Source of the DNA: Pyropia yezoensis
Taxonomy: Eukaryota > Rhodophyta > Bangiophyceae > Bangiales > Bangiaceae
Direction of reading: 5' to 3'
Length of the DNA stretch: 64,000 nt
Assembly: GCA_009829735.1 (NCBI GenBank)
Contig: CM020620.1
Span: forward strand, 13,327,420-13,391,419
The notes under the pieces were generated by a model that ran no database searches, was not told where the DNA came from, and was given only the letters and a program-made list of their open reading frames with translations. Below, piece by piece: positions 1 to 64,000 of the stretch. A program made the position numbers and the translations under genes. Each line of letters starts with the position of its first letter. Position 1 is the first letter of the stretch.

Positions 1-2187
1 ACCCAGATGAGGAGCTTCCTCGGGATGTGTAACGTGTACCGACGTTTCACCAAGGGCTTCGCCAAGGTGGCGAAGCCGTTGAATGAGCTAGTGAGCTCAA
101 CGCTACCGAAGAACCTGCCTCCCCCAAGTCGGGTGGAGCAGGAATCCTTTGAGACTCTTCGGGACCTTCTGCTGAAGCCCCCCATCTTGGCTATTCCCAG
201 GTTGGGAGGCCACTACATCCTGGATGTGGACGCTAGCTACGACCAACTTGGTTGTGTGTTGCTTCAGCAGCAGCCGGACAAGGAGTACTTGCCGGTGGGA
301 TACTTCAGCAAGGGGCTGAACTCGGCCGAGAAGAACTATGGAGTCACCGAGTTGGAAGGACTCGCAGTGGTGTGGGCAGTGACGTCACTTCGTCGCTACC
401 TAGAGGGTGAGAAGTTCCTCATCCGCTGTGACCACCGCGCGTTGCAGTTCATCTTCAAGACGGACTGTATGAACACCCGTCTCAACCGGTGGAGGGTGCG
501 ACTGGCACCCTTCAACTTTGACATTGAGTACCGACCTGGCAGGCAACATGCCCTTGCCGACGGCCTCTCTCGGGTACCTACCGAGGGGCTGGACACTAAC
601 CCAGTCGATGAGGACATCCCCATCGTGGGGGTAGTCACGCGCTCGGGTCAGGCGTTGGACCCCGAGGCGCCAGGGAACAAGAAGTACTTGCCCCTGTCCC
701 TGGACGAGGTAGTGAAGGCCCAGGCCGAGGACCCCTTCTGCAAGTCGCAGGGGGATACACTGGATACAGTGGCGGAGACGCGTTTCTTTCTGGGAGACGA
801 TGGCCTCCTCATGAGGAGGGGGGTATTCCAGGGGACTGAACAACTTGTCGTCCCCGCATCCCTCAAGGGCAGTATCCTTGAGAGGGAGCACAACGCTCCC
901 ACGGGTGGACACCCGGGGTCTAGTAAACTGTACCAGACCCTGAGGACCAGGTACTACTGGCCGTCCATGGTGGTGGACATCTATAGTTGAGTGGCTGCCT
1001 GCACAAGTTGTGCACAGAACCGTCTGATGGAACGGCGGCCTACTACGGCTATGCTTTTGTTCCCGGCCAAGGAGCCCTTCGCCGCGTTGGCGATGGACAT
1101 CCTTGGGCCACTGCCAGTGACCGAGGAGGGCAACCAGTACCTCCTGGTCATCTGTGACCGCTTCACGAAACTTACGCGAGCGATCCCACTGGCAGAGATC
1201 ACGGCCATGTCGGTCGTGTATGCCTTCCTAGATCACTGGGTTGCCGCGTATGGCACTCCGGATAGTACACTATCGGACAATGGACCGCAATTTGCGTCTG
1301 TACTGTTTCAGGGAGTGCTGGATATGTTGGGGGTTAAGGCAAACTATGCCACCCCCTACCACCCACAAACTAATGGGCAGGTGGAGCGCTTCAACAAAAC
1401 TATTGTTAGGCAGCTGCGCCACTATGTGAGTGAGCACGTGAAAACGTGGGACCAATACATTTCTATTCTTACCACTGCCTACAATTCGCAGGTTCACTCA
1501 TCTACCGGGGAAGTACTCCTCGCTTTTGTGACCCCCCGTCGCGTGCGGTCTATAGCTGTGCGGCGGTCGCTCCCAACTAGGGAGGATGGTGGCAGTACGC
1601 CTACTCCTACTGAGAGTAAGGCGGAGTTCGCTGCTAGGCTCGAAAACCTCATCCCTAAAGTCAGGGCTGAGATGGACAAAGCACAAAAGCGCTACAAGCG
1701 TACCTTTGACAAAAAGGTGCGCAATGCTAAGCATGTCCCCGAGCAGGGTGACTGGGTGCTGGTACACTCGCACACCCCAACTGGGGGTAAGCTGGTATTC
1801 CAGACGAAGGGACCGTACCAGGTCCTTCGTACTGATGGGCGGCGCTTCACCATCGAAAGTGACGATGGGGTCCGCACAGTGAACGGACAGGACGTGGTCA
1901 AAGTTGCACCACCGCCTGCAGGCGACCCAGCTTGGGCGCGCGCGTTGGAAGCGTGGCGCCTCCCCTCACTGCCTGCGGCCAAACAGGGCCCGCAGGAGTA
2001 CGTGTTCGATAAGTTCATCGACCACGGATGGGATGAAGACACTGACCGCCTCATGTTGAGGGTGCGTTGGTTTGGCTACAAAGCCAAGGATGATACGTGG
2101 GAGTATGTGGAGGACCTTCCCGCTGAGAAGGTCCGGGCGTACTGTGCCCGGAATGAGATAGACCCTAACAGCCCTCCCTCAACGTGA
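1..2187 (+). pseudogene. pol: Chromovirus pol (RT tail, RNase H, integrase, chromodomain) with one in-frame stop
   Basis: This is the C-terminal part of a Ty3/gypsy polyprotein, open from the window edge. The first segment holds the end of reverse transcriptase (SFLGMCNVYRRF) and an RNase H domain with its acidic residues (counted from the Met at 7: D75, E117, D142, D185 in ADGLSR). The H2C2 zinc-binding motif of integrase comes next and is split by TGA at 988-990, between its His pair and Cys pair, where related proteins usually carry Trp. The frame then continues unchanged from 991: integrase core with D36, D96 and E132 (DD35E) counted from 991, a basic linker, and a C-terminal chromodomain (about residues 335-385) with aromatic residues in RVRWFGY and DDTWEY. 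A chromodomain normally steers integration to marked chromatin. The single nonsense codon suggests a recently inactive copy; readthrough or an editing/assembly error cannot be excluded. Confidence 0.9.
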
Positions 2188-5022
2188 GGGAAGGCCGAGC
2201 AACAGTGCCAAGAGAGTGCTTCAAGTCGAAGTGGTACGCAGAGTGGCTTTTAACTACAGCCCTAACCCTCACACTCTCACAACAAAGGCAGCTGCCAACT
2301 AGGCACGCATGCTAGACTCTCCCACTCCACGGCCCTCGCCCTCACGTGGAGGCGAGCGGCGAGACCCACGCCGATAACGGTTTCCACCCGTTGGAGGGGG
2401 CGGCGGCTCCAAGTCGGAACCGTCGCGCCCCTCACGGTCGCGCAAGTGGCGCCGACCGTGGCCACTCTTCTGCCTGGTCTTGCGCGCAAGTTTGCGACGC
2501 AGACGCTGGACAGACTCCGTCTCCGACGGGGTAGAGGACTCCGAGACGGAGTAAGACAACTCGTCTTCCGACACGGAGGGAGAGCGCCGCGAGTGTCGGC
2601 GACGACGGCGAGGAGGCGAGTATGCCCGGCTCGCGCGACGTTTGCCACGCCCAAGTGGGGCTGGCTGGGGCATAATAGCCCCAATGCGAGCCAACTCGGC
2701 TGTCATAAACTCCGCCACCGACTCGCAACTCGCGGTCGCCACTGCAGTACGAACGCGCTCCTCAAGTTGAGGAGTCTCAGAACTTTGGAGGGTTGCGGTT
2801 GACGCGGCCAACCAGGAAATGGTGCGCACCAACGTGGTGATCATCATCTCTGAGGTTAGAGGCGTGGGCGGTAACACCAACTTGGGGTATACCGTCAGGA
2901 GGGTGGCCCCCAAGTTGGGGGACACCGGGGTGGATGACTCCACGGCCACGCTGATCGGGATGTTCCCGTGAGGTTGGAAAGGAACAGGAGGAAGCGGAGG
3001 GGCCAGCCGAGGTGGCGGTACCCGGGTGTAACTGCGACCCCGACTTGGGGCCCCCGCAGTGGGTTGAGTCGTATGGTCATCATAGGACGGCACGGCCATA
3101 ACTATGGGCTTGTCCGGGGGTGGCGCAGTGTGGCGATCCACCCCCGGGGCATACGGGTAGTCCCCGATGCCCAACCCCTCTCGTAGGACCACACGGCCGT
3201 CGTGAAGTTCACGAGCGACCCACACGAACTGGCGAAGTGCGCCATCCTCCTTGGGCCCACGAGTGGGGCGGCGCAACTTGTGCTCAATGCTCTCCCACTC
3301 GATGAACTTGTGGAGGCCGAGCATCTCCTCAAGTAGAGTGAGTTGTCCTGATGAGCACCCCTCAGCAACTAGCTGAGGGGCGAGCTGTTCCAGACCTTGG
3401 ATGAGCCGGAGGGGGAGATGCCAGAGCATCCCCCGCCGCTGAACACAGGATACCCAGGTCGACATGACCTCCAGGAGCCACTGGGTGGCCAACATGGCCC
3501 ACACCAGGTGATCAGGGGCAGCCGTCAACATGACGGAGCCGAAGTGGTCAAGCAGCCGTGGCAACAATGCCGGGAACCCGTAGGGGACCTCAACTTGAGG
3601 CCACCACTCGGGCTTCTTCGGATAGTACTGCTCCTTACTGGCAGCAGACTGTTGAGGAAACTCAAGTTGAGCCGAGGTCACCAAGTAGGGACCTCGCCCG
3701 AAGCCTTTCTCCATCCGCACATCAAAGTGATGAGTGTGCGGATCGGCCTCGTGGAGGTACGGTGGGCGAGTTGCCACAGCGTCCCACGTGAAGGTCGGCA
3801 AGTCGCCGGGACCCAGGATAGTTCCCCCGCGGTCCACCATGGCCTTGGCACGCTGGACGTCTTCAACCTCCTCGTCGTCTAGGAAGGCAAACTGGTCCGT
3901 CCTGAAGCCGGCAGGGAGCCCGACCCTACGGGGATACTTCTCCCGTAGGCGGTCCCATACCCGGCCCATCGCTGCGCCAAGTCGGCCGCAGCGAAGAACA
4001 GTCAACCCCTCCTCATAGAGAGGCCAAGCGGGGTAAAACCACCGCCCCAAGGCCTCACGCGGGACAACTTGTCCCGCCTCCGGGAGAGCTCCCGCCGTCA
4101 ACCCAAAGCCGGGTGACGCGGGAGTCCCATCCCCCGGAGCGATCGCGGAGCCCCCGCCGGAAATCCCGGCGGGTGCTGCACCGTAAGAGGTGTCCTCCAT
4201 GCGCTCGTCAAGAGAGTCCGTCTCCACTCCCGGAGTCGCCATGGCTCTCCCCAAGTTGGGGAGAGACGCTCTGGCTATCGCGGCACGAGACCCGCCTCGA
4301 GTTGAGGGGGACTCGGATCGTGGGTATACGGGTGGCCTCCCCAGCGTGGGGCGGCCCAGTGGAAGGTGAAGGGGAGGTGGTGGTGATGGTGAAGTGTGAA
4401 CTGAGGAGAGCAAGCTGCCGAGTGGGCAAGCTTGAGGAGAGGGGCGGTCAACGTGACCGCCTCCACATCCGCGTTACGTACTCGATGGGGGACAGCAAGT
4501 CGCGCCCCCAACGCCGAGACGTGCGTTTACGCACCCCCTCACAGGGCCGACCGGGTCGGTCGGAACTGAGGAGAGGGGAGTGTGGCAGTATTGACCCCCA
4601 GGTAGGGGGACAACACGTGCTATGCAAGGGGCGGCAGGCCACTAGCCTGATCCGTTCCTCCCCCTGCATTTGGGTCCATATTCCCTAAGTTTGGGATAGT
4701 TAGCTTAGTAGTAAATCCAACTTGGATTTGAGGGTTTTCTGCATTTATCGTCTTGAATTTTCGTGTGGCCCGGTGGGCAGGTGCTGGGGTGGGAGATTCT
4801 GAGTGGCGAGATTCTGAGTGGACCCTGGGGGGATAAGGGGAGGGACAGCGGGGCTTGGCCCTGCGTCCCCGTCCCGACGAAGAAACTGTTGGACCACACA
4901 CCATCCTCTTGTTTGTCCGTGGGGGGGGTTTGCCCCACAACAGGGACAGAGTGTGTGCGACTTGCACTTCTTCCGGTTCCCCCGACACGGGAGGCAGCCC
5001 TTGCACACCGCCCCAACTTGGG
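1000..5022. repeat. Dispersed short palindromes with core CAA-G/C-TTG
   Basis: At least ten odd-centred palindromes share the core CAAGTTG or CAACTTG but have different, self-complementary arms. Perfect ones are at 1000-1014 (7-bp arms), 2758-2774 (8), 2907-2921 (7), 3588-3600 (6), 3661-3671 (5), 4059-4077 (9), 4245-4265 (10; left arm CTCTCCCCAA), 4713-4729 (8) and 5012-5022 (5). One-mismatch members include 3358-3380 (11-bp arms) and 1774-1788. As RNA each would form a hairpin with an AAGUU or AACUU loop. Other CAASTTG words I checked elsewhere in the window (17143, 22896, 44404, 48630) have no matching arms. Confidence 0.75.
2299..4413 (-). CDS. Antisense 704-aa ORF of the chromovirus, unknown function
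   Basis: A 704-codon ORF lies tail-to-tail with pol, 111 bp downstream of the pol stop. I do not recognise its family. The N-terminal 100 residues are Ser/Pro/Gly-rich. A central part of ordinary composition (about 110-430) is rich in Trp, Leu and charged residues and looks folded. The C-terminus is a basic Arg/Ser tail with RS-type clusters, as in RNA-binding or splicing-related proteins. No zinc knuckle, protease or polymerase motif is visible. The CAA-S-TTG palindromes inside it fall in different codon frames (read as QL, NL or QV), so they are a DNA- or RNA-level feature. Additional ORFs between pol and the 3' LTR, some antisense, are known in plant Ty3 lineages; relation to those is unproven. 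It could also be a gag-like gene of a second, inverted element. Confidence 0.55.
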   Translation of the reverse strand: MLSSVHTSPSPPPPLHLPLGRPTLGRPPVYPRSESPSTRGGSRAAIARASLPNLGRAMATPGVETDSLDERMEDTSYGAAPAGISGGGSAIAPGDGTPASPGFGLTAGALPEAGQVVPREALGRWFYPAWPLYEEGLTVLRCGRLGAAMGRVWDRLREKYPRRVGLPAGFRTDQFAFLDDEEVEDVQRAKAMVDRGGTILGPGDLPTFTWDAVATRPPYLHEADPHTHHFDVRMEKGFGRGPYLVTSAQLEFPQQSAASKEQYYPKKPEWWPQVEVPYGFPALLPRLLDHFGSVMLTAAPDHLVWAMLATQWLLEVMSTWVSCVQRRGMLWHLPLRLIQGLEQLAPQLVAEGCSSGQLTLLEEMLGLHKFIEWESIEHKLRRPTRGPKEDGALRQFVWVARELHDGRVVLREGLGIGDYPYAPGVDRHTAPPPDKPIVMAVPSYDDHTTQPTAGAPSRGRSYTRVPPPRLAPPLPPVPFQPHGNIPISVAVESSTPVSPNLGATLLTVYPKLVLPPTPLTSEMMITTLVRTISWLAASTATLQSSETPQLEERVRTAVATASCESVAEFMTAELARIGAIMPQPAPLGRGKRRASRAYSPPRRRRRHSRRSPSVSEDELSYSVSESSTPSETESVQRLRRKLARKTRQKSGHGRRHLRDREGRDGSDLEPPPPPTGGNRYRRGSRRSPPREGEGRGVGESSMRA

Positions 5023-5060
5023 TGCCGTGTGTGCATGTGGTTTTTGCCACACTGCCCCAT
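4414..5060 (-). other. Segment upstream of the antisense ORF, with a cysteine-rich reading frame
   Basis: On the minus strand, about 5050 to 4915, one open frame reads a cluster of eight cysteines in some 40 residues (motifs CKGCLPC and CPCCG), a spacing like a small zinc-binding module. It lies 0.5 kb upstream of the antisense ORF and reads the same way, so it could be an upstream exon or a decayed domain. A 20-codon minus-strand ORF starts at 4679. The stretch also holds two of the CAA-S-TTG palindromes. No LTR boundary could be identified. Whether any of this is translated is unknown. Confidence 0.3.
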
Positions 5061-5135
5061 TGCGGCACATTACGGCCGACCACGCGAGTGGAGGCCGCAG
5101 AGACTGCTGCACCGGCAGCGGCGGCAGTAAAATCT

Positions 5136-5680
5136 CGCCCACCGTGGTGGACGACCACGCGCCTGTGAGCCGCAGCGGTGGCGGCGGCGGCAGCGACGGC
5201 AGCGGCGGCAGTGGAGGCGGCGGCGGTGGCGGCGGCAGCCGGGGTCTGTCGCCCGACGTGGTGGCCGACCGGACGACTGGAAGATGCAGCGACGGCGGCA
5301 ATGGTCTCGCGCCCGACGTGGTGGCCGACTGCAAGACCGTGCGCTGCAGCGACAACGGCAGCGGCAGTAGCGGCTGCAGCAGGCTGGCATCCGATGTGGT
5401 GGCTAACCACGCGACTGAGAGGCGCAGCGGCGGCGGCGGCGGCGACGGCGGCAGTGGTCTGTCGCCAAACGTGGTGGCCAACCACGCGCCTGGGAGCGGC
5501 ACCGACGCCGGCAGCGGCAGAGGCGGCAATGGTCGGGCGCGCGACGGGGTGGTCGACCAGGCGACTGGCAGCAGTACCGACGGCAGCGGTAGCTGCTGCG
5601 GCAGTGGTTGGGGGCCGGACGTGGTGGCCGACAGCTCGACTGGGAGCCGCAGCGACGGCAGCGGCGGTGGCTGTGATGCC
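5136..5680 (+). repeat. Degenerate tandem repeat, 60-78 bp unit
   Basis: About seven imperfect units, each marked by GACGTGGTGGCCGAC or a close variant near 5139, 5259, 5319, 5393, 5469, 5545 and 5617, are separated by GGC/GCA-rich spacers. On the plus strand one frame reads a repeated peptide around PDVVAD and another reads RPTWWPT around Ala-rich spacers. The minus strand is open as well, because the repeats contain few stop codons. The array is therefore coding-compatible in several frames and does not reveal which is used. Confidence 0.7.
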
Positions 5681-6395
5681 GGCAGCTGCGGCAGCGGGGA
5701 GAGCAGCGATCATCCTGCCGTCTACACTGCTTCGCTCGAACTTGGCGCTGACGCTCCCAGTCTTTATGAGGACGACGATAACCCTCTGGAAGAGGACGGC
5801 GGCTTTGAAAACTGACACGCGGACTCGATTGTCGTCGAATGACGGCATCAACATTTACGCTGTCGCAGAACAAGACGGGGTTGGCGGGGGTGGCAGCCCC
5901 AGCGGGGCTGCGGGGTCTGCTGGCGACAACGACAGCTGCAACGACAATGGCACACCGCCCGATGGTCAGGATGGTGCGGGCATCCAGGTCACTATTGTGG
6001 AGGACTGGCGTGATGAGATTGCGCTGCGCACCCTGGCGGCGGCCACTCGGCTGGTCGAGCCCGTCCATCCACGGCCTCTACTGCTCGAGCGCAGCGGCAT
6101 TCTGGCAGGCGCCGTCGACGACGCCGTGTGCATGACGGATGGTGGGACAAGCGCGCCGACCGGGGCGGGGGCGGGCGCTGTGGCTGCACCCCCTGCCTGT
6201 CCTCCTCGTGCCGGCAAGAGGCAGCGAAACGACGGTGAATCGACGGCGGATGACGAGGAAGCGGGGGTGGAAAGGCCTTTGGGCAAGGCGCCCCCCGCCG
6301 ACGGTCATGTGGGTCGCAGCGCGAGGCGCGGCACGAAGCTGTCGGAGGAGCTGCGAACGAGATGGCTGGGGCGATGTCGGCGGCGCAAGAGATAG
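5178..6395 (+). CDS. Ala-rich ORF overlapping the zinc-knuckle ORF
   Basis: A 405-codon plus-strand frame. Its first 180 codons translate the tandem repeat (Ala-rich with repeated RPTWW peptides). From about 5818 it becomes ordinary protein-like sequence, including VTIVEDWRDEIALRTLAAATRLVEP, shown here only as a partial landmark at 5985-6060. It ends in a basic patch (SARRGTKLSEELRTRW...RRRKR). Its last 34 bases overlap the start of the next ORF in a different frame. The two could be one gene broken by a frameshift or joined by a short intron. No domain was recognised. Support is weak for the repeat part and better for 5818-6395. Confidence 0.3.
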   Translation: MAAAAATAAAAVEAAAVAAAAGVCRPTWWPTGRLEDAATAAMVSRPTWWPTARPCAAATTAAAVAAAAGWHPMWWLTTRLRGAAAAAAATAAVVCRQTWWPTTRLGAAPTPAAAEAAMVGRATGWSTRRLAAVPTAAVAAAAVVGGRTWWPTARLGAAATAAAVAVMPAAAAAGRAAIILPSTLLRSNLALTLPVFMRTTITLWKRTAALKTDTRTRLSSNDGINIYAVAEQDGVGGGGSPSGAAGSAGDNDSCNDNGTPPDGQDGAGIQVTIVEDWRDEIALRTLAAATRLVEPVHPRPLLLERSGILAGAVDDAVCMTDGGTSAPTGAGAGAVAAPPACPPRAGKRQRNDGESTADDEEAGVERPLGKAPPADGHVGRSARRGTKLSEELRTRWLGRCRRRKR

Positions 6396-7333
6396 GGTGG
6401 TCGGACATACAAGCCCAGCTGGTCCAGTCCCACAACACGCTCACATCCATTGGGCAAGGTGTGCCCCAGGATGAGCCCGCGGCTGCCGACAGGGTCCCCT
6501 CTGCGAGCGACAACGCAGTGGACGCAACTGCACGCGTGGTTCAATGTGCTGTGGCGACGGCCAAGGCGGTGGCCGACCTCTTCGACCGCCAGCAGGGCGC
6601 TGTACCCGCCGAGATAGACGAGATGGCCGACCGGGCGGGCACGGCGGTGGCCGCAGCCGGCCAGGCTACCCGTGGCCTGGCAGCCCGTGCGACGCCGCCG
6701 GCCCGTGTCACCGCTCGTCCGGCCACAGAGGCGCCCGCGCCCGGAGACGCTGCCGTGAGCCACACGACCAGCACTGGAAAGCGCAAGTGCTCCCGGTGCA
6801 GCTTGGCGGGTCACTACGTACGCACCTGTGACGCACAGCGAGACGTGGTCGCGGCACATGCCGCGGCGGTCAAGGCCAGCGCACCGATGGCCACGGCAGA
6901 CGGTGCGGCCCACAAGCCTGGCCGCAAGGCCCCGACGTGCGGCAAGTGTCACCAGCTTGGGCACACGGCGCGCACATGCCGGGCGGTTTCGGTCGGGGGC
7001 GACCGAGGTCTCAGCGTCGACGCTGCCGACCCGTACGCCACGGGCGAGTACAAAGTGTACACTTTGGTGCTTTTCCCGCTTGCCCGCGTTGGGGCGACCC
7101 GCCCCCTGGCGACGACTCCACCCGGGGGAGAGCGCGCCACCAGCGTCGACAATTATGGCGGTCGGGGCCGGCCGCCGACACGGCCGCGCATGACGGTCAG
7201 AGACCGGGCGGTGGCCCAGGAGCTGGGCCGCGCGCTAGAGTCACTGGCCACAACGGCCACCCGCCACAGGTACCTCATGACAGGCAGCCTGCCTTCCACT
7301 CGAAGGCGTTTCGCGGCGAAGGCGAGGAGGTGA
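6362..7333 (+). CDS. Protein with two CCHC zinc knuckles
   Basis: A 323-residue ORF beginning at an ATG inside the end of the preceding ORF. The N-terminal 130 residues are Ala-rich with a helical look (VVQCAVATAKAVADLF). Two CCHC knuckles follow, CSRCSLAGHYVRTC and CGKCHQLGHTARTC, each C-x2-C-x4-H-x4-C, separated by a basic Ala-rich linker. The last 100 residues are Arg/Pro-rich. Such paired knuckles bind single-stranded nucleic acid and occur in retroelement Gag proteins, in the tail of MULE-type transposases, and in cellular RNA-binding proteins. The neighbouring retroelement favours a transposon origin, but no polymerase or DDE domain follows, so the family stays open. Confidence 0.5.
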   Translation: MAGAMSAAQEIGWSDIQAQLVQSHNTLTSIGQGVPQDEPAAADRVPSASDNAVDATARVVQCAVATAKAVADLFDRQQGAVPAEIDEMADRAGTAVAAAGQATRGLAARATPPARVTARPATEAPAPGDAAVSHTTSTGKRKCSRCSLAGHYVRTCDAQRDVVAAHAAAVKASAPMATADGAAHKPGRKAPTCGKCHQLGHTARTCRAVSVGGDRGLSVDAADPYATGEYKVYTLVLFPLARVGATRPLATTPPGGERATSVDNYGGRGRPPTRPRMTVRDRAVAQELGRALESLATTATRHRYLMTGSLPSTRRRFAAKARR

Positions 7334-8994
7334 TTCTCAGCTGCGTTTTCACCACCAACGTTGGCGGCCCTTCCTTCCCCGACGTTGTCCTGCGCTACGC
7401 CGGCCACATGGGCGGACAGGCTGCAAACGGCGCGAGGGTGTCAACCCAGGTCTCCTACGCTTGGTGACTACGTGTCACCACATCGCCACCGGCGACAAGA
7501 GGGGCGACGCGGGGACGCCGTGATGCATCGCCAATACGGCAACGATTATACGACCCTTCCTACAACATTGACAGAGGGCGACGAGACCCGACGGCTTGCG
7601 CGTGGCAACCTCCCTGAAGGCGATGCGCTCATCGTCGGTTGGGAAAGAGGGCGGTATGTATGTCGGTGCGAATGGAGAGCGGTCGTAGACACGATCAGGC
7701 GGCTCATCCTCGTCACCACCCCTGGTCAGCCATCTTGAGTCTGCCAGGGCTTCGAATCGGAACACGTGTGAAGACACGTGGTGATAATCGTCTTATTATA
7801 TTTTTGTCATTATTGCAAACTTTTACTAACGATCGATTGTTTCATGAAATATAAGAACCCTGCCCTCTCGGGGAGGGGGGCTTCCATGGGTAAGAATGAA
7901 GTACAGTACAACTGCGACTAAAGTTTTCTGCCAGCCAGCCCACGGTCGAATCCACAGATCACGTTTTGGAATTTGTACCTATTTACAGTACACACCAGTA
8001 GGTACAGCCGCGGGTCCGTTAGATACGGTGCGGCTGGCCGCAGGGCCGCCGCATCGCGCGCTGCGGTGGCCGCCAGCCGTTTTGCCCACCCCCCCCCTGC
8101 AATGGCCGAATGGAGGGGGGGCCCGCCTCCCGCCAGATCCCACAGATCCCGCCCTCTCCCCACCGCCCCCCAGCGCCAGTGGCGGGAAGAGGCCCCCAGC
8201 CGCAAAAAGCCATCCGCACGACCCTCTACGCGGCCGCCATTGCAACCGCCCGCTGACCGCAACTCTGCTCCGCCCCCACCACGACCACCGTCACGGGCCA
8301 CGCGGAGTGCCGCGGCGGCGGCGTTCCCCCCTGCCGCCCCCCCCCCCCCACCTCTCTCTCCCGTCCGCGCCATCCACTCTCCCCATTTGGTCGGGTGACG
8401 CGCTCGGCGGCGGCGGAGTGGGGCCCCGGAGGGGGTGGGGGAGGGGGGTTGGCGCCTGCTCGCTGTGGGTGCACGCGCGTATCCCCACCCCCCTCCGCGC
8501 CAACGGCGCCGCGTCCAACGAGCCCACCGGGCTGGCACCATCCTCGTGCCCCGCACGGTGCTCCCACGGTGGGCCCGCCATGGTGGGCGGGCCCGGCGGG
8601 GGGGGGGGCAGAGGGCGGCCCACCGGAACGGCCGCCGCCGCTTCGCGCGCGTCGCGCGGCAGCGGGGTTGCGGTGCCTCCTCCTTGCGGCGCCGTCTGCG
8701 CGCAGCGCAGCAGTCCATCCCCCCACCCGCGCCCTGCCCCCCCTCTCCCCACCGCCCACGCCCCGACGCCCTGCCTCCCGCCCGTCCGTCGGCCGTCGTC
8801 ACCCCCAACGCCGCCCGGCGCCCGCGCGTCCTTCTCCCCCGCCCCCTCCACAACGGTCCCTCCCCCCGTCCCCCTCCCCGGCTCCACCACCCCCCGCCCC
8901 CCACACCCCTCTGCGCTCGGCCACGCGCGCGGTGCCCCTCCTCCCTTGTAGGCGGCCGCGGAGCACGCCCGCCCGTCGAGGCAGTCACGCGGGC
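7334..8994. other. Spacer, no supported gene
   Basis: From 7334 to about 7990 composition falls to moderate GC, with a short AT-rich patch at 7790-7860 (TTATTATATTTTTGTC region). From 8000 onward the sequence becomes C-run-rich on the plus strand. Long ORFs exist on both strands but consist of Arg/Pro/Gly runs and are by-products of the low stop-codon density. The promoter of the following gene probably lies in 8400-8990. Confidence 0.5.
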
Positions 8995-9105
8995 ATGGCG
9001 CCGTCCGCGGCGGCGGCGGCGCCCGCCGCGGCCACCACCGTCGGCACGGTGGCGGCGCTGGTGCGCGCCTGGGGGGGCGGCACGCTGCGCCCGCCGCCCC
9101 CGTCT

Positions 9106-9136
<31 letters not shown>

Positions 9137-9199
9137 TACCACCGTCGTCCTTGTCCCCGCCGCCGCCGCCGTCCGCCCCCTCCCCGCCGTCGTCATCCC

Positions 9200-9239
<40 letters not shown>

Positions 9240-10342
9240 CAGGGGCGTGGCGGCCACCACCACCACCACCACCGCCGCCACCGCGGCTGTCAAGCCGCCA
9301 GCGGCGGTGGCGGCGGCCGCTACGGTGACGGAACGGACCGGTCTTCCCTCACCGGTGGAAGCGGCGGGGGCAGCGGCAGCGGCGGCGGCAGCCACCCACG
9401 GACTCGGCGTGACCGCCCCGCCGGCGGCAGCGGCGGCCGGTACGCCTGGCAGCGGCGGCCGCCACGAGGCGCTCCCCCTACCACGCCGGGTGGAGGCGGC
9501 GACGCGTCGGCGGCATGGGGGCCCCTCCACGCCCGTGCCACCCCCCTGGACGGGTCCCCCCACCGCCACCGCCACCGCCACCGCCACCACCACCGCCACC
9601 GCCACCTCCTCCACCTCTATCGCCACCATCACCGGTGGCGCCACGTCTGGCACCTTTCCGCCGCCCCACCCCGCCCTCCTCCCACGTGGCGGGCGAATGG
9701 CGGCGGCGGCGGCCACGGCCGGCGGCGGCACCGCCCGCTGCCCCCCCCCCCCCACCACCCTCTTCCCCCGAGGCGGGGTGGTCGCGGCGGCCGCCGCGGC
9801 CGCCGACCTCCGCGCCGCCCGCGCCGACGCTGACGCGGCGGCCGCCGCCGCCGCCGGCTGGCGCTCTGCGTACGAGGCGGCAGAGACGGAGGCCGCGTCG
9901 CTGCGGTCGCTCCTCGCCGCGGGGGCGTGTGGCCGGTGCGGCCGGGGCGGGGGGGGGGGGGGGGGGGGGGCAAGCGCGCGCGTCGGGAGCGGGAAGCCGC
10001 CCCGTCACCGCCACCGCCACCGCCACCGCCACCGCCACCGCCACCGCCACCGCCGCCGCCGCCGCCGCCGCCACCACTGGCGGATAGGGTTTGCGCTGAG
10101 GGGCGGGGGGGGGGGGAGAGGGGTGTGGAGGGACCGCCAGCCGGTCAGGAGCAGGCGGTGGTGGTGGCAACGGCGGTGGCCGGCGACGGGCGTGCCGCGG
10201 ACACGGCGCCGGCGGTCACGGCGGCCGCCGAGGACACGGCCGTGGGAGCGCAGGAGCGCCGGCAGGAGGGCGCGCCCGCCAATGGCGCGCCGCCGCCGAC
10301 GCCGCCGGTGCCGGTGCCCGTCGTGCCGACGCGGCCGCAGAT

Positions 10343-10374
<32 letters not shown>

Positions 10375-11673
10375 GGTCGCCGTCGCGTTTGCGGTCGCGG
10401 GCGGCGGGCAGCGGTGTCGGTGGCGGTGGCGGTGGCGGCAGTGGCGGAGGCGGTGGCGGTGGTGGTGGCGGTGGGCGCCCCGGTGGTATTGGGCGGTCCC
10501 CGCTGGTCGGCGGCTCTGGCTGGAACGCCTCCCGTGGCACGCGTGGCGGCAGCGGCGGTGGCGGTGGCGGTGGCGGTGGTGGTGGCGGTGGCGGTGGCGG
10601 CGGCGGTGGCGGCGGTGGCGGGGTCACCGTCGTCGACGGCGCGGTGCTGCCCCTCACGGCGGTGCGCTCGGCTGTCATGGGCGTCAAGGCGGCCGTTATT
10701 GTGCCCGCGGCCGCCAGCGTGGAGGCCCCTGCGGTGACCCGCCCCACCACCAACGTCACCGCGGCGCCCGACGACGGCAAGGGCGACGCCGACGGAGATG
10801 GCGACGCCGCCGCTGGTGCATCCGCTGCTGCTCCGCAGCCGCCACCCCTGCCGCTGCCGACCATCGCAGGCGGGGTGTGGGAGGCTGGGGATGAAAACGA
10901 CGACACGGCTGCCGTCGCTGCTACTGCTGCTGCTGCCACCGCTGCTGCTGCCGCCGCCGCAGCCGTGACCGCCGCGGCCCCCCCCCCGCCGCCGCCGCGG
11001 CCGTGGTCGGCACTCCCCCCACCACCGCCGCGGCCGCCGCGGCGGCCACCGCCGCGCGTGTCGTGGGCGGTGCTGCCGCCGCCGACGGGGGCGCGCGGCG
11101 GGGGCGTCCGCAAGGGCCGGGGGGGTGCCGCCGGGGGGGGGGTGGCCAACGGCGGGCGCGTGCACGTGCGCGCCCACGCGCTGTCCATCAACACCCCCGA
11201 CGGGGTTCTCCGGGTGTCCCGTGACAGCGGTGGTGGCGGTGGCTGTGGCGGTGACGGTGGCGGTGGCGGTGGGCGTGGCGGTGGCGGTGGCGGTGGGCGT
11301 GGGGGCGGCGTGTACAAGGGCGCGCCCCCCCTGCGGGGGCGCCCCGTCTCGTGGCGGCGGGCCGCGTCCGGGACCCCCCCCCTCTCTGCGAGCCGGGGGG
11401 TGGAGCGGGGCGCTGCCGCGGCTGCGGCGGCCGCCGCCGCGGCGGCCGCGGCGGCCGCGGCGGCACGCCCGTCGGCGGCGGCGCTCTCCCACGCCATCAC
11501 GCGGGTGGCGTCGGACTTTGACGACGCCGCCGCCGCCGCGGCGCTGCCCATTGTCGCCGTCACTGCCCACCGCCGCCCGTCGGCGCCGGCGCGGCTGGGG
11601 GGGGGGTGGGGGGCGCGCCCACCGCCGTCGACGCTGTCGACGATGCTGCCGTCGCTGCCGTTGCCGTCCCCTC

Positions 11674-11704
<31 letters not shown>

Positions 11705-13067
11705 TGCGTCGTTCTTGTCGTCGTCGTTGTCGCCGTCGCCGCCCCCGCGCCCACCACCACCACCACCACCACCGCCGCCGCCGCCGCCGCCGCCGTCGGC
11801 GCTGTCGACGCCGTGGACGCCGTCGACGCCGTTGACACCGTCGCCGTCGTCGCCGTCCCTGTCGCTCCCGCTGCAGCGCGGCGGCGGCGGGGCGCCGTCG
11901 GCTGCTGCGGTGGCTGCGGCGGCGGCCGCCGCAGCAGCGACCGCGGCCGCCGCGTCGGCAGCGTCCGTGCCCCTGTCGCACCAGCCCGGCGGCGGCGGTG
12001 CGCCGTCGGCGGCCACCGCGGCGGCCGCCGCCCGCCGCACCCGCCGCGCCACCGACCGCCCGCCCGCCCCCGCCCGGCTGCCGGCGGGCGTGGCACGGCG
12101 CGGCGGCGCGGCCGACGCGGCGGCCCCGCCGGCGGCAACGGCGGCAGCGGCGGCGACGGCAGCGACGGCGGCGACGGCGGCGGCGACGGCGGCGACGACG
12201 GTGGCGGTGGCGGTGGGGGAGGCGGCACCGTCGCCGCCCCCCCCGCCCCCCTCCCCCCCTTCCTCCGTGTCGGGGAATGTGGCGGCGGGGAGCAGCTCGG
12301 CAACGTCCACCTCCACCGACCTGTGCCCCGTCTCCCCCGCCGCCCTCCCCGCCGACGCGGTGGCCGATTGGGACGCCTGGGCGGCCGCCGCGGGGCTCGC
12401 CGTGCCCCGTGCGGTTACCGTCGCCGCCGCCGCCGCCCCCCGCCTGCCCGCCGCCGGCAGCGGCAGCTGCAGCGGCAGCGGCGGCTCATCCCACCCCCGT
12501 TTCCCCCTCTCTGGCGGTGCCGGTGGCGGTGGCGGCGGCGGCGGCGGCAGCAGCCACTATGTAGCCGCCACCGCCGCAGCGGCAGCGGCGGCCGACGCCC
12601 GGGCGGCCGCCGCCGCCGCGTCGGCGACCGCCGCGGCGGCGGCGGTGGTGGTGGCCGCCCGCGGGCGGGTGGCGGCGTCGACGCGCCTCCGCGCGGCGGC
12701 CGACGCGGACGCGGCGGCGGCGCGGGCGGCGGCGGCCGCGGCGGCGGGGACGGCCGCCGCGCTGCGGCGGCGGGTGGCCAAGGCAGAGGCCGAGGCGGAC
12801 GCGCTCGGCGCCGCGCTCGCCGCGGCGGTCGCGCAGGTGGGGGTGGGGGTGGGGGGGCGGCGCCCAGGGGGGGGGAGGGGAGGGGGGGGGGGGGGGGTAC
12901 TGCCGCCGCCGCCGCGACTGGCGCGCGTGCGTGTGAGAGAGAGGGGGGGGGGGGGGGGGGGGGGGGCAGGCGGTGTGGGAAGGCCGTCCCTGGGTTGTGG
13001 GGGGGGGGGGGGGGGAAGACGGCGGGGGGGTGGGCGTGCACCCCGTTTAGCTTTTTTCTTACATTAG
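8995..13067 (+). CDS. Very long Ala/Pro/Gly-rich coiled-coil protein, frame change in a poly-G run
   Basis: Two plus-strand frames look like one gene. The first starts at the ATG at 8995 (MAPSAAAAAPAAATT) and stays protein-like to about 9950, ending in a short Ala-rich coiled coil (ADLRAARADADAAA...EAETEAASLRSLL). The second runs from the poly-G tract at about 9951-9970 to the stop at 13067, beginning with a basic patch (KRARRERE) and poly-Pro. In the first frame the sequence after the G-run degenerates to His-Arg repeats, the wrong-frame reading of CCGCCA repeats. One length change in the G-run would join them into a protein of roughly 1,350 residues. It has long Pro, Gly and Ala tracts, less repetitive islands (SINTPDGVLRVSRD; LSHAITRVASDFDD; ADAVADWDAWAAAAGL), and a second Ala/Arg coiled coil near 12580-12840. 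No known domain was recognised. Whether the change is a sequencing error, polymorphism or disabling mutation is not decidable here. Confidence 0.5.
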
Positions 13068-13243
13068 CTCTCTCTTGTATGAATATGGTCATGGTCATGG
13101 GGCTCGCTCTTGGGACGTGAGTGCCATGGGTGCCCGCACCGGCACACGACCTGCGGCGCGGCCCAGCGGCTACGGAAGAGACCGCTCCACACAGTCAACA
13201 GTTAGCCAACCGCCCGACGCCTGTGCCGCTCGGGGCAGCGGGG

Positions 13244-13720
13244 TCACTGCTGGTCGGCAAACCCGCCGCCGCCGGTGCAGTAGTTGCCACACGCACTGAC
13301 GCTGGCGGGGGTGGCGGCCGCCGCGGCGGCCGCACAGTAGCCCGCCGTGGCGCCGGGGGGCGCGGCGGGGAAGAGCGACGGCACCGCCGCGTCGGGCACA
13401 CCCGCCATGCCGCCCGTCGGGTCATCCAAGACGGCGGCGGCGGCGGCAGCGGCCGCGGCGGCGGCTGCGGCGGCGGCAGCAGCGGCAGCCGTCGTCGCAG
13501 CCTCTGTCGTGTTGCCCCCCGCTGCTGCCGCCGCCGTATCCCCTACCACCCCGCTGGGGCCAACCCCGCCCGCCGCCGCCGCCGCCGCGGTCGCCGCCGC
13601 GGCGGACGCGGCGGCTGCCGCGGCGGGGGCGTCAAAGAACCACAGCCCCTGCACGAGCGTCCGGGGCACCTTTAGCGCCCCCGGCCAGATGTGGTTGTTG
13701 TGGAGCGTCACCCGCGGGGC

Positions 13721-13762
<42 letters not shown>

Positions 13763-14788
13763 CCGCGGCACGGCGCCGTCGGCCGCCACGCGGCACTGGG
13801 CGGCAACCTCTGGCCGCCCAAAGTACCACAGCCGCATGGACCGGCCGGCCGCGTCGGTGTGGTGCACCGCCCCCGACGCGTACGTGGCGGTGGGGAGGAT
13901 GGCGGCCACCACCCCCCCCGCCGACGTGCACGTGGTTGGGCTGGTGCGGGCGCCGCCCGCGGCGGGCTCACAGAGGAGCTCGTTAAACGCCGCCTGGTCG
14001 TCCCCGCCGGCGGTGGCGGCGTCGGCAAAGCGGCGGAAGAGGGTGGCCACCGCGGGGCGGGCGCGGGCGAGGTAAAAGCCCGAGCACAAAAAGTTGCCGG
14101 GCTGGTCCGACTGGATGGCCAGGCCCCAGGCAGACCGCGACAGCGGCGCCGCCGCCGCCGCCGCAGGCCCGTTGCTGGCGGCGGGGGCGCCCACAAGGGC
14201 AGTCACCCTCGCCGCGGCGTCGGCGCACCAGGTCACGTCGGGGTCGGAAAAGAGGACGTCCACGCCGCCAGACAGGGCCAGCCGGACGGCGGTGAGCTTG
14301 CGGCGGGTGACCGCCCGAAAGTCCGCGCTGTTGTAGTCGGCCAGGCCCGTCGCCACGGCTGGTCTTGCCTCCCCCTGCCGCTCCCTGCCCCCGCCGGCGC
14401 CGCCGTCGCGGGGGCCGGCGGCCGGCAGCGCGTACGCCACCTGCCCCAGCACGTCGGCGACGTACGCGCGGGTCGGCTCGTCAAAGGTGACGGTCAGGTA
14501 CCCGCGGGAGCGGCCGAGCCGCCGCATGTTGCACGCAAAGTTGCCCAGCATGGCCCGGTATGGCCAGTTGCCGGCCGTCATGACCACCGTTGGCGAGCCG
14601 TCCACGCCCGCGTAGGCCACCGAGTCGACGGCCGCGAAGAAGGGGGCGTTGGCCGCCCGCACCGCCGCCGCGTCGGCCGCGGGGATTCCATCGCTGAGGG
14701 CAGCGGGAGACGGGGAGGGGGGCGGCGGGGGGGGGGCGGCAGCGGGGGCGGTGGTGCCCCCCCCACCCGCGGCCGTTGCCGCCACCGC

Positions 14789-14827
<39 letters not shown>

Positions 14828-15142
14828 CGCCTCTGCCTCTGACGCGCCCGCCACGGGTGGCGCCGCCCTTGGGGCCCCCGCCGCCGCCCCCCCCACCGAC
14901 AGCGGCGACACGCGCGGGGGCGGGTGGCTGCCGGCGCCCCCCCCGCCCCCCCCCCCCCACGCCTGCCGCGACGCTGCAGCGCGCCACCGCAGCGGCGGCG
15001 CGGCGGTGGCAACGAGCAGCCCCCCCGCGGCCATCGCCGCGGCCACCGCCCCGGCGGTTCGCAGCAGCAGCGGCCGGCGCGCCAGACGGGGAATGCCACG
15101 GCCCACCGCGCCGGTGGGGCGTGGCAGGAGGGGGTCATTCAT
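13244..15142 (-). CDS. Type II membrane glycosyltransferase, nucleotide-diphospho-sugar transferase fold (GT77-like)
   Basis: A 632-residue intron-free ORF. Residues 1-22 are a short basic cytosolic tail, 23-50 a hydrophobic signal anchor, and 51-165 an Ala/Pro/Gly stem. The catalytic region (about 165-500) has the features of the Nucleotid_trans family used by GT77 enzymes: an early strand with VVMTAGNWPYRAMLGNFACN, a metal-binding DxD motif in VLFSDPDVTW (D300, D302), LCSGFYLARARPAV after it, DDQAAFNELL near 381, and FDA-type residues at the end of the domain (LQ-GLWFFDA). Plant GT77 enzymes add xylose, arabinose or galactose in the Golgi to pectin or hydroxyproline-rich proteins; the substrate here is not readable. 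An Ala-tract-rich C-terminal extension ends with four cysteines. The gene converges on the preceding one with 176 bp between stops. Start: first ATG, directly before the anchor. Confidence 0.8.
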
Positions 15143-15773
15143 GGGAGGGGAGAGGAAGAGTGAAGCGTGGTGGAGGGGGGGGGGGGCTAGGGCGGCCGCT
15201 CCCGCTCCCGCGACCGCAACTGCGGTGGGGAGGAGTAGGGGGGGGGGGGGATAGAGATGGGGGGGTGAGTGGGTGGGGCGGGGAGAAGGCAGGGTGGGGG
15301 TGGGTGGGAGAGGGGGGGAAGCAGTGTCCGACGGGGACGAAAAAGGTCGTCGTGGGGAGAGCGGCCCAGCGACAGCAGCGGAGGGTGCGGCAGCGGCGGC
15401 GGGTGCGGCAGCGGCGGCGGGTGCGGCAGCGGCGGAGGCAGCGGCGGCGGAGGCGGCGGCGGCAGCGGCAGCAGCGGCAGCAGCAGCGGTGGCAGCGGCG
15501 GCAGCGGCTGCAGCGGAGCGTCGCTATCGCCATTGACCGACGCAGAAGAGGCGGTGGCATCTTGCCGGCGGCGGCAGACGCGGCGTGCGACCCTCACCCG
15601 AGGGCGCCTAGGCGGGCCAGAAAGATAGCGAGGGGGTGGGGTGCGCCGCCGCCGACACCCCGCTCCCCCTCCCCCCCCCTCCCCCCCAGACGCCTGCCAT
15701 GGCCGACACCCTGGCAGCAGCCGCGCCGTTTGGGCTGCCTGCCGCTGACGAGACATGGGCAGGGGAAGCGTCC

Positions 15774-15810
<37 letters not shown>

Positions 15811-17742
15811 GGCGGACGATCATCGCCTCCCTCCCCCAACCGCCACCGTCATGGCGACTGTCGGCTGAGGCGTACAACGCGCCGCTGTGGAAGGGGGGAG
15901 GGGGACAGGTGGGAGGGTGGGGGGGGGGGGGGGGGAGTGGGGTACGGCGCTGGTGGGAGCAAGGTATGTACAGTACATGCGCCCTTCACCCGGGGGCGCT
16001 CGAATTGTATCCCCTCGGCACGAGGGACGGCGGAGCCTCTACTAGGAGGGGAGCCTGCCGCTGGTCGGGACGCGGCAGCGGGGAGGCATCGTGGCGACAA
16101 GGACGCCAACGAACAGATATTGAAGGTACTAAAGTTTTGGCATGTGCTCACTTTGGTGGTTCCGAATGGGGCTGGGCCAGCCCGTGCCACGTGGGCGTCG
16201 TCAGCACCGTGCAGCACGCGGGAAGCCTCAGATTTGGAACGGGCAAGTCGAACAGTGCTCGTCTGTCTCTGGGATATGCGGGCTCCACCGTCACCCGGGT
16301 TGGTGGGAGAGGACCCCCGCGCGGTCAACCTGTCGCTGGTAGACCGCCGCGCCACCGAGGCAACACAGGTGCCGCGGGGAGCCCGCCTGAGGGCAGTACG
16401 ACAAACGACTTTCACAAGCGGAGAGTGTTGCATGCACATCGGGGCAAGGACATATGTACAGTACGGCGATGGAACAGGTCCACAAGATGCCCCCGCCTGA
16501 CGAGGGAGCCATTCTGCGAAAAGCGCACGGCGCAGGTGTGGCTGGCCTGCACGTAAAGCGTCGACGAATCGATACCGCCACCGGCCGCCATGGTACATAG
16601 CCGCCCCTGTGACCAGGGCGCCCGCGCCGTCAGAGCGCTCGCCTCCGTTCACAATGTCATCCACGACCGCCACTCCGGTTCTACGTACGAGTAGCGCTCG
16701 CATCGCACCAGCCTTCCTAACGCGAAGGAAATAGAGGGGAGGGTGTCACTGTCGTGAACCGTGGAATTGTCATGCTGCTGGCACCGCTTGCGGGGGGGGC
16801 AACGGGGGATAGGACCTCTGCCACCACCTTGAGCGGGTTCGCGGCCTTGCCACCACCCCCTCCGCTAGCCGATCCTACATAGCTCCAACAGCTTTGAGTC
16901 TCACCCCAAACAGGGGTGGCCGTTACCGCCGCCGCGACCGCCGGCACCGCAACTACACGGCCAGGTTGCGGCGAACAGCGACTGTGTCATGCGGCAGACG
17001 TCGCACCGGGCCTCCGCCGCCCCCTGACGTTCTCTCGCAGCGTGGTGGGTCAACCCCCTTGTTGTCGACGAGGGGAGAAGGGCGATGGCAGCGATGCGGC
17101 AATGGCACCACACATTGCGGGCGGAGTGTGAAAGGTGACGGCTCAAGTTGTGCTGACGAGCGACGCACGGCCCCATCGAACTTTTTTGATATGTATTGGC
17201 GGCGTTTTTCATATCCGAAACATATGTGTCTATCGAAAGCTCTGAGCAGGGGCCAAATTCCTCTGCCTGCCTCCTCGCAGCGGCTGTACCAACCCCGCCG
17301 GTCCGGTAGGGGGTGTTCCTGCCTGGCTCTGTCGTGCTCTCTGCGCTACAGCTACTGCCAACGCCCGTGCCGCCCCCTCCAGTGGCCGCCCGTTGCCAGC
17401 GCACTTCTGGTCTGCAGGCGCGGCCACAGTGTCAGAGCCATGGGCGAGCCAGCTTGGACTGCTGTACCGCAGCGTTGTGGCGGTCGGGAACGCTGGCGCT
17501 GCCCCCTATCTCAAGAGACCCCGCACGCACCCCACCTGTGCTCCGCCCGGTACCTCCTCTCTCCGCGGCTCCCACCTTGGTGCTCCCCCTTTTGTTGTCA
17601 TTGGGCTCCTTGCTGACGCTCCATCCCCGCCCGTCTGCCACGGGGTGCACGTCCCTCTTTCCTCGGCACCCACCTCCCTTGGGTGGTTTTGCCTTGTCTA
17701 CTATCGTTGGCGTCCTGGTGATCACCTGCCCCGCGTTGTGCC
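15143..17742. other. Intergenic region with simple repeats, no supported gene
   Basis: The first 500 bases upstream of the glycosyltransferase are G-rich and probably contain its promoter. They hold an exact 18-bp triplication at 15384-15437 (unit starting GGTGCGGCAGC) and GGC/GCA-rich sequence to 15530. A run of 34 G lies at 15776-15809. From 15960 to 17740 composition is less extreme. A 284-codon minus-strand frame (15849-16703) has no domain and an unconvincing composition, so it is not called. Confidence 0.5.
15384..15437 (+). repeat. 18-bp unit repeated three times
   Basis: Units start at 15384, 15402 and 15420, each beginning GGTGCGGCAGCGGCGG. The surrounding sequence continues as imperfect GGC/GCA repeats. 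It lies in the 5' flank of the glycosyltransferase gene. Confidence 0.8.
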
Positions 17743-19788
17743 ATGGCGGTGATGGGGCCCGCCGAGTGCTTCTCCCTCGTCTGCCAGTCCGTCGCGGATG
17801 TGACGGCCAAGAGCCGGACCAACGGGCACAACCTGCCGCTGCTCCTGCTGTTCCGGGTGGTGCTGAGCCAGCGGAGTTTGGCGTTTGCCCACTCCTCATC
17901 TGACACCCTCGCGCTGGTCACGTACATCACGTCGACGTACCAGGCGGCCAAGCTGGAGCAGGCTGCCCAGTACTTGGAGGCGGCCTTTCATGTACCAGCG
18001 GCGGCGCTCGACATTGCGGCGCGCGTCAAGGTATGTCCCCCCTTCTCTGGTCTTGCTTGTGTCTGTGTGTGATTGACTGCTGGGGCTCGTACTGATTGGG
18101 ATCGTTTTTACCGGCTTTGTTGGTCTAGGTGTGCTTTTTTTCTAACGCCCCTGCCACCTGTATTGTGCTTTGTCTGCACGCCAAGTGTATTCCTGATGCC
18201 CCTTCTACACTGCCTGACTTCTCTTTATCTTTATTCCCCAACCCCGCCCTCCGTTCCTTCCCCCCTCCGCCGCCATCCTTGCCATCTATGGGGGGGTCTG
18301 CTGGTGTACGTGCAACAGTCGTGGAAGCATGTTTTGAATCAACCGCCGGAGCTGCACGGCAACATGGTTAAGGCCATGTTGAACCCGACCTCTCGGCAGT
18401 GGTGTTGGCTGGCCCGAAACATCCGGCTGCGGTCATCCATCGTGCTAGGCTGCCCACGCATGGTACTCCCTTGCCCCAATGGCCTGACAGCTGCCGACGT
18501 CGGCATCCTCCGAGCGTCCGTGAAGCCGCTCCTGAGCAGGCCGGAGGAGCTTCCCCTCGGATGTAAGGCGCACATCGTTCACACCGTAGGGTCTACAACG
18601 AACATTGGGAACCGCATGGTACTGGACTGGACTTGGGACCGCATGCACACCACTGAACCGGCGTTTGACTTTCTGCTTGGGGTCTTGCAGTCCAAGTTTC
18701 TAGCCGGGCAATGCGAGACCGCGGCGGAGGAGACAGAGGGCGAGCAACCACCTCAACAGACGCGGGGAATGAAGCGGGCGGTGATGTCAGGCCCGCTGGA
18801 GCCGGTCGACAGGCGCGCGCCCTTGGTGCGCGAGCCCAGCACGACGGCCATTGTGCAGCACCAAATCCAGTTGGCCGTGGAAGACATGATGGAGGAGGAG
18901 TCTCTGGCTACGGTCGTCGAGCCCCCGTTTGTGGTCGGCAAGGTGAAGCCCTATTCCGCCTGGCCGCATGGCGGCGTCGTGATCTTTGTCCAGTTTCCGT
19001 TTCTGCTGGACGAGACGTGGAAGGAGCCGCAAAAGTGGGTCACCTCTTGCCGTAAGCTTCTAAGCCATGCGGTCGGTGGTCGGTACGAGGTCGTCTTTGA
19101 AGCCAAGAAAGTGCTCGGTTCTTCAACTCCAGCGGACAGTCCCGGTGGCCAAGAGAGTCCGTGCAAGACCACTCCGGGTCCGGCTTGGGCGGGACCGCTG
19201 AGTGCCCCAGCTGGGGATGACGAGCCGGCAGCCTTGCCTGTGGCGGGTGCTCTGCCGACGGTATCGGCGACGGTAGGGGACGCTCTGGCCACGCCGGCGG
19301 GGGACGGACCAATGGTGGGTGAGCCAGGGCACGCTCCGGCGGCCGCCGCCGGTCCAAGCGAGAACCCAATAGTGGCGGACTCAGACGCGGCGTCGGTTGT
19401 GTCGTTGTCGCGCCTGGCCGTCCCAGACCAGACAGCGCAGCCGCCAGCTGACGCGGGCGGTTTGATGCGGGCTGGCGCGTACGACCTGGGCGCGCCCTCA
19501 GCCCCCGCTGACTTTAAGCCGCTGTCCCAGCCATTGCAGCGCCTCTTTGTCCAGGCACTGGACAGGGGCCCGATCAAGAGTGTACCGGTTGTGGATGAGC
19601 AGCTGATGGTGAAGATCCTGGCACGTTCCCCCGAGTCTGTTACCTCGTTTGTGTGCACCTTCTCGTGCGACCTCGAGCTCGGTCGGTGGGAGAACCTGCC
19701 GGGCGGTACGAGTCGCTGCGACAACATGGTGACCGCCGCCTATGCGGCGCGCGACCCGTCTAAGGTCGAGGCAGAGATTGTCCTATGA
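17743..19788 (+). CDS. Two-exon orphan gene, about 585 aa
   Basis: Proposed as join(17743..18030, 18319..19788). Exon 1 starts at an ATG in a good context (GCCATGGCG) and ends at CAAG|GTATGT. The same frame meets a stop at 18070 inside the intron. The acceptor chosen is GCAACAG| at 18318, which keeps phase 0 and removes a stretch whose translation is a string of Leu/Pro/Ser. The N-terminal 230 residues are of normal composition (AALDIAARVK, then SWKHVLNQPPELHGNMVKAM and LGCKAHIVHTVGSTTNIGNR as landmarks). Then comes an acidic/basic linker, an Ala/Pro-rich stretch, and an ordered C-terminus (QPLQRLFVQALDRGPIKSV). No domain, signal peptide or membrane segment was recognised. Another acceptor (TCTAG at 18129) is also in a pyrimidine-rich context and would lengthen the protein. 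Confidence 0.55.
18031..18318 (+). other. Predicted intron of the orphan gene
   Basis: 288 bp, GTATGT donor, CAG acceptor, phase 0. It is T-rich compared with both exons and contains an in-frame TGA at 18070-18072. The acceptor is the less certain end. Confidence 0.5.
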
Positions 19789-22700
19789 GGCATGGTAGCT
19801 CTGACGTTGCCGAGGCGACTACCGATGGGGAAGAAGTGTGGGAGAGAGAGAGGGCGGGAGGGAGCGAGGGAGGGAGGGCGGGAGGGGGGGGTGGCCTTTG
19901 CAATATGAGCTCGTCTTGCTTTTGTTGAATGGACCGCCTCGTCGACGGCGCGCCCAATGGCACTGCCCCCGCCATCGCCCACTGCTACCGCCGCCACCTA
20001 CACCACTGCCGCCACCTCCACCATTGACATTGCCGCCACTGTCGCCACCGCCGCCAATGCCGCCACCGTCGACACCGCCGCCACCGCCGAGAACGCTTGC
20101 CCCGCCGTCACTCCGTCACCCCATTTCCCGTCCCTTCCCCCTTTTCCTCCCCCCTACCGTCTCTTCTGGCGGTGCACTGGCGGTGCTCTGGCGGTGCTCG
20201 GCTGCAGCGGCGGACAGGTGCCCCCCTCTCTGCCCTGAGCATGTCTCTGTTTTTTTTTTTTTCCCTTCGTGGCTGAGACGGCGGGACTCGGGGTTGGGTA
20301 GGGCCACAAAGCAATGCGGCTTGTACGGTGGCGGCCACCGCGGCGGCGGGAGCCGCCGCAAGGGGCGGCGGGGGGGCGCCTATGTAGCAGCCCCCCCCCT
20401 GAGGGACAGGGAATGACCTGGTAGCAGCCCACGACGGGAGACGGGCCGATGGGGCGGCCGAGGGGGAGGGGAAGGAGGGGGGTGGAGGGGGGCGTCACTG
20501 GTGCGCTCCGAGGCCACGACGGCCGCGACGGGCAGGGCGTGGACAGCGCGGCCAGAGGGCTACTGGTAGCCGTGATTGCAGCAGGGACCGCCCCACCCTC
20601 CCCCCCCCCCACAAGTCACGCGGCCGCTCATCCCCGCCCTGCGGTGCGAGCCCCCCTCAGGCAGTGCTCCCGCTGACGGCAGCAGCGGTGCTGCACTGTA
20701 CGGTACAGTGTCGGCCTCTTCACAGCAGCGGTCGACCGCCACGGCGGCAGAGACGGCGGCTGGGGCCGACAGCGGCCGGTGGCTGTCGCGACGCGAGTGG
20801 TGAGGAGGGGTGGGGGGGTGTCCCGCTGCCCTCCCTGCGGTGGCGCGCCCGGCCGCAGCGCCGCCGCCGCCGCCGACGCCTGCGGCTGCGGTAGTCGGCG
20901 CTGCGGCGGCCGATGTGCAGGGAGAGAGCCACCGCGCCCGCTGTCGTGGAGAGGGAGAGGAGGGCGGGGTGCAAGCAGCTGCGCTGTGCGGGTGGCACCG
21001 GTGCGGGGTCGGGCGGGTGGTAGCGTGGCGACCGTGGTCCCGGGGTGACGCCCGGGCAGTAACCAGGGTGTGTCGAGGGAGAGTGACGCCAGTAACGTGA
21101 CATTCCAACGTGGGCTAGACTAAAGCACCCCAAAGCTGCTCGTTGACCGGCAGCGCCGGCCCTACCAAAGAGAAGCAGACAAGACCGTGGAAGTCAGAGA
21201 AACAGACGCTTGGCGGGCCTTGTGCTCTTGTGCCGTCTTGTGCGACCTGGGCGGAGCAGCAGGGCGTCGGTTGCCCTGCCCCCTTGGGCAGTCGCGTCTT
21301 GTTGGCGCCGGTGCATTGCCGCGGGCGTAGCCGTACGGCCGCACCCGTGGCAGCCCGCCAAACCCCGTGGTAGTTAAGAAGACAGGGCGTGATCACCCTC
21401 GGTAGACTGCGGCAACATCTTGCTCGTTGCGGACGGCAGGGCGGGGCGCAAGAAGACCAGGACGCTGCCGACCCGGTTGGTCGGCGGTGGCCAGCCCGCC
21501 GCGGCCCACCAGTACAGGGTGCGGTGGTCGCGCCGCCCGGCGGCGCCACCCCCCGTCACGGGCGAGGGGCCTACCGCCCACGCGGGGACCGCGCGGGGTC
21601 CCGCCGCCAGCGCGGGCTAGCCGTGGGCTAGGGGCCCACCGAGTGGCTGCCGGCGGGCACGAGCAGATGCACGCGGCCGTTCCCGCCACCTCCCCCGCCG
21701 GGGGGGGGAGGGCATGATCGCGACAGAAGAGGGCGGGCAGCGTGTACGCACGGCCGCCTGCCGTACGTACCCACGGCTCCGCCCGTCGTGCGTTTGCCTG
21801 GCACCCCCCGCGGGAAGGGGCGGGCAAGTGCAGGGACGTAGATGAGGCCGGGGGGAGGGGGCAACAGTCGTGGCGCACCTACAAGCGCCTCAAGCAGTGC
21901 AGTCGAGGCTGCGGCTACAGCCAGTCGCCCGACGTCTTGCGTCGCGCCCCCTCAGAAGGCGACGACTGATAGGATAAGTACCAGCCGGTTAGGCTAACGG
22001 AAGAATCTGCCATTCTAAGCAGCATCTGGGTGGTGGTGGTAGCCGGGCGGTCGGTCGCCCACGCCACGTCGGGCGCGGCACGCCTGGATTTTGGGGGTGG
22101 GACCCGTTGCGTGCCCTGGTGCATACCTGGGGACCGGTGGTGGGCGCGAGGGATACCAGCCCCACCGCCGACCGTCGATGCGGGGGGGGGGGCTTGGCTG
22201 CCACCCGCCTCGTTTGCCCCGTGCGGCTTCATCCTCCCCCCTCCCCGCCTCCTCTGGCCCGTCGACGGCAGAAGCACGTGGGGTGCCCGAAAACCGTGTA
22301 CCTACGTACGTCCGCGTCGCCGCTACGTCCGTCCCTTCACCCAGTGTGTACGAGGCGGCCGCCGCGGCAGGTCGCCGTTGTGTCGCCGTGGGCCCGTCTT
22401 TCTTGTGTTGACATTTTACTCTTCTTGCCGTGTCACCCCGCGTCGGCCGCTCGGCGTTTGGTACCACGCAACGGCAACGGCGGGGGGGGGTACGCCGTTT
22501 CTGTAGCGGCCGTTGGTCGCTGTGTCGCTTGCCCCGACCGCGCGACGGGACGCGTGCGATAAAGTTCCTTTAGCGGCGGCCGTCCGGGGGGTACCTAGGC
22601 GACGTCCGGGATGTGGAGCCTGCTACTCGCGACGACAGGAGGGAGGATGGGGGGGGGGCGTGAAAGGGAACTTCCACGGGCGGGCCGCTCGGGCCGCTCA

Positions 22701-23036
22701 GGCCGCTGGGGGGCGGACTCGGCAAAAGCCAAGGGCGCGCCGCTTGTCGCCCCCGCCCGGTGGCTGCCCTTGCCGATGGAGCGCCCACAGTCGGGCCGCC
22801 GCGGGACTGGTGGGACGGTGTACTAGTGTCGCCGCCCTGGTGGTTTGGCCGATCGTCAAGGCTAACGTTTGCGCGCCCTCCCGCAGCAGGCGGGCAAGTT
22901 GAGAAAAACATCCTGCGCTGCGCATACTACATCGCTTGGCACCTGAGCCGTCCCAGTACTTCCGCTCCCCACCTGGTCCTTCGCTGCCCTCCCGCCCCCC
23001 ACGGCGCCCCCTCTTCCCCCCCGCCAGCGTCCACCC
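19789..23036. other. Intergenic region, no supported gene
   Basis: It holds purine-rich sequence near 19840-19890 (repeated GGGAG), a CCGCCA-type repeat at 19980-20090, a T13 run at about 20249-20261, and several G and C runs. ORFs up to about 180 codons exist on both strands, but none shows a domain or clean composition. The downstream flank of the P450 lies at 22930-23036. Confidence 0.45.
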
Positions 23037-24894
23037 TTACACCCGCGAGAGAGTGACGCGGAGGCCCGCGGGGCGCATCGTAAACGCCGTCTCCTTGGTG
23101 ACCTGCCCCCCCGCGCGGGCCACCCGGTAGCGTGTCAGCAGTCGCACCATCACCGCCTTCCACTCAACGGCGCCCAGCTGCTGGCCGGGGCAGTTGCGGC
23201 CGCCCGCGCCAAACGCGGGGTGGGCGGTGCTGCCCGCACTAGCGGCCAAAGAAGGGGAGGTGCCAAGGTAGCGCGTTGGCATAAATTCATGGGGTGCCGG
23301 GAAGCGGGCCGGGTCGTGAAGAACAGGGTAGGGCGCAATGGCCACGGCTGTGCCCGCTGGGAGGACGCTCCCGTTGGACGGCAGCGTCACGTCGGTGGAG
23401 AGGCACCGCAGGGAGCCCAGCGGGACCGTCGGGTACTTGCGCAGCGTCTCGTTCCAAACGGCGGTGAGGTAGGGGAGGCGGCCATCGTGGTCGGCCGTGA
23501 GCGGCGTGTCGGCGGTGAGCGAGCAAGAGCGGAGCTCCTCCCGCACGCACGCCTCCACCGGTGGATTAAGGAGCAGCTCGTGTAGCGCCCAAGAGATGCT
23601 GTGCGCCTGCGCGAAGTGATGATCAGCGCCACGGGGAAGGAACACCGAAAAAGGAACACCAGCGGCCGATAAAACACCAAAGCGGTCGTAAGTAAACCCC
23701 ATCATGGTCATCTGTACCGAAGATGGGCCGGCCTCACGTACGTGCACCGAACCATCAGCCGCTAACAGACCGGCCATCTGTCTCCCTCACCAGTCAACGC
23801 CGGTGGCACCCACACGCGGTCCGCCAACGTACTGTTGAGTCAAACCCGCCAGCTAGGAAGATCATCACGTCGGCGGCCACCCGCCGGGGGCTTTCATAAA
23901 CCCCGCCTGAGGAGTCCAGGTCCGCCAGAAGGATGTCAAAGAGGTCCGCCGCCGGTGCCCTCGCCCGCGAGCCGTCCGCATACGCCGCCCGCCGGCGCGC
24001 CTCCATCGCACCCACATAGTTGACAAAAAAGTCGCCCGCCGCCCGCAGCGCCGCCACCGACCGCGGGGAGAAGAGCCCCGGTGCGGGCACGAACGACAGG
24101 TACTGGAGGCGGAAGAAGTCCGTGAGGGCGGCGCGCGCGCGACCATGCGCGTCGGCACCCACCCACGGTTCAGAAAACAACACCTCGTGGATGACGCCGA
24201 GCGTAAAGTCGACGAGTAGGCTGTCCACGTCGCACACCTCGCCCCCGCTGGCGAGCGCGTCCAGGCGACGGGTCCAGGAGCCAGTGGGGCCCAGCTGGTC
24301 ATTCACGACGCGCAGCACCGCGTCGGTGGTGCGGGGCCCAAGTAAGAAAGGCCCAACGAGCCGTCGAGCGGCAGCATGTCGCCGGTCGTCTAGCAGCACC
24401 AGGACGTCGGGGGTGATGGGCGTGCCAAAGTGCCGCATCGTTGGCCCATCCCGCGGCGGGTTGACTCGCACCTGTACATGCCGCACGTCTACGGGGTCGA
24501 CCAGGTGTACGACGCGGCGGCCAAAAAAGTAGACCTGGTAGTTGACTCCGTGGCCCACGGTCGCCTGCCAGTCGCAGAGGAGCTCGACAAGGCGCTTGGC
24601 GTTGCCGGCGCGAACATACGCGAGGAACAGGCCGGCCAACACCGAGTGCCCGCCGGTGCGTACCGTCGGCAGGGAGGTGCCGTGGAGGCCGAGCACGTCC
24701 GTTGCAAGCGGGGGCCACCCAACCGTGCCAGCCATCGCCGCCGCTAGAGCCACAGCCAGGACGGCCGCCCACCCCAATGGGCCAGTGGGCGCTAGTACCG
24801 CCGCGGCGGCGGCAGCAGCGGCGGCCGACGATACGGCCACAGCCGCAGCCGCGGTAGGGAGGGGAGGGAGAAGCACCCGCCGCGGGGCCACCAT
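23037..24894 (-). CDS. Cytochrome P450 monooxygenase, two exons
   Basis: Complement of join(23037..23606, 23833..24894), 543 residues. The N-terminus has two hydrophobic stretches (poly-Ala, then GWAAVLAVALAAAMAGTVGW) acting as membrane anchor. The I-helix signature VMIFLAGGFDST ends exon 1. Exon 2 continues AHSISWALHELLL, then the K-helix ExxR (ETLR, about 407-410), the PERF-like region (RFPAPHEFMPTRYL) and the haem loop FGAGGRNCPG with the ligand Cys near 493. The intron (23607-23832) interrupts exactly between the I-helix Thr and the following helix, phase 0, donor ACA|GTACGT, acceptor CGCAG|. The ATG at 24894 gives a usual P450 length; the frame is open to an earlier ATG at 25023, which adds 43 residues. 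The class of substrate (sterol, carotenoid, fatty acid) is not readable. Confidence 0.85.
23607..23832 (-). other. P450 intron
   Basis: 226 bp, phase 0. The minus strand begins GTACGTTGG and ends TCGCGCAG. Removing it fuses the I-helix motif to the expected next helix without loss, which supports both ends. Confidence 0.8.
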
Positions 24895-25213
24895 AATGAC
24901 TAGCACAGCGCAGCCGGCGTGGCCTGGTGGAGACGGCCTGTCCCCACAAGCCTGCCGAACAAGGCAGCTATCAGATATGAAACCAGCTGAGGCACACAGG
25001 CACTCCGAGAGGCAGCAACCCACCAGCCGTCATCGCCCCTACGCAGGAGAGTCCCGCTTCATGTCGCCGGTGGCCCAGGTACTCTCTCGCTCTCTTGGCG
25101 GGGCTTCGAGGGGGCGGGGGGAGGCACGCCAGCGCATGCCAACGTGGCGTGACATTGGTGTTGTATGCCCGCTTGTGCAAAAGGATTCGTCCGGTGTTGC
25201 AGACCGGCACGGC

Positions 25214-25220
25214 AAAAAAA
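25214..25220 (-). terminator. Pol III terminator of tRNA-Ala copy 1
   Basis: Seven consecutive T on the minus strand, three bases after the discriminator base of the tRNA. Confidence 0.75.
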
Positions 25221-25237
25221 CATTGGAGCAGCAGGGG

Positions 25238-25248
25238 CTACCTCGTTG
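25238..25248 (-). other. T-loop intron of tRNA-Ala copy 1 (11 nt)
   Basis: Minus-strand sequence CAACGAGGTAG, between ATCGAT and CCCCTG. Its removal restores a 7-nt T-loop and a perfect T-stem. The same position is interrupted by an unrelated 18-nt sequence in copy 2. Confidence 0.8.
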
Positions 25249-25270
25249 ATCGATCCCTGGACCTCGCGCA

Positions 25271-25296
25271 CTCACGGGACACCGGATTAGTGACCA
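25271..25296 (-). other. Anticodon-loop intron of tRNA-Ala copy 1 (26 nt)
   Basis: Located between A37 and T38. Near its ends it can pair with itself (TCAC with GTGA), giving a short hairpin. Removal restores a 7-nt anticodon loop on a five-pair stem. Confidence 0.85.
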
Positions 25297-25364
25297 TGCG
25301 AAGCGCGCACTCTACCACTGAGCTACAACCCCACATTCGTTCCGTGGTGGAATGTACGTACCAA

Positions 25365-25382
25365 TTTATACTGCACCTGTAC
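25365..25382 (-). promoter_or_regulatory. TATA-like box and ACCTGTAC box upstream of tRNA-Ala copy 1
   Basis: TTTATA (TATAAA on the gene strand) lies 33-38 bases upstream of the tRNA. Just beyond it ACCTGTAC occurs at 25375-25382. Copy 2 has a TATA-like word at the same distance and the identical ACCTGTAC octamer. This suggests upstream elements used with the internal A and B boxes by RNA polymerase III. Confidence 0.5.
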
Positions 25383-26128
25383 GGCATCGTAAGGGAGATA
25401 CCGATGGCAAGCGCCAGGGCCATGGTCAATTGGTTCTTTGGGGGAGGGGGCGAGCGGGGGAGCAGGGATGGGGGTGGTGGCGAGCGTGCAGGCAGGCGGC
25501 AGGCGCTCTTATGTTCAGGTTTGGTGGTTGGTAGCCTGGCACGTGTTGTGGTGGGTGGTTTTGCTGCAGCGGGGCGTGAGATCGGTGGGGGTGGGGCAAT
25601 GGGGGTGAGGGTTGAAGGGTTTGTGGGGGTTGGGGCGGAGGTGGCACGCTCTCCCCCGCAGCTGCTGTGTGTAGAGGAGGAGGTGGTGGTGGTGGTGGTG
25701 GCACCGGCAGGTGTGGTGAGAGGGCGGGCAAGTGGGGGCGGTGAGGAGGGCGGAGGCATTGGCCGGCAGGTGGGAGAATGGGCAGGTGGACAGAGTCAAG
25801 GAGGAGATCAAGGGGGGAGAGGTGGGGGACGATGGTGGCAGGGTCCGGCAGCCGGGGCAGAGGGGCAGGTGGTCAGAGGCAGGGGGAGGAAAAGGGGTGG
25901 GGGAGGGGAGTGGGAAACACTGCCGTTTCGAGCTGCCGGCCAGCTGGTGGGGCGCGCTAAAGGCGGGAGGGGAGCTGGTCTGCGCCCCATTCCACTGCGT
26001 TGCGCGCCTTCCTCTTCCAAAGGATGACCTGTATATATATGGTGGTGCCATCTCTTCGAAAACAAGTAACGGCTGCCGGGGGCAGTGACATGTACGGTGC
26101 TGAACGTGTGTTCACATATGGAAAGCGC

Positions 26129-26133
26129 AAAAA
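26129..26133 (-). terminator. Pol III terminator of tRNA-Ala copy 2
   Basis: Five consecutive T on the minus strand, seven bases after the discriminator base. Confidence 0.65.
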
Positions 26134-26154
26134 GGATATTTGGAGCAGCAGGGG

Positions 26155-26172
26155 CAATCGTACCACAGATGC
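26155..26172 (-). other. T-loop intron of tRNA-Ala copy 2 (18 nt)
   Basis: Minus strand GCATCTGTGGTACGATTG, between positions 59 and 60. The intron's ACGAT can pair with the exon's ATCG just upstream, a helix of the kind tRNA-splicing endonuclease could use. This is only a hand check. Confidence 0.8.
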
Positions 26173-26194
26173 ATCGATCCCTGGACCTCGCGCA

Positions 26195-26217
26195 CCTGCG
26201 GACACATTTCGTGTTCT
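26195..26217 (-). other. Anticodon-loop intron of tRNA-Ala copy 2 (23 nt)
   Basis: Canonical 37/38 position. It contains ACAC and GTGT separated by five bases, a possible small hairpin analogous to the one in copy 1 but with different sequence. Confidence 0.85.
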
Positions 26218-26253
26218 TGCGAAGCGCGCACTCTACCACTGAGCTACAACCCC

Positions 26254-27212
26254 AATCTCTGTGCGGGGAGCAACTTAAAGGAATTCATATACCTGTACAA
26301 CAAGGGCAAAGTGTCTAGATGATGTCACGCACTCTCTATTCGGAGTCTGTTTCTTCCCCGACGTACATACTGTGTGTACAACATACGCATGGCCGCGCGC
26401 CTCCTCCCGACTGTTGTAGGTGTGATAACAAATACATGTTATGTACATAGACCATACCTATTGCCGTTGGCATACACCACTGCGCACAGGGGCTTAAACT
26501 GGGTCCACGCTCTTCTTGGTTGTTCCTTGCGAAGTGGCTGCCAGGAACTTGCGGCCCCTCCCACAGGCATGCTCAGGGCCGAAAAAAGCCGAGACTGTTG
26601 CGCACCCATGCTCGTACATGGTGGAGTACCACCGCTCTCTACACAACATGTTCCACAGAAGAGCCTAAATTTTAGCTCACGACGCATCTTCTGGTGTGTT
26701 GCAATAAACGGTCCCGTGTCCTCTTCTGCTCAAACAAGAAGCTGCACGAAAAAAACAAGCTCTCTTCGTCCCTGAGCATGCCTGTCTCCGGGGTGCGGGC
26801 AACCCACCTCGAGCGGACGCGCGCCCACCGGCAGTCGCCAGCAGCGGCGCGCATTGCCGCAGCGGCGGGGGGGCGGCGGGGTGCCGCCGGCGCAGCCGAG
26901 GGTGGTGGCCACCGGGAGCTGCCTGGGGTCCCCACATTGACGGGGTACCGGGAGTGTGCCAAAGTATGTCGGATTCAGATACGTTCATCTTTTTTATAAA
27001 AAGAGACACAATCCATGCACGCCTTGGGTGGCATCAACATGACGTCCATGAGGAGCCAGTTTTTTTCATGCATCGATACTTCCCACAGCTACAAGAGCAC
27101 GGCTATAGAAGTGGCTGACTTTGTTCTCCCCAGTTGTCTCGCAAAGGACGGGTATTGCGCCCATGTATGTCGACTGCCAGACCCCTCTAATCGATCTGGT
27201 GAAGGGGGGTGC
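26254..27212. other. Intergenic region, no supported gene
   Basis: Moderate GC with scattered TACATA/TGTACA words near 26360-26450. ORFs of up to 133 codons on both strands lack domains. The stretch 27230-27360 is C/T-rich and belongs to the 3' end of the next coding region, read in reverse. Confidence 0.45.
26286..26298 (-). promoter_or_regulatory. TATA-like box and ACCTGTAC box upstream of tRNA-Ala copy 2
   Basis: CATATA (TATATG on the gene strand) starts 33 bases upstream of the tRNA, directly followed by ACCTGTAC at 26291-26298. Both elements are shared with copy 1 although the rest of the flank is unrelated. Confidence 0.5.
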
Positions 27213-28077
27213 TCAGGGCAGGAGAGTCGTAGGGCCTCCTGTCGTAGCCCCTTCACGCACCACCCCCCCCCCTCCTTCTCCCTCCCCACCTCCCTTGCCC
27301 ACCCCCCCACCCCCTTCTCCCTCTCCTCCTCCCCCCTCTCCCCCCTTCTCCCCTTCCCCTCGTGCCCAAGCAGCCATTACCTCGGCCGCCGCTGCTTGGG
27401 CTGCGTCCACTACACCCTGATGAGCTGCCTCTGCCCCCATCTGCGGCGGCGACGACGGGGGGGAGCGCGCCGCCCGTTTGCGCTTGATCCCCTTCTTCTT
27501 CCTCGCCTGGGCGGCCGTCTGGCGTACCGCTGCCGCGGCTTGCCTCGCTGCTGCCTCTTCCCTCTTCCGGCGCTCGGTCTCGGCCCTCCTGGTGGCCGCC
27601 GCCTCCTTGGCGGCCTCGCGACGGACGGCGGCGTCCTGTTTCCGGGCGTCGGCCTCGAGCTTCTTTGTGGCCGCCGCCTCGCTAGCAGCCGCTCGCCGGT
27701 GTCGCCGGCGTGGTGGACAAGCCAACGGTGGAATGGGGAGGTGGAGGCTGGTAGTAAGGGGGGGGGGGGAGGCCGGCAGTGGGCCGGGGTGGGGAAAACA
27801 GGTAGTGAGCGAGGGTGCGGAAGGTGGAGCGTAGTCCAGTGGGAGGGGCACCACCTGCTGTGCTGGTAGTAGATGGCGTGGTCTCCGACGACGATCGGGA
27901 CCAGAGAGGGTTAAAGGCATTGTCAGCACCCACGGCTGTCGCCACGCTGCAGCCGCATGCGCGGAGAGCGGCATGGGGAAGCGTGAGATGCCGCACTGGG
28001 TGGTGTGCACGTGTGACGGAGCCCGAGCCTGGAGGGAGGAGATGTCGCGTCAGGAGGCGATAAAAGGAGAGCCCCAC
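27213..28077 (-). CDS. Ala/Lys/Arg coiled-coil protein, probable frame slip in a poly-G run
   Basis: The minus-strand frame ending at 27213 carries a convincing coiled coil (AAATKKLEADARKQDAAV, then repeated RREAAKEAAATRR-like segments), a basic patch KKKGIKRKRAAR resembling a nuclear localisation signal, an Ala-rich helix, and a Gly/Glu tail. Upstream of about 27770 the same frame turns poor. A second minus-strand frame, starting at the ATG at 28077 (MGLSFYRLLTRHLLPPG), looks better there (LRSTFRTLAHYLFSPP). The two meet at the plus-strand G-run near 27757-27768. A one-base length change there would give a single protein of about 288 residues. Function unknown; proteins of this make-up often follow a DNA-binding domain, but none is visible. 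Confidence 0.45.
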
Positions 28078-28630
28078 CGCTCATACAGACATCTGGCGGA
28101 CGTCGTAGTGGACGCCTGGCTGCCGCTTTAGACAATTGATGAGCTGGGGTGTCATAGCCCTCTGAGCTCTCTTTGTATCAGCACATTGCCCTTCTCATGG
28201 GCTTTCAGAAAAGAAGTCTTGCTCCCGTCATGGCCAGTCCCTTCCAATCCGTTTGGCTGTCGCTGTGTCTCGTACGGGGTGTTTTTTATTTCTTTCAAAA
28301 TCCCGATTCGGGCCTCCTGGGGTCTGTGGGGCCGATTTCCGGTGGTCGCCCTCATTGGGGACTCTCCCTCTTTTGGAGCACTCCCGGTAGCGGGCCCGCG
28401 GGGGAAGAGGGGGCGCCCCCGCCCCACCCGACGGTCGCCATGGCGTTGAAGCCCCCCGTGTAAAAGGGGTGTGTGGGTCCCCCGCGCGCGTGCACTTCAC
28501 CCTTTATCTTGGCTCTTATCGGGTGGCCGCAAGGACACGGGCGCCGCGCCAGCCGGGCGGGCCGTGCGGGCAGCAAGAAATACATGAGGCTGCTTCTCCA
28601 CGCAGTGGGCAGCTCCCTCTTCGCCCTACT
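28078..28630. other. Short intergenic region
   Basis: No gene supported. It separates the 5' end of the coiled-coil gene from the 3' end of the C2H2 gene and should contain the promoter of the former and 3' UTR of the latter. Confidence 0.45.
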
Positions 28631-30170
28631 TCAACGCCCCGCCCGCCTTAGCGGCCAGCCAGGCGTATCCCCCCCATCCCCCCACCGCCAAGGCCGCCGC
28701 CTGCGCCCCACCCGCCCCCTCCGCCGGCGGGACCCCCCCCCCCCCCCCCCCGCCACGGCCGCCGCCGCCGCCGCCCCCCCCGTACCCACCCCCCCCACCC
28801 CCCCCTCCTCCGCCGCGGCCTCCCGGTCACGCGCGCGCTTCCGCTCGTGCACCAGCCGGATGTGGCGCTTGAGGTCAGGGTGGCGGCTAAAGTTGCTGTC
28901 ACACAGGTGGCACCCGTACGGCCGCTTCTTCTCGTGCACGTTGCGGACGTGCTCCGAGAGGTTGCTGCTCTGGCCAAACGCAAAGCCACACACCGGGCAC
29001 ACGTACGGCCGGAGCTTCTCATGGACGGTCTTGACGTGGCTGTCCAGGTGCGCGCGGGTGAGGAAGGAAAAGCCGCACGTGCCACACGGGTGGCACCGCC
29101 GCTTGTGGACGGTGCTCGAGTGCGCCTTTAGCCGGCGGGGCGTGTCAAAGACCGCCTGGCACTCGGGGCACGGGTGGCGGCGGGGGACAGCCGCCCCAGC
29201 GGGGGGGGGGAGCACCCCATGCAGGGGGGGGGCGCCGCCGCCGGGGGTGGGAGCGGGGCCCGCCCCGGCGCCGCCGCTGGCCGCCACGTCGCCAGGGCGG
29301 AAGGGTTGGCCGCCGACGCCGCCACCCCCGCGGCCCGCGTGGGACACTGTCCACCCGCCGGCTGCTGCTGCGGTGGCGAGGCCAACGCCCCCACCACCGA
29401 GTCGGCCGCCGTCGCTGCCCACGGCAAACCCCCCCCCCGCCGTGGCCATCGACGACACACCGCCGGCGGGGGTGTACCAGTCACCGGCGCGCCCAGACGC
29501 AGACGCTCCGCCGCCGCTGCTGTCCCTTGTATAAGCCGTCACACCGCCTGTGGCGGGCGGGGCGCCCTCCTGATTAACCGCATAGGCGGCGGTGGACGCG
29601 GCCTCCCGCTTGACCGCATAGGCAGCGGTGGACGAGGCCGCCCACCCCACCCCGGGTAGACCGCCTGCGAGGGCGCCGTCAGTCGCCGCCGCGCCCCGAC
29701 CGCCGCCGCTGCTGTCGGCAAACGCGCCGCCGCCGCTGGCAGCGTATCCCCCCCCATCATACCCCTCGCCATACCCATGCTGCGGTGGCGGGTACGACTG
29801 GACCCGCCGGGGAGCCACGCCGTCACCGCCACGGCCGCCGCCGCTCGCAGCCCAGCCCCCCCCGCCCGCCACCATTGTGGCAGTGGCGGCAGAGGTGGAG
29901 GCCCCCCAGTAGCCCGCGGCGCCCGCCCCCCCGCCACCCCCGCCCCACCCACCGCCGCCGCCGGGCGCCCCCACCGACGCTGGGCGGGGGCGCTTGGACG
30001 GCGCGGGGCCGGGGGGCGGTGGCAGCGTCGGCGGGCCCGCCGCGGGGCCCAACAGCAGCGTCTCCATGGCCATACGAGACGGCCGCCGTGCCGCCGCCGC
30101 CGCCGCCGCCGCGGCCGACCCCGCCGCTCCCGCCGCGGCGTGCGGAGCGGGGGCGCCCGCCGCCATGATG

Positions 30171-30213
<43 letters not shown>

Positions 30214-30832
30214 TACCAAAGGAGGGCGATGTGGACAAGCCCTCGCCGCCACCGCCACCGCCGGGGCGGCCCGGCCTCAGCGGCGCGCCGTGGCGGGCGA
30301 GAAAGGCGGAAAAAAACGCGCTGCGGCCCGACGGCGACGCGGCGGCCAGCTGCGGCGACGGCATGCCGCTAAAAGATGCAGAGGGCGTTGTCGGCGGAAG
30401 AGGGAGCGGCCCACCCCCCGCACGGCGAGCGGTCGGAGGGGAGATGGGCGCCTGATGGTGGGGGTGGTGGTGGCGGGGTGGGGGTAGCGGTAATGGTGGC
30501 GACGGGGCCCCGCCGTCTCCCGCACCGCCGCCGCTGTAGCCGGCGATAGCACCGCCGGTGGGTCGGCTTGGCGGGAGGGGGTGCAACGGGGGGAGCGCCG
30601 CCGCCGCCGCCGCCGCTGGCGATGCCCGCGATGGACGTGGCGGCTGTGGCGTCAGGGGCGGCAGCGGCAGCCGCGCAGACGGGTCACACCAGGAGCCGGC
30701 CGGCGTCCCACCAGCGCCGACGCCGAGGCCGCCGCCGACGCCCACCCAGCCGCCCGCCTCACCCGCCAAACCGCCACCACCACCGCCGCCGCCACTGCCG
30801 CCGACGCCGCTCAAGATGCCGCCGCCGCCGCC

Positions 30833-30863
<31 letters not shown>

Positions 30864-30964
30864 CCACGGACTGCCGATGGGGGTGGCGGGCTGGCGCGGG
30901 CCATGCTTGCCAGCGGCGGCAGCCGCCCATAAGGGGAGAGGGAGGGGGGAAAGCGGGCAGCCAT
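28631..30964 (-). CDS. C2H2 zinc-finger protein with four fingers and a low-complexity N-terminus
   Basis: 777 residues from the ATG at 30964 (MAARFPPSLSPYGRLPPL). The first 595 residues are Gly/Ala/Pro/Ser-rich with poly-Gly tracts, a small ordered motif (SGRSAFFSAFLARHGAPLRPG) and an internal repeat (TAAYAVKRE / TAAYAVNQE). Four consecutive C2H2 fingers follow at about 599-706, beginning CPECQAVF, CGTCGFSF, CPVCGFAF and CHLCDSNF, each with His-x4-His and joined by TGEKP-like linkers (HEKLRPY, HEKKRPY). A basic Arg tail follows. Finger number and linkers suggest sequence-specific DNA binding in the nucleus; TFIIIA-like RNA binding is an alternative. The frame stays open far upstream, to about 32.8 kb, because of low stop density. 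The chosen Met is the first with plausible downstream composition, and the real start could be further upstream. Confidence 0.8.
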
Positions 30965-31605
30965 CGGGTGGGGTGACGGCAGCGCCCGCAGCGGCTGCCG
31001 CCTTCGATTGGGGGGGGGGGGCAACGGCGCCGCCGGGGGGTTCCCGACCGCCGCCAGCGGGTTGCCCCCGGCCGCCCACCCGCCGCCGCCGCCGCCGGTC
31101 GCTGTGGTTCCCTTGACGGCGGCCCAATGGGGGGGTTGCCTCGCGGCCGCCGCGTACCGCCCGTCGCCGTCACCGCCGTCGCCGCCGTTGCTCTCACCGC
31201 TGCAGCTCTTGACGAGGCCGCCAGCCTCGCCCCCCCCGACGCCACCGTGGGCAGCAGTCCCGTCCCCGCTACCGCCGTCGCCGCCACCGCCGCTGTCGCC
31301 TCTATGGATGCCCCGCTGGCCGCCGGCGGCGGCGGCGCGCACGCCCCCCAGGGTGCCGCCTCGCCACACGCCGGCTCCGCCGCCGCCGCCGCCACCCCCC
31401 CCACTGCCGGTGCGGGCCCCCCCTCGGCTCGTTTGCAGCCGCGCAGCGGCCGGCCCCGCCGTCCCCGCCGCCGCCGCCGTCACGACCACCGCCGTCGGCG
31501 GCGGCACCACGGCCGGCCGGCCAGATGCGCCGGCCCGGCCGGCAGGCCGCCCGCGCTCCACCGCGGCCGCCGCTCGGCAGGGGGGCCCACACGCCTCCCC
31601 CCGCA

Positions 31606-31637
<32 letters not shown>

Positions 31638-32477
31638 GACCGCCGCCGCGACCGCCACCTGCCGGTGCGCCGGCCGGCGTCGCCGCTCGGCAACCTACCA
31701 CCACCGCCGCCGCCGCCGCTACCGAAATCTACCCCCCCCCCCCACCCGCGCCGGTTGCGTGGGCGGTGGGACAACCACGGGGCGGGTGTAGCGTCTGCTG
31801 CTACACAGGGGAGGGGGGGGGGCGGGGGGGGGGGGGGGGGGGGGGCGCGCAAGTGGGCAAAGCAAGGAAAAAAAAAAAAAAAAAAAAAGGTACACGGCGA
31901 GAGCGCTTCCGCAACCGCCGGGCGGTGGCCAGAGGTGGGGGGGGGGGTACGGACGACGGCGAGAGATGCGGAGGGGTCACGGCCGGCCGCGCGGCGACCA
32001 GGGGTGATATGCGACCGCCGCGTGCGCGGCGACGGGCGGCGGCGGCGGCGGCGGCGGCGGCGCGCAGGGCGGGCCCCTGCGCACCCCGTGCACGACGAAG
32101 GGGGTGGGGTGGGCGACGGGGGGGGCGCCACGGCCCGGCGCGGCGCCGCGCACCGACAGCGGGGGGGGGGGGGGGGGGGGATGGCGGTGGCTGCCGCGGG
32201 GGTCAGGTGCGCAGGGGCGTGGCCGCGCGCCAGCGCACAGCGCGGCGCGCCACGGCCGGTCTGCCGCCGAGTGCCCGTCCCCCCGCGTGTCCCCCAGAGG
32301 GGAAGGGGTCTCCCAACGCGCACCTGTCCCCGCGTCCGTCCCCGCCCACAGTCGACCGACGGCCCCCACCCAGCCACTGGACCGACCAGCCACCCCACCC
32401 CACCCCACCTCAACCCCACCCCACCCCACCCGCCCGCTCGGCCGCCCGATGGGGAAACGCCCCGCGGCGGTGCCGTC

Positions 32478-32529
32478 CACCCACCCACCCTCCCACCCAC
32501 CCACCCACCCACCCACCCACCCACCCACT
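32478..32529 (+). repeat. (CCCA)n simple repeat
   Basis: Nearly uninterrupted CCCA/CCAC tetranucleotide repeat; the complementary type (TGGG) occurs 0.7 kb further at 33184-33255. Confidence 0.85.
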
Positions 32530-33183
32530 CACGCTCGCTCGCTCGCCCGCCCGGTCGACCGCGGCTCCCCGCCCGCTTCCCCCCCCCCCCCTCCGCTGGG
32601 GATGCGCCGACACGCGGGGGGGCAACAGACCGACACGGGCGGCGGCAGCGCCCCCCCCACTCTGCTCCCCCCTCCCCTCCTCCCCGCCCCGCCCTCTGCC
32701 CCGCGACGCCCCACCTACCGAGACGGGTGCGCGGCGGCCAGGCGGGCGCCGCCGCTTTGGGGGCTCGCGGCACAAGCCAGCGGGGGGCACGGCCGCCCCC
32801 CCCTTTCCACCGGCACCGGCCGCAACCCGGCCGGCCGCCCGGCCGCCCGGCCGCCGGCGTCGGGTGCAATGCCAACTGCTGCCGGCTGCCGCGCTGCCGC
32901 CGCTGCCGCCGCTGCCGCCGCTACCTACCGCTGCCGCCGCTACCTACCGCTGCCGCCGGCGGCCGCACCCCCCCGCCCGTAAGAGATGGAGCGGGGGGTA
33001 GGGGGGGTGGGGGGGGGGGGGGGGGGAACCGCCGCCGCCCCCCCCCCCCCCCCCCCCCCCCTCTTCCCCTTGCCCCCCTTGACCCGCTGTGCCGCGGCAC
33101 CCCCCGCGGATGGCAGGGAGAGAAAAACGGCGGGGGGGGCGTCGGACGCGCGGTAAGGAGGCCGGGACGGGTGGGGCTTGGCG

Positions 33184-33255
33184 GGGTGGGTGGGTGGGTG
33201 GGTGGGTGGGTGGGTGGGTGGGTGGGGTGGGTGGGGTGGGTGGGGTGGGTGGGGG
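33184..33255 (+). repeat. (GGGT)n simple repeat
   Basis: Tetranucleotide TGGG repeated about ten times, then GTGGG pentamers. It has strong G-quadruplex potential on the plus strand and resembles telomeric G-strands in pattern, but is neither TTAGGG nor at an end. Confidence 0.85.
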
Positions 33256-36200
33256 TGAGGGGGGGGGAAGGGGACAGGTGGGGTGGGGACGACGGATGGG
33301 GGGCGGTGCGGGGGGGGGAGGGGGGGAGGGTGGTGGTGGTGGGTGGTACTTTCGCGGTGGCCGCGGGGACGTGCGGGTGGGGGAGGGAGGGAGGGGGGGT
33401 GGCGGGGGGTGGCGGGAGGCGCCGCGCCACCCCAGCCGCGGTCGCCGGCACCGCAAGGGCGGGGGGAAACCGCAGCGGGTGGTGGTGGGGGGGGGGGTGC
33501 GGTTGTCTAGGACAGCACCGGGTCCACAACCGGGTGTGTCCCCAACCGGGGGGGTGGGCGGTTGTTTGGGGGGGAGACCCCACCGGGTGTGGGGGTGGGG
33601 GGGGCGGCAACGGGAGGAGCGGCGGCAGTGGGGGGGGAGAGACGTCCCGCGGGGAGCGGCAGGGCCTCTAGCGGCCGCGGCGGGGGGGGGGGGAAGGAGG
33701 GGGGTGGGGGGGGGGGGTAACGCAGACGCGGGGGGGGACCGCACGGTGCGCGCGTGCGCGCCGTTTGGGTAGAGAGAGAGAGAGGGGGCGGGATGGATGC
33801 CGGGAGGCAGAGGGCGGAGCGGCGGCTACCCAGAGGATGGGTGGTCTGTCTGCCAGCGAGCGCCGCCGCCCGCCGCGTGCGGCCGCCGCCGCCGCGGGAC
33901 GAGACCCCCCCCCCCACCCCACCCCACCCCACCCACCCACCGGTCGCTCCCGGCCGGGACGCGGGACGGCAGTGGGTGGCGTTCAAAAGGGGAAACAACA
34001 CCCCCCCCCCCCGCGCGCCGCAGTCCCAGTGCCGTGTGGGTGGGGCCGCCGCGGTCGTCGTCCCCCCCGCTCGCGGTGCTGCGGCGTGTGGGGGTCTGTG
34101 TGTTTTGGGGGGGGCGGCGGGGGGCGGGGGTGGGGATATGGGGGGGGGGAGGGAGCGCCGCGTGTAGGTGTGTGGGTGGGGGGGTGGGTGGGTGGGTGGG
34201 TAGGGCGGCCGGCTAGGGGGCGCAGGTGGGGGGGGGTGCGCGGGCCAGCTGGCGCCCGCCGCCGCGCCGCGGCGGCCGCCCCCCCTCTCTCTCTCCACAC
34301 TCCCGCACCGCCGCCGGCAGGTCGCGGCCGCCGCGCCGCCGGCAGGTCGCGGCTGCGCCGCGCCGCCGCGTCGCGGCCGCCGCAACGCGCCGCCGCGCCG
34401 CCGCGCCGCCGCCGCAGCGGCTGCGCGCCCCCGTCAATGGCGGCGTGGCCGTCTGTCGTGCCGCGCCAGCCGCGCCGAGTCACGCGGCGGGGGGGGGGGG
34501 GTGCGGCGGCGCCGCGAGGCGCGGCGCGGCGAGGGCAGGCAGCGGGGGGCTGCGTTGGTGGTGGCGCCGGCGCCGGCGGCCGCGGGGAGCGCGCGCGCGC
34601 GCAGCCACCCACGGCCCTCCCCCCCCCCCTCCACCCCCCCGCACGCTCCCACCCCACCACCCCCACGCCACCCGTGTGTGGGGTTATTTCCTGGGCTGTT
34701 GCAGCTGTGGGGGGTCGGCGAGGGCGCCGCAGCTGTGGGATGCGCCGCGCGGTGGGGAGGGTGGTGGTGGTGGTGGTGGTCGCCATGGCGGCGGCGGCGT
34801 TGTGGGGGGTGTGGGGGGGTGGGTGGGTGTGGTTTTGGGTGCCCCGGCTGCGTAGGAGGTGGGGGGGGGGGGGTGGGGGGGGAAGGAGAGACGGGGGGGG
34901 TGGTGAACCCGTCTGACGGCCGCCAGGGCCCCCCCGGCTGCGCCCGCTGGCGTGCAGCCGCCGTGCCGCGCCTCTCTCCCGGCCTGGCTGCCGTCCGCCC
35001 GTCGCCCCCGGCAGACCCCCCCCCCCGGCAGACCCCCCTCCCCGTCCCCCTCCCCACCCCCCCCCCCCCCTTCCGGGCTGTGAGCCCGGGCGTGTGGGGG
35101 CGCGCACCCAATCGGGAGCCCACGGGCAAAATAGACCGGCTCGGGCGCAGAGCGGCGTGGGACACGGTGGTGGGGTGGGGGGGGGGGGGGTGACGGGGGG
35201 ACCAGCGACGGGGGGGGGGGGTGGTGGGTGCCACGGCCGGCAGGTGGTGGTGGGTGGGGTGCTGCGGTGTGGGTGGCACACGGGGGCCCGGCGCGGGAGC
35301 GGTGTGGGCCTGGAAGAGGGAGGGTGGGTCGCCGGGAAGTGGGCCCGCCGAGGCGCCCGCCCGCCGCCGCGCTTGCCTGCCGTCGCGGTGGTAGGTGGCG
35401 TCGGGTGCGGTATGTCTATAGCACAGCGACGGGAGAAGGTGAGGCGGCGGGGGGGGGGGGGAGGAGAGGGGGAGGAGGGGGGGGGGGGGGGGGGGGTGTG
35501 CCGGCCGCGGCGGTGGTGGAGGTGGGCTGTGGCAGCCGGGACGTGCGGCCGGGGGCTGCGAGGCGCCGGCGGCCGTGGCGGGGGGGGGGGGACCCCGCCC
35601 GAGCGGCCACCGGCGCCACCCACCCACCCCTCCCCGACCCGCGCGGGGCGTGCAACGGCGGCGGCGGCGGTGGGGTGGCAACGAGGGGAGGGGGGAGGGG
35701 GAGGGGAGGGGGGGGGGGCGGCCGTCGTTGGCGGCGGCGGCGGGGGGCACGGTCACCGGGGGGGCGTCGCGCGGGCCGCGCGCACCGCCGGGGGGGGGGG
35801 GGGGGGTGGGTGGGTGCGCACTGGCGGGGGGGGGGGGGCAGCTCGACGGGCGGCAGGCCGCGCCCTCTCCGCCAATGACGTTGCCGCCGACGCGCGACGC
35901 TGTCGCCGGCGACGGCGGGGCTCTTTTGCGGGGCGCTCTGGCCGGCACACGCGGCCGGCGGGGTCGGCCGGCAGACCACCCCACACCCCCACCACCCCCA
36001 CCACCGCCCACCGTCACCCCCGCGGCGGCGGCGCCACAGGCGTGGTGTGGTGGGTGGGTGGGTGGGGGGGGGGGGTGGGTGGGTGGGTGGATGTTGCGGG
36101 GGTGTGGGTGGGTCGTGTGGGCGGGACGGCGGCGGAGGTGGGCGGTGGCGGTGGCGGTGGGGGCAGAGCGCCAGGCAGCACGGGGTCTTGCCAACAACTG

Positions 36201-38709
36201 CACCGGGGGGTGCGCGCCCGATGCGGAAACGGCCGCTGACAGGGTGACCGCATCCCCAAAGGGGAGTGGGTGGGAGGGGGGACGCATGAGGGCGGGGGGG
36301 GGGGGGGGGGGAGGGGCGGGTGGGTGGGTGGGGTGGGGGCCTGCGTCCGCCAGAATCCGTGTGCCTGCAGCTTGTGACACCGGGTGACCCCCCCCGTCGC
36401 CCCCTCTCTCCCCCCTGCAGGGGACGAGGGGGGGGGGAAGGGGGGGGGGCGGCCGCGCACCCTTCCTTCCAGCCGTGTGCAGGCGCGCGCGTGTGCACAT
36501 TGCGCGTGTGGAGGGGGCGCGCCGGTGGGACTGGAGGGGGAAAGGGGCGGGGGGGGGAGGGGGAGGGAGGGGGACGGGACAAGACGGACGGCACCCGCTT
36601 GTCTTGTGGTTTTGCCTCCTCCCTCCGTTTCCCATCCACCGCCCCCCCCCCCCCCCCCCGCCCCCCCCCTCCCGCTCCTCCTCCTCCATCCACAACCACC
36701 ACCACCGCGGCGCGCGGCGGCGGCGGCGCACAGGCCCGGGTGGCGCGCTGCCGCCGCCACACGCTCCCCCCCCCCCGCCCCTGGACGTGCGTGCCGCCTG
36801 CGTGACGGTTGGTGGGCGGGAGTTTGGGCTGGGGGGGAAGCGGGGGGGGGGGAGGGGGGCAGGGGGGAGGGGGGGGGGGGGGGGAGGGGGGTTTGTACGC
36901 GCGCGCGCATGTGGAAGCTCCGCGGGTCGGTGAGTGGGTGCGGTGGTGGAACGACGGAGAGGGGGGAGGGGGGGGGGGGGGCGCGTGCCCGGGATGGTCA
37001 CCCATCCCCCCCGACGCTGGCGACACCCCCCGCCCCCCCCCCGCCAGCCTCCCCCGCCTCTCTCCCGCAATGGGCTGGCCGTCGCCTCCGGCTGGCCCCC
37101 CCCCCCCGAGCCGAGCCGTGGACCCTCCCCACCCGCCGCCGCTCGGCCCGGCGCGCGCGCTGAGAGAAAAGCGGGGGGGGAGGGGGGGGGGGGGCGGAGG
37201 GAGGGGAGCGACGGCGGCCGACGGCCGGATGGGGGTGGCCAACGTTGGCCCCCCCCCCCCCCTCCATCCTCCGCCATCAGAAAAGTGTGCAGCCCACGTG
37301 AAGCCGAACCTCCATACCGATTACTGGTCGAAGAGTGGTTTTTGGCATGACCACAGGGTCATGCCAAGTTGGTCCCGCCATGAAAATGGTCCACACACGA
37401 GACTTTCCCTTTCTACTTGCCGTTCATGCAAGAGAGTATCTATTGCACAGTCTTTTTCTTAGTCTTCTTCGCTTTGCTTCCGGCCACTGTCGGCGGACCA
37501 GACGGCGGACAATCGATTGGGGCGTGCACGTGACTCGCCCCCCCTTTGTCAGGCAGTTCCAGCCGTGGTATAGCCTGTCTGGGCTAAATGTCAACCGTTC
37601 TCGATGACATTCAAGGTGCTCGCGTACTCCAAGACATGCACGACATACGTGCTTGTAGAGGAGGCCGAGGGGAGTAAGAGGATGTGTTTTTTTTTTCTGA
37701 GCACGTCTGTTCTCGCGGAGCTACGAGCAAGAAAAGACCAAGGCGTCTGTCAGGACAGTGCTGGTATTGTCGACCAGCTCATAGAGCCAATGGACACACC
37801 TGGTCTGCGATCAATCTGGCCCAGCGGTGCACACACCCAGTTAAGCGCGGACATAGCGTATTCGCTCATTACAGTGCCACGTGAAGAAACCTTCGACAAT
37901 TTGTGAAAGATGGGTGCTCTGGTGTGCTCTGTGAGGGCCGTCGACGAGGGGGAAGCCGTGGAGGCTGTTCCGCCAAGTCTGCGCCGGTGCGCAACCCTGT
38001 GCGCTTCCCTTGCCGATGCAGCCAAGCCAGAGCCCGGGGAAGTCTTCCACTCAACACATGCTTGAGCCTCCGTGCCACACCGCACCCGAGGGATTTCTTG
38101 CTGAGGACATGACGGGTAATACGCGAGATCCACCTGACCTGTATGTTCTATCAAGCCCAAGAGCGGTCGTGTGCGAAGCGATTCTTGGACAGTTGCCTGT
38201 ATGAGTGGATGCGCAATGGCTTTCTGACCCTTCCTCACCCATTGGAACCCCTGGAACCGTTGCCCAATATTTTGCTACGGGGATCTGCTTCCATATGCTT
38301 CATGCGCACCCTGATTGACTGTTCAGCTTGGATGCCTTTCTCTTAGTCCGTAAAGCCTCTCTAGGTACACCACTGGCGTTAGTTTGCTCCCTCTGCACGT
38401 CTCCGTTTGTGCGAGACAGTCAGCCTGGCCGGCGATGGCGGGAGGCGGTGACCATGGGGGTCAACGAAGTGGGAGCAGCTGTCGCACTCGAGGCGGCCGC
38501 GCCCTTACGGAAGTGCAGCGTTTCAGGGCCTGTTGACACCCGCGGGGTACCCACTGGCACGTGCTCCGTGTGCTACATGAGGGCCCGCAAGAGGTCCGTC
38601 CGCGGTAGCCAGACTGGGTCCGGCGGTCACTATCAAGACTTCAAAACTGTCCTTCTCCCCGGTTTCCACGTGGCGCCTACCAAACTGGAGACGGTGTGGC
38701 TGAAGCCAT

Positions 38710-40892
38710 TTGGACGTGGCTCCTCTGCCATGGCGCGCCTCGGCTGACGTGGCTGGGAAGGCCAGTGGGGCGCCCGCCAGAGCGGCATTGATCACCCACC
38801 GTTCGGGAGAAAAGCGCCCAGAAGAAATAATAATTAAGCTTTTTAGCGGCGGCACACGTACGTACAACCGTGATGTCACACCCCGCAAGGACGAGGTCGG
38901 CCCACGCCAGAAGCGGCGGCGAGCAGCTTTGGCTTCTGCCGCAGTGGGCCAGGTTTTGGGGATTGAGCCCGGGTTTCTTACTGCAGCTGCACGGGATTTG
39001 TGCCGGCGGGCCAACCAGAGTGGGTGCGTGGCGGTGGCCCCTGTCGCGGTGGCGAACGTCCCCCTCTCTATTCGCATGCAGAGCCAGTTTATCCTGGACA
39101 ACAGTATGAGCAGGACCCTGTGGCAACGTGTACGTTCGCTGTTGGGCGGCCCGGCCAGCGGCTTGGCCAGTCGGGAGCTGTTGCGGCTCGACCTCCGGAC
39201 GGCCCAGGCAGAGGCAAGGAACCTCGTGATGTCTGACGGGCAGGGGGCCTTCCTTGTCACGCCACGTGCCGCTGTACAAGGGCTGCTCGATGACCTGCTG
39301 GCCGTGGGCCAGTTCCTCGAGCGGCCGTTACGCGGACCTGATGGCAAGGAGATCAACGCTGTGTCTGAGTTCGGGGATCAAGAAAAGCCTGGGGACCTGC
39401 CGGACCCTGCGGTGCGCGACGTCGAACTATGCTTCGGGCTTGACAAGGGTGGTCAACTAAGCTCATGTAAAGCTTTTCTCTCCATTCTCAATCAAGAAAG
39501 GCCGTGCAGTCGAGGGAACACTCTTCTCTATGGCGTGTTTCCCTGTAAGAAGAACGACCACGATGCCCTCTCAAGAATGGCTGACGTATATGTGCCAGAT
39601 ATTGAAGAGCTTCGGAAACAAGGCGTGGTGGTGTCTGGGGAGCGCCGAGCTGTGCGGCTCATCCTGACGGGTGACTACGGCTTCGTCACCCTCTGGCTTG
39701 GCCATAAGGGGGCCAGCAGTCGCATGCCGTGCCTCTACTGCACAGGGATGCGTCGCCGCACAGCGCGTAATGGCCTATTGGTCGACAAGTACGGCGACAT
39801 GCAGGCTTGGAGCAAGGCACGTGGTACCCTCCGCACCCGCCGCCAATTTGAGAAAATGGCGGAGTCGTACCTCGATGGCAGCAATGCCAGTCGAGGTACT
39901 CCGTTGACATTGAAGCAGCAACTCTCTATTGAGAGTCGGCCACTGCTCATCATCGACCCCAGCCACATCTCCCCTATGCCCCTTCACTTGGTTTTGGGTA
40001 TTACAGTGTGGCTCCTGCGCCAGGGAATTGAGACCGTGTGCTCGTACAACGGGCTGACGCGAGCGCAAGGCTATGCTACGGACCTCGCGGACGTGCTTCG
40101 GCACTCAGTGCGGGTGAAGCCTAAGCCCTAGTTTGGGGGTGCTTTTGAAGGCCGACAGTGCCAAGTCATCGGGCGGCGGCTGTCCATGGCGAGCGACCTT
40201 TTGGCCGAGAGTGTACCCACGTGGGTCGGCAAGGCATGCGCTGACGCGTGCGCCACATGGGGGGAGCTCTTGCCTGTGCTGACGGCAGTGGCCTCCATAC
40301 CCGAGGCCGACGTGGCACGATTTAGGGTTGACGTTGCCCAGCTGGTGGACGGCGTGAAGGAGAATTTTGAGTGGTCGTCCGTCACCCCCAAGCTCCACGG
40401 CCTGGATTGCCACGCGCCGGATTTCCTGGAAAGGCTTGGCAGCCTCGGCCGGTGCAGCTAACAAGGACTGGAGGCCTGGCACGGCCACTTTAACAAGAGT
40501 GCTAACCAATACGCCGCTGACACTTTCCTAAAGAGTTGTCTGGCGTATGCTGGGCGCATAGCCATTAGCCGGGGGCCAGGAGACGATGCCCACAACCGCG
40601 GATTGCGGAGGGTCTGAGCACAGAAAGGATCGAGGGAGGCCAAACGTGAAGATGACAAGCGGACCGCCGCAGGACGGGCGACCGCTGGGGACCTCGGCTG
40701 GAGTTTGCCTCCTGTGTTGAGAAGCAGACAGAGGAGGCGGCCAAGTGGGCCGCGGATAATTTGGCGTTAGCTGTTTGCAAGATTGATACGTACTGCCGTA
40801 GCGTGGCTGGGACGGCTGCCGACGGCGAGGACCGCTATGAGGAGTTGTTGGAAGCCGAAACGGCCTGTTTAATGAGCTTGGGAATAGAGTAA
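38710..40892 (+). pseudogene. Decayed transposase-like gene of an unclassified DNA transposon
   Basis: A 473-codon frame runs to TAG at 40129-40131, then continues in the same frame with protein-like sequence to TAA at 40459-40461, again to about 40615, and finishes in another frame to a stop at 40890-40892. So there are at least two nonsense codons and one frameshift. Landmarks: CFGLDKGG (D245), LILTGDYGF (D322) followed by SSRMPCLYC with a Cys pair, and then, after the first stop, KLHGLDCHAPDFLERLG and GLEAWHGHFNKS with an acidic residue. Ordered acidic residues within such motifs suggest an RNase H-like DDE/D nuclease. The first in-frame Met is arbitrary. I cannot assign a superfamily; KDZ- or CACTA-like origin is a guess. 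Confidence 0.6.
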
Positions 40893-43107
40893 ACAAATCA
40901 CGTCTTGGTGTGTGCCTCCGGCGAGACTCACGTGCCATGTGTATCGGTCACTGGTGAGCCGCGGCGTGGACTGGCGCCCGTATGTGCGGTGAGGGCTTCC
41001 TTTGGTGTCGAGCAGGGACTGCAGCGGCGCGGGCCAGTCAATCACAGGGCAGACAATCGTGGCGCTTGTTGGGCGTGCGCGCCGCCTGGTACGTGCACCC
41101 CGCGCGAATCACTCCCCTTGAGGGGGCCAGAACCGAGTCCGATCCTATGTTGCGGCCAAGTCATTGTTGAGACTCGGCACTGCCATCCGAGAAGGCTGGG
41201 ATGAAGCCGTTTGTATTTCTGTCGCGGTGTTTCGGCGGGGGGCGGAGACAGCGCAATATTGTGGGCTCATCAACCGACTGAGGGTGCCCCCGCTCGAGCA
41301 ATCCGGCAGGGTGCGACGAGCCACGTTTCCGACTTGCGAGCTGGTTCGGATCCCTCTCGATTGACAGCTGACACAATGCGTTGTCACCAATCCACAGGCG
41401 CACACTCCTCAGATCTTCACCGGCCGCTAATGGGGCGCTGGTAATCCTTCGAAAACCTCTATGTCCGCTCAGAGGGAGTCTTAACTGGGTGTGTGCACTG
41501 TGAGTAAATCAATCATGCTGAGTGTTGGCCGACGACGAACATGGGGCTGCCTCGGTGCTGTTCATAGCAGCGAAGAAACACTCTCTGCAGTAGAGAAAAA
41601 AATCACAACGCAGAGGGTGTCCACGCCTAGGTGTTGATGCTTGGCCAAAAAATGGACAATACACATATCCATCTTATCGTAGTGGCTTCGATGTCCACGT
41701 CATGTGTGGTTCTCTTGCTCTGGCGTTGGAAGTAGCAAAGGAAAATGCGTCCGTCATGAATCTGCCTTCTTGGGGCCGTGAGGCGTGGTCGACATTTCCG
41801 GGACCGGTAGACATCTGGCCCAGACTGGCTATTTTAGTAAGTACTTAATACCATCGTCGGATGGGCGTCGGAAGGCACACGGACACCAGACACAGCGATC
41901 GGTCCGACACTAACCCCTCATTGTCTGACAGTCCCGCACGGTAATTCCGGCGGCAGGGAGGTCATCCTGGGGATATATGAGCGCCGTCGTCCAGACAATC
42001 GAATAAAACGAAGGCGATGGAAGAGATCACGCTCGCAGTCGCTTGGCTTGCAGCCTGGTGGCCACACTGCCATATGAATGCAGAGCTGGCACAGAAGAAG
42101 AGAGCTGACATTTCTCCCACCTGCTATCCAAGATGCTTGACCGGCGCCGCTCACCGCCGCGCGGGCCACCTCAGCCTAGTCCTTCGCCTTTCGCGCCGTC
42201 GTCTGGCCTCGCCTCCCTGAGGATGCGGCTTTCGGCCTGCCGCTCGTGGTCCACGGGCCACCCAGGCCGCCCTTCAGGGGAATGCCTCCGCTCCCTCTTG
42301 GCGCGCCTCGGGCATCGCTCCCCCACACCGTCCCTGCCGCCGCGGACCCGAATGACGACTCGAAGGTGGCGTCACACGACGCAGTGGCCGCTGCTGATGA
42401 TGCTAGCCACTCATCACCTTGTTGCCGCCTCACAGAGGGTAGCGGGGGAAGTGGCTGCCGTGGTCGGAGCCAACACACTTCCATCCACATGCCCCTCGCG
42501 CAGGCCGTTGCGTCGCCTGTGCCATCTATTTCTATATATATGGTGAGGGGGGAGGACCTACACGCGGGGGGTGCACGTACTTTCCCTTTCCCCACGAGCG
42601 GCCATGGATTTCTGACAGAAGAGGCTGCATCAGCGGCGGCGGTGGCGGTAGCAGGCTCGTCGTAGGGGGGGTTGGGGACAGAGTGACCGCGACAGGGTGG
42701 GGGAGCGGAGGGCGACCACGACATCGGGGGAAGACTTAGCGCCACTGGCACAGGAACTCACGTGGGAGACGGGGTAGCGTGTGTCCAAGCAGCGGCATCG
42801 GATTTATGCCACCCCTCGTTGCCCCAATGCACTTTGGGAATCGAGAGGATGTTGGCGATGGTGGTGGCGGTGGCGCAGGCGTAGAACGTCACGGTGCCCG
42901 ACTGACGTCGCAAAACGACATTGCCCTGCAACGTCGCCCTCCCCCCCCCAGTCCCTCGAAGCCCTTCCCACCCCCTCTCGCCCCGTCCCCCCTTCCCCCA
43001 CTCCCCGGACGTTCGGTTCAAATGGAATGGAAAAAAGCATCAAGAGTAGTCCTTCTTGGCCGCAGGGTATACGGCCGTCGCCCCTCCCACATGGGCGTAT
43101 TTGGCTT
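40893..43107. other. Moderate-GC spacer, no supported gene
   Basis: Probably transposon-derived debris. Small ORFs on both strands, none with a domain. Two overlapping frames of 139-191 codons at 42176-42751 have mixed composition and cannot be decided. A short TA-rich patch (TATTTCTATATATATGG) is at 42526-42542. Confidence 0.4.
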
Positions 43108-43620
43108 TCAGCTCAGAAATACGCGGGCAACGCCTACGAACGCCCCTCTCTTACCATATTCATGCGAAAAGGCGCGATAAAGCGGGGCGCGAGTGGAATA
43201 CAGCTTCCCCTTCCGACGCTGCTCATCGGCCAGGCCGACCAGTCGCCACTTGTCCCCGAACAGTGCCTCCACCTCACGGATAGCAGCGTGCCCATCCAGC
43301 CCAACAGCGTACTCGTCAAAAGCTCGTTCCCAGCCGAGGCCGGCCTGCAGCGGAAAGAGGGGCACGCACTCGCCGTCGGCGTCGTGCAACACCACACCAT
43401 CCAGCTTGTGCATCCTCTGCAGTTTTGACACGTTGTGCTCGTCCTGTGCCAGGCGCGCAGACTTTCGTGCTGAGGGATAGTCGCTCCCGCCGAGGGGGCA
43501 GGTAGAGAGGGCGGCAGAGCAGCGCCGGGCGAGGGCGTTCACACAGCCGCGGCAGTGGGAGACGCCGACATCGTAGTCGCACCCGCAGCTGGGCTTTGAC
43601 CCTCTCCAGGTTGGCCTTGG
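43108..43620 (-). CDS. Cysteine-containing exon or gene fragment of unknown family
   Basis: A minus-strand frame open from a stop at 43621-43623 to its own stop at 43108. It reads CGCDYDVG, then SHCRGC and further Cys in RRCSAALSTCPLGG, a spacing compatible with zinc binding. After this comes well-mixed protein sequence with landmarks KLDGVVLHDADGECVPLF, EVEALFGDKWRLVGLADE and STRAPLYRAF. There is no ATG before the Cys motifs, so it is probably an internal or last exon. The neighbourhood of transposons makes a mobile-element origin likely, but no nuclease or integrase motif is seen. Confidence 0.35.
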   Translation of the reverse strand, partial: PRPTWRGSKPSCGCDYDVGVSHCRGCVNALARRCSAALSTCPLGGSDYPSARKSARLAQDEHNVSKLQRMHKLDGVVLHDADGECVPLFPLQAGLGWERAFDEYAVGLDGHAAIREVEALFGDKWRLVGLADEQRRKGKLYSTRAPLYRAFSHEYGKRGAFVGVARVFLS

Positions 43621-44103
43621 TCACCGATGCGTCGGTCGATCCGGCCGGTGCTGTCGTCGGCACTGGGGCGGGTGCTTTTCCCGCGCCGCTGCCCCACCCA
43701 CGCCCTTGCAGCGCCGCCCTCCACAAGAGGGGCGTCGTCTCTCATGCTCACGCCTGGCAGGCGCTCAGTCTGCGTCAAATCAGGGCCGGCGGAGCAGCCT
43801 GGGGGTCCGTCGTGCCGCACGTGCTGGCGGCAAGAATGATGTTGCCGGCCACCCGCCCGCACTAGGTGTAGGGGTCCCGGGGTCCTTCCATCGGCCCCAG
43901 TGCTCTGGACGGCCGCCCGCTCGCCACCCCTCACCTTCCACCCCCCGCAGCCGTGGCTTGGCGCGCCCTTGCGCTTCGCCACCCGCCACCGCCGCCACCA
44001 CTGCCGCCGCCGCCACGCGGTGCCTCCTTGTGGCCGTGTTGTGAAGCGGCCGTATTGCCAAGCGGGCACCAGCCGCAGGGCGGCAAAGAAGGGAAACGGC
44101 GCA

Positions 44104-44106
<3 letters not shown>

Positions 44107-44152
<46 letters not shown>
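44107..44152 (+). repeat. 46-base poly-G homopolymer
   Basis: Uninterrupted G run, the longest in the window, followed by GGGAGGGG-type sequence to 44175. Length is likely unreliable in any sequencing technology. Confidence 0.9.
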
Positions 44153-44153
<1 letters not shown>

Positions 44154-44516
44154 GGGAGGGGACGGGGGGGGGGGCGGGCGGCACTGCCCGCTTGTCGCCC
44201 GCCGCTCCCGCCACAAAGAGTCGAAACGGTCGGGGCGGGCGGGGCGGAGGGGAAGGGGGTGGTACAGTCTTTCTCCATTGCTGTGACATCCTTTCTTGGG
44301 CGCGGTGTCTAGTAACCAGTGCAGGTCGACCGACCTCTACGGTGCGATCAACGCGTGTGTCAGCATTCGATCGTTGTCACCGACCAATCAGAGGGCGGAA
44401 TCAAGTTGCAATTCTTGGGCTTACGGTCGCCACAAAGGGTGCCCAATAATGGAGAAAGACTGTACCAACCCGGCGACTTACAGGCGCCACAGGCCAGGCC
44501 GCCCACCAGCTGGTCA

Positions 44517-44601
44517 GAATGTGGTTCGCCCACTTTCCCTACTTTGGGGCAAGGCTGTTAACTGGACAGCTGCAGCTCCAGCTCTCCAGTTAACAGCCTT
44601 G
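44517..44601 (+). repeat. Palindromic repeat, copy A
   Basis: It ends in a perfect 17-bp inverted repeat (44550-44566 with 44585-44601; arm CAAGGCTGTTAACTGGA) around an 18-nt centre. The left part shares about 58 bases with copy B at 50.8 kb, which is in the opposite orientation. The next 40 bases are short repeats of AACAGCCTTG. It is a small non-autonomous element or a fragment of one. Confidence 0.7.
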
Positions 44602-46253
44602 AACAGCCTTGTTCAGCCTTGAACAGCCCTGTTACTGTGCTTACGCTAAAAAGTGCACATGTTTGGATTGTGCGGGTGACGCAGCACGTGTGCACATGCC
44701 GGAGATGAACGGGATCCGTCGAAAAGGAACGCATGCATGCCAGATTTGAACTCAGAATGAGTGCTGCAGCCCTTGTCTGCAGGCCTCTGATTGGTCCTCT
44801 TGATACTATCAGCAGCACAGAAACAAGACCCGTTTTTACATCACAATTCTGAAGGCCCCTGTGTGAGATGACTTTACCAGATCTGGTTCCGGCACGCAGC
44901 CGCGGTCGTTTTGAGGGCAAGAAAATGTCGGTCTGATCACAAAGGAGCGCCTGCATCACGCTCGACTGGGGACCCTTTCCGACGCTGTGTCAAACGCGGT
45001 GGCATCTGCGGCTGAGATGGCCCCCCGCGCAACAGAGCAGGCCACTTGGTTGCATTCGAGGCCCATGCACACAAAAAACCTGCTCGGAAGCAGTGCTTCG
45101 AGTCGGTTCGATGCGGATGGAATGAGCTCAAGTGACAAATAATCGTAACTATGCACAACCAAATGTCGAGACTCTCATTCATGACGGCCGACGGCTCAGG
45201 GCCTGCCAGCGTTTCGGCAAATTTACCACCGACGCAAATCTGATTCTGTTGGCACACCCCCGGGACGATGTCCGTGAGGCTCGTGCCATCGCTGGCGCAA
45301 CTCTCACTGCACCAAACTGGATTGCATGAGATTTTTCATCGGCCGTCGCGCACGTCCGCCATCAAATTTGTGTGGACAGGCCTGAGCCACTGACGCTCCC
45401 GATCCCCTGCCAACGTCGTGGTCGCCCCAGATTTCCTCCATTACGGCTGCCGCCGGCCGCCTCCGAGGAGTTCCGCGAGCCCCATGACCCGACCTCCACC
45501 CGACCGCCTCGTTGAGGCCCACAGCGAATCCGCCACCACAGACTGCCTCAGTCCAGTGTCGCTCAGCCACTCCCCCGGTTGGGGCCGCTGGCGATGGTAG
45601 CGCGAGACAATCCGGCACCGCCACCTCGGATGGCAGCAGTGGCGGCAACCACAATCGGGGGAGCATTGGCAGGGGTGCGGTGGTTTGGTGGTCGCACGAC
45701 TGCCGCGCAAGCGCAAATGTACTTACTGTTCCGGCTGGTTGTCTCTAATTTACCACCAATATCGGAACTGTCCAATAGGAAGCCGCGACGCGGCGCGGCT
45801 GCGTTCGTATCTGACGAAAATTCTACTGTTGCGGCTGAGAGGGTGTTCCGCCCGCTGTGTGAGCGCACAGATTGTCAACCAACCATCGTTCGCGACCAGC
45901 GTCTTGCATGGCTCTTCGACCAGTGAGTGACCGGCAGAGGCCGCCGGAGCACAGTGGTGGTGGGCACTGGGCGTGGTGCGTCCCACCAAGGCCGACGCGA
46001 CACACGGTGTCCATGCGGCCGATCCTCACCGTCGAGGAGACACCATCTGGGGGGTGTGCCACTTGCGTGGTGGCCGCGACGACGTGGACGTCTTTTTCGG
46101 CTTGGGGCGCGCGGAGCCTCGGGTGGTCGGGGCGGGGCCTCGGCACGCGCGGATTCCGTTGGTCGCACCCTGAGGGGAGGGGGGGGGGAGGGTCGCACTG
46201 AGGGGCGTGGGGCGTGTCTATTTTCGGCAATGTTTCCTATCGCCGTGCGCTGA

Positions 46254-47318
46254 CAGGTCGTGCGCAATCGCCAGCGCGGCCTGGGCTGGGATTCGATTGT
46301 GGACCACGCCGGGTGCAGCCTCAGAGCCGCCCATCAATGGTGGGAGAATTTCGAGCGGAACGGGTCGCCATGGAATGATGACTGTATTCAGAATCAGCAT
46401 GCGGACTCCGCTCGCTTTAACGCAACCTTTCTCCGAGCGCTGAACAGCCTCGTGACTGCCCACCCTGAGATTTTTTTGCGTGAACTATCGTCTCTCTTTC
46501 AACGACTGGAGGAGCTTCCCGACTGGAACCGCAGCTGGCCGACGAGCGTGACGACGCTGGGGCTGATGCTTCGGCAGATCGGCTATTCAGTCAAGAAGGA
46601 GGAGCGGCTGGCGAGCAAACGGTGCCTGGAGCGGATGGTGGACCACTGCCGGCTGATGAGGCACATCCCTGACAGATGCATTGTGGTTGCCGATGAAACC
46701 CACATCAAGGGTGATGCAATGGTGCGACCTCGGGGCCGCGCCAAGGTGGGTTTTCCGTTGGAGGCGCTGGCTCCTGATCCGAGGGCGACCAAGCGGTTTT
46801 CTTCTATTGTCTCTATCTCTCACTCTCGGGGAATTTTGGAGCTGTCGGTCAACGAGGTGCCCCCTGCTCAAGGTGGCGATGACTGGGCGCTTTTTTGCAC
46901 GAGCCTGGCTACACGTATGAACTCGTATGTGCCGGGGGCTTTGTGGGCCGATCAGCCAGATGACTGTGTGCTTTTGTATGATAATGCCTCTGTACACACA
47001 GCGTTAGCAGATGAGATCCTCAGTATGAACGGTGTCTTTTTGCTTCGCTTGCCTCCTTACTGCCCTAACCTGTCTGCCGTGGAGCCCACCTTTGCGGACT
47101 ACAAACGCGGGGCGCGCAACATTGCGTACCATCATCCTGATCTTCCCCACCGACTTCTCCATGTGCTATCATTCGCTTCGATTCCCCTTGCCACCATCCA
47201 AGGCCATTACCGGGAAGCGCGGCGAGAGATGTGGCGGCACCTACCGGAGCTCACCGGCCCTGGAGCCCCTCTGGAAGGTGTGCTGCGTGCCCTACCGGTT
47301 GAGTTGGCACCGCCCTGA
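46254..47318 (+). CDS. Tc1/mariner (IS630 superfamily) transposase, nearly intact
   Basis: About 355 residues. The N-terminus begins inside a helix-turn-helix (QRGLGWDSIVDHAGCSLRAA, followed by WWENFERNG), so 15-20 residues are missing or lie in an upstream exon; the frame opens just after TGA at 46251, and CTGACAG|GTC could be a splice acceptor. The DDE catalytic domain is complete: VVADETHIKG (D145 counted from 46260), LLYDNASVHTA (D241) and PPYCPNLSAVEPTFADYK (E275), with 33 residues between the last two. The protein would cut and paste DNA at TA sites. No terminal inverted repeats were recognised around it. No internal stop is seen, so the copy could be active or recently so. Confidence 0.85.
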   Translation, partial: QVVRNRQRGLGWDSIVDHAGCSLRAAHQWWENFERNGSPWNDDCIQNQHADSARFNATFLRALNSLVTAHPEIFLRELSSLFQRLEELPDWNRSWPTSVTTLGLMLRQIGYSVKKEERLASKRCLERMVDHCRLMRHIPDRCIVVADETHIKGDAMVRPRGRAKVGFPLEALAPDPRATKRFSSIVSISHSRGILELSVNEVPPAQGGDDWALFCTSLATRMNSYVPGALWADQPDDCVLLYDNASVHTALADEILSMNGVFLLRLPPYCPNLSAVEPTFADYKRGARNIAYHHPDLPHRLLHVLSFASIPLATIQGHYREARREMWRHLPELTGPGAPLEGVLRALPVELAPP

Positions 47319-48333
47319 AGTGAACAACGGACGGCAAACGTGCAAGGGCGGCTTCTTCATCAGAGCGCAATAGCGGAGGGGTCGACGAGGAGAAAAATTG
47401 GCGGGAGGGAGGGGGGGAGGGTATGGTCGACAGGGGAGGCGCGGGCGGGGGGGGGGGGGGTGGGTGGGGGGGATGTCGAGTTTGAGAAGCCTGGCGAGAA
47501 TCCGAGAGAGGAGATGGGGATGAGCCTAGCTGCTTAGCCTGAAATAACCGGCGCTTCTCTTTCCGTCTTTCACCTGTGCTTTCCCCGTGGCTGTGCTTGC
47601 CTGGTCCAGGGAGAAGTGGGTTGTGTGGGTGGGTGGGGCATGCGGGAGTTGTGGCGACTGGACAGGGTCCTTGCTGGGGAGGAGGAGTTGGAAAGGCGGC
47701 GACGAGGGCGCTGGCCTGGACGCCACCGTGCGCGAAATGGGGGGGGGGGGGGGGGGGGGGGCGACTGGGGAGGGGCGGGAGGGGGGGGGAGGGGGGGCCC
47801 GAAGGTTCTTTGGAGAAGTGTGGCGGAAGGTGGAGTGGGCATGGGACTTTATTTGTCATGGCGAATGGCATGGTGTTCTTCTGTCATGGAGTTGATGCAC
47901 TGTTTTTCTCTTTTCTTTTATCCATTGTTGCTGGCTGAGGAAGCGGGGGTCGACTGTGGGTGGATAGGGGAGTCGTGGATGGCAGTCATCCGTGGGATGT
48001 AGATGTACCTGTCTTCTGGGTCGACTGTCCAAAATTAGGAGGCGCTGACGCGCGCTGACGGTGGGGAAAGTTGCACAGCAAAAGCTGACGCACATGAGTC
48101 CGGCTCGGTGAGATGGGAGCGTGATGCAGACTTGGCCTGAATGTGCCTGTCGCGCCCAGGGTTGTGATGTCAGCAAAGCTCCGTGCATGGCTGCCCGATG
48201 TCACTACATGTCCCGCACCTTATTTTTCTCACACTGCTTGTCTCTCTATTCCAAAGAGTGGGGCGGGAAGCAGCAAAACGTAAAGCCCATGTCATCAGCG
48301 CCAGCGCCTGCGCACAGAAATGACATATCCCAC
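47319..48333. other. Spacer, no supported gene
   Basis: It holds G-runs at 47449-47460 and 47741-47761 and purine-rich sequence. ORFs on both strands here read Pro/Gly runs. The 3' flank of the downstream minus-strand gene starts near 48333. Confidence 0.45.
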
Positions 48334-50023
48334 CTATCTCAAAGACAGAACCCAGTCACGGCAAGTGGCTTGATGAGAGGCAAGCACATTGTCATCCGGG
48401 TCAAACCCGGACAGCAACTGACCCACCAGGGTGTCAATGCTCGCTGAGCCCCCCAGGGTGGACCCTCGCACACCGTACTCCCGCGCAGAACCCTCCACAC
48501 GGCTCAAAAATAAGGCACGCTCCTCTCCCCCCTCGTCCCCAAAAACAAACTCTGTTAGTGCCGCCGCGGCCTGGGCCGGGGACAACCGAAGCGGAGCCCT
48601 CGTCGGGGCCACTTCCCCACTCGGGGAACCCAAGTTGTCTATCTGGATGACTCCTCCTGCGAGGCTAGCGCTAGGGGAGGCCCAGTTTGTTCTGTAGTTT
48701 GGAATGCAAAGAAAGGCCATATGCTCATATCAAGAGAAACCGCTGCAGGGAAACCAACCGATGCGCACATGCAACAAAAGTCAGTTTCGGATGGAAAGTA
48801 CAGAGCTCCCGGCATACGGTCTCGCAATCCCGGTCGCAAAGAAAACAACGGCGCAGTATGTTGCGTGGAAAACATAGCTCCGGAAAGTCCTAGGGAGGAA
48901 ATGCAGAGCAGAATGCTGGCTCCTCTCGGTGAGTGAAACAAGACGATAGGGTGAACTCAACGCACAGTCGAGCGGATCCCACAGGCGCCTCCAGCGCCTC
49001 CATGGATGTGCGGAGGCGCAAGGCAGCCTGCTTTTCAGCAGCTGCCTGGCGCCCGTTCAGCACCGCCAGCGCTGCCCCCGGGGCGCAGTCCGACGCGACC
49101 CCACTGGGTCCCCCCAGAGCTGCCGACAGTGCCCCACCATAAGCGCTGGCCAGCGCGTTGAGGCCACTGTCGGCGCACCGCGCCTGCTCGAGAGAAGCGG
49201 CAGCATTCTCAGGAGCGACAGCCGACGCCGGCGACTCAATGGCCTGTAGGGTGGAGATGGCAGTCCCCACCGGTGTGGCCGACGCCACAAAATTGGCGAG
49301 CAGGGATCGGCGCCGCGCCGCCCTCACCTCTCGAGTGGCGTCAATCGATGCGTACTCGTCGCGGGCCCGCCGAGCCTCTGACTCATACAACGCATCGCCC
49401 GATGCGTCACAGACGTAGAAACGTCCAGACATCGTTTTGCGAGCCTTTTTGTTGAACGTGACGCCCTCAGCCGTGACTTTGCGGTCAAAAAGCTGGGGGT
49501 CCAGCGCGATCGTTTGCGGGTTGTGCCCTGGCTTGTGGCACTTCCTGCACCTGGAAAATAGCCGGAAAAAACAACCAGAGAAAAGCACGAGAAAAGCTGA
49601 AAGGGCTTGCCAAAGAGAGTGTCAGAATACCTCTCAAAGCATTCCCACACGGAGAAGCTGCCTCCCTGCCGTCCAGATGCCCTCCACCGCTGATTGTATC
49701 GGAATAACGTACGGCCTCTTGCAAGGGCATTTGCCGTTCCCGCAACCGGCCCCAGTATAAAACTTGTGGCCGACCGGCAGTGCAGCAGGGCACGGCATGC
49801 GGTCCACCACGAGCTTGCAAATTGACCAGTAGTGCGTCTTGCCAGCCTCCAAAGTCTTTTGGTACCCACAGGCACCGCATTTCGCCGCCGCGGGAGCCGC
49901 CCGGGGGGAAACAGGCTCTGGGGCACAGATATCCTCCGGGGCGCGCGTGGGGTCGTCAACGACAGAGCTGCCGGCGTCTGTGGGTCGAAAAAGCCAAACC
50001 ATCCATTGTGAAGAGTCAACCAT
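48334..50023 (-). CDS. Three-exon cysteine-rich protein of unknown family, about 417 aa
   Basis: Complement of join(48334..48691, 48966..49550, 49713..50023). Exon 1 (ATG at 50023) carries KCGACGYQKTLEAGKTHYW and a second Cys cluster, GCGNGKCPCKRP. The intron 49551-49712 has donor GTACGT and acceptor TTTTCCAG, and splits a Pro codon so that the cluster runs on into CRKCHKPGHN. Together these give at least eight Cys and several His spaced like zinc ligands. Exon 2 continues with PQLFDRKVTAEGVTFNKKAR and an Ala-rich helical region. The second intron 48692-48965 (donor GTGCGT, acceptor CTACAG) keeps frame into exon 3, rich in Ser, Asp and Glu. The second junction is less certain. The frame is open upstream of 50023 past a pyrimidine-rich tract, so a further 5' exon is likely. 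Family and function are unrecognised; a transposon-derived gene is possible. Confidence 0.5.
49551..49712 (-). other. Predicted intron 1 of the cysteine-rich gene
   Basis: 162 bp on the minus strand, from GTACGTTATTCC to TTTTCCAG. The splice joins two Cys-rich segments in frame through a split CCG codon. Confidence 0.65.
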
Positions 50024-50654
50024 GCACAGGTTGAGTTCGTCAGCCAGTGTTCTCGATATCAGCGCCGAGCGCGCTCCCGCTCCCGCGCAATCAAAAATGA
50101 CAATAAAGAAACGAAAAAAAGGGTACTCTGAATGCGCGTGGACACGTACCAGGGGCCACTGCGCCTGGGCACGTAGCCGGGGCTGCTGAGCTTGCCATGC
50201 TCGGACGTGGCCACCTGACGCCTCTCGTGGCGTTGTTCCGTATGTAGATCAAAGGTGACCAAAAGAGGGTGGACACTGCCGCCCGCGACGAGGATGGGCG
50301 CCACGTCGACCACTGCCGACGGCGGTGCGTCCGCTGGAGCGACGGTGCGTCCGCTGGGGCAGCGGTCGTCGTCGCCGTGGCATGTCTCCCCCAATGTTTA
50401 GATTTTCAATTCATATTACACAACAGCGCATGAAGGATGCATGCGATATGGAACATTGTGGTCGTGAGAGGAAGTACGTACGAAATGCATTCCCAGGGAT
50501 TCGAGGGAGCTTTCATTTTTGATGTCAACATGGAATACGTGACAGGGGCCCATTACACTACAAAATTGTGCCGAGCAGTGGCTCCACCATGCTTGTGCAG
50601 AATGTGTTTCAGTCGAGCGCACAACCTGGGCATGCCTCTCCTCCACTCACTATA

Positions 50655-50773
50655 TAGTGCGTCCCGTAAAAAGTAGACGTGCACGTGTCGTGATCATGTC
50701 AATTATCGGCCACTGGACCAATCAAACCCACACTGCACGACTTGTGCACGTCCACTTTTTACGGGACGCACAA
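50655..50773. mobile_element. 119-bp MITE with 38-bp terminal inverted repeats
   Basis: Both ends carry inverted copies of a sequence beginning TAGTGCGTCCCGTAAAAAGT (left) and TTGTGCGTCCCGTAAAAAGT (right, read inward), continuing to about 38 bp with few mismatches. It is flanked by TA on both sides (50653-50654, 50774-50775). Small size, no coding capacity, long TIRs and a TA duplication identify a Tc1/mariner-type miniature element. It is inserted right next to palindromic repeat copy B. Confidence 0.85.
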
Positions 50774-50775
50774 TA

Positions 50776-50851
50776 ACTGGACAGCTGCTGCAGCAGCTGT
50801 TCAGATAACAGCCTTGCCCCAAGGTAGGGAAAGTGGGCGAACCACAATCTG
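50776..50851 (-). repeat. Palindromic repeat, copy B
   Basis: In reverse complement it matches 44517-44575 closely (shared landmark GTGGTTCGCCCACTTTCCCT, then GGGGCAAGGCTGTTA). Its inner part around AACAGCTGCTGCAGCAGCTG is nearly perfectly palindromic. The adjacent MITE begins at its edge. Confidence 0.75.
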
Positions 50852-53800
50852 AACCACATTGGGCTTCACGCCTTGGTGTGGTTCTCGGCATGAGCTCCTG
50901 ATCCATTACTGCCATGAGTCTCAATCTCATGATGATGTCATCCTGGAATGTGGTTACGTTGCACTTTCTTCTGTGTCATACCGGGATGTGGTTGCACACT
51001 TTTCTGACGAGGGGGGGGCCGAGCCTGCACGCCGCCGGCGCACAGCGAGGGCGACCAGGCGCTGTCAACCCCGGCTCTGTATTCTCCTCGTGACTGACAG
51101 ACACGCGTCGGGTGAAAGGTACGCCGGGTGATCATGAGGTCGGTTGGGGCGGCGGGGGGTGTGTGCAGGTGGAGGATCAGAGGGAGGAGTGGTGGAAGGG
51201 GGGGGGGCGGCGCGGGGGGGGGGGCACCGGCGCAAGGAGGTGGCCGCCACGCCGGCCGCTGCACGGCCGGTGGGTGGGTTCACCCCCGAAGTTCACAGCA
51301 CCCCGTTTGGAAGTCAGCGGCGTAAACTAATATAGAATCGGAGAAATCAAACCACACAGTGTGTTGGCGGCCGTGTGTCAGTGAGATACAGCGACGGGGG
51401 GCTTGTCCGGGTGGCGGGGTCGCGGCGCAGATGCACGGTGGAGGTGGGTGGCGGGCCGCCTGGGGCGTGGGCCACAAAATCGCGACCCCCTGCCAGCAAG
51501 ACCCCTTCCTCGCCCCCGCAATTGGTCGGGGGGGGGGGCGAATGATCCTTGCTGATCCACAGCCGCCGTGACGGTCGGGGGCGGGGGGAGCCCCTCGCCC
51601 CCCCTTCCCGCCGCTGTCTGGTGGAGGGGGTGGCGCGCGGCCAACGGCGGGGGGCGCGCCGGCCCGCGGGGGACTTGGCGCGGGCTCGTGGGTGAAGGGC
51701 GACGGGCGGTGCGCGCGCGCACCCAGAGCGCCGGGGCGAGCGACAGGGGGCGCGCAGCGAGCGGGCGGGGGGCGGTCTCACCGCCTTGTGCCCCCGCGCC
51801 AGCAGTGTCAGGGGGGCTTTCGCTGGGCGGCAGGGTAGGGGGAGCGGGGGGATGTGTGAGGCTGGGGGGGCGGGCGAGCGAACGCTCTCCCCCGCCGCGG
51901 CGGGTACAGGCGGCGTGGACGGCTCGCGTGCTGGTGGGCGGGCAGGCGGGAGGGCAGTCGGCGGTGCCTGGCGATCATCGGTGTTTTGGCGGCGGGCCGT
52001 GCCCTCCATGATGGCCGCCACTCTCGCTACAGGTGTACCATCGATGGCGATGGTTGGCCAATTGGTGCGGGGCCTTGCGACTGGGTGCACTGACCAGAGC
52101 GGTGATGGCATATGGCCGGGGGGGGGGCGTGGGGGGGGGGTAGGGTGAAAGAGGCGCAGGGCACGCCACCGCGGCATGACGCCACCACACATCACGCCCG
52201 CGTGGGCCGCCCCTCACTACTCTGCCACCACCAGCTGCCCATCACGGCAAAGGGAGAAGAGGGTGATGATCAGTCCGTGCGCCGGCTCTCCTCCCTGTCC
52301 GTTGCCCGTCATCAAGGGCGTGTCAACAAGTGGGCATGGCAGCCTCATACATATCCGCCCCAAACGCCCGGCCTACCGCGCCGCCCCCTTTGTGCCTCTA
52401 TTCTCGCCTGCTTGTCGCCGCCAACCCTGCGTGTTTCCGAAGAGATGTACTGAAGAAGAGAGGAGCGAGAGGGGCCCGCCAGAAAACATGAGAAAGGCCC
52501 ACACACGCCTCTTGTGCCCGCCGTCCTGGTACAAGAGTCATGATAGGAGGACGACGTAAAAACAGGCACAGCCTACATGAGGGACGGCGGTGGGGGGAGA
52601 GAGAGAAACGTTGTGGACTGACTGTCGGCGGTGGCAGGCGCCGCTGCCACTCTCCCTCCCCGTGGGCGCCGGTGTGGGGCCGGCGACCCGGCGTCGTGGG
52701 CTGCAGCAGTGTGCCCGCGGCAGCAGAGACCTCCAAACGCTGGGGCGACGTTGGATGGGGAGCGAGCTGGGGGGGGGGGGGGGGGGGGGGCACGCTGGGT
52801 TCGACGCTGCGCGTGTGCAACTCTCATTGCTGGGGAAGGGGGGTGGAAGGTGGCGGTGGGGGGGGTAGGAAAGCCCAGGTGCGTCATCACGCTGTGGGGG
52901 ACCGACACCGGCGCCAGCAGTGGCGGGAGTGCACGAGAGACGCCCCAGGAGCAGAACGCGTCGTCAGCCGCCGGGATGCAAAGAAGAAATGAGGCTTTGC
53001 GAGTGCCCAGCCTTGTGAGAAGGGACTGGCAACGGTTGCACACCCGGTCGCTTGAAAGGCACAGAGAGCATCTGGGGAGGGGGCCATCGGGGCGGTGGGG
53101 AAGGGCGTTTATCACGTCTTTCTTCATATAGGATCCCGCTCCGCCGGACAGGACGACAGCGCCCTCGACAGACCAAACCTGCCTGGCGAGGACCCGAGCC
53201 TGGCTCTGCTTTATTTTTGAGGCCCGCCGTGGGCGTAGGGAACACCCGCGGACGATTGTAGCCCGCTGGGAGAGCGCCACGTCGTGGCCGGTGATTGGAT
53301 CGAAGAGTACGGCGGATGGGTGACGTTCTTCGAGGCTTCACTCTCCGCGGTGACTTTCTTGGGGAGGACTGCGGTCGAAGCGGCTCAACAATCTACTTAG
53401 ATGGGCTTGCATAGAGGAGGCAGCTCATCTGACCCAGCAGGTGACTCAAGCGTGGCTAAAATCTGAGGCACCCCCATCATGGTAGGGGGTTTCTCAGATC
53501 CTGAGCGTGAGTCAATTGAGTGAGCCAGAATTTTAGCGCCCTTTCCTTCAGTGGATGCGGCACGACCGTCCATTCCTTCAGCTGATGCCGCGCGACTCGC
53601 ACTTTACTCTTCCTTTCTCGCCGCAGTCATCGTGTCCGCAGCCCCCTCCCTTGAGAAGCGTCTCTTGTCATGGCCGCCCCCTACCCCCCCACCCCTCCAC
53701 CAGTCCCTCCTCCCCCCATCCCCGCCCTTCCGCTCCCGCGCCAGCAGTTCCTTCCCCTCCTCTCTGTGGCGAAAGACTGAGAGGCGGCGACCTGTTATGG

Positions 53801-55862
53801 GCAAGGCGGGACAGGCTGGGGAGGGTGCTTTGCCCACCTCGGCGGGACGTCGGCCGGGGCGAGACCGTGGCGGGCACCGCTTTCGGGCAGGTCTCCCCAC
53901 AACGGAGGAGAATCCCTTCTTTAAAGAAAAACGTACGTCACCTCCAACGTGGACTGGCGGCCCAGAAGCTCCAAACCCACCTACGAAATGTTTCCCCTCG
54001 GTCCCACGCCTGGCTCGAATACACGTTGTGTGTCACTCAACGGACCATCAGACAGAAGCTGCACCCTACCTACACGTCCAGTTCACCCTCCCCCACACCT
54101 CGAAGGTCGGTATCCAGGCCCAATGGCCACAGGGTACCTACCGTCTCAGTCACCCCTCGGTCTGCGGCGCTGGTTTACGCGTGAGCTACGCGTTTACCAT
54201 CCCGCGGGCAGACCTCATTATGCGGCCATACCGAGGGTATGATGCCCCTCGCGCCTTGAGCGACAGCCGTTCCTGCCCCGATTTGGCGCGCCGTCAAGGT
54301 CGCCGCCACTGCCAGCGTTGCCTCCACTGCGGCTGGTGCGGGCGTAGGCCACTCAGTCGCCAATGCAGACGTGTCCGTCGCCGCTCTCAACGGACTGCCC
54401 ACACTTGCTTTCCTGTCAGATAAGAAACGGCGCGTTATGGTCCTGTGGATACACGTATGCACCAGTAAATACATTGCCGGTGTTGGTGTCTGTAGTCACA
54501 AAGTGGTCTGCGGGGACGTCAGCCAGAGGAACAGGCACAAGGGAGCTTTGCCGCCGCCCCTCGGTAGAGGCGCGCTTCGACGACGGCTGAGACAGCGACG
54601 ATGGCGTCGGCGTCGGCCGAGGGCGGTGCAACGGTGCAACGGTCAGCGCGGCCACCGTTGCAGCGACGACAGTCGGCCACTGTGGGAACGAAAGCGACAG
54701 CGCCGCCGCCAAACGGCAGCCCTGTGGGCGACCTCCCGGGCGCAGCCGTCGTGGCCTCCGCCGCAATCACTACCATCGACGCGGGCGCCGCCATGACAGG
54801 CGCCAGTGGCCCCATCGTGGCCGCCAGTCCCCTAGTGGGGTGGTGGGGGAGTGGGGGAGCGCCGCCGCCGCCACCACCACTGCGGTTCGCGGCAGCCGGG
54901 GCCGAGAGGGCCCGGTGCGGCAGCGCCCCCCCCCCCGCCAACACCAAAGCGGCCGCCACCGACGTGGGCCACCCCCACCCCGGCGGTGTGGGCGCGTCAG
55001 TGGCGACAGCCGCCGTCACCGCCGCCTACGCCCCCGCCTGGGCGCGTGCCGACAAGGCGTCGGCCGTCGCCGCCGCCGCGTCGGCCGCGGCGCGAGCCAC
55101 GTCGAACGCCGCGCGCGCCACGGCGGGCAGCAACGGTATGAACGCGGTGGTAGCGGTAATGTGGTGGCGACGACAGCGGCGGCGTCGGCGGCAGCGGCGG
55201 CAGGGGCGGCGGCAGCGGCGGCAGCGGCGGCGGCAGCGGCGGCGGGCGCGACCAACGCGAGAGGGCGGAGTAATGGGGCGTGGGAGGGGGAAGCAGATGC
55301 CACGGCGGCGGCCGCGTAGTAGGCGCCGCAGCCGTCGCAGCCGCCTGCGCCGACGCCAGCGCGGCGACGGCCGTCGCGGCAGTCGCGCCCGCAGCGGCAA
55401 CGGAAGCCGCAACGGCGGCGGCGGTGGCGACAGCCGAGTCGGCGGCCGCGTCGGCCGACGTGCTCCCTGCGGCGGCGTGCTGCTTGGGGCCACGGGGGAC
55501 GCTCGGAGCGGCGGGGGAGACCGCCGTGGCCCGCGGAGGGGATCCGTAGAGCGGGGGGGAAGCGATAATTGAACAGGGGGGGGAGGGGCAGAGGAGAACG
55601 ATGGAGAGGGGGGGAACGTAAGGAAAGGCCAAAGCGGCGCGGCACAAGTATGGGCGACCCGTCAACCGGGGGGAGGAGTCTTTGGCAGGGCCAGGCGGTG
55701 GGCGCCCTGCCGCCGCCGCCGTTGCGGAAGCGTGCCTGGCGGGGTAGCCGAGAGCACAGCTGGGTGCTCCGTCATCCCTCCCCCCCCTCTTTTCTCTCTG
55801 CTCCACAATCCATCCCTCCCCCCCCCCAACCACAACGTCCCCCCCAGGGCAGCGTCAGACCC
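50852..55862. other. Mixed spacer, no confidently supported gene
   Basis: 51-53 kb carries G-runs and Arg/Pro frames on both strands. At 53.5-54.4 kb several plus frames are open but not convincing. A plus-strand frame at 54601-55572 starts well (MASASAEGGATVQRSARPPL), with an Ala-rich helical region to about 55130, then degenerates to Arg repeats. Its minus-strand counterpart is Ala-rich too, so strand cannot be decided. The stretch next to 55862 should contain the 3' flank of the TGT gene. Confidence 0.4.
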
Positions 55863-57335
55863 TCACTCCCCCAGGGGTATCCCCGCCGCCGCGAGCGCTT
55901 CAGACGACCACTGCGGGTAGTCCCCCCCCGGGTAGAGGTCGGCCATAAAGGCGCGCACCCAGTCTGGAAAGACCCCGTCCAGGATGGCCGTCCGCGCGCG
56001 GCGCATCAGGCCGGTCAGGTAGGCAACATTGTGGAGCGTCAGCAGCTGCCCCGCCACGGCGACTCCCTCCCCGCCCCCCCCCGCGAGCGCGTGCAGGTAC
56101 GACCGGGTGTAGGTGGCGCACGTGGAGCACGGGCAGGTGGGGTCGACAGGCCGAAAGTCGGCGGCGCAGGCCGCGGAGCGGAGCTTGAGCAGCCCCCCGG
56201 GGACGAGGGCGGTGCCAAACCGGGCGGTCCGCGCCGGGTAGACGCAGTCAAACATGTCGGCACCAAGCGCGACGCACACGACCAGGTCCTCGGGGTAGCC
56301 GACGCCCATGCAGTAGCGGGGCTTGCCCGGCGGGAGGGCGGCCAGGCTGGCGGCGACGGCGCGCCAAAAGGAGCCCTTGTCCTCCCCGCCCGACAGGCCG
56401 CCGACGGCGTAGCCGGGGAGGTCCCGCGCCACGAGCGCCGCCGCGCACTCGCCGCGGAGGCGGAGGTCCAGCCCGCCCTGCACAATCCCAAACAGCGACT
56501 GCCGCGCCGGCCGGGCGTGCGCCGCGACGCACCGGTCAATCCAGCGGACGGTGCGGGCGGCCGCGTCGGCGACGCGGGGGCCCGACGTGACGCTCGACAC
56601 GACATCGTCGAGGGCCATGATGATGTCCGCGCCGAGCTGGTTTTGGATCCCAATGCTCACCTCGGGGGTGAGGAGCATCTCAGACCCGTCCACGGGCGAC
56701 TGGAACGTCACCCCCTCCTCAGACACCACCGCAAAGCGCGACAGGGACACCATCTGGAAGCCCCCACTGTCGGTGAGGGTGCCCCGCGGCCAGCGCATCA
56801 TCTCGCCAAGGCCGCCGAGCGCGTCCACCACCGCGCCCCCCGGGCGGGTGCCCAGGTGGTAGGTGTTGCCCAGCACCACCTGCGCGTCCACGGCGGGGTC
56901 CGCCAGCTGCGCTGGCGCCACGCCCTTGACGCTCGCCTGCGTGCCGACGGGCATGAACATGGGCGTCGCCGCCGCGTGCGCGGGCAGGTGCAGCGTGCAG
57001 GCCCGCGCGCGGCCGGCGGTGGCGTGGAGCTCGAGCCGCAGCGCGGGCGACGCGGGGCCCCCATAGTAGCGCTCGCCGGCCGTCGAGTACCCGGGCGCCG
57101 CGTCGGGCCACCGAGGAGGGGGGGGGGGGGGAGGCAGCGCCGCCCCCACCCCGTTTCCTGTCGCCGCCGTCGCCGCCGCCGCCGCCGCCGCCCCCGCCGC
57201 CGCCCCCGCCCCGCCTCCCGACACCGTGGCTGACGCTGTCGCCGCTGCCGCTGCCGCTGCCGCTGCCGCAGCGGCCGCCGCCGTCGACGGGTCTGCCCCA
57301 CCACCCAGCGGGGCAGCAGCAGCGGCGGGCGCCAT
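55863..57335 (-). CDS. QTRT1: Queuine tRNA-ribosyltransferase, catalytic subunit
   Basis: An intron-free 490-residue protein from the ATG at 57335. After an Ala/Gly/Pro-rich N-terminal extension of about 100 residues the TGT barrel is complete: TDSGGFQMVSLS with the general-base Asp, IIMALDDVVSS, FGIVQGG, GGLSGGE, CMGVGYPEDLV, the nucleophile region GADMFDCVYPARTARFG, and a zinc site CPCSTC with a downstream His (SYLHAL). The DDVV motif is the eukaryotic, queuine-accepting form; bacterial enzymes for preQ1 have Cys in this segment. The enzyme exchanges guanine-34 for queuine in GUN-anticodon tRNAs (Asp, Asn, His, Tyr), normally with a QTRT2 partner, which is not in this window. The frame is open to an earlier ATG at 57467 that would add 44 residues, so a targeting peptide is possible. 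Queuine is taken from bacteria or diet, which fits an alga with bacterial epiphytes. Confidence 0.93.
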   Translation of the reverse strand: MAPAAAAAPLGGGADPSTAAAAAAAAAAAAAATASATVSGGGAGAAAGAAAAAAATAATGNGVGAALPPPPPPPRWPDAAPGYSTAGERYYGGPASPALRLELHATAGRARACTLHLPAHAAATPMFMPVGTQASVKGVAPAQLADPAVDAQVVLGNTYHLGTRPGGAVVDALGGLGEMMRWPRGTLTDSGGFQMVSLSRFAVVSEEGVTFQSPVDGSEMLLTPEVSIGIQNQLGADIIMALDDVVSSVTSGPRVADAAARTVRWIDRCVAAHARPARQSLFGIVQGGLDLRLRGECAAALVARDLPGYAVGGLSGGEDKGSFWRAVAASLAALPPGKPRYCMGVGYPEDLVVCVALGADMFDCVYPARTARFGTALVPGGLLKLRSAACAADFRPVDPTCPCSTCATYTRSYLHALAGGGGEGVAVAGQLLTLHNVAYLTGLMRRARTAILDGVFPDWVRAFMADLYPGGDYPQWSSEALAAAGIPLGE

Positions 57336-58230
57336 GCGGCCGTTGCCCGCGGCAGGAAGCGGGTGTGGGTAGGGTGGGTGGTGCGTGGGCGTGTCCTCTC
57401 CTCCCCGCCGTCCGCAACGTTGTCTGCCTGCTGTCCGCCCGACCGTCACGCTCGCGGTCGCCGCCAACGGGGGGGGATGGAGCGCGTGCCGTGGGGGACG
57501 CCGCAGAAAAAAGACGGCGGGGCAAGCAGCGGTGGAGGGGGTAGCGGTGGCGGTGGTGACAAGCGTGGTGGGCGGGGTGAGCGGGGGCGGGAGGAGGGGG
57601 GGCGGGGTGGGCGGAGTGGGCGGGGTGGGCGGGGTGGGCGGGGTGGGCGGGGAAGGGGGGAGTGCATGACGTCGGCAGCGGTGGTGGTGGGGTCAAGGCG
57701 GCGGCCACGACGACAAGACGACGACGGTCGCCGTGATCCGCCTGCACGGACGTGGCACGTGACGTGACGAGCCCGATCGGCCAGATCGGGCTGGTGGCCG
57801 CATTGGTAGCTCTTGGGCCCAGAGGAGCAGCCCATCCTCTTCCTCCACCAACACCCCCCCGCCGTCGCGGCCCTATGACCGCCGCCCCCTTTGTCCACCA
57901 ACCCCCCCCCCACGCTTGCCCCTCGTGACGCCCCCCCCCCGCCCCCGGCCGCCCCGAATGACCCCTCCCTGCCGCTCCCCTCACCCCTCACACCCCCGTC
58001 ATCTGCAACGTCCCCCACCCCCTTTCCCCCACCCCCTTCCTTGACCACCCCCTCGGCTGCTGTCACCGCGTGCCGCCGCTTCGCGCCGCCGGGGCCGCAG
58101 ACGGGAGCGCGGCGGCTCGGGCGGGCGTGTGGCCAGGGGAGGAGGAGGGGAGAAGGGCTGCCCGTCGCCCCTTCATGGCCCTTCCCATTCCCGCCGCCGG
58201 AGCGGCGGTCGCGGTGGCCGCCGCGGCGCG

Positions 58231-58261
<31 letters not shown>

Positions 58262-60205
58262 CGGACGCTGCCGTCGCCGTGCCGGCTGCCGCCCCGCCCC
58301 CTCCCGCCCCTCTCATCCTGGTCATGGTACACGGCGGCGCGTAGGCCATTCCCGCCGCCGCCACCGCTGCCGTCGTCGGCGGCGTGCTCCGCGCGGCGGC
58401 CGCCGCGCACGCGGTGCCAACTGCCGCCGCCGCCGCCGGGGCCGCCGCCCAGGCCACCGCCCCAGGCCGCCGCCGCCGCCGCACCGGCGGCAGGCGCAGT
58501 GGCGCCCGCAGACGGGGGCTGCGACGCAGACGCTGCCGCCGCCGCGGGCGCGCGGCCACGGGCGGCGCGACAGGGCCCCGCCGTCGCGCCGGCGGCGGCG
58601 GCGCCCAAATCCTCAGTGCGGCGGCCGTAGCAGCGGACGTGGTGGAGCCGCCGGTGCGGGTGCTGGAGGCGGGCCCGGCCTTTTGTCGCGGGCGCCGTGC
58701 TCACGGCGGGCGCCGGTGGTCAGCGCGGCGGGTGCCGTCGAGTGCGACGCGCTCGCTGGCGGCGTCGACGCCGAGCGAGCCGCAGGCCCCGGGGGCCGTT
58801 GCCGCCGTCGCCACCGTCGCACCCAGTGTCGCTGGCGTGGGTGGTGGCAGCGGACACGTCGCCCACGCTGCTGGTGGGTGGGAGGGGGCCGACGCGTACG
58901 CGCGCGAGCGGGGGATGGCAATGAGCGTGGAAAAAGACGTCCGGCGGGCGCCCGTGTCACCCGCCGCGGTGGCCGGGTGGGAGCGCCACCGCCCGTTTCC
59001 TGCGGTCGTGGACGCCCTCCTCAACGGCGTACAGGCGTTGGCCGATGGGGGTGGGTGTGGGGGTTCGGGAGGGAACGGGGCGAGGCCAATTGAGGGGGGC
59101 GCCGTCGGGGCCTCCCCCCCCCCCCCCCACCGCGTGTTGATGAGGTGGTCAGGGGGTGGAGGAGAGCTGGGCAGGGGGTGGGTTGTGACCCTGAACATCG
59201 GTTGGAAGAGTCCCCGAGGGGAGACCGCAGTAGCGTCGGTGGGGGTGCAGGTAGGGCGTGGGGGGGATAAAAAGGCGGCAGTGACGGAGAGTGGGGACTG
59301 CGGGGGGGTGGCGGTGACAGGATGGATGTGTTCAAGGAGATGGCGCGGCGGCAGTGGTCGTGCACGTGTGTAGAGGTGGCTGCTGTTTTGTTGACGCCGG
59401 AGCGCCCTCTCGGCGAGACTCGTCCCGTTACTGTTTGTCGTGTCCACACGGAGGGCCGGGGTGGCCAGAGACCGTGCCTTGCCTTGGTCAAGGGCGACCG
59501 AGGCGGCGACCGGCATGACGGCTCCCTCGAACTGTGAGGCTGTGTACTGTACAGTAGGAAGAGGCGGGCTAGGGTGTTTTCGCGACCGCGGTTTTGGGTA
59601 TCCAGTCAATCGTGGCCCTGGAGTGACAATTACGGGGGAGCACGGGGAGACTGCCCTCAGCGGGGCGTGCGGTGCTGCACGCCCACGTCGCCCCTCGTCT
59701 GCACGCGCTCGGCGCGTGGGCGGGGAAAAGGAGGAGCGGCGGCCTGAGAATGGGGGGGACAAGGGAGGGGGAGGGCGGGGGGGGCCCTCCCGGGGGGGGC
59801 GAGGGAGTGGCCGTCGGACGGACGCGGCTCCCCATATGGGCGCGGCCGCGCGGGAGCAGCCGCAGGGCGCCGTTTCCCCGGCGGGGGGGGGGGCGGGGGG
59901 GGGTTGCCCCCACGTACCGACTGGACCTGCCACGGGTTGGCAGCAGCCGGCGCCACTGCCGGGTGCGTCCCAGTGTGGCGCTGACCGGGGGCGGGGGGGG
60001 CGGGGGGGGGGGGGGATAGACACGTGGGGGGAGAGGGGAAGCGGCCGAGCCCTGGGGCGGGCTGGAGGGGCGCGCCCGTCCACACCCGCACCCTCCCCCC
60101 CCCCCCCCCCCCCCCCCTCCGCCGGGCGGCCGGTTGCCAGTCGGACTCGCCGCCGCGGGTGCGTCGGCGGGATCTTGGGCAGGGGGGGGGGGAGCTGCCG
60201 GCCGC

Positions 60206-60306
60206 CACGGAGGAAGGCGGGGGGCGGTGCGGCGGCGGCCACGGAGGGAGGAGGGGGCGGTGCGGCGGCGGCCACGGAGGAAGGCGGGGGCGGTGCGGCG
60301 GCGGCG
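60206..60306 (+). repeat. Approximately 36-bp tandem repeat, three copies
   Basis: The motif GCCACGGAGG followed by a G-rich stretch and GCGGTGCGGCGGCG recurs three times with small differences in the G-runs. Confidence 0.7.
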
Positions 60307-60430
60307 GCCGCCGCCTCGCGCGGCTCGCTCCCCCGCCCTTGCGCGTCGCGACGCCAAACCCCCCGCCCCCTCCTGCTCCGTTTTCCTCTTGTGGTGTGTG
60401 CGGCGGGGGAGCGGGGGGGGGGGGGGGGGG

Positions 60431-60550
60431 CGAGTTGAGAGGGGGGGGGGGGCGAGTCGAGAGGGGGGGGGGGCGAGTCGAGAGGGGGGGGGGCGAGTCG
60501 AGAGGGGGGGGGGGCGAGTCGAGAGGGGGGGGGGGCGAGTCGAGAGGTGG
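60431..60550 (+). repeat. 21-bp minisatellite, six copies
   Basis: Units start with CGAGTCGAGA at 60453, 60474, 60494, 60515 and 60536 (first unit at 60431 has CGAGTTGAGA), followed by a G-run of 9-11. Spacing is 20-22, and the differences are G-run length only. Confidence 0.85.
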
Positions 60551-61543
60551 GAGGGGGGGTGGGGGGGGGGAGGGGGTTCCCCCGCTCACCAGTAGGGGCC
60601 CTGTGGCGTGTGCCGCGACTCGAACTTGGTAGCTGGCCCCGGATGCCTGTCTGGGCGGGGGTGGACAGGGGAGGATGGGGTACGGTATGGCCGGGGGGGG
60701 GGGGGGAGCAGGCAGGGGGGAATGGCTGTCTGCAGAGGGAGGATGGTTTGGGGGGGGGATAGTTTCTGGGGGGGAGGGAGTAGGTTGCTAGCGGCGGTTG
60801 TCGGAGGGGGGGGGGGGTACGTATGGAAGGAGTGTTGGCGGTTGACCTCGGCGTTGGGAGAGGCGCCGCGACGCTTGCGGCGTGACAAGTACAGGTGGGA
60901 AGGGGGGGGAGGGGGTGGGGGGGCGGGGGTGGGGATGCGGGGGGGGGGGAATGGCACACCGGCGACGGTGGTGGTGTGGGGAGGCAATGGCAGACGCCGC
61001 TTGCGCGTCAATGGCGCAGGGGGCTCGTGATGTCTGGGGAGGGGGGGGGGGGGGGGGGGCTGGCTGTGGGAGGGGCGGTCGCTGGCTGTGGGGGGGGCCA
61101 TCGCTGGCTGTGGGGGAGGGCGGCCGGCTGGGCGGGGGGGGGGCAGCCGCGGCGGCGGCGCGCCGCGGGGACGCGCGCCGGCGACGCCACCGGGCTGACC
61201 ACCGCCCGGTTCGTGGCCACTGTGGGACCTTGGCGGGGGGGGGGGGGTGGGGGGGGGCGGGCGGGGAGCGCCAGACGGGCGGGGTGCGTCGGGCGGGGCG
61301 GCAGGCACGGGCGGCGGGCGGCGGGGCTGCGGGTGGGACGGGCGGCAGACGCCGCGGCGTGCCGCCCCGTGCCGGGGCGTACAAGAGGCCCCGGCGCGGG
61401 TGGCTGTGGGGGCCCTTGGAGCCAGACGCACAGCCCGCTCGCCTCACCCGGCCTTTCCCACCCGCTTCTTCTTCTGCCTTAGCACCTGCCTATCCCCCCC
61501 CTCCCCCCCCTCCCCCCCCCCCCCCCCCATCCCAGCAGTCACC

Positions 61544-62314
61544 ATGGCCGCCAAGCGCATTGTGGCGGCGGGCGCGGCGCTGGTGACGCTCGCCGCGCTT
61601 GCCGCGGCGGCGGCCGGCGGCGCGGCCGGCGCGGCTGGCGCCCCCCCCTTCCCGGCCGAGGCGGTGCGTACGAGCACCACCCCCTACGACGTGGCCCCCG
61701 GCGGTGTGTGCGGCCGCTGGTGGCAGCGCTGCGGCCGGCCGTACGTGTGCCAGGGCGGCCGCTGCCGCCGGCGGTCCACCCTGGGCAGCCCCTGCAACGC
61801 CGCCTCGTATGGCTACTGCGGGGCGCCCCTGTCCTGCCGGGGGGGCACCTGCAAGCGGGTGTCCCCCCCGGGGGGGCGCTGCGGCGGCGTTGCGCACGCC
61901 GTGTGCAGCGGCGGCGCCACGTGCCGGGCGGGGGGGGTGTGCCGCCGCACCGCGGGGCTCGGCCGCCCCTGCGGGGGGACCACCCACGCGGTGTGTGCAA
62001 AGGGCGGCGACTGTCGGGGGGGCACCTGCCAGCGGCTGTCGCCCGTCGGCGGCCGCTGCGGCGGGGCCACCGCCTCGTACTGCCGGCGGGGGGTGCCGTG
62101 CAAGGGCGGCCGGTGCACGGTGACGGCCAAGCTGGGCGGGCCCTGCGGGCGGACCACCCCCGCCACCTGCCCGGCTGCCGCCGTCTGCCGGGGCGGCAAG
62201 TGCCGGCGCGTGTCGGCCGAGTGGGGCGCCTGCGGCGGGCACACCCACGCGGTGTGTGGGAAGAACACCACGTGTGTGGGCGGGCGGTGCCGCTTGCGCA
62301 CGTACGGCAAGTAG
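61544..62314 (+). CDS. Secreted cysteine-rich protein with seven four-Cys repeats
   Basis: 256 residues from the ATG at 61544 (ACCATGG context). Residues 1-32 form a signal peptide (basic MAAKR, then an Ala/Leu core). From residue 54 to the end there are seven tandem modules of about 29 residues, each with four Cys spaced C-x6/7-C-x5-C-x4-C, the first at C56, C63, C69, C74. Typical wording is GRPCGGTTHAVC then CRGGTCQRLSP. With 28 Cys in the modules, disulfides within each module are likely. The protein is strongly basic, so it may bind anionic wall polysaccharide or serve in defence or adhesion; this is inference. The repeat pattern recalls dickkopf/EB-type modules but is not diagnostic. An upstream in-frame extension to 61247 exists but the ATG before the signal peptide is clearly preferable. 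Confidence 0.85.
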   Translation: MAAKRIVAAGAALVTLAALAAAAAGGAAGAAGAPPFPAEAVRTSTTPYDVAPGGVCGRWWQRCGRPYVCQGGRCRRRSTLGSPCNAASYGYCGAPLSCRGGTCKRVSPPGGRCGGVAHAVCSGGATCRAGGVCRRTAGLGRPCGGTTHAVCAKGGDCRGGTCQRLSPVGGRCGGATASYCRRGVPCKGGRCTVTAKLGGPCGRTTPATCPAAAVCRGGKCRRVSAEWGACGGHTHAVCGKNTTCVGGRCRLRTYGK

Positions 62315-64000
62315 TTCGCCGCCGTCTGCCGCTGCTGCCGCCGCTGCCGCCGCCACCGCTGCCGCCCCGTGGCTGGGCGGGGAGGCGAGGAGTCTGGGCT
62401 CGTGGGGGAGGGGGGCGGCGGCCATCCCAAGCGGCGGGGAGCCTCCCCCGCTGACCACGCCGCACTGGGTGCCGCCGGTACCAACGGGGCGCGGCACCGT
62501 TTTTTTAGCAATCGCACAGGCGTGTTGACTATAGCAATAGCAAGGACAGTGCAGGGCAGGGGGGTGGTACAGTATTCTTTTCTATGTTCACACATCATGG
62601 TCTGCTACTTATCTACCCGGTGTTGGTACACGACCCGGACAGCCTCTTTCTAGCCGCACCAAAGGAGCTTCGACCCGAGCCCCACGTCACGACGCTTCCG
62701 CCTGTCGGCCATGGCCACTACCTTGAGCGGCGGCGTGCCCCACGGAAAGGCATGGACCGATGCGTGTGCCAGCTGTTTTACCTTTGCGTTTTCTGCCCGA
62801 CCCGCATGGACTCGTGCGTTGCGTGGGCAGTACAGCCGCGCGTCACTCTCTCCGTGGGGACACTCTGCTTCCTGGCGAGAAAGGTCATAGGGGGGGTTGT
62901 TGGGGGGGGGGATTGAAAGCATGCGACGCTCAAGAGCAAGGTCAAGCTTGAGCCCCCTCGTGCATCGAGGCAGATGCGCAAAGTGACATATTTGCGATAT
63001 TTGATCTCACCACCCGTCCCCCCCCCCCGTCGAGTCCTACGACCCCTGTTGACCATGAAGAAGTGCACCCTGCCGGACGTGGGGCACACCGCCGTGCTCC
63101 TCAGACCTTGCGCTCTGTGCCCATGTGTTTTTTTCTGGAAAAAGATTGATCATTGGCCACGTATGGTCATCATCCATACAGAAGCAGAAGTACGCTCATG
63201 TCCGTCGCCCGTCCCATGATCTCCACGCCACCAGGCACCGAAGAGCAACACCACCCACCACGATACCTCCCTCTACCTATCCTGCTTCTGTTCGTCAAAA
63301 AAAAACCCGGTGGGTATCGGTTGTATGTTGCCCTGTGGAGCACTTCTTCACGACGAAGAAACTAAAAACCGTAGTATTTGAGCCGCCCCCCTCATCGGCA
63401 AGAGAAGGACACAGATGGCAGTGAACAGGGATAGAGTGCTTTTCCGAAAAATGGCCACCCCGGCGCGCACCGGCGCAAACCGCAACCCTGGTCGCAACCC
63501 GCAGAGGCCCTGTACGGGTCCATTCAGGCCTGTCACGCGTCGGGAGGGCTTTTGACCAAGGTCTCTACCCAGCTTTATTTTACGGGTTGCGGCTGTCTTG
63601 CCCGAAGCACTGGCAGCACCATCTGTGGTCCCGTGGGCAGACGGTGCCCAGCTTTGCCCAGGGTTGAGGTGGACCGGTGAAATGGAGGCCCCGCTTCCAC
63701 CCGGCGTTGTTAAACCACCACCAGCTTTGTTAACTTTGTGCCCTCACGGCCCCTCAGGCAGCCAGGGTTGATAGTGAAGTGAATTTCCCCGCCCGACCCG
63801 CCCGGTTTCCTGAAACGAGGCGAGTAGCACGTGCTGGCGGAATGTTGACCATTACGTCACCTGCCGTCGTCGACCTTGTCGCTGTGAGGGTTAAAAAACA
63901 CCATAAAAACGCTCTCGCTGTGAGCATCACGACGCATATTTTTTTTCTCGGTGTTGTTGCTCTGGCCGAGACGCATGCACGAGAAGGTGCTGAATGTGAA
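62315..64000. other. Spacer to the window end, no supported gene
   Basis: Moderate GC after 62.5 kb. Small ORFs on both strands lack domains and consistent composition. An A/T-rich patch lies at 63885-63950 (TTAAAAAACACCATAAAAAC, then a T-run). Nothing resembling a tRNA or transposon end was recognised. Confidence 0.5.

Follow-up and report, generated by a model that had tools for sequence, protein, structure and literature searches.

Two tandem tRNA-Ala(CGC) genes on the minus strand of a 64,000-nucleotide stretch of the Pyropia (Neopyropia) yezoensis genome (hereafter, the window) are each interrupted twice, in the anticodon loop at position 37/38 and in the T-loop at position 59/60. Because of this extra intron at 59/60, both genes fall outside the canonical eukaryotic class, in which an intron occurs only at 37/38. 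Our reading, to which we assign a probability of about 0.9, is that the two genes are probably functional nuclear tRNA genes, and that the 37/38 intron and the ectopic 59/60 intron are both of the bulge-helix-bulge (BHB) type seen in archaea and in the red alga Cyanidioschyzon merolae.

The features of the two genes, which lie about 0.8 kb apart, are listed in Table 1. An earlier note on this DNA had claimed that removal of the two inserts from either copy leaves one and the same 72-nt tRNA-Ala(CGC), and the same insert sizes (26 + 11 and 23 + 18 nt) were obtained when both copies were measured again. The perfect anticodon and T stems, the G3-U70 pair and the CGC anticodon that it described are likewise present in the parsed sequences; a U6/U67 mismatch in the acceptor stem, which leaves six of seven pairs, is absent from that note. 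Inserts notwithstanding, the genes match the Rfam family RF00005 at 38.7 bits (copy 1) and 38.3 bits (copy 2) against a cut-off of 29, and neither was called in an ARAGORN scan of the window. A 5′ pattern of 23 letters (19 specified bases, up to three mismatches) gives two matches in the window against 0.01 expected from shuffled sequence, and the pair is not due to chance. A run of seven T (copy 1) or five T (copy 2) follows within about a dozen bases of each 3′ end.

Table 1. Positions of the two tRNA-Ala(CGC) genes and their associated features in the window.
Feature	Position	Strand	Size and basis
tRNA-Ala(CGC) copy 1, exons and two introns	25224..25332	-	109 nt, mature 72 nt; RF00005 and cloverleaf parser
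Copy 1 anticodon-loop intron, 37/38	25271..25296	-	26 nt; measured
Copy 1 T-loop intron, 59/60	25238..25248	-	11 nt; 3/4 BHB helix pairs possible, relaxed motif
Copy 1 T7 run, likely Pol III terminator	25214..25220	-	sequence and group TTTT statistics
Copy 1 upstream stretch, about -50 to -21, possible TATA-like promoter	25353..25382	-	position and AT-richness of parsed genes as a group
tRNA-Ala(CGC) copy 2, exons and two introns	26141..26253	-	113 nt, mature 72 nt; RF00005 and cloverleaf parser
Copy 2 anticodon-loop intron, 37/38	26195..26217	-	23 nt; measured
Copy 2 T-loop intron, 59/60	26155..26172	-	18 nt; 4/4 BHB helix pairs, seen in local T-arm fold
Copy 2 T5 run, likely Pol III terminator	26129..26133	-	sequence and group TTTT statistics

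Other features of the window include cytochrome P450 gene pieces beside tRNA copy 1 (23040-25029, minus strand; 138.5 bits at 23040-23786 and 20.0 bits, below the cut-off, at 23797-25029), a DDE_3 transposase ORF (46254-47318) and a retrotransposon-like integrase with a chromodomain match below the cut-off (991-2187). An ARAGORN call of tRNA-Arg in GC-rich DNA at 12729-12824 is accompanied by no Rfam match and is probably false. In the genome as a whole, LHC genes gave 14 matches.

The Ala family in the genome consists of 18 genes, eight Ala(CGC) and ten Ala(AGC), and the same 18 are obtained with an exact 18-base pattern and with a 24-base stretch of the 5′ exon allowing up to three mismatches. 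The anticodon intron is found in 18/18, and the T-loop intron in six of the eight Ala(CGC) and seven of the ten Ala(AGC) genes (by cloverleaf parser, with locus L023 read by eye). The mature 72-nt sequence is identical in all eight Ala(CGC) genes, which carry eight different anticodon introns and six different T-loop introns. Two of them (L010 and L012) have no T-loop intron and exons identical to those of the other copies, and should picture the expected product of T-loop splicing. The earlier note held that an intronless tRNA-Ala(CGC) elsewhere, with no expression from this locus, would tell against its reading; among the eight genes recovered by the genome pattern search, every one has an anticodon intron and two are free of a T-loop intron, so the window pair alone is no proof that T-loop splicing is needed. 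That need would be better argued by Asp(GTC), Lys(TTT), Leu(TAA) and Glu(TTC) than by Ala. The Ala genes make up a minor share of a pattern of T-loop introns that extends across the genome.

Among 99 genes resolved by the parser, T-loop introns occur in 37, anticodon-loop introns in 33 and D-loop introns in 10 (T-loop only, 21; anticodon and T-loop, 16; D-loop only, 9; D-loop and anticodon, 1; anticodon only, 16; intronless, 36), and an intact cloverleaf is left when introns at more than one site, including the D- or T-loop, are removed. These 99 genes are a pattern-based sample of part of the isotypes, drawn from family and pattern searches and fetched loci, and no census. The parser gave 0 matches in 186.5 kb of shuffled sequence and was silent in 31 of 129 sources, several of which hold tRNA-like sequence by eye (Ala at L023; Trp at L027, L037 and L044; L043; 13 Asp copies without the acceptor strand), so that 99 is a lower bound for these loci. 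Three further Leu(CAG) loci and the Asp place L141 are also readings by eye outside the 99. A genome search with RF00005, in which 63 of 1453 candidates were scored and the two window genes were missed, cannot be used for a complete count; its list also lacks intronless genes for Leu(AAG) and Pro(AGG), and ARAGORN misreads some intron-bearing tRNA genes.

T-loop introns are distributed over 12 anticodon classes and all three large contigs, and in nine classes every copy found has one. Besides Asp(GTC), these are Leu(CAG) (7/7, four parsed and three by eye), Ser(CGA) (4/4), Pro(CGG) (3/3), Pro(TGG) (2/2) and the single genes for Lys(TTT), Leu(TAA), Glu(TTC) and Val(TAC). For tRNA-Asp(GTC), 21 places with up to three mismatches were found by a pattern that would miss copies with a D-loop intron; all were read, and all 21 carry the T-loop insert. 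Seven are intact genes (7/7 with the T-loop intron) and 14 are without the 5′ acceptor strand (14/14 with the insert); at L141 bases of the anticodon loop are changed as well. Since many tRNA genes, including every tRNA-Asp gene found, have a T-loop intron, P. yezoensis probably depends on its removal to make proteins.

D-loop introns are located near position 20/21 in Lys(CTT), Arg(TCG), Arg(CCG), Arg(CCT) and, by eye, Trp (L025, L117, L118, L035, L044, L064-L068 and L070), and all five Arg(CCG) copies found have one. A repeated tRNA gene cluster at G000:C3:12654300-12773400 contains Leu(CAG) with T-loop introns at six places, interleaved with 87-nt tRNA matches, three of which were fetched and are Lys(CTT) with D-loop introns; the two apparently were amplified jointly.

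The tRNA-Asp copies are also associated with a repeated element of about 7.3 kb (L139 at G000:C1:32051900-32060000; L119-L134, L136 and L141), which contains an ORF resembling a reverse transcriptase (Pfam RVT_1 at 21.6 bits, under the cut-off); a PDB search with this ORF returned no meaningful match. In arrays, the 5′ end of the element comes immediately after a tRNA-Asp, whether intact or truncated, and in 14/14 truncated copies the near-constant end of the element is joined to tRNA-Asp at position 7/8. Three terminal Asp copies (L125, L132 and L136) have different introns and different flanks. This arrangement suggests an element that targets tRNA-Asp and, by bringing along positions 8-72 with a T-loop intron, rebuilds the gene.

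The boundaries of the T-loop introns are uniform. The earlier note had placed the second intron between positions 59 and 60, and this is the sole placement common to all 36 distinct T-loop introns (10-28 nt), five of which are known only from truncated Asp copies. When exon positions 54-57 are set against intron positions -6 to -3, 115 of 144 possible pairs form over the 36 introns, with four pairs in 13 introns, three in 17 and two in 6 (at least three of four in 30/36). Shuffled introns give 59.2 +/- 5.4 pairs with a maximum of 80, and 0/20,000 shuffles reach 115. The result is retained with one intron per anticodon (37/48 pairs, 0/20,000 shuffles) and without the five introns from truncated Asp copies (100/124 pairs, 0/20,000 shuffles). 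This register is the best of 36, with a mean of 3.19 pairs; the next two, at 3.08 and 2.81, represent one-step shifts of that helix. On both the exon and the intron side, the helix in this register ends two nucleotides from the cut, the spacing of a BHB. The same register is found for 31 anticodon introns (84/124 pairs, 0/20,000 shuffles) and, more weakly, for eight D introns (23/32 pairs, 11/20,000 shuffles).

The composition of the intron end follows the exon in part. Intron position -5 is G in 35 of the 36 introns and faces C56. In tRNAs with A54 (n = 11), intron position -3 is T in seven, A in none and G in the rest, and in those with T54 (n = 25) it is A in 12, non-pairing C in 8, G in 4 and T in 1. 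The covariation of -3 with exon 54, T against A, has a Fisher p = 1.0e-4, although the paralogues are non-independent and the p-values are optimistic. Introns swapped between isotypes average 107.7/144 pairs and reach 115 in 151/20,000 trials, so the pairing is due mostly to an intron end common to all isotypes, with a smaller isotype-specific part.

Folding gives a mixed picture. The earlier note proposed that a BHB be sought by folding both T-loop junctions: the motif appears for copy 2 in a local fold of the T-arm, and it is absent for copy 1 and from the whole precursors of both genes. In unconstrained minimum-free-energy folding of these two precursors, no T-arm BHB formed, and pair probabilities of the helix were at most 0.06 (copy 1) and 0.00 (copy 2). 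With the T-arm folded alone, the stem and at least three helix pairs form in 10/36 introns, copy 2 among them and copy 1 outside, compared with a mean of 0.65 and a maximum of 2 in 20 rounds of shuffling. The motif of copy 1 is weak, relaxed at best, with one G-U wobble among its three pairs. As a group, the T-loop introns have a BHB or relaxed BHB at their exon-intron junctions.

Signals for transcription flank these genes. TTTT occurs within 40 nt downstream of 36/37 genes with a T-loop intron and 56/62 other genes, compared with 250/2380 random 40-mers, and in the parsed genes AT content rises to 0.65-0.75 between -50 and -21, compared with 0.37 for the larger loci. A TATA-like stretch upstream and a T-run downstream are therefore present by sequence, the TATA function itself being putative. 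The genome also encodes two tRNA_int_endo domains. The stronger (67.2 bits) is closest in the PDB to a Sen34 chain, and the weaker (35.6 bits) to a Sen2 chain. Tyr and His are aligned in both the Sen2 and Sen34 alignments and Lys in the Sen34 alignment, residues which we take to be the catalytic triad of these enzymes. The Sen2-like protein, 81% identical over 89% of its length to a Pyropia vietnamensis protein, is evidence that the genes are nuclear and red algal, as those of C. merolae are.

The pathway that we propose starts from a precursor in which T-loop exon bases 54-57 would pair with intron bases -6 to -3, forming a 4-bp helix stacked on the T stem and flanked by two bulges that hold the 5′ splice site (58-59/i1) and the 3′ splice site (i-2, i-1/60). 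A Sen2/Sen34 tRNA-splicing endonuclease may cut both bulges, acting without the usual measuring of the tRNA body, and a tRNA ligase would join the exons. The T-loop intron would be removed before the anticodon intron; we infer both the splicing itself and its order. The B box is given as positions 52-62 in the cited literature and is thus split by the 59/60 intron, for which an upstream AT-rich promoter may compensate. That the host has an endonuclease able to cut the T-arm, as the earlier note had supposed, is supported by the identical-exon paralogues without a T-loop intron, the one splice position, the BHB pairing with its covariation, and the Sen2- and Sen34-like genes. In C. merolae, Sen2, Sen34 and Sen54 are described with no detectable Sen15, the endonuclease may act on ectopic sites as Sen2-Sen34 alone (PMC4090602; PMC3978253), and the 37/38 motif is reportedly processed last (PMC3978253); this enzyme model and order may carry over to P. 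yezoensis by analogy.

Three other explanations of the inserts were weighed. The T-loop insert could be retained, giving a mature tRNA with an enlarged T-loop that the ribosome tolerates, with removal of the anticodon intron only. The free whole-precursor folds, in which the splice motif is absent, agree with this. However, the inserts differ between Ala(CGC) paralogues whose exons are identical, their ends can pair with the T-loop in the register of a BHB, and two paralogues (L010 and L012) have no such insert. An insert at 59/60 would also disturb the contact between D-loop and T-loop in every tRNA-Asp found, which counts further against retention, and we regard it as improbable.

Marginally less probable still is that the genes with a T-loop intron are pseudogenes and that intronless copies elsewhere supply the tRNA. 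The two of eight Ala(CGC) copies without a T-loop intron could suffice for that isoacceptor, the genome search is pattern-based and non-exhaustive, and 14 of the 21 Asp places are without the 5′ acceptor strand. Against decay stand the exons, which are identical in 8/8 Ala(CGC) genes despite differing introns, the TTTT downstream of 36/37 T-intron genes, and the presence of the intron in 7/7 intact Asp copies and in all copies found of eight other anticodons. Errors of assembly or sequencing, or contamination as the source of the contig, are barely credible as explanations: no point in their support was found, and 36 different inserts share one position in genes spread over the three large contigs. 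Functional genes spliced at both sites remain the preferred reading.

Ectopic tRNA introns as a kind are already known from C. merolae nuclear genes and the Guillardia theta nucleomorph. In openly licensed PMC literature, no earlier description was found of nuclear tRNA introns in Bangiales that are ectopic or lie in the T-loop, and by term search "tRNA" is absent from the main text of the P. yezoensis genome paper (PMC7423979). The apparent novelty lies in the lineage, in the scale, in the use of one T-loop site and in evidence that entire isoacceptor families would depend on T-loop intron splicing. A 2025 tRNAscan-SE survey of 50 plants gives 56 tRNA genes for its sole red alga (Pum), puts this alga in the top three for intron-containing tRNA genes, and describes longer tRNA genes as having larger D-, T- or variable loops (PMC12652284). 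The accessible text of that survey does not mention ectopic introns for its red alga; the larger loops would fit unrecognised introns there. Set beside the count of 56, the introns of P. yezoensis suggest that tRNA genes of red algae are incompletely annotated by standard methods. The natural intron-plus and intron-minus paralogues also offer a means of testing how splice sites beyond the anticodon arm are recognised by a eukaryotic endonuclease.

A wider reading can be put forward tentatively, at a little under even odds. T-loop splicing would be obligatory for translation in a multicellular, repeat-rich red alga with a large genome, in which all tRNA-Asp and several single isoacceptors have only T-loop-intron genes; ectopic BHB splicing would therefore be an ancestral red-algal trait and not a product of genome compaction in the Cyanidiophyceae; and a site-specific retroelement would carry the T-intron-bearing part of tRNA-Asp and rebuild the gene at insertion. 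C. merolae has been described as unique for its combination of permuted tRNA genes with various intron-containing ones, and genome reduction has been suggested to favour the permuted genes (Soma 2014; PMC3978253). Since D-, anticodon- and T-loop BHB introns occur in a multicellular red alga of 107 Mb, ectopic introns do not seem to require a compact genome.

Among known systems, C. merolae is alike in its nuclear genes with D-loop, anticodon-loop and T-loop introns, several per gene, with BHB motifs (PMC3978253, PMC4090602, PMC9602550), and in having a TATA-like or AT-rich stretch upstream of the gene, a T-run downstream of it, and both Sen2 and Sen34. It has permuted tRNA genes (PMC3978253), and its tRNA-Gly T-loop intron is listed at 55/56, whereas all T-loop introns found in P. 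yezoensis fit 59/60. Unlike C. merolae, P. yezoensis is multicellular, with a genome of 107 Mb of which about half is repeats (PMC7423979). It differs also in the presence or absence of the T-loop intron among Ala paralogues of identical exons.

The nucleomorph of G. theta is red-algal in origin. It resembles P. yezoensis in having D- and T-arm introns in an algal nucleus (Kawach et al. 2005, cited in PMC4090602 and PMC3978253), and the excision of some of them is described as confirmed by RT-PCR sequencing (PMC4090602, PMC3978253). Its insertions are given as 3-24 nt, many without a defined BHB, in contrast to the introns of 10-28 nt with a common helix in P. yezoensis. The ectopic tRNA introns of crenarchaea are similarly BHB-defined and located away from 37/38, and Thermofilum pendens has permutation junctions at 59/60 in the T-loop (PMC3978253). 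The archaeal systems operate with an archaeal endonuclease in an archaeal host, whereas P. yezoensis is a eukaryote with Sen2- and Sen34-like genes.
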